Source: Cyanobacterium aponinum PCC 10605 (GTDB taxonomy: Bacteria > Cyanobacteriota > Cyanobacteriia > Cyanobacteriales > Cyanobacteriaceae). From it: 64,000 nucleotides of DNA. The notes under the pieces were generated by a model. That model searched no databases and had not been told where the DNA came from. It saw only the letters and a program-made list of their open reading frames with translations. This document shows, piece after piece, positions 1 through 64,000 of the stretch (position 1 is the first letter of the stretch; every line of letters begins with the position of its first letter). Location of the stretch: positions 3,472,001 through 3,536,000 of the forward strand of contig NC_019776.1 in NCBI RefSeq assembly GCF_000317675.1. Reading direction: 5' to 3'. Made by a program: the position numbers and the translations under genes.

Positions 1-194
1 ATGCGATCGCATTTGGGCAAAGACTAGCTAAAGAAGAGGGTATATTGTCAGGTATTTCTACAGGGGCGGCGTTAGCAGGGGCGATAAAATTAGCCCAAAG
101 AAAAGAAAATGAGGGTAAATTGATAGTGATGATTCAACCTAGTTTTGGAGAGCGTTATTTAAGCACCCCATTATTCCAAAACCTACCTAATTAA
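1..194 (+). CDS. cysK: Cysteine synthase, C-terminal end (partial)
   Basis: The first 64 codons in frame 3 end at TAA 192-194 and read as the C-terminus of O-acetylserine sulfhydrylase, the PLP enzyme that makes cysteine from O-acetylserine and sulfide. The stretch [12 protein letters not shown] followed by a basic helix and the ending [18 protein letters not shown] is the typical end of the CysK/CysM family, where the tail (SFGERYLST) closes the PLP pocket. The 5' part lies outside the window. CysK versus a cysteine synthase paralogue cannot be settled from this fragment. Confidence 0.8.
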
Positions 195-318
195 TTAATA
201 GAAAGTCAAAAGGGTATTCGTTAAACGATGCACTGGGCAAAGGTGATTTTTCAACACCAACAATTACTCGTTATCCAAGACGGGTTTTTCAACTCATTGT
301 TTTTTGACAAATTTGTTT

Positions 319-1008
319 ATGAATTACTACGAAATTTTAGAAATAAAACATAATGCTTCTGCCCAGGAAATCAAACAAGCCTATCGCCGTTTAGCAAAAA
401 AATTTCATCCTGACAGTCAAAATAATAATGCAGATCATGAAAAAATTGTCTCTTTAAATGCCGCTTATGAAATACTTAGTGATCCTGAAAATCGTCATAT
501 TTATGATCAAACATTAAAACAAAATCGTGCTGACTCTGTTCAATATCGTCATGGTAAAAGTAATAGTGCTAGTGAATTTTATCGCTATAATAGACAACAG
601 CAAAAAGATACAGAATTTTCTCAATTTCAGTGGTTACAAGAGGTTTATTTCCCTGTAAAAAACTTAATTAATTCGATTGTTTCTCCCTTAGAAATGGAGA
701 TTGAAGAATTATCAGCAGATATTTTTGATGATGAGTTAATGTCTTTTTTTATGGAGTATTTAGAAAATTGTCAACAAGCCTGTAATCAAGCACAAAATAT
801 ATTGACTTCTCAAAAAAATCCTAGTTTATATGCAGGAATAGCGGCAAATCTTTATTATGGCTTAAATCATCTTAATGACGGTTTGGAAGAGTTAAATAGA
901 TTTACTCAAACCTATGATGAATCTTATTTACATACAGGGAGAGAATTATTTTACTTAGCGGAGGAAATTAATCAAGTGGCTGAAGAAATGGCAGAAAAAT
1001 TTATTTAG
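319..1008 (+). CDS. J-domain (DnaJ-like) co-chaperone, small type
   Basis: A protein of about 229 residues whose first 65 residues are a J domain: MNYYEILEI, the basic helix II with AYRRLAKKFHPD including the invariant HPD, then AAYEILSDPENRHIYD. The rest has no Gly/Phe region, no zinc fingers and no DnaJ C-terminal domain, so this is a type III J-protein that would stimulate an Hsp70 ATPase at an unknown site. A TTG at 304 would add five residues; ATG 319 is preferred because J domains normally begin right at this tyrosine-rich segment. The C-terminal 130 residues are helical and acidic and not recognised. It stands alone, 124 bp after cysK. Confidence 0.85.
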   Translation: MNYYEILEIKHNASAQEIKQAYRRLAKKFHPDSQNNNADHEKIVSLNAAYEILSDPENRHIYDQTLKQNRADSVQYRHGKSNSASEFYRYNRQQQKDTEFSQFQWLQEVYFPVKNLINSIVSPLEMEIEELSADIFDDELMSFFMEYLENCQQACNQAQNILTSQKNPSLYAGIAANLYYGLNHLNDGLEELNRFTQTYDESYLHTGRELFYLAEEINQVAEEMAEKFI

Positions 1009-1088
1009 TCTTTATTTAGTATCAATTTAATAATAGCCAGTAAACTAATACATTTATTAATTAAAAATTTTAAGGAAAATTATAATTT

Positions 1089-1319
1089 ATGGAAAAAAAA
1101 TTGCCAATATTTAAAACAGGTGATAGAGTAAGAATTATCGCATTACCTCCTTACTTAAAAACAGCTGATCCTATGCCCATGTTACGTCCAAATAGTGCGA
1201 TCGCACTTGGAGAAGAAGGGATTATCATAAAACAAAATTTTGGTGGTTATTATAGTATTCGTTTCACCCAAGGAGCTTATTTACTAGAATCAAAATATAT
1301 TGCTTTAGCAGATAATTGA
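1089..1319 (+). CDS. sipA: SipA-like regulatory protein (DUF3148, NblS/Hik33-interacting)
   Basis: A 76-residue SH3-like protein with the conserved core KTGDRVRIIALPPYLKTAD, then PMPMLRPN, GEEGII and GGYYSIRF, as in cyanobacterial DUF3148. The named member SipA binds the stress sensor histidine kinase NblS (Hik33) and modulates its signalling; that role is carried over from the family. The length matches the family. It is monocistronic. The next gene downstream (1732) encodes a histidine-kinase-like protein, but a MITE-type repeat lies between them, so there is no evidence for an operon. Confidence 0.8.
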   Translation: MEKKLPIFKTGDRVRIIALPPYLKTADPMPMLRPNSAIALGEEGIIIKQNFGGYYSIRFTQGAYLLESKYIALADN

Positions 1320-1731
1320 GAATGGAATTATGGATGTTTTTAGATAAATCAAATAATAAATAAGATATGATTTTTTTACTGTGGTTATCACCAATTAATG
1401 TAAAATAAATCCTGTCATTTTTTTGGCTCTTCAGAGTGTGTTTATGATAAATTAAGAGAAACAGGACTTCTATAACTTTTATGGAATAGTGTTTATAGTA
1501 AAATAAAAACTAAAAGTTTATAAATTATTATTTAATAATTTCCTCTTGCTTACTAAACACCAATAATTTACAGACTCAAATGAATAGAGCCTTTTTTTGT
1601 CAAATATAGTCAAATATAATAATCAAATATAACGGTAATTAGGATAAGATTGGTTCGGTTATAACACTTCAATTACGTTCATGAAAAAGTTATCATAAAT
1701 TGCTGTAGAAGGAATTTTTCATAATAGAGGA
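1320..1731. other. Intergenic region with MITE-like repeat B1
   Basis: This 412-bp gap holds an inverted copy of repeat family B at 1425-1591. The rest is AT-rich leader for the kinase-like gene at 1732, with direct CAAATATA-type repeats near 1602-1632. No ORF or RNA gene is recognised. Confidence 0.6.
1425..1591 (-). repeat. MITE-like repeat, family B, copy 1 (inverted)
   Basis: This copy starts with GGCTCT, ends with AGAGCC, and is flanked on both sides by seven T residues, consistent with a target duplication. Its interior is the reverse complement of copies at 10414, 15342 and 21033 (TTATAAATTATTATTTAATA core). It carries no coding capacity. GGCTCT-type ends with 8-bp duplications are typical of ISL3-family elements, so this is probably an ISL3-derived MITE. 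Confidence 0.75.
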
Positions 1732-3186
1732 ATGATTATATCTGAATGTCTGTCTATCAAATTAGTTGATTTAATCCTCGAAGCAGAATGGAACTCTGAC
1801 TTTGACGATTGCTCCCATAGTACCATTAAAGCACATCATGAATGGGAAGGTGCGATCGCATCCTTAGAAAAACTCCTATCTACAACTGTAAATACAGATA
1901 AACATTTTTCCTCAAAACAGGGAATAGTAATCTCATCCCCCACACCAGTTATTAATAACTTAAGTATAATTTCTCATTTAACAACCGTCGTTTTTTCCCC
2001 TTCACCTCACCAAAAAACCGCATTAATGCCCAGTGATAATCAACAAGTTTTCGACAACAATCAACTGTCTTTAATTAATATTAATTTAGACAATAATGAT
2101 ATTTTAAATCAAGAGCAATTTTGCCTTGTTTTCACTGAACAATTTTCCCTGTTAATGGTTAAGGAAATTAACTATGATAGACAAGACAGTTTTCATTTTT
2201 CTTTTGACCCAATAGTTACAGAAAAAGCATGGCTACTTCTATTAAATAGATTGACCAAATCATCCAGTTATGATAGCTTTAAATACCTAAAAGAATCAGT
2301 AAATTACCTATTAGGAACATCACCCAATTATAAAATTGTTGAAATCTTTAATAAAAACCTATTAAAACATATCAAAAAACAGGGTACTTCTGATATAAAA
2401 TCTTCTGAAAGAGAAACTAATCATCAACGAAAACAAAGTATTTCTCTCAAGAAAACTCCTATTCCTCCTTACCCAGAATTAGAATTATTACAAGCGTTAA
2501 CTCATGAAATAAGAACACCTCTTACCACCATTAAAACCATCACAAAATTGTTACAAAAAAAAGCTAAATTAAATCCTGATTTAGGTAAATATTTAGAAAC
2601 CATTGAACAAGAATGCACAGAGCAAATTAATCGTATGGAGCTAATTTTTAAGGCGGTAGAATTAGAATCAAAATCTTCTGCTCTTAATGACTCCATTCAC
2701 CTAGTGCCAACCTCATTAGAAAACATTTTAAATCAAACCATTCCCACTTGGCAGAAACAAGCCCAACGGAGAAATATAATTCTCGATGTGATTATACCAA
2801 AAAAACTACCTCAAATTATTAGTGATCCAGCAATTTTAAGCCAAATTTTGAGTGGATTAATGGAAAAATTTACCCGCAGTTTGCCTAGTGGTTGCCACTT
2901 TCAATTAGTTATTTTACCTGTAGGGAATCAGTTGAAACTACAATTCTTATCTGAATCCAGCTTTAATTATAGCCATAGTAAATGTTTGGGCAAACTCTTA
3001 CTTTTCCAACCAGAAACTGGTAGCTTATCCCTTAGCAATGACGTAACCAGAAATATTTTTCATGCCCTAGGAGGAAAATTTACCATCAAACAAAAACCAA
3101 ATAAAGGGGAAATATTGACCATATTTTTACCCCTTGGAAATTCAAAATCTTACGCTTACAAAGTTTCTACAACTCATCTGGAATAA
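1732..3186 (+). CDS. Histidine-kinase-like sensor with degenerate ATPase domain
   Basis: A 484-residue soluble protein. The N-terminal ~240 residues are unrecognised. At about residue 258 there is an intact HisKA H-box (LTHEIRTPLTT), so the phospho-acceptor His is present. The following region has the layout of HATPase_c, but the signature boxes are poor: the N-box is replaced by LSGLMEKFTRSLPSG, the G1 DxGxG is absent (LQFLSESSFN), and the G2 region reads SLSLSNDVTRNIFHALGG. It may be phosphorylated in trans or act as a scaffold rather than a kinase. No transmembrane segment is seen. Its final 20 bp overlap the 3' end of a small convergent gene (3167-3370). Confidence 0.7.
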   Translation: MIISECLSIKLVDLILEAEWNSDFDDCSHSTIKAHHEWEGAIASLEKLLSTTVNTDKHFSSKQGIVISSPTPVINNLSIISHLTTVVFSPSPHQKTALMPSDNQQVFDNNQLSLININLDNNDILNQEQFCLVFTEQFSLLMVKEINYDRQDSFHFSFDPIVTEKAWLLLLNRLTKSSSYDSFKYLKESVNYLLGTSPNYKIVEIFNKNLLKHIKKQGTSDIKSSERETNHQRKQSISLKKTPIPPYPELELLQALTHEIRTPLTTIKTITKLLQKKAKLNPDLGKYLETIEQECTEQINRMELIFKAVELESKSSALNDSIHLVPTSLENILNQTIPTWQKQAQRRNIILDVIIPKKLPQIISDPAILSQILSGLMEKFTRSLPSGCHFQLVILPVGNQLKLQFLSESSFNYSHSKCLGKLLLFQPETGSLSLSNDVTRNIFHALGGKFTIKQKPNKGEILTIFLPLGNSKSYAYKVSTTHLE

Positions 3187-3370
3187 CCCACTTAGGTGGT
3201 TCAGTTAATTTTTTTAATCTAGCTATTTCCGCCATTTCTAGCATCTTATCTAAAGATGTATTTTCGATAAAATTGGCTGTTTCTTTAACATAAGTTTGAT
3301 TGGGACATTCTTCCCCTAAGATACACCCATTGACGCACTCTATTTGACAGTTAACTTTTTTTGTTTCCAT
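3167..3370 (-). CDS. Small conserved cyanobacterial protein, unknown function
   Basis: A 67-residue protein starting METKKVNCQIECVNGC and ending EPPKWVIPDEL. Four Cys in the first 25 residues (CQIEC, C, C) could bind metal; the middle is an amphipathic helix (LDKMLEMAEIARLKKL). The C-terminal PPKWVIPD pattern suggests a conserved short family, but no function is assigned. It converges on and overlaps the histidine-kinase-like gene by 20 bp. Confidence 0.6.
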   Translation of the reverse strand: METKKVNCQIECVNGCILGEECPNQTYVKETANFIENTSLDKMLEMAEIARLKKLTEPPKWVIPDEL

Positions 3371-3656
3371 AATTACAAATTATTGATCAGCCAAAAGTTC
3401 TGGTTTATTTTACCACTGATTTTGGAAAATATTAGTAATTAGTAATCTAAGGGCAAACCCTCCTTTATCTCCCCTCTTGAGGGGGGAAAGCAAAGGTAAA
3501 TAGTTGATAATTAAGAATTAAAAACTCCAAACCTTAAACCCTAACCCCCTATCTCATATGCTACCTATTCTTTATTTCTCTTTGCTCGATTCTAGTTGTT
3601 TAACATTAGAGAAAAGTAACGTTATTATAGAATCGAAACTCATTATTACGCAAAAC

Positions 3657-3941
3657 ATGGTTTTAAACGAAACAGAAGTCAGACAAAAACTAGCAAATTA
3701 TCCTAATTGGGTTACTAGCGGACAGTCTATTAATACTACCTACAAGTTTAAAGACTTTATTCAAGCCGTTGAATTTGTCAATCGTCTGGTTGAACCAGCA
3801 GAAAGAGCAGGACATCATCCTGACATCGAAATATCTTATAATAAGGTAACAATCCATTTAACGACTCATGATGCTGGGGGAATTACTCAAAAGGATTTTG
3901 ATCTAGCTGAGGAAATTCAAAGAATCATTAAGGGTTTTTAA
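3657..3941 (+). CDS. phhB: Pterin-4a-carbinolamine dehydratase
   Basis: A 94-residue protein of the PCD/DCoH family, which dehydrates 4a-hydroxytetrahydropterins during pterin cofactor recycling. The active-site signature is clear: EFVNRLVEPAERAGHHPDIEISYNKVTIHLTTHDAGGIT, with the His-His-Pro-Asp pair and the later THDAGG. An in-frame upstream start at 3558 would add 33 residues unlike the family, so ATG 3657 (MVLNETEV) is chosen. Tgt follows 28 bp downstream on the same strand, so the two may be cotranscribed. Confidence 0.9.
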   Translation: MVLNETEVRQKLANYPNWVTSGQSINTTYKFKDFIQAVEFVNRLVEPAERAGHHPDIEISYNKVTIHLTTHDAGGITQKDFDLAEEIQRIIKGF

Positions 3942-3969
3942 GTTTACTATATTTTTTATTACTGACTAA

Positions 3970-5070
<1,101 letters not shown>

Positions 5071-5214
5071 TCTCAGTTCGGTTTAAGAATATCCGATAAG
5101 GTTAGGTGTCAGGTTGCAGGTTGCAGGTGGTAGGGGATGGGGGATGAGGTGATAACAGGTAAGTTAACATTTCACTCCCTAATCCCCAATCCCTCTTAAT
5201 CCAAAACTCAGGTT
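5071..5214 (+). repeat. MITE-like repeat, family A, short copy abutting tgt
   Basis: This copy begins TCTCAGTTCGGTTTAAGAAT directly after the tgt stop and ends CCAAAACTCAGGTT. ATTAA flanks both sides (5066-5070 and 5215-5219). The interior includes AGGTTGC heptads. Its left end is shared with copies at 8057, 21982 and 24084 and, inverted, with 13451-13655. Confidence 0.7.
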
Positions 5215-5353
5215 ATTAAGACTCTCAATGATTATGGTATAATAATTATTAGGGTGTTCTTATTTTCCAAGGTTTAAAGATGAGTTTTGCTTAATTCACA
5301 AACCGAAAAACCTTAATTTGACCCTCAACTATTTATCATCGGGAGTTAATAAA

Positions 5354-5806
5354 GTGATTTCGATTTCCCTACCTGTGAAATTTGGTAACTGGAAAACAGT
5401 CAGTTTTGCCTCTACATTATACCTTTCTCCCATCCTTGATTTACTGTTATGTAAAGTGCCTAAAAGGCTTCACCCCGAAATTCGGTTAGGACTACAAGAA
5501 GCCCTTGTAAATGCCGCTAAACATGGAAATAAACTCGATCCTAGTAAAAGAGTTGTAGTAAAATTTTGTTGTCGTCGAGGGAAATACTTTTGGGTTGTAT
5601 GTGATCAAGGACAAGGTTTTATTCAAGAATGCAGTTGCCCTTTAGATGAACACAGTTTGCCCCCAGAGGAGGCAGAAAACGGTAGAGGCTTATGTATCTT
5701 ACATCAAATTTTTGATCAAGTTCTCTGGGATAGTCAAGGCACTCAAGTAACCCTTTCTAAACAAGTCCCTCAATATTCTAAGGTTTCTTTACTCATGTTT
5801 CTATGA
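5354..5806 (+). CDS. RsbW-type anti-sigma factor / HATPase domain protein
   Basis: About 150 residues of a GHKL ATPase of the anti-sigma (RsbW/SpoIIAB-like) type, which in this family binds sigma factors or anti-anti-sigma partners. The N-box EALVNAAKHGNK, the G1 box VVCDQGQGF and the G2-like ENGRGLCILHQIFD are all intact, unlike the degenerate kinase at 1732. A TTG at 5318 would extend it by 12 residues; GTG 5354 is preferred because GGGAG lies about nine bases upstream. No partner anti-anti-sigma gene is adjacent. The gene ends 6 bp inside the 3' end of the convergent gene at 5801. Confidence 0.8.
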   Translation: MISISLPVKFGNWKTVSFASTLYLSPILDLLLCKVPKRLHPEIRLGLQEALVNAAKHGNKLDPSKRVVVKFCCRRGKYFWVVCDQGQGFIQECSCPLDEHSLPPEEAENGRGLCILHQIFDQVLWDSQGTQVTLSKQVPQYSKVSLLMFL

Positions 5807-6082
5807 GTTTTTTTTATGTCCATGAGTGGGGCAAGGTAAAGGATTTACCGTGTGATTCAACCATCCTTGGGCTTGATTGATTCTGGCTAAGGCTTCTTCT
5901 GTTTCATCATTAAGTAAATAGACAAGACTTGCTGTTAACTGTTGGGCGGCTTGTGCTTTGCGATTATTTTTTAATTTGTGCCAATCATAGGAACTTATCA
6001 TCATTCTTTGTGCTAAAACTTGAGCAATTTCCAAATTACTCATATCCTCAATGTTTGATTTGATTTCTAGAGACGAATTCAT
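5801..6082 (-). CDS. Conserved cyanobacterial hypothetical protein (possibly DUF6439)
   Basis: A 93-residue soluble protein with two predicted helices: SNLEIAQVLAQRMMISSYDWHKLKNNR and QAAQQLTASLVYLLNDETEEALARINQAQGWL. The pattern WHxLKxNRxAxA...EEALARxxQAxGWL is one I associate with a cyanobacteria-specific small family annotated DUF6439; that label is tentative and the function is unknown. It converges with the anti-sigma gene (6-bp overlap) and is divergent from the coiled-coil gene at 6122, 39 bp away, so the two share a promoter region. Confidence 0.6.
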   Translation of the reverse strand: MNSSLEIKSNIEDMSNLEIAQVLAQRMMISSYDWHKLKNNRKAQAAQQLTASLVYLLNDETEEALARINQAQGWLNHTVNPLPCPTHGHKKNS

Positions 6083-6121
6083 CAGTTATAATTTCCTTTA
6101 GTATTTTGTTTTTATTGTAGA

Positions 6122-6490
6122 ATGTCTGACTCTGAAAAGACCCCTGAATCCGCCACTGAATTGAATATTGAAGAAGCAATTTTGCAATTGGAAGCACAGT
6201 TAGAAAAAGTAAAACAACGACATCAGCAGATAATTAACGATAAACAGCGAAAAGAAGAATTAATTAACAGAAAAGAGCAACTTAAAACCCTAAAAGCTGA
6301 AAATAATCCTCCTGACTCCCTGAAAAGTGAATTAAAATATATCGAAGAAGAATTAAACGAAATTGAAGTGCGTCTCGAAAGTGAGTTATTCAAATGGAGT
6401 AGTTTGAGCGAACCTTTTTGGCAGATAGTGAGATTTGGTGGCATTGGTATTATTATCGGTTGGATTTTAAAAACCATGACTATTAACTAA
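6122..6490 (+). CDS. Coiled-coil protein with C-terminal membrane anchor
   Basis: A 122-residue protein with a long charged coiled coil from about residue 16 to 92 (EEAILQLEAQLEKVKQ, then ELKYIEEELNEIEVRLESEL) followed by a single hydrophobic segment near the end (IVRFGGIGIIIGWIL), suggesting a tail-anchored topology. No enzymatic motif is visible. A decayed repeat-A end (TCTCGGTTCAATAC) begins directly after the stop codon. The role is unknown. Confidence 0.65.
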   Translation: MSDSEKTPESATELNIEEAILQLEAQLEKVKQRHQQIINDKQRKEELINRKEQLKTLKAENNPPDSLKSELKYIEEELNEIEVRLESELFKWSSLSEPFWQIVRFGGIGIIIGWILKTMTIN

Positions 6491-6689
6491 TCTCGGTTCA
6501 ATACAAGATTATTGGTTGCAGGTGGCGGGGGTTGAATATATTTAACCCTTACGGTATTGGGGAGAAACTAATTAATTACCTTTGCCCCTGACTCACAAAT
6601 ATTCCATGAGCAGACTTTAGACAATGATGAATATAATAGGGAGTGACAAATAAAGAAAAAATATTTATCGTTGTTGTAGCGTTGAAAAG

Positions 6690-8051
6690 ATGGTGAAAAT
6701 AGTTAAGAGGCGATCGCTCGGTGTTCAACCAGTGTACGATATAGGAGTGGAAAAAGACCATAACTTTATATTGGCAAACGGCTTAGTTGCCTCTAACTGT
6801 TTCAATAAATCTCACTCCACTGCTTATGCTTACGTTACTTATCAAACTGCTTATTTAAAAGCAAACTATCCTGTTGAATATATGTCTGCGTTGTTAACCG
6901 CAAGTAGCGATAATCAGGATAAGGTTGAAAAATATCGAGAAAATTGCCTCAAGATGGGAATTGATGTCAAACCGCCTGATATTAATTTATCTCAGAAAGA
7001 ATTTACCCCCCAAGGAGACAATATTTTATTTGGTTTTTCCGCAGTGAAAAACTTGGGAGAATCTGCCATAGATAATATTTTAGAAGTCAGAGAAGAAGCG
7101 GGAGGAAAATTTGCTAACTTTGCTGATTTTATTAGTAGAGTAAATTTAAAAACCGTTAACAAAAGAGCATTAGAAACATTAATTTATGCTGGTGCATTTG
7201 ATTGTATTCACTCTAATCGTCGGCAGTTACTAGAAGGTTTAGATTTGATGGTGAGTTGGGTTCAAAAACGCCTAAAAGAAAAAGAAACAGGGCAGTTAAA
7301 TATTTTTGAGCAAATGATGGGTAATAGCACCAATACCGCTACAGAAACCACCACAGAAATTAGTTATGAAAGCGCCCCACGGTTACCCAGAGTTGAAGAT
7401 TTTTCCCCCCAAGAAAAATTAAAATCAGAAAAAGAACATTTAGGATTTTATGTCTCAGAACATCCTTTAAAACCGTTAAAAAATAAAATTAGTATATTAT
7501 CTCCCATTAATTTAAGTGAATTATCTAGTCAAAAATCAAGACACAAAATTTGTACATTAGCAATGTTAAATACTATCAAATCCCATGTTGATAAAAATGG
7601 AAATAATATGGCTTTTCTAACCTTAGAAGATATTTCGGGTCAAGCCGATGGGGTAATTTTTGCTAGTAGTTATGAACAAATAAAAGATAATTTAGTAGAA
7701 GATACCCCTTTAATTATTTGGGGTAGGGCAGATAACAAAAATGAAAAATCCCAAATTATTGTTAATTATATGAGTAAAATTGCGGAGACAAAATTAGTTT
7801 TTATTCGTCTTTCTCCTGAAAATGCTTCCAATCCTTCTATTCAGGGTAAAATTAAGGGCATTTTGCAGGAACAATCAGGGGACAAAAATCAAGCCGTAAT
7901 TCCCACTTTTGTGGTGATAGAGGGGGCAAGGGAAAGAATTATCGTACGCTTAGGGGATGCTTATTGGGTTCAAGATGCTTATAACACTTTGGAGGCTTTA
8001 ACTAATGCGAGTTTTGATGCTTATTTACAGGGTTTTGACACTGACTCATAA
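6690..8051 (+). CDS. dnaE: DNA polymerase III alpha subunit, C half, with split-intein C fragment
   Basis: The 453-residue product starts with a 36-residue trans-splicing intein C fragment: [22 protein letters not shown], with the block-F His (DHNF) and terminal Asn36. The +1 Cys of the extein is encoded at 6798-6800 ([13 protein letters not shown]). The remaining 417 residues are the C-terminal half of DnaE, including the helix-hairpin-helix-like region and an OB-fold region. The protein must be joined to an N half encoded elsewhere to give active replicative polymerase. It resembles the Npu/Ssp DnaE-C fragment in length and motifs. Its stop is 5 bp upstream of a family-A repeat. Confidence 0.95.
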
Positions 8052-8555
8052 TAAATAACCTCAGTTCGGTTTAAGAATATCGGGTAAGAGTTCGGAGTTA
8101 TGAAAGAGGTTTCAGGTTTCAGGTTTTAGGTTTTAGAAGAAAGTAATGAGTGTTCAGAGTTTTTAATTCTTAATTCTTAATTCTTAATTCTTAATTCTTA
8201 ATTTTTAATTATCAACTATTAACTATTCACTATTAACTATTCACTATTAACTATTAACTATTCACTATTCACTAATTGCCCTTTTCGCCATCACTCATAG
8301 ATGAAAATTGATGAAAATTTATCCAGAACTCAGGTTCAATAATATTTGGAGTGTAGTGTTAGATATTTGAAGTAATTCAACCATATTTTGTGTCACAATT
8401 AAGCAACCCAGAAAATTTTACCTTAATGTTAGCAGAAAGCCCTCACCATAAACTCAAAAATAAATCGTTTTGGTGACAGGAGAATTTCAAATTGAGCTAA
8501 GGTAAAATGTGGTCGTGTTTAGTGGCTTTCATATTGTTTTAATTTCTAAATCCAA
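8052..8555. other. Intergenic region with repeat A and heptad tandem arrays
   Basis: The first half is a family-A repeat (8057-8335) containing two heptanucleotide arrays. The remaining ~220 bp is the leader of the antiporter gene at 8556; no riboswitch or clear promoter was identified. Confidence 0.5.
8057..8335 (+). repeat. MITE-like repeat, family A, copy with expanded heptads
   Basis: Starts AACCTCAGTTCGGTTTAAG five bases after the dnaE-C stop and ends CCAGAACTCAGGTT. Inside are about five TTAATTC heptads (8163-8202) and about eight CTATTMA heptads (8216-8273), which explain its greater length. Confidence 0.65.
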
Positions 8556-10184
8556 ATGACAATTAATGTCTCATATTTATATAAGTTTATTAATACATCT
8601 CTACAAAATTCCGTCAATTTATCTCAAGAAAACTTTACAGGATTAGTTAGTGTTTTAATTTTTTTATTACTTGTTGCAACAGGAGTTGCCTTAATTACAC
8701 GGTGGCTTCATATTCCTTATGTGATAGGTTTGGTTTTAGGGGGTTTAATCATTCCTCGAGAAATACTCCCTCAATCCATCGGCTTAAATCCAGATGTTAT
8801 TCTAAATTTATTTTTACCCATACTTATTTTTCAGGCGGCAATTAACACCGATATTAGTCGTTTAAGAGGTACTATTAAGCCTATTTCCTTACTAGCAGGA
8901 CCGGGGGTATTGGTATCAGCAATAATTACTGCCATGTTATTAAAATGGACATTAGGTTTAGTTTTTATTACTGCTTCGGCAGTGGCTGTTATTCTTACTA
9001 TTACTGATACTGTTTCGGTGATTGCGGCTTTTCGTAGTATTTCCGTTCCTCGTCGCCTTGCAACAATTGTTGAGGGGGAAAGTTTATTCAACGATGCGAT
9101 CGCTCTTGTATTATTAAATATAATTGCCCAAATTCATCTTCAGGGAAATTTTTCTCTGGCTGACGGCATAGAGCAATTTTTAATTGCTTTTGTGGGGGGA
9201 GGTATTCTAGGTTTAGGTTTGGGGTATCTTTGTGTAGGTTTATTTCGACAGTTAGATGATGCTTTAAGTAACAACCTACTTACCGTCGCCATTTCGCTAG
9301 GTACTTTTCAAATTGGTCAATTACTAGGAGTTTCAAGTGCGATCGCTGTTGTTATGGCTGGTTTAGTCATTGGAAATTTAGGTTTCCGAAAAACTTCAGC
9401 TTCGATCAAAGTAACCCTTCTCAATTTTTGGGAATATGCAGGATTTGGGGTAAACACCTTTATCTTTTTATTTGTGGGAATAGAAGTTAATCCAAGTGTT
9501 TTAGTCAAGACAATTCCTGTCGCCCTTTTAGTGGTTATAATTTATCAAATCGGGCGTGTTTTCTCTATCTATCCTTTTTCATATTTACTTCGATTTTTCG
9601 ATCGCCCTCTACCGTTACAATGGCAACACGTTTTAATTTTTGGCAACGTTAAAGGGTCATTATCAATGGCACTAGCTTTAAGTTTACCATCTACCTTACC
9701 CAGACATGATGAAGTAGTAACCCTTGTTTTTAGCACGGTGTTTGTCTCTCTCATTGGGCAAGGATTAAGTTTATCATGGTTAGTGAAGCAATTGAAACTA
9801 TCTAAACCTTCGCCCATTTTAAAGCAGATAGAATCATTACAACTAAATTTGATCGCCTCTAAAGCCGCCCAAGAAGAATTAAAAAATCTTCTTCAATCAG
9901 GTAGTTTACCAAAGTTTCTCTATGAAGAATTATTTGCCACCTATCAAGCTAGAATCGCAACCTCTGAACAGGAATTAAGGGAAATTTATAATCAGAGAAT
10001 TGGTTATCAAGGGGGTAGCATCAAGGAAAAAGCGTATTTAGACAATCTCTATCGTCGTCTATTTTTAGCAGAAAAAGGAGCAATTAACGACGCAATCTTT
10101 AAAGGATTACTCCCTGACGATGTTGCATCTACATATTTGCAAAGACTAGATGAAAAACTATTATCAGTAAACGATGACACCTGA
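8556..10184 (+). CDS. CPA1-type Na+/H+ (cation:proton) antiporter
   Basis: A 542-residue membrane protein with about 12 hydrophobic segments in the first 410 residues, followed by a ~130-residue cytoplasmic helical tail. CPA1/NhaP hallmarks are present: the TDTVSVIAAFRSI motif and EGESLFNDAIALVL, with the conserved Asp of the ND pair. This type exchanges Na+ (or K+) for H+ and supports salt and pH homeostasis. The substrate preference is not readable from sequence. It could correspond to one of the several Nha antiporters of cyanobacteria; no specific symbol is assigned. Confidence 0.88.
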   Translation: MTINVSYLYKFINTSLQNSVNLSQENFTGLVSVLIFLLLVATGVALITRWLHIPYVIGLVLGGLIIPREILPQSIGLNPDVILNLFLPILIFQAAINTDISRLRGTIKPISLLAGPGVLVSAIITAMLLKWTLGLVFITASAVAVILTITDTVSVIAAFRSISVPRRLATIVEGESLFNDAIALVLLNIIAQIHLQGNFSLADGIEQFLIAFVGGGILGLGLGYLCVGLFRQLDDALSNNLLTVAISLGTFQIGQLLGVSSAIAVVMAGLVIGNLGFRKTSASIKVTLLNFWEYAGFGVNTFIFLFVGIEVNPSVLVKTIPVALLVVIIYQIGRVFSIYPFSYLLRFFDRPLPLQWQHVLIFGNVKGSLSMALALSLPSTLPRHDEVVTLVFSTVFVSLIGQGLSLSWLVKQLKLSKPSPILKQIESLQLNLIASKAAQEELKNLLQSGSLPKFLYEELFATYQARIATSEQELREIYNQRIGYQGGSIKEKAYLDNLYRRLFLAEKGAINDAIFKGLLPDDVASTYLQRLDEKLLSVNDDT

Positions 10185-10722
10185 TTTTTAATTAAAAAAC
10201 CACTGAAAAATCAGGAGTTGATACTCATAAGCTAGTTTGCATTTAAGTTGTCTGGTTAAGATAGGGAAGAGCGAAACTCCCCTTTATCCCGCCTCTCGAG
10301 GGGGAGGGGAAAACGGAAAAGATAAGGGTTTGAGTTATTTTCAAAAACTAAGGGAAAATACAGGTTAAATGCGTCCTAGCTTAGTTTCCAAAATTGTCCC
10401 CGAAAAAAATCATGGCTCTATCACTTCTCGTCGTGTAAATTATTAGTGTTTGGTAGGCAAGAGGCAATAGGCAATAGGGGATTATTAAATAATAATTTAT
10501 AAACTTTTAATTTTTATTTTACTATAAACACTATTCAATAAAGGTTATGGAAGTTATTTTTTATTAATTTATCATAACCACACTCTGAAGAACCAAAATC
10601 ATTAAATTTAGGAAAAATTTATTCTAAGTCAATTTCAACTAATTTTATATCAATTAAAAGCATCGTTGCTCGTTACTTATTTCTTGTTGCTTACCTTCTT
10701 AACACAACTTTTTCATCAACTC
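10185..10722. other. Intergenic region with MITE-like repeat B2
   Basis: This 538-bp gap lies between two convergent genes (antiporter and TrkA-type). It contains repeat B2 (10414-10594) and a GC-richer degenerate stretch near 10268-10320. Nothing coding was recognised. Confidence 0.5.
10414..10594 (+). repeat. MITE-like repeat, family B, copy 2
   Basis: A 181-bp element running from GGCTCTATCAC to GAAGAACC. The 8-bp sequence AAAATCAT flanks it exactly at 10406-10413 and 10595-10602, a clean target duplication. The interior matches the copy at 21033-21220 closely. Confidence 0.85.
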
Positions 10723-11400
10723 CTAATTACGCAAACCCATAAAATTAATTAACTGTCGTACAAATTCGGGCTTTGTCACGGCTAGAATAGTTGAACCGCC
10801 CTCTAAAATAGTATTACCATTAGGGATACTTAAAGGTTCATGATGATTAACCTGATAACCAATAATTAGAGTCCCCATCGGAAATTTTTCATCTTGCGCT
10901 ATTTCAGCAACTTTGCGTCCTACTACAGAACAATTTTCAGGAAGAGAAAGTTTTAAAACTTCTATTTGTCCTTGTTCAAAGTGCATCATTGCATCCACTT
11001 GGGGATATTCGATCGCATTTACTATACGATTAATTGCCAATTCTGTTGTGCTGATAATGTGGGTTGCTCCTGCTAATTTATAGGGTTGAGTAAAATCGCG
11101 ATCGCTCATTCTGACTACAATTTGCGTAACCCCATAATACTTAGATAAAGTAACCATTGCCAAATTGAGAGCATCTTCTCCCAAAGTCGCAATAACAGCA
11201 TCAGCTTTACGAATACCCGCTTCTAACAAAACTGTGGTATTTACCGCGCTCCCTTCAAAAGCCATAACCCCTATTTTTTCACGAGCATATTGACAAGCCG
11301 CAGTATCAGTATCAACTACTGCAACAGTATGCCCCATTTGTAACAAAGTTCTTGCTAAATCAGAACCCATCATTCCCACTCCACCAATGAGAATGTACAT
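10723..11400 (-). CDS. TrkA/KtrA-type K+ uptake regulatory NAD-binding protein
   Basis: A 225-residue RCK protein: an N-terminal Rossmann domain (MYILIGGVGMMGSDLARTL, then VVDTDTAACQ) and a C-terminal RCK_C (TrkA-C) domain from about residue 140. Such proteins bind NAD(H)/ATP and gate Trk/Ktr potassium transporters on the cytoplasmic face. The glycine motif is GGVGMMG rather than the more usual GxGRxG. No KtrB/TrkH membrane subunit is adjacent. A decayed repeat-A end lies about 40 bp upstream of the start. Confidence 0.85.
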   Translation of the reverse strand: MYILIGGVGMMGSDLARTLLQMGHTVAVVDTDTAACQYAREKIGVMAFEGSAVNTTVLLEAGIRKADAVIATLGEDALNLAMVTLSKYYGVTQIVVRMSDRDFTQPYKLAGATHIISTTELAINRIVNAIEYPQVDAMMHFEQGQIEVLKLSLPENCSVVGRKVAEIAQDEKFPMGTLIIGYQVNHHEPLSIPNGNTILEGGSTILAVTKPEFVRQLINFMGLRN

Positions 11401-11669
11401 TGAACCTCCTTTTATGAATTGACAATATCTTAACTATAGCAACCTTAGTTCGGAATAAAATCTATAGAGAAAAAAGGTAGAGGCAATTAGCAATTAAGAA
11501 AAGGAAACAAAAAATAGGTAACAGGCAACAAAGTTTTATTTACTTCTCCTTAAAACCCTATTTATCCCGCTCTCTTTCTCTGTTATTCATTACTCTGCTA
11601 AACCTGACACTTTCAAATTAACAATTAATTCTATAATTTTTTTAACGCTAGTTGACAATTTTAACCTTT

Positions 11670-12182
11670 ATGATTTTTAACCAAAAACTGAATCACTATC
11701 AAAAATTATTTTTACTAACTTTAACTAATATTTTGATGGTTAATTATTCTCTTAATGCCCAAGAAAAAGAAATATTTGTTAATCCAAATAACGGCAATAA
11801 ATATTTTTTAACTTCCGAAATGTCTTGGCAAGATGGTCAAAATTTAGCAGAAAAAATGGGAGGAAATTTAGTTACTGTTAATGATGAAAAAGAAAATCAG
11901 TGGTTAATAGAAACTTTTATCACTTCTGAAACTAATTTTTTGTGGATTGGAATTAATGATCAAGCCGTGGAAGGGGAATTTATCTGGATTAGTGGGGAAA
12001 TGTCAAACTACCTCAATTGGGCAGAAGGTGAACCAAATAATAATCCTCAACAAGGGGGAGAACATTTTGGGGTAATTAATGGCTTAAATAACCCTTTTAA
12101 GCGTCCTGTAGGCACTTGGAGTGATGCACCTGAACAGGCTAAATTAAAGGGCATTATTGAGCTAAAAAACAATCAAAATTAA
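11670..12182 (+). CDS. Secreted C-type-lectin-fold protein
   Basis: About 170 residues: a signal peptide (hydrophobic FLLTLTNILMV, likely cleavage after LNA), then a single C-type lectin-like domain. The CTLD landmarks are WQDGQNLAEKMGGNLVTVN, LWIGINDQ, NYLNWAEGEPNN (with the EPN calcium/sugar motif) and GTWSDAPE. It has no cysteines in the domain, so the usual disulfides are missing. ATG 11670 is chosen over TTG 11652. It probably acts outside the inner membrane; the ligand is unknown. It is monocistronic, with the bacterioferritin pair downstream on the same strand. Confidence 0.8.
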   Translation: MIFNQKLNHYQKLFLLTLTNILMVNYSLNAQEKEIFVNPNNGNKYFLTSEMSWQDGQNLAEKMGGNLVTVNDEKENQWLIETFITSETNFLWIGINDQAVEGEFIWISGEMSNYLNWAEGEPNNNPQQGGEHFGVINGLNNPFKRPVGTWSDAPEQAKLKGIIELKNNQN

Positions 12183-12351
12183 GATGTCAAATTTTTCTTA
12201 ACTTGGAAAAAAGATTATTTCTTCCTAAATTAAAGCATTTACTGAAATTTTATCGCAATTAATGGCAATTAGCTTTACTTATGTTCACATTTTTATGATT
12301 TGAAGATAATTCGTGGTCTATAATTATAGAAATAAATACTCGAATTGTAAT

Positions 12352-12816
12352 ATGCAAGGAAATCAAGAGGTAAAACAACAACTAAATAATGTTCTCAAGT
12401 TAAAGTTAACTGCTATTAACCAGTTTTTTCTTCATGCGAGAATGTGTAAAAGTTGGGGTTTAAATAAATTAAATGAATATGAGTATCGATACTCTATCAA
12501 ATTAATGAAACAGGCAGATAAAATTATCGAGCGTGTTTTCTTTTTGGAAGGACTGCCAAATTTACAAAATCTAGGCAAATTGTTAATCGGAGAGTCTGTT
12601 CCTGAAATTTTAGCCAATGATCTAACTATTGCTACTGAAATAGCTGATTGTCTTCGTAGTGTTATTAATCTATGTGAGTCTTTACAAGATTATGTTAGTA
12701 GAGATTTACTGACAGAGTTGTTAGAAGAAACTGAGGAAGAAATTGATTGGTTGGAATCCCAACAGTGGTTGATAGCCAACTCAGGCTTGGAAAATTATTT
12801 ACAGTCAATGATATAG
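12352..12816 (+). CDS. Bacterioferritin subunit, haem-ligand type (ferroxidase site lost)
   Basis: A 154-residue bacterioferritin colinear with E. coli Bfr. The haem ligand Met52 is kept, but the di-iron ligands are replaced: Lys18, Leu51, Gln54, Ala94, Thr127 and Glu130 stand where Glu18, Glu51, His54, Glu94, Glu127 and His130 are expected. It should therefore bind haem but not oxidise iron. ATG 12352 (MQGNQEV) matches the family start; an upstream in-frame extension to 12313 is not family-like. The next gene, 21 bp downstream, encodes the complementary subunit, so a mixed 24-mer is likely. Confidence 0.9.
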   Translation: MQGNQEVKQQLNNVLKLKLTAINQFFLHARMCKSWGLNKLNEYEYRYSIKLMKQADKIIERVFFLEGLPNLQNLGKLLIGESVPEILANDLTIATEIADCLRSVINLCESLQDYVSRDLLTELLEETEEEIDWLESQQWLIANSGLENYLQSMI

Positions 12817-12837
12817 TTGTATTTTTAGAGGAATATT

Positions 12838-13305
12838 ATGAAAGGTAATAAGAAAGTTATCAAACAGTTACAAAAATTATTGCGTAGCGAATTAGCGGCT
12901 AGAGATCAATATTTTACTCATTCCCGAATGTATGATGATTGGGGACTAACTAAGTTATATGAACGCATTGACCATGAAATGCAAGATGAAACTCATCATG
13001 CGGATATGTTAATTAAGCGGATGTTGTTTTTAGAAACTACCCCTGATTTATCTGAACAAGAGGGATTAAAAATAGGGAAAGATGTCCCAGAAATGTTACG
13101 CAATGATCTCGAATTAGAGTATAAAGTTATTGGGGATCTCAAAGATGCGATCGCGATCTGTGAACAAGAACAAGATTACCAGACTAGAGAACTTTTGAGA
13201 GTTATGCTAGGAGATACAGAAGAAGATCATGCTTACTGGTTAGAAAAGCAATTAGGACTGATTGATAAAATCGGCTTACAAAATTATCTTCAATCTCAAA
13301 TGTAA
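12838..13305 (+). CDS. Bacterioferritin subunit, ferroxidase type (haem Met lost)
   Basis: A 155-residue bacterioferritin with an intact di-iron site (Glu18, Glu51, His54, Glu94, then ExxH at 128-131 after a one-residue insertion) but Thr at position 52 instead of the haem-binding Met. It complements the preceding subunit. An AGAGGA ribosome-binding site sits six bases before the ATG, and the 21-bp gap implies one operon. Together they would store iron as a heteropolymer, with ferroxidase and haem functions divided. Split-function Bfr pairs are known in Synechocystis. Confidence 0.92.
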
Positions 13306-13653
13306 CGGGTTAGGGGCGAATGGCCATTCGCCCGTACAGGAGTTAGGAGTTTTTAATTATCAACTATTCACTATTCACCTTTGCCCTCCCCCACCTGAGG
13401 CGGAATAAAGGGGGGTTTGCCCCTTGCCCTTTTTACTTTATTTCTAATTAACCTGAGTTTTGAATAAGCTGAAAGCATCCCAACTCGTACTCAGAAAACC
13501 TTATAGCTTCTTAGAAATAACGATAAAATTGCCTTAACCCGAACTGACTTAAACAAGGGGCTTAAGCCCCTTGCTAAAAACCCCTACTACCTGCAACCTG
13601 ACACCCGACACCTGACACCTAACCTTATCGGATATTCTTAAACCGAACTGATG
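13306..13653. other. Intergenic region with dispersed palindrome and repeat A
   Basis: Between convergent bfr and leuC genes. It contains a GGGGCGAATGGCCATTCGCCC palindrome (13313-13342), degenerate heptads (13350-13380) and the inverted family-A repeat 13451-13655. No coding sequence. Confidence 0.6.
13313..13342. repeat. Dispersed palindrome (family C), copy 1
   Basis: GGGGCGAATGGCCATTCGCC followed by CGTACAGGAG. The inner 18 bases are a perfect palindrome that could form a stable hairpin in RNA. It lies 8 bp after the bfr stop and may act as a terminator. Other copies are at 20077, 26774 and, inverted, 46003. Confidence 0.7.
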
Positions 13654-13655
13654 TT
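13451..13655 (-). repeat. MITE-like repeat, family A, 205-bp copy abutting leuC
   Basis: The inverted copy is flanked by AATTA on both sides (13446-13450 and 13656-13660). Its left terminus (AACATCAGTTCGG on the minus strand) overlaps the last two bases of the leuC TAA stop. It includes the internal palindrome AAGGGGCTTAAGCCCCTTG. It is the same length (within 1 bp) as the copy at 24084. Confidence 0.75.
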
Positions 13656-15063
13656 AATTAACTTCTAAGTCCCTCACATCGGCAACTTTACCATTAATGG
13701 CGGCGGCAACAACCATCGCAGGACTCATTAAGAGTGTACGCCCTTGAGCAGAACCCTGACGACCTTTAAAATTACGATTAGAAGACGAGGCACTTATTTG
13801 ACTTCCTTGTAGCTTATCTGGATTCATAGCCAAACACATGGAGCAACCCGGTTCACGCCATTCAAAACCGGCATTAATAAAAATGTTGTGTAACCCTTCT
13901 GCTTCTGCCTGTTGTTTTACTCGTTCTGAACCCGGTACAATAAAGGCTTTAACGTTTTGGGCTACTTTATGCCCTTTAGCAAACTTTGCGGCTTCTCTTA
14001 AGTCACTAATCCTACCGTTGGTGCAACTACCCACAAAACAAACATCAATAGGAGTGCCTTTTAATGATTCACCCGGTTGTAACTGCATATATTCAAAGGC
14101 TTGTAAAGCAATTTCTCGATCGCTCTCTGAAAGTTCATCTAAGATGGGTAAAGATTCACTAATACCAATACCTTGTCCCGGAGTAATTCCCCATGTTACC
14201 GTAGGTTCAATGTCACTAGCGGAAAAAGTGACCACATCATCATATTCTGCGTCTTCATCGCTGCGAAGACTATTCCACCATTTAACCGCTTCTTCCCATT
14301 TTTCCCCTTTAGGGGCAAAGTCTTTATCTTTCAAATAATTATAGGTGACATCATCAGGATTAACATAACCGCAACGAGCCCCGCCCTCAATGGACATATT
14401 GCATACGGTCATCCTTTCTTCCATACTCATTTTTTCAAAGGTAGTACCGCTATATTCATAAGCGTAGCCCACACCACCTTTAACTCCTAGTTTTCGGATA
14501 ATGTGAAGAATAACGTCTTTAGCGTAAACTCCGGGAGCTAAATCTCCATTTACCTCTATTTTTCTCACTTTTAATTTAGTTAAAGAAAGAGTTTGAGATG
14601 CTAATACATCCCTTACCTGAGAAGTTCCAATACCAAATGCGATCGCACCAAAAGCACCATGAGTAGAAGTGTGAGAGTCGCCGCAAGCAATAGTCATACC
14701 GGGTTGAGTCAAACCCTGTTCAGGAGCGATTACATGAACAATACCTTGATTTCCTGAATGAGTATTAAAAAACCTGATGTTATTTTCCTCTGTATTTTTT
14801 TCCAAGGCTTGGATCATTTCTTCTGCTAAACTATCAGCAAAAGGACGAGCTTGATTTTCCGTCGGTACAATATGATCTACTGTCGCAACAGTGCGTTCAG
14901 GATACAATACTTTTATTTTCCGTTCCCTTAACATTGCAAAGGCTTGAGGACTCGTTACTTCATGAATTAAATGTAAACCGATGAAAAGTTGAGTTTGTCC
15001 TGAAGGTAAAGTTCCCACAGTGTGTAAATCCCATACTTTATCGAATAATGTTCCTTTACTCAT
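13654..15063 (-). CDS. leuC: 3-isopropylmalate dehydratase large subunit
   Basis: A 469-residue aconitase-family enzyme that isomerises 2- to 3-isopropylmalate in leucine synthesis, working with LeuD (not in this window). The iron-sulfur ligands are visible in [10 protein letters not shown] and [11 protein letters not shown], and the family signature [21 protein letters not shown] is present. Length is usual for bacterial LeuC. It is monocistronic here. The stop codon is shared with the end of a family-A repeat. Confidence 0.96.
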
Positions 15064-15591
15064 ATAGTTTTAATATATTTTCACGCTCTCTTTTCCTTTA
15101 TTATCTGTGAAATTACCCTTTTTAGGCAATACATAGAATTATAAATTAACTTAAAGATTCCTTATTTATTTATTTACAATTATTGCTTATTTATAAAATT
15201 TGATTTTATGATAAATATAGTCAACGCTAAAAAATGTCAGAATCAAGTTTTAAATTTAAGCTCTATTGTCATATTTGAATGTTGTTAAAAAATTAGTTTA
15301 GTTTTGATCTCAAAATTTAGGTTTCAATTAAAATAAAAAAGGGTTCTATTACTTTGAGTATGTAAATTATTGGTTAGGATAGGCAATAGGCAATAGGCAA
15401 TAGGCAATGGGCAACGGGCAATAAGTAATTATTAAATAATAATTTATGAATTTTTAGCTTGTATTTTGCTATTAATAATATCCAGTAATTATTACAGAAA
15501 CTCTTTTCTATTAATTTATTATAACCATTATATAAGCCCTAAAAAAGTAGAATAATCTATCATTATCAAAAACTCAAAATTTTTATTAATT
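15064..15591. other. Intergenic region with MITE-like repeat B3
   Basis: This 528-bp region lies between divergent leuC and the response-regulator gene. It contains repeat B3 (15342-15539), itself expanded by CAATAGG heptads. The ~270 bp next to leuC is very AT-rich and probably carries its promoter. No RNA gene was recognised. Confidence 0.5.
15342..15539 (+). repeat. MITE-like repeat, family B, copy 3
   Basis: A 198-bp element from GGTTCTATTACTTTG to ATAAGCCC. TAAAAAAG flanks it exactly (15334-15341 and 15540-15547), an 8-bp duplication. Internal CAATAGG/CAATGGG heptads (15380-15424) account for the extra length. Confidence 0.8.
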
Positions 15592-16605
15592 ATGAAAAAA
15601 AGAATAGTTATTTTAGATGATTTAGAAGACCAAAATCAGCTATTTTTAAGATTATTAAATAATGCTAATTATAAGGTAATTATTACTGAAACTGAAAGTC
15701 ATTTACTAGACTTAATTAATAGCAAATATCCAGATTTAGTTCTCTTAAGTGCTTGTTTAAAAGATAAAGATGTCTATTTAATTTGTAAAAAAATTAAGTT
15801 GTTAGAAATAGGTGAAAGTATCCCGGTTATTTTTATTAATAGGGATCAAAAGTATTTTGATGCAGAAACTATGTTTAATGCGGGAGGTGCTGACTATATA
15901 AACTATCCTTTTAGTTCTGCTGAAATTTTAACCAAAATTGCCAGTCAAATTGAGTTGCAAACATTAAGACAGGAAATTAAAGAAAAAAATAATCAATTAC
16001 AAAAATTAATTCCCCACTATCAAAAATTAAAATTAGCCTTAGAAAAAGCTAAACTTGAGTTAGCAAATATTAGTAATAAAAATGAATCAAGTATTCTGCC
16101 AGATCGAGATTATTTCTTACAAATTTTAGAAAAAGAATGGTTACGGGGCGCTCGTCAACGTTCTTCCTTCGGTGATGTATCTGAAACAAATATTTCTCTT
16201 GTTCTTGCAGAAATTACAGATTTTCAAGCCTATCAAAAAAATCATGAGCAGGAATTAGTTAAAAACTGCATTGATATAGTAAGTAAAACTCTTAATGCTA
16301 CAGTTAAAAGGCCGGGGGATTTGGTGAGTCATTTTAATGAAGGGAAATTCGCCATACTATTGCCTAATACTGATCAAGAAGGGGCGAAAACAGTAGCCAT
16401 CAAAATTAACCAAAATTTATCAGAATTACAAATACCTCATCATTACTCAGAAATTAGCGAGTATTTAAGTTTCTGTTTCGGCATCGCTACGGCAATTCCT
16501 TCTCAAGCCTTACCCGCTAGTGTGTTGATAGATGTGGGAGAGAATGCTTTATATACTGCTTTAGCTCAAAGAAAAGGGGATGCAATAATGCTTGACTATG
16601 TTTAA
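15592..16605 (+). CDS. Degenerate response-regulator/GGDEF protein
   Basis: 337 residues: an N-terminal receiver-like domain (VILDDLEDQNQLFLRLL), a coiled-coil linker (about 125-165) and a C-terminal diguanylate-cyclase-like domain. Both active sites look lost. The phospho-acceptor Asp position reads LVLLSACLKD (Ser53), and the GGDEF loop reads HFNEGKFAILLPNT. It is therefore unlikely to make cyclic-di-GMP by the standard route; a binding or scaffolding role is possible. It is monocistronic. A frameshift is unlikely because the reading frame is intact throughout. Confidence 0.8.
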   Translation: MKKRIVILDDLEDQNQLFLRLLNNANYKVIITETESHLLDLINSKYPDLVLLSACLKDKDVYLICKKIKLLEIGESIPVIFINRDQKYFDAETMFNAGGADYINYPFSSAEILTKIASQIELQTLRQEIKEKNNQLQKLIPHYQKLKLALEKAKLELANISNKNESSILPDRDYFLQILEKEWLRGARQRSSFGDVSETNISLVLAEITDFQAYQKNHEQELVKNCIDIVSKTLNATVKRPGDLVSHFNEGKFAILLPNTDQEGAKTVAIKINQNLSELQIPHHYSEISEYLSFCFGIATAIPSQALPASVLIDVGENALYTALAQRKGDAIMLDYV

Positions 16606-16721
16606 TAGACTTCTCCAAGAAGTAAGCAACATCTATCACTTTTAACTCTGAACACCGAACACCGAACACCGAACTCAGCTACTTACTACTTATTACTTAT
16701 TACCGATTCTGCTCTCAGAAT

Positions 16722-17471
16722 TTATTTGCGATAAGGAACTTTATCTAAACTAATATTTTGCGCAGATACACGGGGAGTGGGAGAAGCCTGTGCATTAATA
16801 CTGCGTGCCATATTGAGATAAAGAGAGGGGTCTCCTGCTTTTGCTTGTTTTTCTTGAGGAATGAAACGACGTACTTGATTTTGCCAAATAATTTGAGGGA
16901 AACCAAGAATACCACGATAGTAAGCATCGTAACGAGGAGATTTAATGTTAAAGGGCATTTCTCCTTGTTCACGGGAAGGTAAGTAACGACGACGTTGATA
17001 AGGTACGATGTCGTAGCCGAAGTTTTCGAGGTACTCATCAGAATCTAATAATTGATCAATAAATCCTCTTAAACCTTTAGTTGCTACAACGATAGACCAA
17101 GCGATTTTTTCTTTTTCGCTGTAAACGTCACGTCCTAAAACTTTTTGAACACAATGTTCTACAAAACGATAGTTACTATTTTTTTCGTAAAAACTATTTT
17201 TAAAGGTTTCTGATAATAATAAACCACGAATAAAATCACGCACGGTAATTTGTCTGTTGCGTAATTGGGATTCTAAGATGGTTTCACGATCAGATTTAAA
17301 AGCATGGAAGAAAATTTGACGATAGGCTGCCTCAATCAAATTGTCCATATCAGAGGGACTATAGAGATTTTCGGCATCGTAAATTTTAGGTTGTTCATCG
17401 CCACCTACTTCATAACCAGCTACACGGGTATTTTGAGAACTAGGTGCATATTTTAGAAGAGGAAGATTCAA
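16722..17471 (-). CDS. cpcG: Phycobilisome rod-core linker polypeptide
   Basis: A 249-residue linker that attaches phycocyanin rods to the allophycocyanin core. The pfam00427 linker domain covers about residues 30-180: [43 protein letters not shown], and [20 protein letters not shown]. The C-terminus lacks the hydrophobic segment of the CpcG2/CpcL type, so it belongs to the CpcG1 (core-attached) class. It stands alone rather than in a cpc operon, and is divergent from the RnfD-like gene, with a 220-bp shared upstream region. Confidence 0.93.
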
Positions 17472-17691
17472 GGTTTGACCTCCGTATTTGATTCTTTTGT
17501 TATAAACTTTTCTACTTTACATAAGCATAATCGACAACGGGATCTCACCTTAATAAACGTAAAGATTTGTTACAGTTGAATCTCTTTTTTATGCCGTCTC
17601 CGTCTTGAAGATCTATTAATAAGGTGATGAGGTGATGGGGGAAAGATTTATTTTTCTTAATTATTAATTATTAATTCTTTACGGTATTGCT

Positions 17692-18549
17692 ATGAAAGTT
17701 TTTCAAGATGCACGAGATTATCAAATTTTATTCCTTTCTCTTTTTCTGAGTTTGGGGGTAGTTAATCGGGATTGGACTTTATCTCCTATCAGAGTTGTTC
17801 TGATTATTATTGCTTGTTTGTTAGTGCAATTTTTGTGTGAATCTTTAACACATTATCAGCAAAAAATCAATACTTTAATTAATAAAAATTATAACGAGAA
17901 AATATTAGAAAGCATTAGTTTTCAAGGATGGAAAAGTGCTTTGATTACTAGCTTGGGTTTATCTTTACTCTTAAGGGCAAATGATATTTCTACTTTAGTT
18001 ATTGCTAGTGCGATCGCGATCGCATCTAAATTCATTTTTAAATATCATAATAAGCATTTTTTTAATCCTGCTAACTTTGGCATAATTGGGGTATTACTTT
18101 TAACTAATGATGGCTGGATTTCTCCGGGGCAATGGGGTAGTGATTGGCTTTATTTAGGTTTATTTTTGGCTACTGGGGCAATGGTACTTAAGAAAGTAGG
18201 AAGGTGGGAAACAACAGCAGTATTCCTATCTACTTATGGTATTTTAGAGGCTATTTATAACTACTATTTAGGTTGGAATTTTGAGGTTTTATTACATCAA
18301 TTAATGACAGGAAGTTTATTAGTTTTTGCCTTTTTTATGTTAAGTGATCCTCGCTCTATTCCAGATGGCAAAAATGGTAGAATAATATGGGCGATCGTCA
18401 TTGCTTTTTTAGGATTTATTTTAGGTAATTTATTTTTCATTAATAATGGTGTTTTTTGGTCATTATTTATCATTTCTCCCTTAACAATTTTATTTGATTT
18501 AATCTGGAAAGGTAATCGTTTTCGTTGGCGTTATTCCATTAACAGTTAG
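17692..18549 (+). CDS. RnfD/NqrB-like membrane protein
   Basis: A 285-residue polytopic protein with about eight to ten hydrophobic segments, of the NqrB/RnfD family. Typical stretches are KHFFNPANFG and GSLLVFAFFMLSDPRSIPD. In Rnf/Nqr complexes this subunit carries flavin and moves electrons across the membrane. No other rnf or nqr genes are nearby, so it is a stand-alone member of unknown partner. The DUF2330 gene follows by about 135 bp on the same strand and is probably linked functionally. Confidence 0.75.
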   Translation: MKVFQDARDYQILFLSLFLSLGVVNRDWTLSPIRVVLIIIACLLVQFLCESLTHYQQKINTLINKNYNEKILESISFQGWKSALITSLGLSLLLRANDISTLVIASAIAIASKFIFKYHNKHFFNPANFGIIGVLLLTNDGWISPGQWGSDWLYLGLFLATGAMVLKKVGRWETTAVFLSTYGILEAIYNYYLGWNFEVLLHQLMTGSLLVFAFFMLSDPRSIPDGKNGRIIWAIVIAFLGFILGNLFFINNGVFWSLFIISPLTILFDLIWKGNRFRWRYSINS

Positions 18550-18683
18550 TGGGGAAACAAAAGGTTAAGCAAATTTTTTCTTAATCTCAAAAACTCTTTT
18601 TGGGAGATAAATTAGGTAAAGGAAAAGGTAAAAAATGGACTTATAGAAATAAACAAATATTCATTAAAATTAGTCTTAAAAAA

Positions 18684-20021
18684 ATGAAAAAAATACTAAC
18701 CTTAATTAGCTTATTGTTAATTATATTCCTCTGTTTTCCATCCTCAGTTTTAGCTTTTTGTGGTTTTTATGTGGCTAAAGCAGACAGTAAACTTTACAAT
18801 CAAGCATCTCAAGTTATTATAGCCCGAAACGGCAATCCGCAAGGCGGCACCTTCGGTGAGCGCACCGTTTTAACAATGGCGAATGACTATCAAGGAAATG
18901 TGAAGGATTTTGCCTTAGTTGTACCAGTGCCAGTACCCATTAAAGAAGATCAAGTCAATGTTGGCAACCCCAAAATTATCGAGCGTTTAGACGCATTTAG
19001 CGCCCCCAGATTAGTTGAATATTTTGATAATGATCCTTGTCAGCCTGTGTATTTGATGGATAATATGCCCAGTGCCGCCGAAACTACTAGAGGCGGAAGA
19101 AACCAGATGCAGAAAAACGAGACTTTTGGAGTGACGGTAGAAAGCAAATTTACGGTAGGAGAATACGATATTGTTATTTTAAGTGCTAAAGAATCAGACG
19201 GACTAGAAAAATGGTTAATTAGCAACGGTTACAACATTCCTAAAGGTGCCAAGGAATTATTACAACCCTATATCCGTCAAAAGATGAAATTTTTTGTAGC
19301 AAAAGTAAACCTGACGGAATTATCTAAGTCTGATTATCAGTCTTTACGCCCTTTGATGATTGCTTATGAGTCTCCTAAATTCATGTTACCCATTCGCTTG
19401 GGGATGGTTAATAGCAAACAGGCACAGGATTTAATTGTTTATTTACTCTCAGGAGAAGGGCAAACCGAGTTAACTAATTATCGCACGGTGAAAATACCTT
19501 CTAATGTCGATATACCAGAATTTGTAGAAAAACAGTTTGCCGATTTCTATAAGTCTATGTTTACCCGTAGTTATGAAAAAGAAGGCAAAAAGGTGGCTTT
19601 TTTAGAGTATGCTTGGAATATGGGTAATTGTGACCCTTGTTCTGCTGAACCCCTTAACCCTGAAGAGTTAAAACAAGCAGGAGTGTTTTGGTATAATCCG
19701 AGAGGGTTTAATGATTTATTTATCACTAGACTACATATAAGATACGATCGCACCCATTTTCCCGAAGACTTAAAATTTCAAAACACATCTAATCAACAAC
19801 TATTTCAAGGGCGTTATGTAATTCGTCATCCCTACCGAGAAAAAATCACCTGTGACGCGGGGCAGGAATATCATAAACAAACCAGAGAAAGACAGGAAAA
19901 AGAAGCCCAAACTCTTGCTAATCTCACAGGTTGGAATTTAGCTAAAATCAAACAACAAATAGACTTCATTAAACCAGAAAATGCCTCTTTACCTTGGTGG
20001 CGTAAACTTTGGGATAATTAG
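18684..20021 (+). CDS. DUF2330 secreted/membrane-associated protein
   Basis: About 445 residues with a signal peptide (MKKILTLISLLLIIFLCFPS, then SVLAFCGFYVAKAD) and the DUF2330 domain: FCGFYV, NPQGGTFGERTVLTMANDYQ, FALVVPVPVPI and a later conserved WNMGNCDPCSAEPL with a CxxC. The exported part probably faces the periplasm or lumen. ATG 18684 is chosen because the hydrophobic signal follows at once; a TTG start at 18600 would bury it. Pairing with an RnfD-like protein suggests a redox or cofactor-related task, but the function is unknown. Confidence 0.75.
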   Translation: MKKILTLISLLLIIFLCFPSSVLAFCGFYVAKADSKLYNQASQVIIARNGNPQGGTFGERTVLTMANDYQGNVKDFALVVPVPVPIKEDQVNVGNPKIIERLDAFSAPRLVEYFDNDPCQPVYLMDNMPSAAETTRGGRNQMQKNETFGVTVESKFTVGEYDIVILSAKESDGLEKWLISNGYNIPKGAKELLQPYIRQKMKFFVAKVNLTELSKSDYQSLRPLMIAYESPKFMLPIRLGMVNSKQAQDLIVYLLSGEGQTELTNYRTVKIPSNVDIPEFVEKQFADFYKSMFTRSYEKEGKKVAFLEYAWNMGNCDPCSAEPLNPEELKQAGVFWYNPRGFNDLFITRLHIRYDRTHFPEDLKFQNTSNQQLFQGRYVIRHPYREKITCDAGQEYHKQTRERQEKEAQTLANLTGWNLAKIKQQIDFIKPENASLPWWRKLWDN

Positions 20022-20076
20022 GAGAAATGAGTTCGGAGGAGAGGGGGATGAGGTGATGAGGGGAGAGGGGGAAGAA

Positions 20077-20106
20077 GGGGCGAATGTCCATTCGCCCGTA
20101 CAGGAG
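20077..20106. repeat. Dispersed palindrome (family C), copy 2
   Basis: GGGGCGAATGTCCATTCGCC plus CGTACAGGAG, with one mismatch in the palindrome centre. It lies in the 220-bp gap after the DUF2330 gene, followed by CTATTCA heptads. Confidence 0.65.
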
Positions 20107-20242
20107 TAATGAGTAATTATCAACTATTCACTATTCACTAATTGCCCTTTGCCTTATCTTAATTGCGAAATAAAATTTATCACCTTGGTTTTATATTTCC
20201 CCGTTAAAATCAGATTACGGGTAAAAGTAGGAGCTAAATAAA

Positions 20243-21028
20243 ATGTTATACCCCCACCGTTTAATTTCTTTTGTTTGTTTAAGTATATTTTCCTCAACAC
20301 CTTTAATTTTTAGTCCGAAAGTTGAGGCACAAAATGTCTCTGTTTCAGAGGATAATTCTGTGATGGAAATTGCCCAAGCAACTCAGGCGGATATGTTGTA
20401 TAACCAAATGAATCAATATATGGGAGCGGCATTTCAGGGTATCCCTGTATTTGCTAATGGTTTAGGACAAATGCAGACGATGCAAAATGAACAACAACTA
20501 TATACTTTATTGCAACAATTAATTCCTATTGCCACTAATGTTGCTGGTAATTTTAACCAAGCCTATCAAATTGGACAACAGTTAACCCCCATGATTCCTG
20601 CTAATTCTCCTTATGCAACCATTGTACAACAATGGACTTTGTTAAATGGACAAGGGGCAAATACCTTCGCTAGTTGGATTGATACTTTAATGCCCATGCA
20701 ACAGGCTTTACAAACTCAAAATGTATCTCAAATGGAAAGTGCGATCGCACAAATGCAAAATGCTGTTAATCAAACTATTACCCTTGCTAATGGATTACAA
20801 GCAGTAACTCAACAAACCAATAATATTCTTGCTAGTTATCAAAATGCCCAAGCCACAGCAAACTCAGTAAATTACGGTAATGATATGACGATGGCAGAGT
20901 ATGAAATGATGTCAAGAATGTCTAATATGATGCACGAAACCAATATGAGCATTATTAATAATATGGGGTCTGATGGAGAATGGCGTTACAATTATTCTAC
21001 GGGAGAAGATGAATATATTTACTATTAA
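20243..21028 (+). CDS. Exported Met/Gln/Asn-rich protein, unknown function
   Basis: 261 residues: a signal peptide (LISFVCLSIFSSTPLIFS, probable cleavage after VEA), a helical middle rich in Gln, Asn and Met (YNQMNQYMGAAFQGIPVF, QMESAIAQMQNAVNQTITLANGL), and a Met-rich acidic tail (MTMAEYEMMSRMSNMMHETNMS, ending in DEYIYY). No recognised domain. Methionine clusters can bind copper, but that is speculation. The stop codon at 21026-21028 lies within the 8-bp target duplication of repeat B4; before insertion it overlapped the mobA stop on the other strand. Confidence 0.6.
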   Translation: MLYPHRLISFVCLSIFSSTPLIFSPKVEAQNVSVSEDNSVMEIAQATQADMLYNQMNQYMGAAFQGIPVFANGLGQMQTMQNEQQLYTLLQQLIPIATNVAGNFNQAYQIGQQLTPMIPANSPYATIVQQWTLLNGQGANTFASWIDTLMPMQQALQTQNVSQMESAIAQMQNAVNQTITLANGLQAVTQQTNNILASYQNAQATANSVNYGNDMTMAEYEMMSRMSNMMHETNMSIINNMGSDGEWRYNYSTGEDEYIYY

Positions 21029-21032
21029 TTTT

Positions 21033-21220
21033 GGCTCTATCACTTTGAGTATGTAAATTATTCGTGTTTGGTAGGCAAGAGGCAAGAGTCAATAGGCAAT
21101 AGGGGATTATTAAATAATAATTTATAAACTTTTAGTTTTTATTTTACTATAAACACTATTCAATAAAGGTTATGGAAGTCCTGTTTCTCTTAATTTATAA
21201 TAACCACACTCTGAAGAAGC
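21033..21220 (+). repeat. MITE-like repeat, family B, copy 4, between two stop codons
   Basis: A 188-bp element from GGCTCTATCAC to GAAGAAGC. TTAATTTT flanks it exactly (21025-21032 and 21221-21228). The duplicated octamer contains the TAA stop of the upstream gene and, read on the minus strand, the TAA stop of mobA. Confidence 0.88.
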
Positions 21221-21826
21221 TTAATTTTCTTCATTCCCACCTAACTTCTCAGAGAAACCTATTGATTGATAATCTTGAACAGTATTACAATTGAACAAAA
21301 CTTGTTGATTTTCAACTTGAATAGGTCTAACTTTTTCTTCATTTAACCATCTTTGAAAAGAACGATTATTTGTCTGTAAATAATTATTCAGTGATGAATA
21401 ACAGCTACTACGATAAAAACCACATAGACAATCCCATCCTTTTTCATTTTGAGGAAGAAAAGCCATAACCTCTGAGGGAATTTGAGATAGTTGACTCACC
21501 CATAATTTTACTTCTTTTAAGGTTAAGCAGGGTAAATCACAAGCAAGAAGAAAAACCCATTCCGAATTAACATATTTTAGCCCTTGAGCAAAAGCCATTA
21601 AAGCCCCTTGAAAAGGTTGAGAATCAGAAATAAAAACAACATCAGAAGGTAATATTTTTTTATATTTTTCTACGTTATAAGTAATGAGAGAAACTCGATT
21701 TGAGATTTCTTTTGCTATAGAATAAATATTCAATAAAAGGGGTTTATTATTAATTTTTAAAAGAGCTTTATCTTGACCCATTCTGGAGCTTTTACCTCCA
21801 GCTAAGATTAAAGTTTCAATATTCAT
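21221..21826 (-). CDS. mobA: Molybdenum cofactor guanylyltransferase
   Basis: A 201-residue nucleotidyltransferase that adds GMP to molybdopterin. The N-terminal signature LILAGGKSSRMGQDKALL is canonical for GTP binding, and the FLLACDLPCLT stretch holds the metal-binding Asp of the family. Length is normal. It is monocistronic and convergent with the secreted protein gene at 20243. Removing the intervening MITE and one copy of its target duplication would make the two genes overlap by four bases at their stops (TTAA). Confidence 0.93.
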   Translation of the reverse strand: MNIETLILAGGKSSRMGQDKALLKINNKPLLLNIYSIAKEISNRVSLITYNVEKYKKILPSDVVFISDSQPFQGALMAFAQGLKYVNSEWVFLLACDLPCLTLKEVKLWVSQLSQIPSEVMAFLPQNEKGWDCLCGFYRSSCYSSLNNYLQTNNRSFQRWLNEEKVRPIQVENQQVLFNCNTVQDYQSIGFSEKLGGNEEN

Positions 21827-22404
21827 ATATACAAAGTTAATAAATTTTGATAAAAATAATTAATCAATTGATTTTCTCGTTTTTAATATGCTATTTTCTC
21901 AGTTCTTGAAAATAACTCAAACGCTTACCTATTTATTACCCATTGCCCGTTGCGCATTCCCTATGTCCTGATACTAATAAAAACCTCAGTTTAGTTTAAA
22001 AATATCTGGATAAGGTTAGGTGTCAGGTTGCAGGTTGCAGGTGTTAGGGTGATGAGGAGATGAGGGGAGAGGGTGAGAGGGAGAAGTAGTAGGGGCTTAG
22101 GGTTTTGGGGTGGTAGGGGTTTTTAGCAAGGGGCTTAAGCCCCTTGTTTAAGTCAGTTCGGGTTAAGGCAATTTTATCGTTATTTCTAAGAAGAAGCTAT
22201 AAGGTTTTCTGACTACGAGTTGGGATGCTTTCAGCTTATCCAAAACTCAGGTTAATAAATTTTGTACTTCACCAAAACGAAAATTGCGATATAAAACTTA
22301 GTTTTAATCAAATAAACATTTTTAACAATTTATAAAGGTTGATTATGGAAGTGTAATTTAAAGGTTAAAATTATCATAGACAGAAAAAGGGAAGGTGAAA
22401 ATCT
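21827..22404. other. Intergenic region with repeat A
   Basis: A 578-bp region between mobA and the DUF2555 gene (divergent). It holds a 272-bp family-A repeat (21982-22253) and AT-rich flanks. No small ORF stands out. Confidence 0.5.
21982..22253 (+). repeat. MITE-like repeat, family A, 272-bp copy
   Basis: Runs from AACCTCAGTTTAGTTTAAA to CCAAAACTCAGGTT, flanked by AATAAA on both sides. It contains AGGTTGC heptads, an AAGGGGCTTAAGCCCCTTG palindrome and the shared segment GTCAGTTCGGGTTAAGGCAA. Confidence 0.75.
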
Positions 22405-22617
22405 ATGACTACTTTAACTTTGAAAGAAAAGGATTTTGCTCAGATAACTCCAGAACAAGTTGCCGAAATTGCGGCAAGATTAGAAGAAGATGAGTATAAT
22501 ACTCCTTTTGAAGGGTTACAAGATTGGCATTTGTTGAGAGCGATCGCATTTCATCGTCAAGATTTGGTTGAACCCTATCTCTATCTATTGGATATTGAGG
22601 CTTATGACGAATCGTGA
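22405..22617 (+). CDS. DUF2555 small cyanobacterial protein
   Basis: 70 residues matching the DUF2555 pattern: ITPEQVAEIAARLEEDEYNTPFEGLQDWHLLRAIAFHR, then LVEPYLYLLDIEAYDES. It is acidic and soluble. The family is cyanobacterial and, as here, is found next to coaBC. The two genes overlap by 14 bp, so translation is probably coupled. The function is unknown. Confidence 0.8.
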   Translation: MTTLTLKEKDFAQITPEQVAEIAARLEEDEYNTPFEGLQDWHLLRAIAFHRQDLVEPYLYLLDIEAYDES

Positions 22618-23842
22618 TGGTAGCAAATCTAGTTTACATAAAATTCATGTTTTGGTGGCAATTGGGGGAGGAATAGCGGCTTATAAAGTTTGTGAATTAA
22701 TCTCCCAGTTGTTTAAAAAGGAAGCCAAAGTTAAAGTAATTTTGACCGAATCTGCCCAAAAATTTATTACTCCCCTTACGGTTTCCACTTTATCCCGTCA
22801 TCAAGCCTATACGGATGAAGACTTCTGGCAACCTACTCATTCTCGCCCTCTACACATTGCCTTGGGAGAATGGGCTGATTTGATGATTATTGCCCCCCTG
22901 ACGGCTAATACTCTAGCTAAATTAGTTTACGGCTTAGGAGATAATCTTCTTACCAATACGGTTTTAGCCTCCACCTGTCCGATTATCGTTGCCCCTGCCA
23001 TGAATACAGAAATGTGGCTACAAAAATCAGTACAAAACAACTGGCAAAAGTTGGGAGAAGATAAACGTTATTTTTCTTTACATACTAATACTGGTTTACT
23101 AGCGTGCGATCGCTATGGTCAAGGTAGAATGGCTGAAGCAACAGAAATAATAACCGCTATTGAATCGGTTATTATTACCAATGGTAAAAGGGATTTAGTG
23201 GGGAAAAATGTCCTAATTAGTGCGGGAAATACAAGGGAATATCTTGATTATGTGCGTTTTATTGGTAATCCTGCCACAGGAAAAATGGGCATTGCCTTAG
23301 CCTGTGCCTGTTATTATCGTGGAGCGAATGTAACCTTGGTTGCCGGAAATATTAGTAATGAGTTATTACAATATACTCCCCCTATTCAAATTATTTCTGT
23401 GGTTACGGCACAACAAATGGAAAAAGCAATGTTAAGTAATTTTGTCCAAGCGGATATTATTCTGATGGCGGCGGCAGTGGCAGATGTCAAACCAAAACAT
23501 TATTTTCCTGATAAATTGGGGAAAAAATCGCTCCCTCAAAGTATTGAGTTAGAATACGTTACTGATATTGTTGCTCAGTTGGGAGAAAAGAAAAAACCTT
23601 CTCAAAAGCTGATTGGTTTTGCCGCCCAAACGAAGGATATTGTAACTCCTGCCATGTCCAAATTGATACGTAAAAAGTTAGATGCGATCGTCACTAACCC
23701 TATTGATAAGGATAATGCAGGATTCGGAAGTGATACCAATGAAGCTATTTTCATCAGCAAAGATGGCACACAAACGGTTATACCCTCCACATCTAAACTT
23801 CTTTTAGCCCACAGGATACTCGATTTAGCACTCAAGAATTAA
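22604..23842 (+). CDS. coaBC: Bifunctional phosphopantothenoylcysteine decarboxylase / phosphopantothenate-cysteine ligase
   Basis: A 412-residue enzyme making 4'-phosphopantetheine for coenzyme A. The N-terminal flavoprotein CoaC domain (HVLVAIGGGIAAYKVCELI, APAMNTEMW, GLLACDRYGQGRM) is followed by CoaB (NVLISAGNTREYLDYVRF, then NPATGKMG, AAAVADVKP, KLIGFAAQT). ATG 22604 overlaps the DUF2555 end and fits the family length; a TTG at 22568 would add 12 residues of the other frame's coding region. Confidence 0.95.
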   Translation: MTNRDGSKSSLHKIHVLVAIGGGIAAYKVCELISQLFKKEAKVKVILTESAQKFITPLTVSTLSRHQAYTDEDFWQPTHSRPLHIALGEWADLMIIAPLTANTLAKLVYGLGDNLLTNTVLASTCPIIVAPAMNTEMWLQKSVQNNWQKLGEDKRYFSLHTNTGLLACDRYGQGRMAEATEIITAIESVIITNGKRDLVGKNVLISAGNTREYLDYVRFIGNPATGKMGIALACACYYRGANVTLVAGNISNELLQYTPPIQIISVVTAQQMEKAMLSNFVQADIILMAAAVADVKPKHYFPDKLGKKSLPQSIELEYVTDIVAQLGEKKKPSQKLIGFAAQTKDIVTPAMSKLIRKKLDAIVTNPIDKDNAGFGSDTNEAIFISKDGTQTVIPSTSKLLLAHRILDLALKN

Positions 23843-24796
23843 GAGTTAGTTTTCTTTTCTTCTTTCCTCTTTTACTAAAAATTAGAGTGAAACTAACCTG
23901 AGTTTGAGATAAATTTTCATGGCTCTATTACTTCTCGTCGTGATAAATTGTTAGTTGACAAAGGGAAAAGAGAAACCCCTCTGTATCTCCCCTTAAAATA
24001 CGATTTATTATTAATTTTTCATAACTACTGTAGAAGCAGGGTTTTTTCATTCTCAAAAATGTCAATTTTTGAAACTAACAAATAACCTCAGTTCGGTTTA
24101 AGAATATCTGATAAGGTTAGGTGTCAGGTGTCAGGTTGCAGGTTGCAGGTGGTAGGGGTTTTTAGCAAGGGGCTTAAGCCCCTTGTTTAAGTCAGTTCGG
24201 ATTAAGGCAATTTTATCGTTATTTCTAAGAAACCATAAGGTTTTCTGACTGCGAGTTGGGATGCTTTCAGCTTATCCAAAACTCAGGTTAACAAATAGTA
24301 ACAGATACCTTAAGGGGGGACAATAACTCTAAAAACCTTATAGGTAGCAGGTAGCAGGTGTTAGGTGTTAGGTTTTGTCTCCACTAATATTTATCATTAT
24401 CTCTATTTACTCAATGGTTCAAATAATAGGCAAAACTATTGGATTATCAACATTTTGAGATAATATGTCTGGCTATTTATTTCGTAAATACAAAATACTG
24501 TTCATGTATTTAAAACCTGCAACCTGAAACCTGAAACCTAAAACCTACCCTCACTGCAGTTTCATTGTCTCCCCGTCAGAACAAATACAGGAGTTTTTAA
24601 GTATTAATTAATCAATTATTAAGAAAAAACGCTCCCCTCTACTGTGGAAAAGGGGTTGGGGGTGAGGGCAAGATAATTTTGCCCTGACTTTGAAAAAACC
24701 CTGCTGTAGAAGAGCCATTTTTATTTATGAGTGATGATATGAGTGATGGCGAAAAAGGCAAAGGGAAACCCCCTCTAAATCATACTTTTGTCTTCT
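23843..24796. other. Large repeat-rich intergenic region with nested elements
   Basis: This 954-bp gap lies between coaBC and a convergent ABC transporter. It contains a family-B left end (23920) and a matching right end (AGAGCC at 24716), a family-A repeat at 24084-24289, an inverted pair AGCAGGGTTTTTTCA / TGAAAAAACCCTGCT near 24040 and 24690, and ACCTGAA heptads near 24515. A short reading frame from 24727 runs antisense to the transporter and is not considered a gene. Confidence 0.55.
24084..24289 (+). repeat. MITE-like repeat, family A, copy with clean target duplication
   Basis: Runs from AACCTCAGTTCGGTTTAAG to CCAAAACTCAGGTT (about 205 bp). AACAAATA occurs at 24077-24084 and 24290-24297, giving a 7- to 8-bp duplication. 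It carries the AAGGGGCTTAAGCCCCTTG palindrome. This is the best-defined copy of the family. Confidence 0.82.
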
Positions 24797-26614
24797 TCAA
24801 TATAAATCACCGCTTTCTTGTAAAGAATGTAATCTTTGATAAATACCCTGTTGAGCTAATAATTGTTCATGATTACCCAATTCAGCTATTTTACCTTGAT
24901 CTAAGACCACTATTTTATCTGCCTCTCGAACGGTACTGAGACGATGGGCGATAATAATGGTTGTGCGAGTACCAAAAATTGATCGCATCGCTAGTTGAAT
25001 TTCCCTTTCTGACTCATAATCAAGACTAGATGTTGCTTCATCGAAGATTAAAACATCAGGATTCATAATTAATGCCCTTGCGATGCCGAGTCTTTGTTTT
25101 TGCCCTCCTGATAGTCTGACTCCCCTTTCTCCTACTACGGTATAATATCCATCTGGTAATTCTCTAATAAACTCATCCACACGTGCGATCGCACAAGCTC
25201 TTTTTACTTCCTCAACGCTAACATAAGGATTACCATAAATTAGATTATCAAAAATTGTACCGTTGAACATATCCACATCTTGATGAACAATAGCTAAACG
25301 CTTTCTATAGTTTGTAATATCAAGATCATAAATATTTTTTCCATCTATGAAAATTTGTCCTTTTATGGGTTCAAAATAACGATATAACAACTTAACTAAA
25401 GTTGATTTTCCTGAACCAGATTTACCCACTAAAGCCACAGTTTCATACGGATTAATTAATAAGTTAATATCTTCTAAAACCAACCGATTTTGATGATAAC
25501 CAAAAGCAATATTTTTTAATTCTATTTTTCCAGTAAATTGATAAGAATTTTGACCAGAAAAAGAAGGAGATAAGCTAGAAGCATCCTCCCCAACGGGCAA
25601 ATTCATAAATTCATGAAAACGAATCATCGAAGCATAACGACGAGCAAAAACTTCAGCTAAATTACTAATGGGTTCAATTTCACTGTAAGCCATACTAGCA
25701 ATGGTATAAATTGTGATGAAGTGTCCTAAAGAAATTTGTTGTTTAACAGTAGGAATAAGAATAGAAATAAATACTAAAAATAAGGATAATTGAACCACGG
25801 CTCTCGACCATGTAGCTAATTTTACATAGCCCAAATGAATACGATTAATAACTACTTGATATTCACGATTAAGACGTTTTTTTTGCCTATGTAATTCCTG
25901 TGATTCTGTGGCAAAAGCCTTAACTGTTTTTATGTTGGTAATAATTTCTGATGTACGACTTTCGGTATTTTCTTGATGTTTATCTAATAATTGTTCCTCT
26001 CTAATTAATTTTTGTAGATGAATTAAAGTAAAAATTAAAATTAATAAGAAAGAGATAATAAAACCAATAGCAATCCATTTTTCTAATAAAAGAATAACAA
26101 GAAAAATTCCGAAAACTCTGATCAACTTAGGAATTAATTGACCTGCAATTTCAGGATAAGTCCATGTATGGTTTGCAATGCCTCTAGCAACCCTTCCTGC
26201 TATTCTTCCCGGATTATTTTCATCATAAAAACTTAAAGGTAAGGAAAGTATTTTCTCTATTACTTTTTCTGAATAATCTTTACGAGATTTTAAGGCAACT
26301 TCCCAATGAAACCAAGAAGCTATCCAAGGTTGAATAGGTGCTCTAACAACAGTAATTATAAAAATGAACATTACCAAAATTGTCAGAGATAAAGTTGTAT
26401 AATCTTGCAAATAAGGAAATAAAAATCCTGTTTTATCAATTAAATTATTAGTAAAATTATCTACTTTCTGGTCAGAAATAATATCAAGGATTTGTCCGAT
26501 TAAATAAGGTACTGTTAAATCAATTATTTCAAATAAACCAGCAATTCCAATACTAAAAATAACCGTTATTTTATAATCTTCATAATATTTAATTAAGTCT
26601 CGAAATGAAGCCAT
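24797..26614 (-). CDS. ABC exporter (fused membrane and ATPase domains)
   Basis: 605 residues: a six-helix ABC transmembrane domain (about 1-320) and a C-terminal ATPase with Walker A GKSGSGKSTL, Q-loop IVHQDVDMF, signature LSGGQKQRLGIARAL and Walker B VLIFDEATSSLD. It is a homodimeric or heterodimeric half-exporter of the MsbA/multidrug type. The substrate cannot be read from the sequence: it could be lipid, peptide or drug. It is monocistronic. A second half-transporter is not nearby. Confidence 0.9.
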   Translation of the reverse strand: MASFRDLIKYYEDYKITVIFSIGIAGLFEIIDLTVPYLIGQILDIISDQKVDNFTNNLIDKTGFLFPYLQDYTTLSLTILVMFIFIITVVRAPIQPWIASWFHWEVALKSRKDYSEKVIEKILSLPLSFYDENNPGRIAGRVARGIANHTWTYPEIAGQLIPKLIRVFGIFLVILLLEKWIAIGFIISFLLILIFTLIHLQKLIREEQLLDKHQENTESRTSEIITNIKTVKAFATESQELHRQKKRLNREYQVVINRIHLGYVKLATWSRAVVQLSLFLVFISILIPTVKQQISLGHFITIYTIASMAYSEIEPISNLAEVFARRYASMIRFHEFMNLPVGEDASSLSPSFSGQNSYQFTGKIELKNIAFGYHQNRLVLEDINLLINPYETVALVGKSGSGKSTLVKLLYRYFEPIKGQIFIDGKNIYDLDITNYRKRLAIVHQDVDMFNGTIFDNLIYGNPYVSVEEVKRACAIARVDEFIRELPDGYYTVVGERGVRLSGGQKQRLGIARALIMNPDVLIFDEATSSLDYESEREIQLAMRSIFGTRTTIIIAHRLSTVREADKIVVLDQGKIAELGNHEQLLAQQGIYQRLHSLQESGDLY

Positions 26615-26953
26615 ATAATTTATTTTTTTTAATTTTAATTTTCCTCTTGGTAAAATATTCTAAACACTTTAGAAACAGAAATATTATACTAACTTAAATA
26701 AACTGAGTTCGGGATAAATTTTCTTTTATGGTTGATGGCAAAAAGGGCAATCATTTGAGTTAGGAGTTCGTTAGGGGCGAACGGCCATTCGCCTGTACAG
26801 AAGTTCGGAACAAAAATAAAAAAGAAATTTCCCGTAAGGGTTGAATATATTCAACCCCTACCACCCTAAGCCCCTACTTCTCCTTCTCCCTCTCCCCTTA
26901 TCCCCTCATCCCTGACACCTGCAACCTGAAACCTGACACCTCTGTTCTAATAA
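26615..26953. other. Intergenic region with decayed repeat A, palindrome C and heptads
   Basis: Contains AACTGAGTTCGGGATAAATT (a decayed family-A end at about 26700), palindrome C at 26774-26803, and ACCTGMA heptads at 26911-26940. It carries the leader of the ABC transporter and the 3' flank of the next gene. No coding sequence. Confidence 0.5.
26774..26803. repeat. Dispersed palindrome (family C), copy 3
   Basis: GGGGCGAACGGCCATTCGCC then TGTACAGAAG. It matches the family at all but a few positions. Confidence 0.65.
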
Positions 26954-28039
26954 TTACTTATTGTGAAACGAAGGTTTAATATTTTTATTGAATGGTTTTT
27001 TTCCTTTAAAATTGTTGGTTTTTGGTACGGGTTTGATTCTTGGACAAGCATAGGGTATCACTTTTTTTATTTCTAACACATCTCCTTTTCTTTTGCATAA
27101 AACCTTATAAACGTATCCTGCCCACAATTTTTTATTTTTTACCCAATCAAAAGAATTAATAAAGGTATATTTAAACTTTTTGATAAATCCTGTTTCTTTG
27201 GCGATTTTTCGCACATCTTCTAACATCATAGAGCGCTGGACAGTAATATTTTTCTGTAGTGTCCAAACCCCTGTAAACTCCCAAGATTCTTCGCCTTTAG
27301 GATTGGTGGGCATTGTACCGTCCCAAGCTATAATTTGTAAGCTGACTAATTTATTATCTTTCATTTTAGGATAACCTCTAAACCAGTGATCTCCCAATAA
27401 TTCTGGTTTATTGTGGGCTAACCAAAGAATACGACTGTTTTTAAATGTAGCTTCTAATTGTGTTCCATCGGGAAGAATTAAGTGGAAAGATTTTTCTCCT
27501 TCCCCAGGGGGTATTAACATACCACGAACTTCTGAGATCGCCTGATGACAACCATTTCCCGCTAATATTTTATAACGTTTTTTTTCTACTGGGGGCTTAT
27601 CTTTTTGATTTTTTTCCGATGAGAAATTAGTTTTATTTTTCTTTTCTTTAGTTTGTTTTTCTTTATTATTTACTGGTTGGTTTTCCTCTTTATTTTTGGT
27701 TAATTTATCTTTAGCCTTATCTTTTGTTTTATCTTGAGAGGATTCGGAGAATGTTTCTGATGTTTCTTGATTTTTATCAGAGGAAACTTTCGTTGTGAGC
27801 CTCTCTTCGGTGGATTTATATTGAGAATCTGATTTTACTTGAAGTTTAACGATTTCTTCTTCCGAGGGACAACAAAGACGACAAAGTTGATATTCTTGTT
27901 CTAATGCAGTTTGTAGAGAATCGATGGTTTTCCATCCGTCTTTATCTGGTTGACAATAGCGACAGGTTTGGGCGTGAACTTTTCCTGTGGGTGAAACATA
28001 ATATATAGGGGTGGGTGAGGAATCATTTTTATTTGTCAT
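26954..28039 (-). CDS. Cys-motif plus Lys/Glu-rich linker protein, unknown
   Basis: About 361 residues in three parts. The N-terminal ~60 residues have an HxxTCRYC ... LCRLCC arrangement (KVHAQTCRYCQPDKDGW and YQLCRLCCP) that could bind zinc, with a layout like the Ada-type metal domain. Residues about 75-155 are a low-complexity Lys/Glu/Asp/Asn linker. The C-terminal ~200 residues form an unrecognised basic globular domain (ILPDGTQLEATFKNSRILWL, AWDGTMPTNPKGEESWEFTG). ATG 28039 (MTNKNDSS) is preferred over an upstream TTG at 28060. A nucleic-acid-binding role is possible from charge alone. Divergent from rnhB. Confidence 0.6.
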   Translation of the reverse strand: MTNKNDSSPTPIYYVSPTGKVHAQTCRYCQPDKDGWKTIDSLQTALEQEYQLCRLCCPSEEEIVKLQVKSDSQYKSTEERLTTKVSSDKNQETSETFSESSQDKTKDKAKDKLTKNKEENQPVNNKEKQTKEKKNKTNFSSEKNQKDKPPVEKKRYKILAGNGCHQAISEVRGMLIPPGEGEKSFHLILPDGTQLEATFKNSRILWLAHNKPELLGDHWFRGYPKMKDNKLVSLQIIAWDGTMPTNPKGEESWEFTGVWTLQKNITVQRSMMLEDVRKIAKETGFIKKFKYTFINSFDWVKNKKLWAGYVYKVLCKRKGDVLEIKKVIPYACPRIKPVPKTNNFKGKKPFNKNIKPSFHNK

Positions 28040-28230
28040 AATCGGTGAGTAATAAAACAACTAATAATATTTTTTTGAGATCAACTTAAGTGATATTAAA
28101 TTACAACTCGTGTCTCATTTTAATTTTTTTTTGCTTATTTTTCTCTAATTCCTCCAGAAAAGTTATATTCTTTTCTTACATTGTGGTTTGATTAACTTAC
28201 AGTTTGGATTACTCAATTATCATAAAGAGA

Positions 28231-28863
28231 ATGAAACAAAAGAAGATCAATTTTTTAGAATCTAGTTTAAATTATTCTTTGTTAAAGTCTGATTCTGATT
28301 CTTTAATTGTGGGAGTTGATGAAGTGGGGAGGGGGTGTTTATTTGGGGGAGTAGTAGCGGCGGCGGTGGCAATGCCTTTGAAGAAAATACATTTATTGAG
28401 GGATATTGGGGTAAATGATAGCAAAAAGTTAACACCTAGAAAGAGAGAGAGTTTGATAAATCCGATAAAGGCGGTGGTTGACTGTTACTCTATTGTGGAA
28501 GTAGATAATATTACTATTGATCAAATTAACATTTTTCAGGCTTCTCTATTGGCTATGACGAGAGCTATTCTTAATTTGTCTATTTCTCCTTATCTTTGTT
28601 TAGTTGATGGTAAGTTTACTTTACCTAATTTATCTTTTCCTCAAATATCTTTGATTAAGGGAGATATGCGATCGCCTCTTATTGCTTCTGCTAGTATTTT
28701 AGCGAAGGTATGGCGAGATGAAAAGATGCTCGAATATGATCAACGATACACCAACTATGACTTAAAAAATAATAAAGGTTATGGTACAAAAAAACATCTA
28801 GATGCGATCGCACTTTATGGTTTAACTCCTTTACATCGGAAATCTTTTAATTGTGGTCAGTGA
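28231..28863 (+). CDS. rnhB: Ribonuclease HII
   Basis: About 210 residues of the enzyme that nicks RNA in RNA:DNA hybrids and removes misincorporated ribonucleotides. The catalytic motif VGVDEVGRGCLFGG (first Asp/Glu pair) is intact, DGKFTLP supplies the next Asp, and AKVWRDE the later acidic residue. ATG 28231 is preferred to an upstream TTG at 28204. It is monocistronic; the next gene starts 80 bp later on the same strand. Confidence 0.93.
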   Translation: MKQKKINFLESSLNYSLLKSDSDSLIVGVDEVGRGCLFGGVVAAAVAMPLKKIHLLRDIGVNDSKKLTPRKRESLINPIKAVVDCYSIVEVDNITIDQINIFQASLLAMTRAILNLSISPYLCLVDGKFTLPNLSFPQISLIKGDMRSPLIASASILAKVWRDEKMLEYDQRYTNYDLKNNKGYGTKKHLDAIALYGLTPLHRKSFNCGQ

Positions 28864-28943
28864 GCGAATCAAAGATAAAAAACTGTGAGACAATTAATTA
28901 TACTGATTAAACGACACAAAATTAAGTAAATAAAGAGACAAAA

Positions 28944-29465
28944 ATGACTTCTACTCTACTCTTAACTATACTGTTGATGATAGGTTTATTCTTTTTCATT
29001 AGAGGCAGTATCAAAGACCGTACAGAAATTGTAACCTTAGCTTGTCAAGACAACGAGGATAATATTCTTAGTTATTTACGCAATTATTTTCTGCAAAGAT
29101 CTTATCAGGTAAAAGCCATTGATCCAGATAAAAATAAAGTAACCCTAGAAGGTTTTGTTTCTCCTAGTATCTTTCTAGCTAGTTTTCTTAGCTTTTTAGC
29201 TGGTTGTGGCTTATTCTGTTTTGCCTTAGTATTATCAATGTTATTTAAGACAGAATACATCTACTTCGTCGGTTTAGTAATTTTTGCACCCCTTGCCGGT
29301 TGGTTTTATTGGCGTGGTGCTAGTCGAGTAGAAGAAGTAGCTTTTCGTTTGGATGCCAAACCAGAAAATTCCAAGGATACAATCATCACCATTCAGGCTC
29401 ACCGAGATGAATTAATTGAGTTACAAAGCTCTTTCCCTTTTTCCTATACTGTGCAGGATGATTAA
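28944..29465 (+). CDS. CCB2/CCB4-like cofactor-assembly (cytochrome b6 haem cn) protein
   Basis: 173 residues with an N-terminal hydrophobic segment (LLLTILLMIGLFFFIRGSIKDR), two more membrane spans around residues 75-125 (SFLAGCGLFCFALVLSM and VGLVIFAPLAGWFYW), and a soluble end. The beginning IGLFFFIRxSxKDRTE is one I associate with the cyanobacterial CCB2/CCB4 family needed to attach haem cn to cytochrome b6; the assignment is moderate. It is followed after 3 bp by the next gene, so the two form an operon. Confidence 0.6.
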   Translation: MTSTLLLTILLMIGLFFFIRGSIKDRTEIVTLACQDNEDNILSYLRNYFLQRSYQVKAIDPDKNKVTLEGFVSPSIFLASFLSFLAGCGLFCFALVLSMLFKTEYIYFVGLVIFAPLAGWFYWRGASRVEEVAFRLDAKPENSKDTIITIQAHRDELIELQSSFPFSYTVQDD

Positions 29466-29468
29466 TCA

Positions 29469-30221
29469 ATGATGAAAACAATCTTAAAACAATTATCACT
29501 TAAACAATTTGCCCTAGGTATGTTGACGAAGTGGCACTGCGCGATCCCGAAGGGAACTACTACGCAGTATGCACTAATTACTGTGTTACAGATCACCTCA
29601 TTTCTTTTACAAACTCCCATAGCAAAAGCAGATAGCCCTTTAACCTCAACGGATTTAGCCAGTGCCTATCAAGATTTAATGGTAATTGACACTATTCAAG
29701 AGAAACAACCCTTACAAGGAGAAGCCCTCAGATTCCTACTCAGCAACGCCCCCTTAGATGAAAAAGCCGCCGTTATCAATAAACTAGGGTGGAATATTGA
29801 CGGACAAAATAATGGTTATATTTTTCTTCAAGCCCTAGCCAAAAAGAAAGGAGTAGCTGTTAATAATCTCGTTTTAACTGACTTAACACCGAAAGATAAA
29901 TTCGTTTTAGGCTACTTATTAGCTATGGATGACTATTTTAATCTTTCCCCCCTAGATACCAACAGTAACAATAATCTTTTTTCGGCAACTCCCCTTGATT
30001 TACTGTCTCAAGCTGCTTTTGCTATGCCTGAAGACTTTACCGTGCATTTCATTAAATCTTTAGTAGAAGCACAACTTTACTTTGACGTGTCATGGTGTGC
30101 CATTTATCTTACCCCCCAATCTGTATTAAGAATTTTTCCCACAGAAACAAGAAATTTACGTCCTTCTGCTGTATCTAAAACTATGGAATATATTAATCTT
30201 TATCAGGATAATTGTTACTAA
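29469..30221 (+). CDS. Exported hypothetical protein with an in-frame palindromic repeat insertion
   Basis: About 250 residues. A signal-like N-terminus (ITVLQITSFLLQTPIAKAD) precedes a helical domain without recognised motifs (QGEALRFLLSNAPLDEKAAV, KDKFVLGYLLAMDDYF, AVSKTMEYINLY). At 29533-29572, residues about 22-35 (WHCAIPKGTTTQYA) are encoded by a small dispersed palindromic repeat of a type also found at 63113. The insert sits just before the hydrophobic stretch, so the native start may be downstream or the insertion tolerated. The gene is coupled to the CCB-like gene; the function is unknown. Confidence 0.6.
   Translation: MMKTILKQLSLKQFALGMLTKWHCAIPKGTTTQYALITVLQITSFLLQTPIAKADSPLTSTDLASAYQDLMVIDTIQEKQPLQGEALRFLLSNAPLDEKAAVINKLGWNIDGQNNGYIFLQALAKKKGVAVNNLVLTDLTPKDKFVLGYLLAMDDYFNLSPLDTNSNNNLFSATPLDLLSQAAFAMPEDFTVHFIKSLVEAQLYFDVSWCAIYLTPQSVLRIFPTETRNLRPSAVSKTMEYINLYQDNCY
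29533..29572. repeat. Small dispersed palindromic repeat (family D), copy 1
   Basis: Contains GCGATCCCGAAGGGA then ACTACGCAGTATGC. It resembles the copy at 63113-63150 at most positions, forms two short hairpins, and is located within a coding frame without disrupting it. Confidence 0.65.
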
Positions 30222-30429
30222 TTGACGCTACTTTAGGGCAGGTGTGTTGATAACTAAGACAAGGCAATAGGCAATAGGCAATAGTGAATAGTGAATAGTG
30301 AATAGTTGATAATTACTCATTACTCCCCTAAATTTGTCACCTGTAACCTGCAACCTGCAACCTGAGACCTTTTTCCGAACTCCCAACCTCTTATCCGATA
30401 TTCTTAAACTGAACTGAAGTTAATTTAGA
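30222..30429. repeat. Repeat-rich tail of kir: heptads and decayed repeat A
   Basis: Between convergent genes. It carries CAATAGG and GTGAATA heptads (30262-30310), ACCTGNA heptads (30340-30370), and an inverted family-A left end (CTTAAACTGAACTGAAGTT) that ends about 8 bp from the kir stop. Confidence 0.5.
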
Positions 30430-31305
30430 TTACACAGGCAGTATATCATGAAATTTTGCATCGTCAATGTAGCGGTTTCCGTCAGGAGTAATTCTGACAA
30501 CATCAACAAAATGATGATCCCAAATAATATCTTGATTAAAATAAATATGACGACCATGAATTGTTTGAGATAATGTACCATCAAATCCCATTAAAGTAAT
30601 AAAAATTTGATAATCCTCTCGCAAAAATTCCTCTTGATTAATAGAAAAAAGAGGACTATTAGAATTGATTGGGTGCATAATCATCCACGTCAATGCCAAA
30701 AAGGGAGTTTGCGATCGCACTAAAGATAAATCAACTAAGTGTCGCATGGTGTAACCTTCTGTTGTTGTAGTGTCCGGCATTAATAAACTTACTCTCACTT
30801 GTGCTTCAACAATCCAATTGTTTCTTAAATTCGCTACTCGAAACATTAATGTAGGAACACCATTGTAAGGACATATTACCGCAACTTTACTGAATAAAAC
30901 TCTTGCGGTAGGGCGAGAAAAACGCACAAACATTAAACTGGTAATCATTGCTAATCCCAGTAAACCAATAAAAACCTCGATCGCAACTAGAGTGTGCGCA
31001 GGTAAACTCTCTGGATACATCGCACCATAGCCAATGGTTGCCATAGTTTGCACACTAAAAGAAAAAGCATCAAGAAAAGAATTAGGACGAACATTATTAA
31101 TACCCTCACTAACACTCATGTAGGCTATGGCAAAAATGCCATTTAAGATTAGATATGCAAAGATGATTAATGAAAAAAAACTAGCCCAACTGATAGTTAA
31201 TAAAAAATGATAAATATCTCCCCAATCAAACCAAGCCTTTCCTAATTCAATAAAGTTATTTCCCTTCTTTTTTACCACCGATAAAGATTTTTTTCTTTTT
31301 CCCAT
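30430..31305 (-). CDS. Inward-rectifier type K+ channel (KirBac)
   Basis: 291 residues with the KirBac layout: first membrane helix (about 37-63), pore loop with the K+ filter TIGYG at residues 90-94 (TMATIGYGAMYPES), second helix (about 107-128), then a C-terminal immunoglobulin-like cytoplasmic domain (SKVAVICPYNGVPTLMFRVANLRNNWIVEAQVRVSLLMP and TWMIMHPINSNSPL). It forms a tetrameric K+ channel. Monocistronic; it lies 54 bp upstream of the mlaE-like stop on the same strand, so it may be read through from that operon. Confidence 0.92.
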   Translation of the reverse strand: MGKRKKSLSVVKKKGNNFIELGKAWFDWGDIYHFLLTISWASFFSLIIFAYLILNGIFAIAYMSVSEGINNVRPNSFLDAFSFSVQTMATIGYGAMYPESLPAHTLVAIEVFIGLLGLAMITSLMFVRFSRPTARVLFSKVAVICPYNGVPTLMFRVANLRNNWIVEAQVRVSLLMPDTTTTEGYTMRHLVDLSLVRSQTPFLALTWMIMHPINSNSPLFSINQEEFLREDYQIFITLMGFDGTLSQTIHGRHIYFNQDIIWDHHFVDVVRITPDGNRYIDDAKFHDILPV

Positions 31306-31359
31306 TTTTTTACTGTTGCCAGATGCAAAGTTGCCTGTTGTCTGACTTCTCCAAGAAGT

Positions 31360-32124
31360 CTAATCAATAACCGCACTACCAGTTCCTTGAAACATTAACC
31401 ATGACAGAATAAAATTAGTAATAAAAATCGTGATTAAAGAAATTACTACCGCCGCAGTAGTTGACTGTCCAACGCCTTTTGCCCCTCCAGTGGTAGTCAA
31501 TCCCCAATTACAGCCGATAACTGCAATAATAATGCCAAAAACTAAGGATTTAAGCATGGAAGCGATTAAGTCCCAGGGTTTTAAAAAATTACGTATGGAG
31601 TCCAAAAAAACTGTGTTGGAAATATCATAAAGAGAATCAGCTATGACTAAGCCCCCCATCATACCCATAAATAGAGAGACAATGGTTAAAATCGGCAACA
31701 TTAAGCAACAAGCCATTACCCTTGGCGTTACCAAGTAATCAACAGGATCGGTTTTAAGGATTTGCAGAGCGTCTATTTGTTCTGTTACTTTCATCGTGCC
31801 AATTTCTGCGGCAAAAGCACTTCCTACTCTCCCCGCCAAAACAACGGCAGTCAAAACAGGGGCTAATTCTCTTGTAAGTGCGATCGCAAGAACCCCCCCA
31901 ACGGCGCTAGTTGCTCCAAAATAAATAAACTCCCTTGCCACTTGAATAGTAAAAACCATACCCACAAAGACCGCCGTAATTAAAGCAATACTCAAAGAGG
32001 CAGGACCTACAAATGCCATTTGTTCCATCGTATTGTTACGGTAAATTTTTCCCTGCAAAATATGGACAATAATTTGCCCCATCAAAAATAAACCCGATAA
32101 CAAACGGTCTAATAGTTTATTCAT
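31360..32124 (-). CDS. mlaE: MlaE-type ABC transporter permease
   Basis: 254 residues with five to six hydrophobic segments and the YrbE/MlaE family patterns RNNTMEQMAFVGPASLSIAL, LTRELAPVLTAVVLAGRVGSAFAAEIGTMKVTEQIDAL and GLTTTGGAKGVGQSTTAAVV. It is the permease of a lipid transporter between outer and inner membranes; ATPase and MCE subunits are not adjacent. It lies downstream of the pil chemotaxis genes, the same order as I recall for slr1045 after slr1044 in Synechocystis. Confidence 0.93.
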   Translation of the reverse strand: MNKLLDRLLSGLFLMGQIIVHILQGKIYRNNTMEQMAFVGPASLSIALITAVFVGMVFTIQVAREFIYFGATSAVGGVLAIALTRELAPVLTAVVLAGRVGSAFAAEIGTMKVTEQIDALQILKTDPVDYLVTPRVMACCLMLPILTIVSLFMGMMGGLVIADSLYDISNTVFLDSIRNFLKPWDLIASMLKSLVFGIIIAVIGCNWGLTTTGGAKGVGQSTTAAVVISLITIFITNFILSWLMFQGTGSAVID

Positions 32125-32231
32125 ATATAAAGTACACTAATGATAAAACAAGAAGTCAGAAATCTCTTGACCATTGAAATAATTATTTTTTTCAACTTTA
32201 CCCCACTTTTTCCTTTACCTCCAGATCATCT

Positions 32232-34991
32232 CTAATCATCAACCCTAAAACGTTCCACAGAGGAAATTAAATCTTTGGCAATGCCCACCAAATTTTGCAA
32301 AGAACCAGCTACTCTCTGAGATTCTTGAGAAGTTGCCTGAGCTGTCAATTCAACCGCCTGCATTACTTTTGCTACTCCTCGGGAATTTTCTCTCTGCTCA
32401 TCAGTATCTGCTGTAATCGATCGCACCAAGGCATCAATACGATTGGACACTTGAATAATATCTTCCAATGCCCGTTTTGCCTGTTCAGACCTCTCGGTTA
32501 CATCTCTTACCTGTTGAATACCCTCTTCCATCGCCGTCATAACTGAACCAGTTTCTGTTTGAATTTGTAATACAATTTGTTCAATTTCCTGCAAGGATTT
32601 TGCTGATCTATCTGCTAACTGTCGTACCTCATCAGCAACGATCGCAAATCCTCTCCCCGCCTCTCCTGCCCTTGCGGCCTGAATAGAAGCATTTAAAGCT
32701 AATAGGTTGGTACGAGAAGAAATCTGAGAAATAACAGCCACAATCGTTGAAATTTGTTGGGATGCCTCTGCCAATCTTTTTACCTTACGGGTTGTTTCTG
32801 ATACTGTTTCCCTAATCTGCAAAATACCAGCAACAGTTCTTTCTACCGCATCACCACCCTTTAAAGCCGTAACACTAGAGGAACGGGCCACCTCTTCCGC
32901 TTCTCTGGCGTTTTCTGCCACCCTCTGAATTGAATCTGTCATCATCTGAACAGAATTTAACGTAACGGCCAATTCTTCCGCCATCCGCAACGCATCACTC
33001 GATTGATTACGAGCAAACACCTCACTATCAGTACTTGCTTTGTTAACCTGTACCGCCGCCTGTTGTACCTGTTTAACGATTTTCCGCAAGTTAGTAATAG
33101 TCACGTTGAAAGCATCCGCTACCGCCCCTAATACGTCTGCTGTTACCTCAGCTTGTACCGTTAAATCACCCCTAGAAGCTCCTTCCACATCATCAAGAAG
33201 ACGAATAACCTGTCTTTGTAAATCCTCCCTTGCTCTCTCCGTCTCTTCAGCCCTCTTTCTCGCCTCTGTGGTAGTGGTATAAATCATTTTTGTCATCTGA
33301 TTAAAACCAGCAGCTAAAGTACCAAATTCATCTTGAGAATAAACCGTTGCTTTTATCTCATAATCACCCTGATAAATGGATTCAAAGTGATTTTGCAAGT
33401 CATTGGTATAGCGTTTAATGTGATTAGTCATCAAATAACCCATTGCAATGGTAGAAGCTCCACCACTAATACCAGCGATTAAACTTAACAACAATGTCCG
33501 AGAAAAAGGCAATGGTATTTCTTGAGTTTCCCTTGTTTCTTGAGTTTGTTCGGTCGTTTCTGCTCCAGATTCAGTAGTCGTCACACTTGTATTTTCTATA
33601 TTCTTAACTCCCCCTTGAAACAAACTTACCATTAACACAATCACAAAAGTAACAACTCCTGTAACACCACCATGTACTAATTGTTTAGTGAATAGGGAAA
33701 AATTATAATATTTGGCAAGTTTTCCTTGGGGAACTTCTACTTCTGGATTAATAGCAATAGACGAGGATATGCCAGAAATATCTCCTAAAGAAGAAGAAAC
33801 ACTTATATCTTCTTCCAAATCTAAATTAATTTTGTCTGTATCAAAGGAAAAACTACCTGTAATTTCATTATCAAAATCGCTATCAAAAACATTCTCATCT
33901 GTTTCTATAACATTGGGAAATATCTGCTCTGGTTTATTATCCTTTGTAAAAATGCTCGAAACTGGCAACTCATCAGCATCAATGTCGGGAATATCATCTA
34001 ACTCATCGGGGGCAAAAAATAAATCTTCTTCTCCTTCGGGTACGAGAGGCATATTATCATCCTCTAAATTTAATCCCGTATTAGTTGAAGTTTTACCAGC
34101 AGTTAAAGGTTCTAACTGAGAACTGTAATCTCCCAAGTCATCATCTAAATCATTAAGGAAACCAGTCTCCCCCGTCAACATTTGTTCTAAATCGCTCAAT
34201 TCAGGTTCATCTTCACTAGACACAACAAAAGTGGGAGCTCCTGTATCTTGCATTTCATCTTGATTTAGATCTTCATCATTAGAATCACTTTCAAACTGTT
34301 CATAATCTATATCAGCATTATCAAAATCAAAGCTCAACAAATCATTAGATGCACTATCTAAATTTATATCATCGTCAAAATTGTTTTCGTCCAAAGAGGG
34401 GTCAATAAAATTGGCGGCAGTGTCATCTTCATCCTGTTCATCATCATCCCCTGATTTTTTTTGCTCTGTGCGTTTTTCACTTTTACTCAATGTGGGGGGA
34501 GGATTATTGGAATTTTTAGAGAAACTTTGATCAAAGGGAGAATTTTGCTGTAGGGTGGGATCTTCTATTTCTTCTTCTTCTAAATCATCTATATCCCAAT
34601 CAATACTGTCAAATTGGATACTGCTTGTCCAATTATCATCATCATCGTCACCGATTTCTTCCACTTCATCGTCAAAATCTGGCTCTTCTACCTCTGGAGG
34701 ATACAGAGATTGATCTTCGCTATCTTCTTCTATTTCTGCCAGTCCTTGTTTAGCCAATGTCACTAAATCTTGATGATCTGTTAAATCCAAGACTTTTTGA
34801 TAATTAACTTGAGCTAAATCATATTCTTGTTGTCGTAGATGAATATGACCTTTTAGTAAGAATGCACTAGGATCATCTGGATAGTCATCCATAATACCAT
34901 CAGTAATGAAGGACGCTTCTGCTAAATCTCCTTCTAAATAAGCGGTACGAGCTTGTTTAAATCTTTCTTGATAATCGGTTTCTGATACCAT
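32232..34991 (-). CDS. pilJ: PilJ-type methyl-accepting chemotaxis protein
   Basis: 919 residues. Residues 1-65 form a short TPR-like unit. Residues about 75-410 are a long Asp/Glu/Ser-rich, apparently disordered region. Two transmembrane helices (about 440-460 and 505-525) are separated by only about 40 residues, so there is no periplasmic sensory domain. A HAMP domain, tandem HAMP-like helices and a classical signalling hairpin follow ([35 protein letters not shown]). It is predicted to control type IV pilus motility and phototaxis through CheW and a CheA not seen here. Confidence 0.9.
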
Positions 34992-35056
34992 TTTGCCCTC
35001 TTTTTCTTCTGCTATTTCCTTGATTTGATGTTAAATGTTAAATCGATTATTCATTT

Positions 35057-35593
35057 TCATGCTACCCAACGGGCGGAACGTAAAATAGCAATTTGATCAA
35101 GTAACCTGATTCGTTTATTCTTATCATCAATCCATTCCCCTTGTATGTAGGGAGCAATATGATCTGGTAAATTTTGTGGTAGTTGCAACGTATCTACATC
35201 AATCCATTCCATTGCCCCCAATTTATCAACAGCTAATCCCAAAATAGTTTCTTGTTCTTCTACTGCAATTACAGGAATTTCTGCTCTGTCAGTATTCAAG
35301 ATATTAGGATACCCCAAAAATTGACCTAAATCTGCAACCCAAATTATTTCACCTCGAAGATTAATTGTTCCTAGGAGTAAAGGAGAAGCATTAGGCACAG
35401 AGGTGATACGTTCTGATTCTTGTTGCATTACTTCCCTAATTCCTACGGCGGAAAGGGCAAATTCGTCTCCAGAGGGCAGTACAAAGCGAAGATGTAGTTC
35501 ACCCTCTGGGGCTTCTACCTGTTCCACTGTTTGTTCCGCCCCCAGAGGAACATTGTTATTCACTACTTCTGGATAGTATTGATTCTCTGCCAT
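35057..35593 (-). CDS. CheW-like scaffold protein
   Basis: 178 residues with one CheW domain after a 30-residue disordered lead: LRFVLPSGDEFALSAVGIREVMQ, LLLGTINLRGEIIWVADLGQFLG, then VDKLGAMEWI. It links the chemoreceptor encoded 65 bp downstream (same strand) to a CheA-type kinase. Its order between the CheY-like and PilJ-like genes matches the pilI position in cyanobacterial pil loci. Confidence 0.9.
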   Translation of the reverse strand: MAENQYYPEVVNNNVPLGAEQTVEQVEAPEGELHLRFVLPSGDEFALSAVGIREVMQQESERITSVPNASPLLLGTINLRGEIIWVADLGQFLGYPNILNTDRAEIPVIAVEEQETILGLAVDKLGAMEWIDVDTLQLPQNLPDHIAPYIQGEWIDDKNKRIRLLDQIAILRSARWVA

Positions 35594-35840
35594 TTTTTTT
35601 GATGCTACTTTTGATTTTTAATAATCCCATTATCATCAAATAATAGAATATGAGCATTAGTTTTACGATAGTCATTATATAACTATTAAAACTAAGAAAA
35701 TTTTTAGAAAAACAAACAATTATTAATTCTTATTTTTGGGCAAATATCAACGCTAAATTTTTTTTGAATTAGGCTGTAATTTTGCTTGTGAGTAAAGAGA
35801 GCAATTGATTATACCTCGTCTTATAATCCCCATTCTAACT

Positions 35841-36206
35841 TTATCTTTTTAAAAATTGTTTAATAGTAGCAATTAATTCTTTTTCTCTGAAAGGTTTGGC
35901 TATGTAGGCATCCGCCCCTTGTTTGATACCCCAATAGCGATCGAAGTCTTCTCCTTTTGATGAACAAATTATGACAGGTAAATCTTTGGTTTGGGGATCA
36001 GATTTTATTTTACGACATACTTCGTAACCATTCATTTTAGGCATGATAATATCCAATATAACCAAATCAGGGCGAAGATTAGGTAATACTTCTAAGGCTT
36101 GAATTCCATCAGTAGCTACCTCTACGTTAAAACCTTGTTTGGTTAATAGTTCAGAAATCATTTTTCTTGTCGGAATACTATCTTCGACAAGTAACACTGT
36201 ACTCAT
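35841..36206 (-). CDS. CheY-like response regulator (PilH/PilG type)
   Basis: 121 residues, receiver domain only. All key residues are present: acidic pair VEDS (Asp9), phospho-acceptor Asp52 in LVILDIIMPKMNG, Ser in ICSSK, and Lys in AKPF. There is no output domain. It is the first gene of the pil chemotaxis cluster on this strand (247 bp before cheW) and would act on pilus motors. Confidence 0.93.
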   Translation of the reverse strand: MSTVLLVEDSIPTRKMISELLTKQGFNVEVATDGIQALEVLPNLRPDLVILDIIMPKMNGYEVCRKIKSDPQTKDLPVIICSSKGEDFDRYWGIKQGADAYIAKPFREKELIATIKQFLKR

Positions 36207-36242
36207 AAGAATAAAAAATCTATTTAGTAAAAGGGTACTCGT

Positions 36243-36308
36243 TCAAAGGGCAAGGGGCAAGGGGCAAGGGGTAAGGGGCAAGGGGCAAGGGGCAAGGGGC
36301 AAGGGGTA
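36243..36308. repeat. Heptanucleotide tandem array (GGGGCAA)
   Basis: About nine consecutive 7-bp units of GGGGCAA with occasional GGGGTAA, in the leader of the CheY-like gene. It resembles the short tandemly repeated repetitive (STRR) heptanucleotides described in cyanobacteria. Confidence 0.85.
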
Positions 36309-36438
36309 AACTCCCCTTTATCCCCCCTCTTGAGGGGGGAGGGCGAAAGTGTTTAATTAACTTCTCCCATCCTCTTTTACTTTTATTAATTACTTGTTTC
36401 TTCCCAATCCCCTAAACCCCTAATCCCTCAGAATTAAT

Positions 36439-37452
36439 TTATCTAAATAGACTGGTAATTGCCCTACCAGTGTTTTCCATATTGAGAGCATCCATAGCGG
36501 CGGTAGGTTCATAGCCGCAGTGTACCATACAATCAGCACATTTAGGATTACCACTTTTATGTCCGTAATTTTCCCAGTTAGTGTTATCTAATAATTCTTG
36601 GAAGGTTTGATAGTAGCCTTCATTCATTAAATAACATGGTTTTTGCCAACCTAACACGCTATAACTAGGACTTCCCCAAGGAGTACAATCATAGTCTTTT
36701 TCTCCCATTAGAAAATCGAGAAAGAGGGGGTTATGGTTGAAGTTCCAACGTTTTTTCCCGTTTTTCCAAGGACTGAGAATTTGTCTAAATAGAGCTTTAG
36801 TTTGTTCTCTTTTTAAAAAGTGTTCTTGATCTGGAGCCCATTCATAACTGTAACCAGGAGAAATCATCAAGCCATCGGTGTTAAGACTTTCGAGAAAATC
36901 GAAAAACTCCTGCATTTGTTGGGGATCAGTACCTTCAAACACGGTTGTATTAGTTGAAACTCTAAAACCTTGAGCTTTGGCTGTCTTAATGGCTTTGACT
37001 GCGGTGTCAAAAACTCCTTCTCTATTAACACATTTATCATGGGTCTCTTTTAAGCCGTCAAGATGGACGCTAAAAGTTAAGTAGGGAGAGGGTTCAAATA
37101 AAGAAAGTTTTTCCTCTAGTAAAATACCATTAGTACAAAGATAAACAAACTTACGACGTTCAACTAAACCTTGGACAATTTCGGCTATTTGGGGATGTAA
37201 TAGAGGTTCTCCTCCCGGAATGGAGACAATGGGGGCGCCACATTCTTCGACTGCTCGAAAACAATCTTCTGGGTTTAAGTATTGCTTTAATATTTCTAGG
37301 GGGTGTTGAATTTTTCCACAACCGGGACAGGCTAAATTACACCTAAATAAGGGTTCTAACATTAAGACAAGAGGAAAGCGTTTTTTCCCCTGTAGTTTTT
37401 GTCTCAGTATATATGTTCCGACGGCGATCGCCTGTTGTAATTGTACTGCCAT
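36439..37452 (-). CDS. hpnH: Adenosyl-hopene transferase, radical SAM
   Basis: A 337-residue radical SAM enzyme that joins an adenosyl group to diploptene in hopanoid synthesis. The cluster motif is CNLACPGC (Cys38, Cys42, Cys45), preceded by [11 protein letters not shown] and followed by [10 protein letters not shown]. The C-terminal Cys-rich part ([17 protein letters not shown]) is typical for HpnH. Other hopanoid genes are not nearby. The murA gene lies upstream on the same strand, 83 bp away. Confidence 0.92.
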
Positions 37453-37535
37453 ATTTTATCCTCACACAATATAAAAGTTATTATTCAGAGAGTTCGGGGA
37501 GGGGATTGGGTAACAGATGATTTAATTGATCATCA

Positions 37536-38852
37536 TTAACGGGTATAGGAGATTCTGCGAATAGAAGCACCCAAGTTTTGGAATTTCTGCTCTAAATTCT
37601 CATAGCCTCGATCGAGGTGTTGTAAGCCTTGGACGATGGTTTTACCATCGGCGGCTAAACCTGCTAAGACAAGGGCGGCGGACGCTCTGAGGTCTGTTGC
37701 CATTACCGGCGCACCTGAAAGACGAGACACTCCACTAACTAGAGCCGAATTACCTTTTACTTTTATATTAGCCCCCATTCTCTGTAATTCTGCAACATGA
37801 CGAAGACGATTTTCAAAAACTGTTTCTGTTACAAGACTATTACCTTCACTAATGGTGAGTAATGCCATAAATTGTGCCTGCATATCCGTAGGGAATCCGG
37901 GATGAGGTAAGGTTTCAATATCACTGGCTTTTAACTCCCCGGGAATGGTGCGTAAAACCGTTGCACTTTCTTGTTTAATCTGACAGCCAATTTCTTCTAA
38001 TTTGGAAATGACAGGGATCAAATGTTCAGGATTAACGGAAGTTACTAGGATTTCAGAATGGGTGATTGCTCCTGCTACCAAGAATGTTCCTGCTTCGATG
38101 CGATCGGGTATGATATGATAGTCGGTTGTGTGAAGGCGATCGACCCCTTCAATGACGATAGAATCTGTCCCCGCTCCTCTAATTTTTGCCCCCATACTAT
38201 TACAGAAATTAGCTAAATCAACTATTTCTGGTTCTTTCGCCGCATTTTCAATAATCGTTTCACCTTCGGCTAAGGTTGCCGCCATAATGATGGTTTCAGT
38301 CGCTCCAACGCTGGGATAGTCGAGGAAAATCTTTGTCCCTTTTAAGCGTCCTCCTTTAACAGAGGCATTAACAACTCCATGTTCGATAGTGACATGAGCT
38401 CCCATAGCTTGTAAACCCCTCACATGAAGATCTACAGGACGAGAACCAATGGCACAACCACCGGGTAAGGGTACTTGAGCAACCCCTAAGCGAGTTAAAA
38501 TAGGTCCGATTACGAAAAAACTAGCCCTCAGTTGGGAGACTAAATCATAAGGTGCTTTTACCGCCTTTATATCACGACAGTCGAAATCCCATGTTGTACC
38601 TTTTTTTTCTATTTTGACTCCTAAAGATGACAATACTTGACCCATTGTATTAACATCTACTAGACAGGGCATATTGTTTAAGCGACACTCATCCTCACAA
38701 AGTAATGTTCCAGCCATAATGGCAAGGGCGGAATTTTTTGCACCGCTAATTTTGACTTCTCCTTGCAAAGATTTTCTGCCAGTTATTTCTAAGGCTATTT
38801 GGTCTGTTGTCTTGAGGGATTCATTGGTTAAACTAGAAATGGAAGTATTTAT
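37536..38852 (-). CDS. murA: UDP-N-acetylglucosamine 1-carboxyvinyltransferase (apparent ATA start)
   Basis: The first committed enzyme of peptidoglycan synthesis (enolpyruvyl transfer to UDP-GlcNAc). Core motifs: [37 protein letters not shown] (Cys loop), [33 protein letters not shown]. An ATG-based start does not exist in frame; a TTG at 38768 would remove the conserved ITGRKSLQG beginning. A perfect AAGGAGG lies 8 bases before ATA 38850-38852, giving a 438-residue protein. The ATA may be a true rare start, a point mutation or a sequencing error. Confidence 0.85.
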
Positions 38853-39547
38853 GGCTTTGTCCTCCTTAAAACTAAAGTTTTCTGTAAAAATATGTTTTTT
38901 ACTATTTGAGATCTGACATTTTTTAGCTCAGAATTAAGTATATAAATTTACTTAAAAAAGTTTTAACAACCACTTAAATATCGTGGGTGTCTCTTCTTTT
39001 CTATGTTTTTGTTAATACTGTTATCTAAAACAATTTGGAGTCAGATGATCTAAAATTTAAAGATAAAAATTAAGTAATTAGGCAAAAAAGATTGTTGATT
39101 TTAAAATTAATAAAAATTTTCTCCATTCCCCATTGCCTATTGCCCATTCCCTTTCACAACCTAAACATAAAATTAATTTCACTCATCTACTGAGTATCAA
39201 GTCGAGGAGTTTTACAAGGTAAGACTGCAAAGTTAGTTAAAACACCACAGATAAAACATCCATCTAAGAGGTATAACATAAAATTTCCTGTCGATGGCAC
39301 TTAACTTGCTAAAACCTAACTTACTTTCATTAATTCTGTAAGTAATTAGATAAGCCTTACATTTATGTTTTGGTTGTTTGATTAGTATATTTTAAATTGG
39401 TATTCAAGATCGAAAGTGTTATATTTTGGTTTTGATTCTAACTTATCAATAATCATTTGTTCAATTTTTTTTCGATTTATTTTCTGTAATTTTGTGGATT
39501 TTTAAGAAAATTTAGTAAAAATACGGTAAAGTTTAAGCATAATCAAT
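38853..39547. other. Long intergenic region between murA and ruvX
   Basis: 695 bp of AT-rich DNA between murA and ruvX, both on the minus strand. It carries murA's leader; a degenerate CAATAGG-type heptad stretch lies near 39129-39155. No ORF of convincing size, tRNA or riboswitch is visible. A small RNA cannot be excluded. Confidence 0.4.
38861..38867 (-). promoter_or_regulatory. Strong Shine-Dalgarno site deciding the murA start
   Basis: AAGGAGG on the minus strand, eight bases upstream of an in-frame ATA codon. It is the only good ribosome-binding site between the upstream in-frame stop (38928-38930) and the conserved MurA N-terminus. Confidence 0.7.
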
Positions 39548-39979
39548 TTAATTACTTTGAGATCTCCGTATATCTAACCATTGTTGAAGAATAATCGCCG
39601 CCGCACGCTTATCAATTAAACCTTTTTGACGAGAAGAATATTTTTTACTACTTTTTAGTTGCTCCTCTGCTTCTAGGGAAGTCAGTCTTTCATCTACAAA
39701 TTCTAATGGTAACTCAAGGGCGTTACTCAATCTTTTAGCATATTTAATTACTTGCTTTGCCTGAAACCCAATTTCTCCTTTCATGGTATAGGGAATACCG
39801 GCTACCAATAAATTGGCTTCTCTTTCTTCAATAATTCTCCGAAACGCTTCTACATCTTCTTTAAAACTACGACGATTAACAGTAGTTAATTCTGTGGCTA
39901 TTAATCCTAAACCATCACAACCTGCCACTCCCACTCTTCTTAAGCCTATATCTAATCCTATAACAGCAACTCTTTCCAT
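39548..39979 (-). CDS. ruvX: Putative pre-16S rRNA nuclease (YqgF/RuvX)
   Basis: A 143-residue RNase H-fold protein: VAVIGLDIGLRRVGVAGCDG (first Asp), LVAGIPYTMKG, VDERLTSLEAEEQL and DKRAAAIILQQWL. The family processes 16S rRNA ends, and may act at Holliday junctions. Pairing with pgsA upstream (41 bp, same strand) suggests cotranscription. Confidence 0.92.
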   Translation of the reverse strand: MERVAVIGLDIGLRRVGVAGCDGLGLIATELTTVNRRSFKEDVEAFRRIIEEREANLLVAGIPYTMKGEIGFQAKQVIKYAKRLSNALELPLEFVDERLTSLEAEEQLKSSKKYSSRQKGLIDKRAAAIILQQWLDIRRSQSN

Positions 39980-40020
39980 TAATTTCTTTACAAGATAAAT
40001 TACAACATCAAAACTCTTGT

Positions 40021-40560
40021 TTACTCTTTGATTTTCCCCAAACTAAAAGAAGGAAATCCCAAATAAATACTACCTGAAATAACTGTTAAAACTAAGGCTA
40101 TCCAAAACAAGATTAAACCTATATTGGTTAATTGAGGAACAGGAATAATTAAGAGTGCGATCGCACCTATTTGAGTTACAGTTTTCAGTTTACCCCAAAT
40201 ATTTGCCCCTGAAATATCATTATCAGAACTAAGTTGAGGATTAACTCTCCATCCTGCAATAACAATTTCTCTAATGATAATAATAAAAACAGCCCATGCC
40301 CTTAATTGCTGACGCTCAATTAAAATCAATAAGGGAGCAATAATTAAAATTTTATCCGTAAGAGGGTCTAAAAATTTTCCCAAGGCAGTAATTTGATTTA
40401 ATTTTCGAGCTAAATAACCATCTAACCAATCCGTTAAAGCCGCCACGAGAAAAATAAAAAAAGCCAACCACTGAAAACTTGTAGATGGTTGATATAAAAA
40501 ATAAATGAGGGGAAGCACCAAAACAATACGTATGGCAGTAATGGTATTGGGTATATTCAC
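40021..40560 (-). CDS. pgsA: CDP-diacylglycerol-glycerol-3-phosphate 3-phosphatidyltransferase
   Basis: 179 residues with four to five membrane helices and a full CDP-alcohol phosphotransferase signature: Asp44, Asp47-Gly, Ala51-Arg, Gly61, Asp65, Asp69 (ALTDWLDGYLARKLNQ then GKFLDPLTDK). It makes phosphatidylglycerolphosphate, the precursor of the thylakoid lipid phosphatidylglycerol. It lies upstream of ruvX and is divergent from the TnpB element. Confidence 0.93.
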   Translation of the reverse strand: MNIPNTITAIRIVLVLPLIYFLYQPSTSFQWLAFFIFLVAALTDWLDGYLARKLNQITALGKFLDPLTDKILIIAPLLILIERQQLRAWAVFIIIIREIVIAGWRVNPQLSSDNDISGANIWGKLKTVTQIGAIALLIIPVPQLTNIGLILFWIALVLTVISGSIYLGFPSFSLGKIKE

Positions 40561-40756
40561 GGGGTTATTTTTCTTGAGAGTTATAAGTGAGTCCGGATTT
40601 TAGTTTACTCGGGAGGGTAGGCAAAAAGCAATTAGTAATTTAAGAGTAAATTTTCTTCTCTAGCCCTCTTCCCTCATCCCCCCTTCTCCCCAATCTCGTA
40701 ACACTCTAACCCTTAATCCTTAAATCTGAAGCTGAATTCAAGTTAGTTATATTTAC

Positions 40757-42268
40757 CAAAATAATGGGTCAAAAGCCTCGCCCTTTTAGGGCGACTTTAA
40801 CCAATAAAAGGCGATGAGCCTACTCCTTTAATCTTATCCTCCTGATAAAATCTCTCACTACCTCTGTTTGATTCCTCCCTGTTTGCTCACAATATAACTT
40901 GAGCTTTTTTTTCTTCTATTGTTATCGAAATCGTTAGATGAACTTTTTTATTTTGTGGGTTCATTTCTCTTTTTTTTCGCTATCATACCAATATATACGG
41001 TGTTAGTCTAACATGAAACAACGATATAACTATAGAATTTATCCTACGTCACAGCAAGAACAGTTGTTAGCTCAACTGTTTGGTTGTTGTCGTGTGGTTT
41101 ATAATGATGGGGTAGCGTTGTGTCAGCAAATCTATAAAGAAGGAGGTAAAAAACCAAGTAATAGTGAACTTCAAAAACTGTTAATCACCCAAGCCAAGAA
41201 AACTGAAAAAAGAGAATGGTTGTCAAAAGTTAGTGCAATCCCTTTGCAACAATCACTAAATGATTTTAACATCGCCTATCAGAACTTTTTTAATTCCTGT
41301 CAGGGAAAAAGAAAGGGAAAAAAAGTAAAACCGCCTAAGTTTAAGTCGAGAAAATCAAATCAATCAGCACGGTTCACTCGTGGTGGTTTTAAAGTTGGGC
41401 AACATAAAATTAAGTTGGCAAAAATAGGTAAAGTAAAAATTATCTGGTCAAGAAAATTGCCTAACCCACCATCATCGGCAACAGTGATCAAAGATTCTGC
41501 CAGTCGGTATTTTATTTCTTTTGTGGTGGAGACAATCCCTGAAAAATTGCCTGACAATGGTCAAAGTGTGGGGATTGATTTAGGAATTGAAACTTTTGCA
41601 ACTCTAAGCAATGGGCAAAAGATAAAATCTTCTAAACCATTAAAGAAATATCAAAGGAAACTGAGACGTTGCCAGAGAAATTTAAGTAGAAAGAAAAAAG
41701 GGAGTAAAAGAGATGAAAAGGCAAGAAAAAGAGTAGCTAAAGTTCACAGAAAAATAAAAGACACTCGCACTGATTTTCTACATAAATTGTCAACGGATAT
41801 TATTCGTGAAAACCAAACGATAGTATTAGAAGATTTGAACGTTAGTGCCATGGTAAAAAACCGTAAATTAAGTAAAGCAATTAGCGATCTGGGATGGGGT
41901 ACATTTAGGACTCTGCTAGAAGCAAAATCTGTAATGTATGGTAGAGAGTTTATTGTGATTGATCGGTGGATACCAACATCTCAAGTATGTTCTAATTGTG
42001 GATTTAATGGCGGTAAAAAAGAATTAAATATAAGAGAATGGACTTGCATTAATTGCGGTGTAGTGCATGATCGTGATATTAATGCAAGTAAAAATATCTT
42101 AGTCGCTGGAGGGCATTCAGAGACTTTAAACGGACGTGGAGCAGGACGTAAGACTAGCATAAAGTTAGCAGTAGGCGATGAAGCGTCAACCCACCGAGAG
42201 ATTAGATTTAAGCACTTAAGTCTATTCTAGTAGGAATCCCGTCGCCTTCAGGCACGGGAGGATGTCAA
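40757..42268 (+). mobile_element. IS200/IS605-type element with tnpB only (IS608-like ends)
   Basis: The proposed left end follows TTAC (40753-40756) and carries a TCGCCC-TTTTA-GGGCGA hairpin at 40778-40794. The right end has a bulged hairpin CCCGT-C-GCCT-TC-AGGC-ACGGG at 42238-42258, then a terminal TCAA (42265-42268). TTAC target and TCAA right end match IS608 usage. There is no tnpA, so it is non-autonomous. The insertion lies 40 bp before the hydrolase gene. The boundaries are inference. Confidence 0.7.
41013..42230 (+). CDS. tnpB: TnpB, RNA-guided nuclease-like transposon protein (element 1)
   Basis: 405 residues with the N-terminal OrfB helix-turn-helix domain, a RuvC-like nuclease and a zinc ribbon. 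The catalytic residues look intact: Asp189 (VGIDLGIETFATL), Glu273 (IVLEDLNVSAM), and Asp355 in VHDRDINASKN. Zinc Cys are 326, 329, 345 and 348. TnpB proteins cut DNA guided by an RNA made from the element's right end. The predicted omega-RNA would cover the end of the gene and the hairpin at 42238-42258, with a guide starting after 42268. Confidence 0.9.
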   Translation: MKQRYNYRIYPTSQQEQLLAQLFGCCRVVYNDGVALCQQIYKEGGKKPSNSELQKLLITQAKKTEKREWLSKVSAIPLQQSLNDFNIAYQNFFNSCQGKRKGKKVKPPKFKSRKSNQSARFTRGGFKVGQHKIKLAKIGKVKIIWSRKLPNPPSSATVIKDSASRYFISFVVETIPEKLPDNGQSVGIDLGIETFATLSNGQKIKSSKPLKKYQRKLRRCQRNLSRKKKGSKRDEKARKRVAKVHRKIKDTRTDFLHKLSTDIIRENQTIVLEDLNVSAMVKNRKLSKAISDLGWGTFRTLLEAKSVMYGREFIVIDRWIPTSQVCSNCGFNGGKKELNIREWTCINCGVVHDRDINASKNILVAGGHSETLNGRGAGRKTSIKLAVGDEASTHREIRFKHLSLF

Positions 42269-42308
42269 AATTATTATATTGGTCAAATTTCGGATAAATT
42301 ATCTTTCG

Positions 42309-43208
42309 ATGAATAACTATCAACAATGGCAATGGCAGGGATTTAATATTGCTTATCAACAGTGTGGAGAAAAAGGGGCTTCTGTAGTTTTTATTCATGG
42401 CTTTGGAGCAAATAGTGGTCATTGGCGCCATAATCTCAAAGTTATAGGAGAAAATTATTGTTGTTATGCCATTGATTTGCTAGGTTTTGGAGCTTCTGAT
42501 AAACCCTTACCCAATCAACCCTTATCTTATACTTTTGAAACGTGGGCAAAACAAGTGGGGGATTTTTGTCGGGAGGTAGTCAAAACTCCTGTTATATTAG
42601 TGGGTAACTCCATTGGTTGTGTTGTCACTATGCAAACTGCGGTTGATTATCCTGATTTAGTGACAAAAATAGCGGCTTTTAATTGTTCTCTCCGATTGTT
42701 AAATGAACGTAAACGATTAACTCTTCCTTGGTATCGTAATTTAGGGGCAACGGTAATGCAAAAAGTTTTAACCAATAGAGCGATCGCATCTTACTTTTAT
42801 AATCAAATAGCAAAACCGCAAGTAATCAGAAAAATTCTCACCCAAGCCTATAAAAAACAAGAAGCTATCACCGATGAATTGATTGAAATCATCTACAAAC
42901 CCTCTCAAGATAAAGGGGCAGTGGATGTATTTGTTGCATTTACAGGCTATTCATCAGGACCAATTCCAGAAGATTTATTGCCTATCTTACCATGTCCTAT
43001 CACTTTTTTTTGGGGAGCGGAAGACCCTTGGGAGTCTATTGAATTAGGCAGAGAATTAGCAAATTATCCTTGTGTAGAAGATTTTATCGAATTAGAAGGT
43101 TTAGGACATTGTCCCCAAGATGAAGCCCCAGAAATCGTTAATCCTCTCCTATTAAATTGGTTAGAAACATCATCACCTAAGTTAAATGAAAAAAGTATTG
43201 AAAAATAA
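42309..43208 (+). CDS. Alpha/beta-hydrolase
   Basis: About 299 residues with the HGFGAN oxyanion motif, nucleophile elbow VGNSIGC (GxSxG), acid FWGAEDPWE and terminal LGHCPQDEAPE (His). It has no signal peptide, so it is cytosolic or stromal-side. It belongs to the broad family with cyanobacterial and plastid members acting on lipid or pigment esters; the substrate is unknown. ATG 42309 is chosen over a TTG at 42279. The TnpB element ends just 40 bp upstream, so its promoter may have been displaced. Confidence 0.85.
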   Translation: MNNYQQWQWQGFNIAYQQCGEKGASVVFIHGFGANSGHWRHNLKVIGENYCCYAIDLLGFGASDKPLPNQPLSYTFETWAKQVGDFCREVVKTPVILVGNSIGCVVTMQTAVDYPDLVTKIAAFNCSLRLLNERKRLTLPWYRNLGATVMQKVLTNRAIASYFYNQIAKPQVIRKILTQAYKKQEAITDELIEIIYKPSQDKGAVDVFVAFTGYSSGPIPEDLLPILPCPITFFWGAEDPWESIELGRELANYPCVEDFIELEGLGHCPQDEAPEIVNPLLLNWLETSSPKLNEKSIEK

Positions 43209-43268
43209 GAAGTTGAGACTCATTAATCGACTAATTATTAACTACTAATTATTCATTACTCACTTGAG

Positions 43269-43823
43269 TCAAGGAGAAACAGTAGAAATTCTGACATCAA
43301 AAGCATAATTTCCCATGGGTAACATTTCTCCGCCACCGTTAGTAATAGACATATTAACGATCAAATTACTACATTTACTCACTTGTTCTGGAGTCCAACC
43401 AAAATCACCACTATTAGCAACACTTTTGTATCCTGAAGCTGAATTTCCAGCAAAAACAGGGCTTCCCATCCCTTGCTGGGTTCTACAGCCATTAATGACC
43501 AAGTTAGAAATGGAAATAGGATTATTCAAATCTTGTTCAGAAGATAGTATGGGCTCGGAAATTTCTATTTGAGTGGGGGCATTACATCTTAAAGTTGCTT
43601 TCATGCTTTCTCCATTGGGTAATTCGCTAGCGAGTTTTGTGCGACTATCATTTTCCCCCAACCTGCCATTACTATCAACAGTTATATAACATTGTTTAGT
43701 TACTGTTCCAGTGAATCTAATATTCACAGATTCGGCTAAGACATTCTGAGTTCCTGAAATTAAGGAAAAGGAAGTAGCTACTATTAAAAAGTATTTTCCT
43801 GCAATTTTAGATAAGCATAGCAT
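43269..43823 (-). CDS. Exported protein of unknown function
   Basis: About 184 residues with an N-terminal signal peptide (LCLSKIAGKYFLIVATSFSL, probable cleavage after VLA) and a beta-rich mature part (VNIRFTGTVTKQCYITVD, MKATLRCNAPTQIEISEPIL). Four cysteines (KQCY, LRCN, NGCR, SKCS) may form two disulfides. The C-terminal MLPMGNYAFDVRISTVSP resembles the final strand of spore-coat/fimbrial-type domains, but this is weak. ATG 43823 is used; GTG 43832 is possible. Convergent with the hydrolase. Confidence 0.6.
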   Translation of the reverse strand: MLCLSKIAGKYFLIVATSFSLISGTQNVLAESVNIRFTGTVTKQCYITVDSNGRLGENDSRTKLASELPNGESMKATLRCNAPTQIEISEPILSSEQDLNNPISISNLVINGCRTQQGMGSPVFAGNSASGYKSVANSGDFGWTPEQVSKCSNLIVNMSITNGGGEMLPMGNYAFDVRISTVSP

Positions 43824-43832
43824 TTCCCCCAC

Positions 43833-44196
43833 AGGATTTTTTAAGTCCCGCCTCCTATCGTGTATTTTTAACCTTTTTCTATTAAGAAATATTGCAAATA
43901 AGTATCTTTTTGTATCTTTTTTCTCTATAGAATCAAGGTTTTCTTCTCTTATATCTCTAATTTATCCTATAAAATGTGTAATTGAAATTGGGAAAAATAC
44001 AGATTTTTTTAGTTTAAGCACAAGTAAAAATATCTACGTGTATTGCCAACTGTTTTAACTCTTAATTCTTAATTTCTCATTTAGGTGGGGTTCGGAGGAA
44101 TGGGAGATGAGGATTATCCTTAATTCAAAAATTCAAACAACCATTGTGATCTACTTTCATGACAAAATAGAGAGTATGATTCAATTTGAAAACGAA
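43833..44196. other. Intergenic region upstream of ilvD
   Basis: 364 bp between the divergent secreted-protein gene and ilvD. It is AT-rich with no recognised riboswitch or leader peptide. An in-frame extension of the ilvD frame into this gap (from 44107) is not family-like. Confidence 0.4.
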
Positions 44197-45882
44197 ATGA
44201 GCGAGAATTTAAAAAGTAAAGCAATTACTCAAGGAGTACAAAGAACCCCTAACCGTGCCATGTTAAGAGCGGTGGGTTTTGGAGATGATGATTTTAATAA
44301 GCCTATTGTCGGTATTGCCAATGGATTTAGTACCATCACCCCCTGTAATATGGGTTTAAATGACTTGGCATTGAAGGCAGAATTTAGTTTACGTCAAGCA
44401 GGGGCAATGCCTCAAATGTTCGGTACTATTACCATTAGTGATGGTATCTCTATGGGAACAGAGGGAATGAAATATTCTTTAGTGTCTAGGGATGTTATTG
44501 CTGATTCTATTGAAACCGCTTGTACTGGTGAAAGTATGGATGCGGTGATTGCCATTGGTGGTTGTGATAAAAATATGCCCGGAGCGATGATTGCGATCGC
44601 ACGGATGAATATTCCTGCTATTTTCGTTTACGGTGGTACGATTAAACCGGGGCATCATAACGGTAAAGATTTAACGGTAGTAAGTGCTTTTGAAGCCGTT
44701 GGAGAATATAGTGCAGGAAAAATTGACGAAGAAGAATTACTCGCCATTGAGAAAAAGGCTTGTCCGGGAGCAGGTTCTTGTGGGGGAATGTTTACAGCAA
44801 ATACAATGTCTTCTGCTTTTGAAGCCATGGGTATTAGTTTACCCTATTCTTCTACTATGGCCGCCGAAGACCAAGAGAAAGCAGATAGTACGGCTAAATC
44901 CGCAGAAGTTTTAGTAGAGGCAATCCGCAAACAAATTTTACCCAGTGATATTCTCACCCGTAAAGCCTTTGAAAATGCGATCGCAGTTATCATGGCAGTA
45001 GGTGGCTCTACCAACTCAGTTTTACACTTGTTAGCTATTGCCAATACTATTGGTGTGCCTTTAACCTTAGATGACTTTGAAGCTATCCGTAAAAAAGTAC
45101 CTGTTATCTGTGACTTAAAACCATCAGGACGTTATGTTACTGTTGACTTACACAAAGCCGGTGGTATTCCTCAAGTGATGAAAATGTTATTAGTCAATGG
45201 CTTAATTCACGGAGACGCATTAACTATTTCAGGACAAACCATCGCTGAAGTATTAGCCGATATTCCCGAAAATCCCCCCGAAAATCAAGATGTAATTCGT
45301 CAATGGGGCAATCCTTTATATCAAGAAGGGCATTTAGCCATCTTAAAAGGTAACTTAGCCACAGAAGGAGCAGTCGCTAAAATTAGTGGTGTTAAAAATC
45401 CTGTTATCACTGGACCGGCAAGAGTATTTGAATCTGAAGAAGAATGCTTAGACGCAATTTTGGCAGGAAAAATTCAAGCAGGAGATGTGGTTATTGTTCG
45501 CTATGAAGGGCCTGTGGGCGGACCTGGTATGAGAGAAATGTTAGCACCAACCTCGGCAATCATTGGAGCTGGATTGGGAGATAAAGTCGGTTTAATTACA
45601 GACGGACGCTTTTCAGGTGGGACTTATGGTATGGTAGTGGGACACGTTGCCCCAGAAGCGGCAGTGGGCGGTAACATTGCCCTAGTGGAAGAAGGAGATA
45701 GCATTACTATTGATGCTCATAATAAGCTGTTGCAAATCAATATTTCTGAGGAAGAATTGAATAAACGCCGTCAAAACTGGACTCCTCGTCAACCTAACTA
45801 TACGAGAGGAGTATTAGGTAAGTACGCTAAGTTAGTGTCTTCTAGTAGTCTCGGTGCGGTGACAGACTTAAATCTCTTTTAG
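44197..45882 (+). CDS. ilvD: Dihydroxy-acid dehydratase
   Basis: 561 residues, usual for IlvD; the enzyme dehydrates dihydroxy-isovalerate/methylvalerate in isoleucine-valine synthesis using an Fe-S cluster. Motifs include [47 protein letters not shown], and [19 protein letters not shown]. The upstream in-frame codons from 44107 add a tail not found in the family, so ATG 44197 (MSENLKSK) is chosen. It is monocistronic. Confidence 0.95.
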
Positions 45883-46185
45883 GGAAGAATTGGGAATTGG
45901 GAATTAGGAATTAAGACAAGGCAATTAGTGAATAGTGAATAGTCAATAGTTGATAATTACTCGTTACTCATTACTTTCTTCTAAAACCTGAAACCTGAAA
46001 CCCTGTACGGGCGAATGGCCATTCGCCCCTACTTCTCCCTCTCCCCTCATCACCTCATCCCCTAAACACCCTAACACCTGCAACCTGAAACCCGACACCT
46101 CTTTCCGAACTCCGATTGATTGAAATGAAAAAGAATTTAGGGTACAATATATAATTTGGTCTGTATAATCTTCATTCTCAAACTC
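45883..46185. other. Intergenic region with heptads and palindrome C
   Basis: Contains GTGAATA heptads (45926-45945), ACCTGAA heptads, palindrome C inverted (46003-46030) and further ACCTGCA units. der begins downstream. No coding sequence. Confidence 0.5.
46003..46030. repeat. Dispersed palindrome (family C), copy 4 (inverted)
   Basis: CTGTACGGGCGAATGGCC then ATTCGCCCCT, the reverse complement of the copies at 13313, 20077 and 26774. Confidence 0.7.
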
Positions 46186-47547
46186 ATGCTACCCATCGTT
46201 GCTATAATTGGACGACCCAATGTCGGTAAATCTGCCCTAGTAAATCGTTTATGCGGTGAACAGGATGCCATCGTTTTTGATCAACCCGGTGTAACCCGCG
46301 ATCGCACCTACCGTCGAGCATTCTGGCAGGATCGAGAATTTCAGGTAGTGGACACCGGGGGATTAGTCTTTGATGATGAGACAGAATTTTTGCCTTTGAT
46401 TAGGGAACAAGCAGAAGCGGCTTTAAGTGAATCCGTGGTAGCTATATTTGTGGTGGATGGAAAATTGGGATTGACCGCAGGAGATGAAGAAATTGCCTCT
46501 TGGTTACGCTCTCAACCTGTACCCGTTGTGTTGGCAGTTAATAAATGTGAGTCGGAAACTCAAGGGTTAACTCTGGCGGCAGAATTTTGGAATTTGGGCT
46601 TGGGTGAACCTTTCCCGATTTCAGCAATTCATGGTAATGGCACAGGAGATTTATTAGAAAAGGTAACAGAATACGTGCCTTCGATGGATGAGTGGGAGGA
46701 GGTAGAAGAAACAAAAGTTGCCATTGTTGGTCGTCCTAATGTCGGCAAATCAAGTCTTTTAAATGCCTTGACAGGAGAAAAAAGAGCGATCGTTAGTCCT
46801 ATTTCTGGTACTACCAGAGATGCCATTGATATGGTGGTAGAACGAGATGGAAAAACCTATCGTTTAATTGATACTGCGGGTATCAGAAGGAAAAAAAATG
46901 TTGATTATGGTACGGAATTTTTTAGTATTAATCGGGCATTTAAAGCCATCAAAAGGGCTGATGTGGTCTTATTTGTAATCGATGTTTTAGATGGTGTTAC
47001 TGAACAGGATTTGAAGTTAGCAGGAAGAATTATTGATGAGGGTAAGGCCGCCGTAATTGTTGTTAATAAATGGGATGCGGTGGAAAAAGATACCCATACT
47101 ATTTATGAATATCAGAAAATTATAGGCGATCGCCTCTACTTTATGGAATGGGCAGATCGAGTTTTTACTTCAGCGATGACAGGCAAAAGAGTTGACAAAA
47201 TTTTGGACTTAATTGACACCGCCGCCGAAGGACATCAAAAACGAGTCAGTACCTCTGTAATTAATGAAGTAATTGAAGATGCTGTGCGTTGGCACTCACC
47301 TCCCACCAGTCGTCAAGGAAAACAAGGTAAGATTTATTATGGTACTCAAGTTACATCTAAACCTCCAACCATTGCTTTATTTGTGAACGATCCAAAACGC
47401 TTTAACGATAGCTATCGTCGTTATATGGAAAAACAGTTTAGACAACAATTAGGCTTTCATGGTACACCCTTAAAATTGCTCTGGCGTGGTAAGAGTTTAA
47501 GGGAAGGAGAAAAAATGGGCAGTAGCAATCGAGCAACAAAAGTTTAA
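46186..47547 (+). CDS. der: Ribosome-assembly GTPase Der (EngA)
   Basis: 453 residues with two tandem G domains: [14 protein letters not shown] near the start and [16 protein letters not shown] from about residue 183, each with DTxG switch motifs and NKCE/NKWD. A C-terminal KH-like domain ends in LLWRGKS. It acts in 50S ribosome assembly. ATG 46186 is the family start; an upstream in-frame start at 46156 is not. Its TAA stop at 47545-47547 lies within TTTAAC, a plausible target of the second TnpB element immediately downstream. Confidence 0.95.
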
Positions 47548-47548
47548 C

Positions 47549-48926
47549 GTAAATGGCAAAAGAAGTCCCTAATCTCAGCATAGCGGATTAGCGGATGAAT
47601 TGTGCCTCGATAAAAAAATATCCGTAGGATTCGACACAAAACCAAAATCATTAGTTATAATAAATTTACTGGCAACCTAAGTTAGCAATAAACCTCAATG
47701 CACAGAGCGATAAAAGTCAGAATCTATCCCAACAAAACCCAAGCCAAGAAATTATCTCAGGTTATGGGTTGTTGTCGCTGGTGGTACAATTATGCTCTAA
47801 ACTTGTGCATTGACACTTATAAAGCTACAGGTAAGGCATTAAAGCAAGTAGCCCTTAATAAGTATCTCCCTAAGTTAAAAAAAGAGGAAGATACGGCTTG
47901 GTTAGGGGATTGTTACTCACAATGTCTGCAATCAACGACTCTTAATCTGACTAAGGCTTTCAAAAACTTCTTTGAAGGTAGAGCCAAATACCCCAGATAC
48001 AAGTCATATCAAGGAAGACAGTCTTGCCAATATCCCCAAAATGTCTCGATAGTTGATGGATGTCTCAAAATTCCCCAACTGGGCTTAGTAAAAGCAGTTA
48101 TTCATCGGATATTTGAAGGTGAGATTAAGACTGTAACAGTAAGCAAAACTCCTACTGGTAAATACTATGCAAGTATATTATTTGATACCAAACAAACATT
48201 TCCTGAAGTAACAATTACGGGAAAAGTCTGTGGTATTGACTTAGGAATCAAAGATTTTGCTATTGTTCATGATGGCAGGAAAACCAGTAAGTACGCTAAC
48301 CCTAGACACATCAAAAAACATGAAAAAAACTTAGCTCGGAAACAACAAAAATTAGCCCGTAAGAAAAAAGGCTCTAAGAATAGAGAAAAAGCTCGTAAGC
48401 TAGTTGCTAAAGTTCACGAACGCATAAGCAATGCCCGTCAAGACTTCCTACACAAACTCTCAAGAAAGATTGTGAATAACAATCAAGTGGTAGTCATTGA
48501 GCAGTTGAATATCAAGGGTATGGTTCGGAATCACAACTTAGCGAAAGCAATATCTGATGTCGGTTGGGGAACATTGATCAATTTCCTAGACTATAAACTC
48601 AAGCAAAAAGGTGGGTTATTAGTAGAGATAGACAGATGGTTTCCTAGCTCTAAAACTTGCTCTCATTGTCATTATCAAATGTCTGAAATGCCATTAGAGA
48701 TAAGAGAATGGACTTGTCCAAGTTGTGGTAGTCATCATGATAGAGATGAGAACGCAAGTAAAAATATTAGAGCAGAAGGCATCAGAAAAATACAGACGGA
48801 TGGAACAGCCGTCTCTGCATCTGGAGGATCGGTAAGACCAAAAGGCGGACGTAAATCCGTTTTGAGGCACGAACCTGTGAAAGATGAAGCTCCCGACTCA
48901 GCCATAGCGGTCGGGTAGTAGTTCAC
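47549..48926 (+). mobile_element. Second IS200/IS605-type element with tnpB only
   Basis: A left-end hairpin TAATC-(TCAGCATAGCG)-GATTA lies at 47570-47590 and a right-end hairpin CCCGAC-(TCAGCCATAGCG)-GTCGGG at 48892-48915. The two loops are nearly identical though the stems differ. Proposed target TTTAAC (47543-47548) and a right end near TTCAC (48922-48926). The exact ends are uncertain. There is no tnpA gene. It inserted between der and pdxA, 30 bp upstream of the latter's start. Confidence 0.6.
47698..48918 (+). CDS. tnpB: TnpB, RNA-guided nuclease-like transposon protein (element 2)
   Basis: 406 residues, distantly related to the first TnpB. Catalytic residues look intact: Asp181 ([13 protein letters not shown]), Glu268 ([12 protein letters not shown]), and Asp350 in [11 protein letters not shown]. 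Zinc Cys are 321, 324, 340 and 343. The last ~25 codons overlap the right-end hairpin, as expected if the omega-RNA is produced from the 3' end of the gene. The body differs from element 1 (different N-terminus, ends and target), so these are separate families. Confidence 0.9.
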
Positions 48927-48956
48927 TCTGATTTAGTTTCCTTAACACCAAAGACA

Positions 48957-49994
48957 ATGATTAACCAATCTGGTTCAAAAGTTGACCTTGCGATTACTAT
49001 GGGTGATCCTGCTAGTATCGGAGGAGAAATAATTTTAAAAGCCCTTAGCAGACCCTCTATACATGATCGTGCTAATATTACGATCATTGGATCTCGATCG
49101 CATCTTGAAAAGACCTATCATCATTTACAGCCCTTTACATCCCAAGAATTAATACATCCAGATAGTTTAAATATTATTGAAGTGGACACCCCAGAAAATA
49201 TTATTTGGGGCAAGGGAAATCAAGAGACGGGTAAAGCTAGTTTTTTATATTTAGAAAATGCGATCGCACTTACTTTAAACGGTCAGTTTGAAGGCATTGT
49301 CACTGCCCCCATTGCAAAATCTCTTTGGCAAAGTGCAGGGTATGACTACCCGGGACAAACAGAGGTTTTAGCCCAAAAAAGCGGACGAGAAAAATTTGCC
49401 ATGATGTTTCTTGGGTTATCTCCTTATACTAATTGGGTCTTACGTACTATTTTGGCTACTACCCATATCCCCTTAAAAACTGTTTCAGATAATCTTAATT
49501 CGTCCATATTAGACTCTAAACTAGAATTGTTGATTGAAAACTTAAAACAAGACTTTAACCTTGAAAAAAGCACCATAGCAGTGGCAGGACTAAATCCCCA
49601 TAGTGGTGAGGATGGAAAATTGGGTATAGAGGAGAAAGAATGGTTACAAGATTGGTTAATCAATGCTCAGAAAAAATATCCTCAAGTTAAATTAATTGGT
49701 TTGATTCCACCCGATATTATGTGGATTAAGCCAACTCAAGCATGGTTTAGAGATGGTAATATAGATACCCCTGATGCGTTTCTTGCACTATATCATGATC
49801 AAGGTTTGATTCCCGTAAAAGCTATGGCATTTGATCAAGCGGTTAATACTACCGTAGGCTTACCTTTTGTTAGAACTTCCCCCGATCATGGTACTGCTTT
49901 TGATATTGCTGGTCAAGGGGTCGCTAACCCTTCAAGTATGCTTTCTGCCATTGAATGGGCGATCGCATTGTGCTATAATCGAAAACAAACTTAG
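48957..49994 (+). CDS. pdxA: 4-hydroxythreonine-4-phosphate dehydrogenase
   Basis: 345 residues; oxidises 4-phosphohydroxythreonine in the DXP-dependent pyridoxal phosphate pathway. Family stretches: [37 protein letters not shown] (metal/substrate His replaced by Gln in GQTE; the family often has GHTE), [11 protein letters not shown], and [17 protein letters not shown] 48957 fits the family start. The gene is closely preceded by a TnpB element. Confidence 0.94.
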
Positions 49995-50224
49995 TTCAGG
50001 TTTTGAGGTTTGGAAAAAGGTGTCAGGTTTCAGGTTTATTATCAACTATTCACCCCAACACCCCAACACTATTCGCCATTGCCTATTGCCCTTCTCCCCT
50101 TTTAAGGGGAGACACAGAGGGGTTTACCCATTGCCTTGTCTTACATTACTAATTATGAATTTCTAATTACGAATTCCTATATATAATGATTTAAAGAAAT
50201 TATCTGTCAACTAAAAATCAGAGG

Positions 50225-52504
50225 ATGAAAGCAGAAATCAGACCCAGAAAATTTAATTCTAGCCATATTCAACAGGCTTCTGCTGTAAATTTAGCTGATC
50301 ATTTTCATAATCGTTTATCTGTATTTGGTATAACGATAGATGATTCAAGTACCGTTGACCGAGATGATGGTATCTGGTTGATAGAATTAAGTAACGGTAA
50401 TTTCGAGCTTCAAGTGAGTATTACTGATGTTTCTACCGTAATCCCTAAACATTCCCCCATTGATAAAGAAGCAGAGGAAAGAGTAATAACTCTTTATCAT
50501 ACCAATCCTTCAACCCCCATGTTACCTAATCATCTTAGTACTAATTTAGGTTCATTGGAAGAAGAGCAAAGACGGTTAGCTTTAACTATTTTTTTTCAAA
50601 TTGATAGTAGTGGAAACGTTAATAATTTTACTATTAAAGAGACTATTTTTACTAATAAAAAAGCCTTTAGTTATGAAGAAGTAGAAAAAATTTTAGCAAA
50701 TCCTCAAGATATTCCTGAACATAAATTATTATTAAAAATGCAACAATTAGCTCATTTATTTGCTCAAAAAAGAGTGGGTAAATCGGGAATATTAACAACG
50801 GAAGGTTATGTTGATGAAGACGGCAATTTAATTAAAGAAAATGTTAATACCCATCAATTAATTGCTGAGTTTATGATTCTAACTAATGCAACAGTTGGTA
50901 ATTTTTTGGCAGAGAATAATCTACCAGCAATTTATCGTACTCAGGATGTTGGTACAACGGATTTTGATTTTGTGATTAAAACGATGGGGCATTGTTTAGT
51001 TCCTGCTGTTTATGAGTCTTGGGCAAAACCCCATGTTGGCTTAGGTTTGATGGCTTACGCTCATTTTACCAGTCCTTTAAGAAGATTTGTTGATTTAGTT
51101 AATCATCGCATTGTTAAAAATTTTCTTCAGCAAAAATCTCATCCTTATTCTATTCAAGAATTAAATACAATTTGTGATCATGTTAATGAGTTTACCGAAA
51201 AATTTAAGTGCGATCGAGCTAATTATTTAAAGCAAAAAAGAAAAGATGAATTAGAAGAAAAATATAGTCATTTAGAGCAAGTTAATATTGATAAATTATC
51301 TTCAGAAGAATTATCAGAATTAATTCAATATACTGCGAAAAATAATCGTTTAAAAGACATAATTTTATCTCTGGAAAAACGAAAACAAGATTTACAACCA
51401 AAAGATTTTTATCATATTTGGTTTGTCGGCAAAATTCAACATTTTTTAGAAGACGAAGAAATAGACACTATTTCCGTTTTAAGAATTAAATGCCAACTAG
51501 ACAACTCTATGGTAGATTATAAGTCTCACTACTGCCCCATAAGACAAAAAAACTTTGCCTTCTGTTATCTTGATGGTAAAACAACCCTCAATCCAGAAGA
51601 AGATAGCAAAAAAAATAAAGCTCGACAGAAAGCGGCGTTGGCAACAATTAAATCATATTTAAAAGGAGAATTAACATCACAACCGAATAATTTTCCCTCT
51701 GCTACTTTTGAAGATTTTATCAAAGAACAATCATTGCAAAAACTAGAAAATGATATTGATTTAACTAACTTAGATGACAAGCTGTTTAGCCAACTCATAG
51801 ACTATTGTCTCAAAAATCAGTTTGAAGAAAAAATTATCGAAGAAATAGAAAACAGAATTAATCGTCTGAGTGTTAAAGATTTATATAAAATTTGGTTTGA
51901 AGGAAAAATAAATAAATTTTTCAACTTTAGCAACCTAGACTTTACCTCAGTAGTTTTAATTTATTGTCAAATAAATAATTACTCCATTAAATATAGAATA
52001 GAATATAATCCTTCTGAAGAAGTTTATTCTGCCCTTTGTTGTATCAATAATTTAATTTCCCCAGAAATTTCAGTGGATGCAAAAAAAAGTAGGGCAAAAC
52101 AAAAAGCATCTATGGCGTATATTCAGGCTTACGTTAACAATACTTTAATTACCGCTCCTGATATTTTTGCAGATGAAAATGAAGATAATTATCCTGAGAA
52201 AAATGCTGATCAAGATGATGATATTAACCCTAAAAAAGATATTGTTAATAGTATCGATAATAACGAGGAAAAACCAACAAAATTAAATGTTGATTGGGTA
52301 TCTAAACTTCATTATCTTTGTCAGGCAAATCATTGGAAATCCCCAGAATATATATTTGATAATTTTGGTACTTTTTTTTCTTGTATAGTCGTTTTGTCTG
52401 TGGAAAACAAAGTCTTAAAATCTAAAGGTTATGGTAAAAGCAAAAAGGATGCAAAACAATCAGCTTCTCAGGTGTTTATGATTCAACATCAATTAGAAAC
52501 TTAG
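50225..52504 (+). CDS. RNB-family exoribonuclease with C-terminal dsRNA-binding modules
   Basis: 759 residues. The RNB catalytic domain (about 10-345) has all four metal Asp of RNase II (Asp39, Asp45, Asp47, Asp48 in ITIDDSSTVDRDDG) and the YAHFTSPLRRFVDLVNHR motif. Neither cold-shock domains at the front nor an S1 domain at the end are present. Instead there are two ~120-residue tandem repeats, each ending in a KxRAKQKA-type helix (KARQKAALATIKSYL; RAKQKASMAYIQAYV), and a canonical dsRBD at about 688-759 (KSKGYGKSKKDAKQSASQVF). It probably degrades structured RNA 3' to 5'. Monocistronic. Confidence 0.85.
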   Translation: MKAEIRPRKFNSSHIQQASAVNLADHFHNRLSVFGITIDDSSTVDRDDGIWLIELSNGNFELQVSITDVSTVIPKHSPIDKEAEERVITLYHTNPSTPMLPNHLSTNLGSLEEEQRRLALTIFFQIDSSGNVNNFTIKETIFTNKKAFSYEEVEKILANPQDIPEHKLLLKMQQLAHLFAQKRVGKSGILTTEGYVDEDGNLIKENVNTHQLIAEFMILTNATVGNFLAENNLPAIYRTQDVGTTDFDFVIKTMGHCLVPAVYESWAKPHVGLGLMAYAHFTSPLRRFVDLVNHRIVKNFLQQKSHPYSIQELNTICDHVNEFTEKFKCDRANYLKQKRKDELEEKYSHLEQVNIDKLSSEELSELIQYTAKNNRLKDIILSLEKRKQDLQPKDFYHIWFVGKIQHFLEDEEIDTISVLRIKCQLDNSMVDYKSHYCPIRQKNFAFCYLDGKTTLNPEEDSKKNKARQKAALATIKSYLKGELTSQPNNFPSATFEDFIKEQSLQKLENDIDLTNLDDKLFSQLIDYCLKNQFEEKIIEEIENRINRLSVKDLYKIWFEGKINKFFNFSNLDFTSVVLIYCQINNYSIKYRIEYNPSEEVYSALCCINNLISPEISVDAKKSRAKQKASMAYIQAYVNNTLITAPDIFADENEDNYPEKNADQDDDINPKKDIVNSIDNNEEKPTKLNVDWVSKLHYLCQANHWKSPEYIFDNFGTFFSCIVVLSVENKVLKSKGYGKSKKDAKQSASQVFMIQHQLET

Positions 52505-52762
52505 GTGTTGGTGATTTGAGCTATGATTTAAGGTAAATAGTTGATAATTAATACCTTCTAACTCTCAACTCCGAACTAATTTCCCCCTCTCCCCTCATCA
52601 CCTAAACATCCTAAAACCTGCAACCTGACACCTAACCTTATCCGATATTCTTAAACCGAACAGAGTTTATTTTTTCTCTAGTTTTTTGCCAGAGGTAGCA
52701 AAAGATGACTCGTTCCCTGACATGATATTATAATGAGACTGCGTCAAAGGAGAGATAAATAA
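52505..52762. repeat. Repeat-rich gap before hisF (decayed repeat A, heptads)
   Basis: ACCTGCA heptads (52615-52632) run into an inverted family-A left end (CTTATCCGATATTCTTAAAC then CGAACAGAGTTT) about 95 bp upstream of hisF. The other family-A end is not evident. Confidence 0.5.
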
Positions 52763-53530
52763 ATGTTAGCAAAGAGAATATTACCCTGTTTAGATGTTAA
52801 TGCTGGTAGAGTTGTTAAAGGTGTAAATTTTACTAATTTGAAAGATGCAGGTGATCCCGTTGAATTAGCAAAGCTATATAATGATGCAGGGGCAGATGAA
52901 TTGGTTTTTCTTGATATTACCGCTACCCATGAAGCGAGAGACACGATTATTGATGTGGTTTATCGTACTGCCGAACAAGTTTTTATTCCTCTTACTGTTG
53001 GGGGGGGGATTAAAACCTTAGAAAATGTTAAGGATTTGTTAAGAGCAGGGGCAGATAAAATAAGTGTAAACTCAACGGCAGTAAGGAATCCAGATTTTAT
53101 TAATAAAGCTAGTGAGCGTTTTGGCAGTCAATGTATTGTTGTTGCTATTGATGCAAGAAGAAGAGAAGATGCAAATAATCCGGGGTGGGATGTATATGTG
53201 AGAGGGGGAAGGGAAAACACTGGAATTGATGCGGTGGCATGGGCAAAAGAGGTGACGGAAAGAGGTGCCGGAGAATTACTAATTACCAGTATGGATGCGG
53301 ATGGAACTCAAGCAGGATATGACTTAAAATTAACTAAAACCATTGCGGAAATGGTGGAAATACCTGTTATTGCCTCTGGAGGTGCTGGTAATTGTCATCA
53401 TATTTATCAAGCCTTAACGGAAGGAAAAGCGGAAGCGGCTTTGTTAGCTTCTTTGTTACATTATGGACAATTGACGGTAGAGGAGATAAAAAAATACTTA
53501 AGTAGTCATCAAGTGCCAGTAAAAAATTAA
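52763..53530 (+). CDS. hisF: Imidazole glycerol phosphate synthase, cyclase subunit
   Basis: 255 residues, a TIM barrel that closes the imidazole ring in histidine synthesis with HisH. Signature stretches: [19 protein letters not shown] (Asp11 region), [19 protein letters not shown] (Asp130 region), [13 protein letters not shown] and ASGGAGN. HisH is not adjacent, as usual in cyanobacteria. A short membrane-protein gene follows after 73 bp. Confidence 0.96.
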
Positions 53531-53603
53531 TTTTTTCCTTAACGAAAGTTAATATTTCTAAGAAAGATGTATTAAAATAGACTAAAACTTACATTCTTAA
53601 GAA

Positions 53604-53798
53604 ATGTTAATTCCGATTCTCATTTTAGATATAGCTTTAGTAGCTTGGTCGTTGCATTTAATGCAACAGGCTTTTGATAGCCGAGAATTCTCTTTGATGT
53701 TAGCTGGCACATTAGTCGCCCTTGCGGCGGCAGCGATGATGGTGGTTTATTTTTTGGTACACAATTGTTTAGCATACTTTGCTCACATTCCTAGTTGA
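53604..53798 (+). CDS. Small two-helix membrane protein
   Basis: 64 residues with two hydrophobic spans (LIPILILDIALVAWSLHLM and LMLAGTLVALAAAAMMVVYFLV) separated by a short acidic/basic turn (QQAFDSREFS). No known domain. Codon and base usage are like the neighbours. Same strand as hisF, which may supply its transcript. Confidence 0.6.
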   Translation: MLIPILILDIALVAWSLHLMQQAFDSREFSLMLAGTLVALAAAAMMVVYFLVHNCLAYFAHIPS

Positions 53799-53938
53799 TT
53801 ATTGATATTTTTTATATATTTATTTAGATAACTAAATAAGAAAATTTAAAGAAAGTTTTTTGATATTAGAATTTTAAAAAATTAGATATTGAATATAATC
53901 TATATTATTGATTGCTTTTGTTGTTTTGTTGATAATCC

Positions 53939-55129
53939 TCAAGATTCAAGGGATTTTAGGTGAAATAGTGTTTTTTCCGCCTCTAAAGAATTAAAATATT
54001 TCTTGCTGTTTCCTGTAATTTCTTGAACATATTTCAAGGCTGATTTTGCTTTTAATTGTTTCCATGAATAACAAAGACTTTGGAGAATTTCTGGGGTGTT
54101 TTTACTTGAGGGAATATTTTCGTAAAAATTATTTAAAATTGCGATTACAAGGTGGCGTAGCGCGATCGCATCTTGTGTTATTTTGGAATTAGTAACTCTA
54201 CCTAAAACTTTAATTATTTCCAATGTGAGGAGATGATCAGCTAAGATTAGATAGTTTCCTAAAGATTGGATACTTTTTTCTGTTTCTATCCATGCCAGTG
54301 ACTTAATGATAGTTATTTTTAATGGTATGGGAGTATAAGGAGAGATTAAAGATTTTTCCAGAAAATTAACTGCTAGGGGATGACTACATTTACTTAATGT
54401 AATTGCCGCTTGTTGGGCAACTCCAAGATTAAGGTCATTAAGTAAGGGTGCAATTATTGATATAAGGGGAATTTCTTGGGTTTTTTTCAACCTTAAACCA
54501 ATTCCGATTAGAGCTTCTTTACGAACACTAGAGCTATTATCCTCCAATGCTTCTATCATAACCTTAAGTATCGAGGCGCGATCGAAGTTTTTTAAAGCAG
54601 TGATAGAGTAAAGTCTAACCTCACTATTTTCATCCTTAGTAACAGATAGTAATGGTGCAATAATAGAAGTGTGAGGAATTTGTGCTAAGGCTTTGGTGGC
54701 AAAAATACGATATTCTTCTTGATTTAGTAGATTAGATAAAAAGTCAACACATTCTTTACCCTGAGAAGCTAAAGTTTCAATAGCTAGAGCCATTAATTCT
54801 TCTGACTGAGTAAGAGAAAATAGCTCACTAATAACGAATATTACTTGAGGACTTTTAATTTGTTGAACTATTCTCAACGCACTACAACGCAACTCTACAT
54901 CCGCACTTTCATCGAGAATAATTTCTTTCAATAAGGGTATAACCTTTTCTCCATATCTAACCAAAACTTTAGAAACAACCCATTTCGCTTCAAAATTGCC
55001 CCTTGCTAAAATTTCTATAGCAGTCTCTAAAGAAATTGAATCATTACTACCTAAAATATAGGAGATGTCATAATGATTAATCTTCCCTGTTTCTGTTTCT
55101 AAAGTAAGGCTTTCTAAAGTTTGAGACAT
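53939..55129 (-). CDS. HEAT-repeat protein
   Basis: 396 residues made largely of HEAT repeats (VELRCSALRIVQQIKSPQVI, VRLYSITALKNFDRASILK, VRKEALIGIGLRLKKTQEI, VAQQAAITLSKCSHPLA). It is a scaffold-type protein; the family in cyanobacteria includes phycobilin lyase-like and other HEAT proteins, but no catalytic element marks it as a lyase. At 54151-54172 a GGCGTAGCGCGATCGC segment may be a fragment of dispersed repeat D. It is monocistronic. Confidence 0.8.
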   Translation of the reverse strand: MSQTLESLTLETETGKINHYDISYILGSNDSISLETAIEILARGNFEAKWVVSKVLVRYGEKVIPLLKEIILDESADVELRCSALRIVQQIKSPQVIFVISELFSLTQSEELMALAIETLASQGKECVDFLSNLLNQEEYRIFATKALAQIPHTSIIAPLLSVTKDENSEVRLYSITALKNFDRASILKVMIEALEDNSSSVRKEALIGIGLRLKKTQEIPLISIIAPLLNDLNLGVAQQAAITLSKCSHPLAVNFLEKSLISPYTPIPLKITIIKSLAWIETEKSIQSLGNYLILADHLLTLEIIKVLGRVTNSKITQDAIALRHLVIAILNNFYENIPSSKNTPEILQSLCYSWKQLKAKSALKYVQEITGNSKKYFNSLEAEKTLFHLKSLES

Positions 55130-55665
55130 ACCAGTAAGTTAATAAAAATTCGATGGGAGATAGTGCAGGTTAGCTTTATTTTCCATAACACCAAGAGGCA
55201 AGTAATTAACTAAGTTTGAAATATAATTATTCAATCCTCTTGAAATAATCTAATTGCCTTTTTGTCAACATTTGGTAACGATAATCACATTCTTTTGCGA
55301 TTGATACCTTTTAAGCATAACATTAATGCAAAAAATACAAATTGACTAATACGTTAACTTCAGTTCGGCATTATTATATCACTTGGGTTCGATATAAAGT
55401 GGTCTGGCGGTGTTGAGGAACAGGGAAAACCCTTTATATCTTCCTTTTTAAGAGGAAAAAGTAATAATAATTAACAAAAAAACTATTAAAATTGATTTTA
55501 AGGCATTTCTTAATCATGGTATGAAATGTGCTGAAACTATGTCAAAAATTGAGACATCTAAATATTGTCATCATTACCCATTGCCGAGAAACTGTGTTTG
55601 CAAGGGGCAACCTGGTAGAATTTCCTATTGCCTACTTAGATAACTAACGAAAATAGTGCCTATTC
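55130..55665. other. Intergenic region with a decayed repeat-A end
   Basis: 536 bp on the minus-strand side between a HEAT gene and a membrane protein gene. AACTTCAGTTCGGCATTATT at 55356-55375 is a decayed family-A left end; other short repeat fragments follow. No coding sequence or RNA gene is seen. Confidence 0.4.
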
Positions 55666-57201
55666 TTATTCATTAAACGATCTTAACGCTCTGGTTTCGT
55701 CTAGTAAAGCCTCTATATCTTGATCTGAAAGGTTTTGAATATAATTAACTTTTATTTCTTCTAACAAGGCAACTAATAACTGTTCAATTTTATTAATATC
55801 ATATTTAGCATTAGGTCGATCAGTTAAAGTATTTCCAAATTTAGCAATTATTTTTTCTAAATATTGATCGAAAATGGGATCTTCCTTGATGAAATTATTA
55901 ATAGTTTCTAAGAAAACTTGATAAATTCTATTGGCTAAACGTTGACTAAGATTTTGAGATACCTTGTTAAAATTGGGCAAACTTTTTATATTTGGATAAA
56001 TAGGAGAATCAATGATTGTTTTTTCTATGGTATAGGCTAATAAAATTTCTACTTCACTTCTGATTTCAGGTAATAATTCTTTAACAACTAAATCAATAAC
56101 CAATTTAGTAATTTCGGCAATCTCATTAATATCATTCAAATCCACATATTCCCTAACTTTTCCTTTGGGAATTAACATTTTTTCTATTTGTCCCTTTTTT
56201 ATATCACTCTGTATTTGATTAACAATTCTCAAAATTACAACTTCTGTTATATCTCCTGCAATTCCAGCCACAAAACCTTGACTAGCTTGTTTTTTAATCC
56301 TTTTAGAATCGAGTAATTTTGCTTCATCTAAACGAATGGTAACAGGAATAATTCTTAACCATCTATACTTTGGTAAAAAGAAAATTAGGTCATACCAACG
56401 CCAAAAAATAGCATCTTTGAAATTCACTCCATGATAGCGAATACTAATCCCTAAGCAACGGATAATAAAATCAGCAAAAAGGATCGCAATAAATGGAAAA
56501 TCAATTAAACCGAAGTAGTCAACAAAGTCCCCATTTTCCCCTATAGGACGATAATAATTAGTTTTAATTAATGGTTTTATTTGTTCATTGAAAAAATTTA
56601 ATTCTTTGGGAAATTGTTTCTGCAAATGTTGAGTATTCCAGAAGGAATCAAAAGCAAGTTTTGCAGAGTCTTCAGGATTATCAATATATTTATTCATATG
56701 ATCTCGCATCCGATTTTTTATTACTTCTAAAGTCCCACTTTTACTAGCGACAGCAAAAGGGTTTTGCTCAATCATATCCTCACTATATTCTCTTAATTTT
56801 GTCAAAATTTCTTCTGTTTCTGGACTATTTAAACCATATTGATTAATACTATCTTCTAATAAACTAACTTCCTTTAAATATGTTTGAGTATCTCTATTAG
56901 GTTCAATGCCTTTTATTACATCATATTGAGTAATTTTTTGACTCCATTTCTGAGGTAAAACAGTTAAAGGTAAACCTTCATATTCATACGGACCTATTTT
57001 AAATTTTCCTAGGGTAATTTTGCCATTTAACCATATATCTCTTAGAGGAATATAAGTTATATCAAAAGCAACAACTAACAAATTTAATGCAGAAATAATT
57101 GCCATTATTCGACTAATAAAGATACGATCTAAGTACCATTCACAGAACCATGACAGTATTACTGGTTTTTTATAAGGCTTATCTACTTTTTTATTGTTCA
57201 T
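55666..57201 (-). CDS. Large conserved membrane-anchored protein, unknown
   Basis: 511 residues. An N-terminal hydrophobic span (RIMAIISALNLLVVAFDITY), a soluble middle, a second span near residues 240-256 (FPFIAILFADFIIRCLG) and a long C-terminal helical domain rich in Ile, Glu, Lys (about 330-511). WRWYDLIFFLPKYRWLRIIPVTIRLDEAK is reminiscent of the segment after voltage-sensor or ion-channel helices, but no channel motif is present. Function unknown. Divergent from pyrC. Confidence 0.65.
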   Translation of the reverse strand: MNNKKVDKPYKKPVILSWFCEWYLDRIFISRIMAIISALNLLVVAFDITYIPLRDIWLNGKITLGKFKIGPYEYEGLPLTVLPQKWSQKITQYDVIKGIEPNRDTQTYLKEVSLLEDSINQYGLNSPETEEILTKLREYSEDMIEQNPFAVASKSGTLEVIKNRMRDHMNKYIDNPEDSAKLAFDSFWNTQHLQKQFPKELNFFNEQIKPLIKTNYYRPIGENGDFVDYFGLIDFPFIAILFADFIIRCLGISIRYHGVNFKDAIFWRWYDLIFFLPKYRWLRIIPVTIRLDEAKLLDSKRIKKQASQGFVAGIAGDITEVVILRIVNQIQSDIKKGQIEKMLIPKGKVREYVDLNDINEIAEITKLVIDLVVKELLPEIRSEVEILLAYTIEKTIIDSPIYPNIKSLPNFNKVSQNLSQRLANRIYQVFLETINNFIKEDPIFDQYLEKIIAKFGNTLTDRPNAKYDINKIEQLLVALLEEIKVNYIQNLSDQDIEALLDETRALRSFNE

Positions 57202-57458
57202 AGAAATTAATTGATATTGATTTATGGATTTAATTTATAATCTTTTATGTTTTTATAAAACTTAACATAATCTTGGTCAGAATGTAAAATATTTTGCTTC
57301 TTAGTGGTTGTATTAAAAGATATTTTAGATTAAAATAAAAATTAAGAGATAATATGAAATTGCTTTGAAAAAATAGAATTAAGCATTAATAAAAGAAGTG
57401 ATTTTTTCTATATATTTTTTTGTTGTCTCAATTAATTTAGTAAGAAATAAACACTATT

Positions 57459-58772
57459 ATGACCTCTGATTTATTAATCAAACAAGCAGAAATAGTTTTA
57501 CCTGAAGGGGAACTTCTTTTAGGAGATGTTTTAGTTCAACAAGGGAAAATCGCAGAAATTGGTACTGCTCTACATAGTGAATCTGCAAGAATTATTGATG
57601 GAAAAGGATTAACGTTATTACCGGGGGTAATCGATCCTCAAGTCCATTTCCGTGAACCCGGTTTAGAGCATAAAGAAGACCTATTTACGGCTAGTTGTGC
57701 TTGTGCTAAGGGGGGGGTAACTTCATTTCTGGAAATGCCCAATACAAAGCCTTTAACCACAACTCAAGCGGCTTTAGATGATAAACTCAATCGTGCCAAA
57801 GAGAAGTGTTTAGTTAATTATGGTTTTTTCATGGGGGCAACGGCGGACAATTTAGATGATTTACGGGAAGCGAGTCCTGCTTGTGGTATAAAAATATTTA
57901 TGGGGTCACAACATGGTGCGTTGTTAGTAAGTACAGAGGAAGAAATTGAACCTATTTTTGCAAAAGGCGATCGCATCATTGCTGTTCATGCGGAAGATCA
58001 AGCCCGTATAATGGAGAGAAGAAAAGAATTTGCGGGTATTAGCGATCCTGCGATTCATTCTCAGATACAAGACGAAGAAGCGGCTTTAAATGCTACAAAA
58101 TTGGCAGTAAAACTGGCTAATAAATATCAAAGAAGATTACACATTCTTCATTTAAGCACAGGCATTGAAGCAGAATATTTACGCACCCATAAAACTCCTT
58201 GGATTAGTACCGAAGTTACCCCCCAACATCTATTACTAAATACCGAAGCCTATGAAAAAATAGGGACTTTAGCACAAATGAACCCCCCACTGCGATCGCC
58301 CCAAAACAATGAAATATTATGGAAAGCATTATTAGATGGTGTAATTGATTGTATCGCAACAGATCACGCCCCCCATACCTTAGAAGAAAAAGCGAAACCT
58401 TACCCCCATAGCCCATCAGGAATGCCCGGAGTAGAAACTTCTTTAGTCTTAATGTTAACAGAAGCAAAAAAAGGGAGATGTAGTGTTGAGCAAGTGGTGA
58501 AGTGGATGTGTACTAACCCCGCAAAATTATACAAAATTCCCAATAAAGGAGAAATAAAAATTGGCTATGATGCAGATTTAATCTTAGTTGACTTAAATAA
58601 TTATCGCCCTGTTTTAAAAGAAAATTTATCAACTAAATGTGGTTGGAGTCCATTTGAAGGATGGGAATTGACAGGATGGCCTGTTTACACCATTGTTAAT
58701 GGTAATATTGCCCTTGATAATGGTCAATTATGTACCGATGTCAGAGGCAAAGCTCTTACCTTTGAATCTTAA
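57459..58772 (+). CDS. pyrC: Dihydroorotase (type I-like variant)
   Basis: 437 residues of the amidohydrolase that closes dihydroorotate in pyrimidine synthesis. The metal motif reads GVIDPQVHFREPGLEHKED: the first His of the usual HxH is Gln, and the later motif is TEVTPQHLLL. This QVHF/TPQH form occurs in a recognised subgroup annotated as dihydroorotase, so activity is likely but should be treated cautiously. Other landmarks: FLEMPNTKPLT, HILHLSTG, IATDHAPHT, SGMPGVETSL. It is monocistronic; a decayed repeat-A end starts 2-4 bp after the stop. Confidence 0.85.
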   Translation: MTSDLLIKQAEIVLPEGELLLGDVLVQQGKIAEIGTALHSESARIIDGKGLTLLPGVIDPQVHFREPGLEHKEDLFTASCACAKGGVTSFLEMPNTKPLTTTQAALDDKLNRAKEKCLVNYGFFMGATADNLDDLREASPACGIKIFMGSQHGALLVSTEEEIEPIFAKGDRIIAVHAEDQARIMERRKEFAGISDPAIHSQIQDEEAALNATKLAVKLANKYQRRLHILHLSTGIEAEYLRTHKTPWISTEVTPQHLLLNTEAYEKIGTLAQMNPPLRSPQNNEILWKALLDGVIDCIATDHAPHTLEEKAKPYPHSPSGMPGVETSLVLMLTEAKKGRCSVEQVVKWMCTNPAKLYKIPNKGEIKIGYDADLILVDLNNYRPVLKENLSTKCGWSPFEGWELTGWPVYTIVNGNIALDNGQLCTDVRGKALTFES

Positions 58773-59130
58773 ATAATCTCAGTTTAATGACTCAAATATT
58801 TAGTTGAGTGGGGTTTCCGGTTTCAGGTATTGGGATGTTGAGGGGAAGGGGTAAGAAGGGGAAATTAATTAATTAAACACCGTTGCCTATTCTCTTGTCT
58901 TAATTACTAATTGTCAATTACCTTTGCCCTTTACCCTTTAGAAACCTATTCACTAATTAATAAATTTAATTTCCTTATAATTCGCCAATAAAAAGCAGAA
59001 GCCACCCCTCCCCTGATCGCTACGGATCAAGAGAAAGGTGACTATTTAGCTCTAACTACATTATAACATTTTTAGTATTTTATGACAAGTATTTTTATAT
59101 TTTTTACCCTTAAAATTATGCTTAACAGCC
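58773..59130. other. Intergenic region before the interrupted hydrolase gene
   Basis: 358 bp. It starts with a decayed repeat-A end (AATCTCAGTTTAATGACTC), then heptad-like and low-complexity stretches near 58880-58950. A GATCGCTACGGATC hairpin lies at 59016-59029. No ORF. Confidence 0.4.
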
Positions 59131-60247
59131 ATGAAAATATTTACAAAAATAAAGCATTATCAGCAAAAATTTTTCCTGATTAGTATTTTAATTAGTTTAT
59201 TTACCTGTCTATTTTCAAAATCTGCTGAAAGTGCAGAAAAAATTAATTTTGTTTATGGTTCATTATCTTTTTCTGTAGCTATAGAATCTTTAGAAACTTT
59301 TGCTAAAACAGGAGAATTAAAAGAAGACTTAGAGCCTTATGCTTCTCAATTAGATCAAAAAACTCTCTTTGAGGTTAGACTATTTTTAAATAAATCTTTT
59401 CAATTTCCTCAAGCAAGTTTATATAGAATAAGTCGTACCTCCTTAGCCCAAGATTTAATCAAACAATTAGGAAAAGTAATTTCTTCTCATAGCCAAAGAA
59501 ACGGTTTTTATGCCATAAGAGGTGCAATTTTAACGACAGCAGGAAATCAAGAATCATGGAATTTAATTGATGTTTTAAAAACTTTTCCTACTCAGGAAGT
59601 TTACGTTAATTTAGAGTTATTAGCACAATTAAAAGATGAAATATTTGCCTATCAAAGTTACGGTGATGCAGTAACTAAAGCCATTGATAATGTAGCAGAA
59701 AAAAATAGTCACAATATCCCTCTGTCTCAACTAGATAATTTACCCGATTTAGCAAAAAAAGGTCAATATAATGTCATCAAAAAAACTGTTATTCTTGAAA
59801 GAAATCAAGTAAGAATGACAAAAGAAGGCTTTGTTTCTCAATATAATTTCCCTGTGGATTTTTATTTACCTGATGACGCTACCCATACTTTTCCTCTAGT
59901 TTTAATATCTCATGGTTTTGGTTCTGTTAGAGAAAATTTTACCTCTCTTGCTCAACATTTAGCTTCCTATGGTTTTATTGTTGCTATACCTCAACATATT
60001 GGTAGCGATTTACAATATCGTCAAGAACTATTAAAAGGGACATTAAGTAGTGCATTAAGTCCGATGGAATACTTAGCTCGTCCTGCTGACTTAAGTTATA
60101 TTATTGATTACTTAGAGTCTTTTCAGGAAGATAATACTTTATGGCAAAAAAGGGCTAATCTTTCCCAGATAGGAGTTATATCAAATCCGCTTAATTGCAC
60201 ATGGTATAATCAAGAGGATGTATATTTGTTGTCGTAGATTTTGACCA

Positions 60248-61302
60248 ATGCCTTCAAGAATCAAAATTGAACCCCATTTAAGTTTACAAGAATTAGAACA
60301 AGGGTATCGAAAAGCCAAACAAGGGATTGAAAAAATTCACTACCAAGTGATTTGGTTATTAGCACAAGGGAAACGAACCTCTTATGTTTCCCACGTTACA
60401 GGATATAGCTTAAGTTGGATTTACGAACTTGTTCGTAGTTATAATCGTTCGGGTGCAAAAATGTTGGGGGATCAAAGACAACATAATCGGGGTAGAAAAC
60501 CGTTATTAGACGATCAACAATTAGCTCTGCTATATCAAAGATTACAATCACCCCCCGATGATCAAGGACTTTGGAATGGTGTCAAAGTCGCAAAATGGCT
60601 CACTCAACTTCTAGATCGTACTATTTCTCCTCAAAGAGGATGGGAATATCTTAAAGGATTAGAATATCGTCTCCGATGTCCTCGTCCAAATCATCAAAAT
60701 TCTAGCTGCCTTGAACAAAATGAATGGAAAAATCAACTAGCAGAAAAAAAAAAAAGATTCAACAAGAATATCCCGACGCGGACGTTCAAGTGTGGGCTGA
60801 GGATGAGCATCGTTTAGGACTCAAACCAGTATTGAGAAGAGTATGGGTAGAAAAAGGTTATCAACCGATAGCTACGGTCAATTGGCGTTTTCAATGGTTG
60901 TGGTTATATGGCTTTGTGGAACCAAATACAGGAGAGACATATTGGTGGCTACTACCATATGTAAATACTGAATTGTTTAATCGAGTCTTAAAAGATTTTG
61001 CACAGCACTATGAAATAGGTAAAAACAAAAGGGTGATTTTAGCAATGGATCAAGCTGGTTGGCATCCGATTAAAGAAACGACGGAAATACCAGAGGGAAT
61101 CCACGTTATGCTGATGCCTTCTCACTCTCCAGAATTACAACCGGCAGAACGTTTGTGGCCATTAATAAATGAGGCCATCGCTAATAGGACATTTAAAAAT
61201 TTAGAAGAGTTAGAAGAGGTAGTTATTAGTAGATGCAAAAAAATTATGGAAGAAAAAGAAATAGTTAAAGGAATAGCCAATTTTTATTGGTGGCCTAATT
61301 AA
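60248..61302 (+). CDS. IS630-family transposase, two frames joined by likely -1 frameshift
   Basis: Frame 1 (60248-60817) has a helix-turn-helix region (LAQGKRTSYVSHVTGYSLSW) and ends beyond an A-run. Frame 2 (to 61302) carries the DDE catalytic core: AEDEHRLG (first Asp), AMDQAGWH (second Asp), LQPAERLWP (Glu). A run of 12 A (60744-60755) joins them; a -1 shift gives the fused KKKKIQQEYPDADVQVWAEDEHRLG sequence typical of the family. Fused length is about 350 residues, as usual. It may be expressed by programmed slippage rather than being mutated. Confidence 0.85.
60744..60755 (+). promoter_or_regulatory. Poly-A slippage site for transposase frameshift
   Basis: Twelve consecutive A residues in the overlap of the two transposase frames; ribosomal -1 slippage or transcriptional slippage here would join them. 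Confidence 0.6.
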
Positions 61303-62856
61303 TATCTTTTAGTGTGGCTAATTAAACGGATTTGATATTATAGGAGATTCACTAGGAGGAACAACAGCACTACAAATTGCCGGTGCACCGTTGAATATAA
61401 ATCGTTTACAAACAGAATGTAGTTCAGACAAAGTAATTATAAACATCGCCCTTATTCTCCAGTGTCAAGCGAGTTATTTACCTCCTACCCAATATCAAGT
61501 CGCTGATTCTCGTGTTAAGGCAGTAATTGCTACTCACCCTCTGGTAAGTAGTATTTTTGCATCAGAAGGGTTGAGTAAAATTAAAATTCCAACTATGATT
61601 ACCGCAGGAAGTCAAGACATAATTACTCCTTTTGTGATTGAGCAAATACACCCTTTTTTATGGTTACAAAATATACCTAAATATTTAATTTTTTTCCAAC
61701 CCGGTACTCATTTTAGTTCAACACAACCTTCTCCTGAATTTACTTTAGATAGTTTACCAGAGTTTTTATTAGGAAAAAATAGAAATATAAGCAGTGAATA
61801 TTTTCGAGGTATTGCGGTTGCTTTTTTAGAAGTTTATTTAAAAAATAATCAGGATTATTTAGTTTATTTAAGCTCAGATTATGGCAAATTTAGAGAAAAT
61901 AATTCTTTGCAAGTAAAACAAACTAATCAATTAAGTGTCAATGATTTGAAAGATGCTTATGGAGGGGATTTACCTTTTGCCATAGAAACATCTTTAGTGG
62001 TTACTCCTAGTTGGGAAAATCAAAATTTATCTATTCTTGAAGAGATAAAAAAAACAGGAGTTTTAAAAATTGCTTATCCTCAAAATAATGAGCCTTTAGG
62101 ATATATAAATCAAGATGGTGAATGGAGCGGTTTTTGTTCTTTTTTAGGACATAGTTTAGCTGACTATTTAGAATCAAATTTTGACTTTGATTTTGAAATA
62201 AAATTGGTATCTATTCCTTCTGATTCAGATAATCTCTTTAATTTAATTACTACTAATCAAGTTGATCTTGAATGTGGTCAAATAATTTCTAAAAATATAG
62301 ATAAGATAGTATTTTCTATTCCTTTTATGGTAACAGGAAATCAGTTTTTACTACCCCAGGGGGATACTCAAAATTTTAATCTTAGTAAGTTAAATAGTTT
62401 AAATATTGGCAGTATATATAATATTGCTAATGAAAAGTTTTTGGATGAAAACTATCCTCAAGCATCAAAGGTTTACTATAACAGTTTTGAAAATGTATTA
62501 ACTGATTTGGAAAATAATAAAATTGATGTTTTTTTAGGAAATAGCTTACTATTAAATAGTAAAATTAGTGAGATTAGTAATCAGAATAAATATAAAATAA
62601 ATCCTAAATTTATCTTAAATTGTGATTATTACGGTTTGTCATTACCTAGTTTTGATTCTCAATGGATTGATATTATTAATGGTTTTTTGACAAAAAATAC
62701 TTTATCTCAAAATTACTTCAATCAAGAAGCTAACAGTCTTTTATTAGAGCAGTTAAATTACTGTTTAAATTTTCAAAAAGACCCTTGATTTTCTTCGAAT
62801 AGAATATATATAAATCAAGAATGGTATTTAAGTGTTTAATAAAATTTAACAATACA

Positions 62857-63222
62857 TCAGCAAATTTCTTTAATAAATAGTTTTAGTTTTTCTCTCGCTA
62901 ATTTTAATTTATCATCATCAAATTCAAAATCACTTAAATTAACTAAAAATTCAATATATTCTGTATCTAAAACTATTCTAAAATCTTTTATATTCCATAA
63001 TAAATCTGAGGTAAACCTTAGATCGTAAATGTCATTTTTATCTGTTAAATAATCAGTTTTTTCTGTCATTTTATCTACCAAAATAATTGGGCGAACCCAA
63101 CATAAATCACGAGATGCGATCCCGAAGGGATCTGCTACGCAGCACGCATCTATTACTTCACAGTATAAAGACTTATTTTGATAATCTAAAGCTACTATTT
63201 GACTGGGAATAAAAACAGACAC
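62857..63222 (-). CDS. Small conserved protein with an in-frame palindromic repeat insertion
   Basis: 121 residues: an N-terminal segment (VFIPSQIVALDYQNKSLYCEVID), the insert-coded segment ACCVADPFGIAS, then RDLCWVRPIILVD and an acidic tail with FEFDDDKLKLAREKLKLFI. The insert at 63113-63150 matches a dispersed palindromic repeat. Without it the product would be about 109 residues. Function unknown. It is followed (toward lower coordinates) by the fused hydrolase gene in convergent orientation. Confidence 0.65.
   Translation of the reverse strand: MSVFIPSQIVALDYQNKSLYCEVIDACCVADPFGIASRDLCWVRPIILVDKMTEKTDYLTDKNDIYDLRFTSDLLWNIKDFRIVLDTEYIEFLVNLSDFEFDDDKLKLAREKLKLFIKEIC
63113..63150. repeat. 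Small dispersed palindromic repeat (family D), copy 2
   Basis: GATGCGATCCCGAAGGGATC then TGCTACGCAGCACGCATC. Outer arms GATGCG/CGCATC are inverted; ATCCC/GGGAT and TGCT/AGCA form inner hairpins. It is translated in frame as CCVADPFGIAS on the minus strand. Confidence 0.8.
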
Positions 63223-63358
63223 TTTACCAAAGATAAATATCCTAATTTGTAAAAAAATAACAACAACAATTATAAACTTTTTTGACTGCTCCTTGATACT
63301 CTTGCCTCTCGCCTTTAATCTATCATAATCATTGTAGAAGAACCATAATTAATATGAT

Positions 63359-64000
63359 TTATGCCACCAAAATAGGTTCACAAAGTTTGTCTTCTAATTC
63401 CTTTTCCTCTTGATACACAGATGCGATCGCATCTTCTATAATTGTAGAAATAGAGATACCTTGTTCATATTTTTTCAGCCATTGTTGAGCCTGATTACCT
63501 TCTCGAATTAGACGATTAACAGGAGTTAAAAAACAAGCAAAACCTAAATCCTTAGCAGTAGGATATAACTGGGCAACTAAACTTTCTAACCAATCACGGG
63601 CAACTATTTCCCTACCATCTTGCCAATGATACAAAGTCGCATCTAAACTATTTTTACTCACCGCCTGTTCATTATGACGAACTATTTTTAATAATTCCGT
63701 CTCTAAATCTCCTCGACTAATAGTACTCTGTTGTAGAGGATCTAAAGTACTATCTGCTAAAATCTGAAAAATCCTCGCCTCTAAAATTGCCGTAATGGCC
63801 AATAAATGAATGGGGTTTAAAACTAAATCACAAATTCTCAACTCTAACCGATTAAGACTATAAGGGCGATTATCTCCATTGGGACGCACAGAACACCACA
63901 AATGCCTTACGTTTTGCATTGTCCCTAAAACCAACTGTTTTTCAACCCACTCAACAAAATGGCTATGATTACGAAATAAAGGCACATCGATGGGAGTATG
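63359..64000 (-). CDS. gshA: Glutamate-cysteine ligase, cyanobacterial type (C-terminal part)
   Basis: The C-terminal ~213 codons of the enzyme that makes gamma-glutamylcysteine for glutathione. The reading frame continues upstream beyond the window edge (HTPIDVPLFRNHSHFVEW). Family stretches: VPLFRNHSHFVEWVEKQ, GTMQNVRHLWCSVRPNGDNRPY, LNRLELRICDLV. The ATG at 63985 is internal to the protein. The N-terminal ATP-grasp-like half is not visible here. Confidence 0.85.
   Translation of the reverse strand, partial: HTPIDVPLFRNHSHFVEWVEKQLVLGTMQNVRHLWCSVRPNGDNRPYSLNRLELRICDLVLNPIHLLAITAILEARIFQILADSTLDPLQQSTISRGDLETELLKIVRHNEQAVSKNSLDATLYHWQDGREIVARDWLESLVAQLYPTAKDLGFACFLTPVNRLIREGNQAQQWLKKYEQGISISTIIEDAIASVYQEEKELEDKLCEPILVA

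Follow-up and report, generated by a model that had tools for sequence, protein, structure and literature searches.

A predicted RNB exoribonuclease with three C-terminal dsRBD-type modules in Cyanobacterium aponinum PCC 10605

Cyanobacterial genomes encode two or three proteins of the RNB family, and an RNase R-like member among them is unproven according to a 2022 review (PMC10989914). The Zam proteins of this family have no active site (PMC9145284). The behaviour of RNB enzymes towards duplex RNA has been linked to the tri-helix wedge, as Dis3L2 without its wedge can no longer degrade dsRNA but still degrades ssRNA (PMC10023572), and a review extends the importance of this element to RNase R (PMC12320835). 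Before a duplex, the RNase II of Synechocystis stalls at 4 nt and that of E. coli at 7 nt (PMC3293843); the authors of that study attribute the behaviour of the Synechocystis enzyme to a wider gap between CSD1 and S1, and the difference would agree with a less obstructed channel mouth. The length of the wedge alone does not set specificity, since the wedge region of E. coli RNase II is full-length and the enzyme cannot degrade duplexes. In D. radiodurans DrII, which does without cold-shock domains (CSDs), the RNA-binding surface is open and has room for pre-tRNA (PMC5758563). No account of an RNB enzyme that carries dsRBDs turned up in the open-licence literature, and mentions in paywalled or unpublished sources are possible.

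The gene described here lies in a 64,000-nucleotide stretch of the Cyanobacterium aponinum PCC 10605 genome (NC_019776.1, positions 3,472,001 to 3,536,000; hereafter the window, whose own numbering is used for all coordinates given without a contig name). It is an intact reading frame of 759 codons on the forward strand (50225-52504), with a start position that agrees with those of close homologues, and we do not regard it as a chance ORF because it is both intact and conserved in 15/15 genomes of the window's family. The 759-aa product begins with about 30 residues that form two short helices in the model, followed by an RNB catalytic domain at residues about 30-322 (50312-51190), and three helix/dsRBD modules fill the C-terminus. 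Pfam recovered the RNB domain in two pieces (PF00773, 1.2e-62, 212.6 bits against a curated cut-off of 29.3), and VIA-align superposed it on B. subtilis RNase R (8cdu_C; Z 37.5, rmsd 2.4, 320 residues). A sequence-only reading of this locus had pointed to Asp39/45/47/48 and an HFTSPLRR motif, and both were confirmed: the aspartates (50339-50368) align to D201, D207, D209, and D210 of E. coli RNase II, and the motif occupies residues 280-287 (51062-51085) and contains R286, the counterpart in the alignment of the catalytic arginine R500. Y91 and Y150 align to Y253 and Y313 of the same enzyme, and D39, D45, D47, D48, Y91, Y150, and R286 are invariant among 22 homologues. The mapping onto RNase II is confined to the aspartates, Y91, Y150, E215, and R286; among the RNase II residues F358, E390, and E542, which we also tried to place, F358 falls opposite a gap and E390 is ambiguous by one residue. 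From these residues, RNB catalysis by the window protein is strongly expected. The cold-shock and S1 domains had been read as absent, which agrees with our Pfam search, where no CSD or S1 model was among the matches of the protein at E<=1.

The host genome encodes three RNB proteins, and we compared the active sites of the other two. A 681-aa protein (L002) resembles RNase II and carries a single conservative replacement among the four aspartates, Glu for Asp at D207, and a 749-aa protein (L001) carries E/E/E/T at the four catalytic Asp positions and Q at the catalytic Arg. The latter is Zam-like, its residues matching the published description of Zam (PMC9145284). Judged by sequence, the window protein is the host's intact-active-site RNB protein besides RNase II. 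A third RNB protein, apparently built for duplex RNA, is thereby defined for this cyanobacterial family, and the question of an RNase R-like member raised by the review (PMC10989914) becomes directly testable.

The same domain had been described as a complete RNB core, which holds for the catalytic residues and fails for the tri-helix wedge. The spacer between R238 and H270 (residues 239-269, 50939-51031) is 31 residues long in the window protein, against 69-70 residues in E. coli RNase II and RNase R, so that it does not amount to the full wedge of RNase R and Dis3L2, and DSSP assigned a single 8-residue helix to the region in the model (247-254). All five three-module relatives tested share the length of 31 residues. 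Elsewhere the spacer has 42-55 residues in two-module homologues, an intermediate 41 in most cyanobacterial RNase II proteins, and 27 in some distant relatives from the same phylum. This reduction argues for trimming up to a duplex and against degrading through it.

The C-terminal part had been read as two tandem repeats of about 120 residues, each with a dsRBD-like last helix, ahead of one canonical dsRBD. The repeats are real, with 34% mutual identity (E 3e-28) between the stretches submitted (351-492 and 506-668), but each is about 135 residues long and starts with a three-helix bundle, and the mention of a last helix was an understatement, as the models place a complete dsRBD fold in the second half of each. 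Module 1 (residues 352-486, 51278-51682) and module 2 (residues 508-642, 51746-52150), a further copy of the same type, continue in the AlphaFold2 model from the three-helix bundle into a helix, three strands of which the last is short, and a long final helix, which gives their divergent dsRBDs the alpha-beta-beta-beta-alpha fold by predicted structure. The full-length model was built with 22 aligned sequences and has a mean pLDDT of 87, with a pTM of 0.58 that makes the relative placement of the domains unsure. Module 1 modelled alone reached a pLDDT of 96.8, and the same order of elements in module 2 was read from the full model. In the structure comparison, all 50 listed matches of the second half of module 1 were dsRBDs, the best of those listed being Staufen dsRBD5 (VIA-align Z 10.6, rmsd 1.8, 68 residues), and Foldseek also returned the dsRBD family for this module with weak E-values of 0.05 and up. 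At the profile level, hhalign aligned the module with this family's dsRBDs across 69 columns at 95.8% probability, and when the module's profile was searched against PDB sequences the matches were mostly dsRBD proteins (best E 0.0006). Both modules fall below the Pfam PF00035 cut-off, and residues 691-749 are the sole dsrm stretch reported. We also looked for a known fold in the three-helix bundle that opens each repeat; nearly all listed matches covered the dsRBD half only, and we do not claim that the bundle is new.

The third module (residues 689-759, 52289-52501) follows an acidic flexible linker (residues 643-688, 52151-52288) that has pLDDT values under 50 at 650-687 and 14 D/E in 46 residues. 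It is the canonical C-terminal dsRBD that had been anticipated: Pfam assigned dsrm to residues 691-749 (PF00035, 2.1e-7, 31.8 bits against a cut-off of 23), residues 691-758 repeat the fold pattern of the other modules with three full strands in the AlphaFold2 model, and VIA-align superposed the module on DCL3 (7vg2_A; Z 12.4, rmsd 1.2, 70 residues). The second repeat (506-668) weakly matches this dsRBD as well (E 0.007). Domain search and structure prediction of the C-terminus, which had been named as the way to check the sequence-only reading, returned dsRBD folds in three modules rather than some other fold. The models support an arrangement in which three dsRBD-fold modules would stand where the CSD and S1 domains would be on an RNB nuclease with a complete active site.

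Within the third module, K740 and K741 of the KKxAK motif (residues 740-744) are invariant among the 22 homologues, from which duplex binding by this module is likely. The counterparts of the motif in modules 1 and 2 are KNKAR and KSRAK, and we are less sure that these modules bind duplex because the second lysine is replaced in both. The same replacement is what one would look for if modules 1 and 2 were protein-protein or dimerisation dsRBDs that, instead of seeking free duplex, bring the enzyme to RNase E, RNase III, the ribosome, or some other partner. The best structural matches of module 1 include dsRBDs of Staufen, TRBP, and Loquacious that bind partners. We consider such recruitment very improbable, as the third dsRBD retains its invariant KKxAK motif and several basic residues are kept where the last helix begins in modules 1 and 2.

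On balance, we think it marginally probable that the window protein is a duplex-anchored 3'-5' hydrolytic exoribonuclease that trims 3' tails to the duplex and then stops. The three dsRBD modules would hold the duplex portion of an RNA, the acidic linker would give the last dsRBD its reach, and the RNB domain would digest the 3' single strand of the held molecule. With no CSD/S1 collar and a reduced wedge, the channel mouth would be open to nearby duplex and ill-suited to splitting it, and because of these two features 3' tails are expected to be trimmed to the duplex, or very close to it, before the enzyme halts. Structured RNAs would be likely substrates at their 3' ends, as would RNase III products and paired sense and antisense RNAs. 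We infer the nuclease activity, the RNA binding, the stop at the duplex, and the substrates alike, and the proposal as a whole is made less certain by the unsure domain placement (pTM 0.58) and by the divergent dsRBDs of modules 1 and 2, which may not bind RNA. The sequence-only reading had proposed that duplex would be targeted by a route other than that of RNase R, and this would fit the modelled anatomy.

The protein might instead be the RNase R equivalent of these cyanobacteria, its dsRBDs loading structured RNA and its RNB domain degrading completely through the duplex. No RNase R-type activity is known in cyanobacteria, and the 2022 review leaves the question open (PMC10989914). The dsRBDs could substitute for the S1 domain and K/R-rich tail, the duplex-binding parts of RNase R, which can make a hybrid enzyme degrade duplex (PMC12320835), and a Haloferax RNase R whose accessory domains are rudimentary digests structured RNA at its growth temperature (PMC12320835), an observation that counts against a trimmer. 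Because of these hybrid-enzyme and Haloferax results, full degradation through the duplex is plausible, but we give it a minor chance of being correct, since the wedge of the window protein is the shortest among the RNB-dsRBD enzymes compared and Dis3L2 requires its wedge for duplexes. In addition, dsRBDs grip A-form duplex, and parting the strands is not their role. We favour a trimming enzyme over an RNase R-like unwinder because the wedge is cut from 70 residues in E. coli to 31.

Our survey of cyanobacterial genomes for this architecture showed that the three-module form is found in 15/15 genomes of the window's family (Geminocystis relatives), in each of which the C-terminal region was matched, while relatives with two modules are spread over several phyla and also sit on plasmids. 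These matches came from an alignment-based scan, and a contig scan with the single protein gave none. Among the full-length relatives are Geminocystis sp. GBBB08 and further cyanobacterial bins, and in several family genomes the match sits on megabase-scale contigs. Of 390 genomes of the class, 26 (about 7%) matched a profile of the two-module C-terminus strongly, with a patchy and often multicopy distribution, and a shorter form was found in three further genomes (frames of 471-490 aa). Many weak profile matches were limited to the canonical dsRBD part, in frames of about 230-300 aa that we take to be RNase III. Cyanobacterial carriers of the two-module form include Crocosphaera, Cyanothece, Brasilonema, Scytonema, Leptolyngbya, and Stenomitos, and those outside the phylum include Glycomyces, Phytomonospora, and a Prolixibacteraceae bin. 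Taxonomy derived from bins may be contaminated, as in one labelled Crocinitomicaceae (L050) with a Crocosphaera-like protein. Pfam found both RNB and dsrm in nearly all relatives scanned, the dsrm match being slightly under the cut-off in a Glycomyces protein (L066) and not called in a Micrarchaeota bin (L065). Some smaller RNB proteins were also seen. A 463-aa protein (L152:6437-7825) lacks a canonical dsRBD, matches the first C-terminal module weakly, and is a possible minimal form of the family, and two Gracilibacteria contigs, with TGA read as Gly, encode RNB proteins of about 510 aa whose wedge region has a short spacer (L078:5866-7410 and L081:5869-7401).

In a tree of 60 RNB domains, 37 group members fall on one side of a branch with support of 99/97, and the sampled RNase II, RNase R, and DrII-like sequences fall on the other. 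The three-module clade is monophyletic (100/100) and sits on a long stem. We considered whether it is nested inside the two-module clade, for which the position is supported at 53/45 only, the union of the two being supported. Gene order around the window's clade is variable: the downstream hisF is common only to the same-genus genome, and other neighbours in the family differ, with the sole exception of a transporter-like gene that adjoins three family copies. Because gene neighbours vary across the family, we see no functional link to pdxA or hisF, and an operon or partner relationship with either was rejected as gene order is not shared outside the genus. Two other origins were examined and set aside, namely a known defence gene, for which PADLOC gave no match among five family members, and a phage gene, for which the phage matches listed cover the RNB half only and the PHROGs match is to a generic nuclease family.

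The window contains several other features. TnpB/OrfB-like transposon genes lie at 41013-42230 and 47698-48918, the second of them two genes upstream of the RNB-dsRBD gene. At 59131-62788, an alpha/beta-hydrolase-like gene is apparently split by an IS630-type transposase frame pair (60248-61302), and the start of a frame at 6690-8051 resembles a split DnaE intein's C-terminal half, after which the frame continues as the C-terminal part of DnaE.

Plasmids are a recurrent setting for the wider family. Nine plasmids of two Acaryochloris strains carry one RNB-dsRBD gene each (L153, L154, L155, L160, L161, and L162), several of them with recA, parA/parB, or HicAB near this gene, and dsrm was found in all checked plasmid proteins from Rhodococcus, Variovorax, Pseudomonas, and Acaryochloris (n=6). 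Two-module copies lie near parA/parB on L145, L147, and pREC4, another shares contig L149 with a relaxase-like gene, and some two-module copies are broken or multicopy. At L146:3154-12241, a two-module gene is flanked by a type II restriction-modification pair and by CBASS genes identified with PADLOC (SAVED-type endonuclease effector, cyclase, E2, E1, and JAB). Free dsRBD frames were seen on two of these contigs. The small frame at L146:13266-13673 shares 88% identity across 100 residues with the C-terminal dsRBD of that contig's RNB gene (L146:6930-7229), as if it had been copied out of that gene recently, and another free frame, at L145:6215-6667, lies close to an RNB-dsRBD gene.

One explanation for these settings is that the family acts mainly in conflicts between plasmids, phages, and hosts, where it would digest one of the two partners of an RNA duplex, and that the chromosomal copy in the window has been domesticated. 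The copies on the nine Acaryochloris plasmids and on those of Rhodococcus, Variovorax, and Pseudomonas, with dsrm in the six checked, would fit this, as would the copy between restriction-modification and CBASS genes and the parA/parB genes near some others. We judge it improbable, as only one defence neighbourhood was seen, and the window's clade is present in 15/15 family genomes, on megabase-scale contigs where seen, without conserved or defence neighbours and without a PADLOC match. No plasmid or defence association was found for this clade among its 15 family genomes, and the plasmid, par, and relaxase settings of the two-module copies suggest mobility without showing a defence role. A broader proposal, which is less likely than not, is that the RNB-dsRBD enzymes form a branch of the RNase II/R family that has so far escaped description, has spread horizontally, and reads duplexes; the dsRBDs would select sense-antisense, plasmid, or phage duplex and the RNB domain would remove 3' ends. 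If true, dsRNA recognition would be paired with 3' exonucleolysis in prokaryotes, a pairing that many bacteria would carry on plasmids and next to defence genes and that a single cyanobacterial family would have fixed in its chromosome.

The sequence-only reading had left room for the architecture to be already described as common. It is undescribed in the open-licence literature that could be searched, but the architecture itself is not rare, and the annotation "RNB domain-containing ribonuclease" conceals the RNB-dsRBD branch. In this multi-phylum, plasmid-spread branch, RNB nucleases exchanged OB-fold RNA-binding domains for dsRBDs.

Several known enzymes share part of this design. Bacterial RNase III likewise joins an RNase to a C-terminal dsRBD, but its catalytic domain is that of an unrelated endonuclease, and Pfam found no RNase III domain in the window protein. 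DrII of D. radiodurans is also a compact RNB enzyme without CSDs (2r7d; Z 32.8, rmsd 2.6, 300 residues), but it has an S1 domain, a winged helix at the N-terminus that replaces the CSDs (PMC5758563), and no dsRBD, and the window protein lacks this combination of N-terminal winged helix and S1. Zam belongs to the RNB family and has a 749-aa copy in the same genome, but its active site is lost, whereas the window protein keeps all catalytic residues. Cyanobacterial RNase II (Sll1290 type) is of the same family, has a reduced wedge (41 residues), and occurs in the same host, but the 681-aa host copy has 29% identity to the window protein over the RNB domain and falls on a separate branch (99/97). 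RNase R (E. coli and B. subtilis) and Dis3L2 share the RNB fold, the catalytic Asp and Arg residues, and presumed 3'-5' hydrolysis; they have two CSDs, an S1 domain, and a full wedge, unlike the window protein, which has dsRBDs instead and a short wedge and reaches 195.4 bits with the NCBIfam RNase_R model (TIGR02063), under the equivalog cut-off of 597.85. The window protein is a variant within the RNB superfamily, in a widespread and often plasmid-borne branch.
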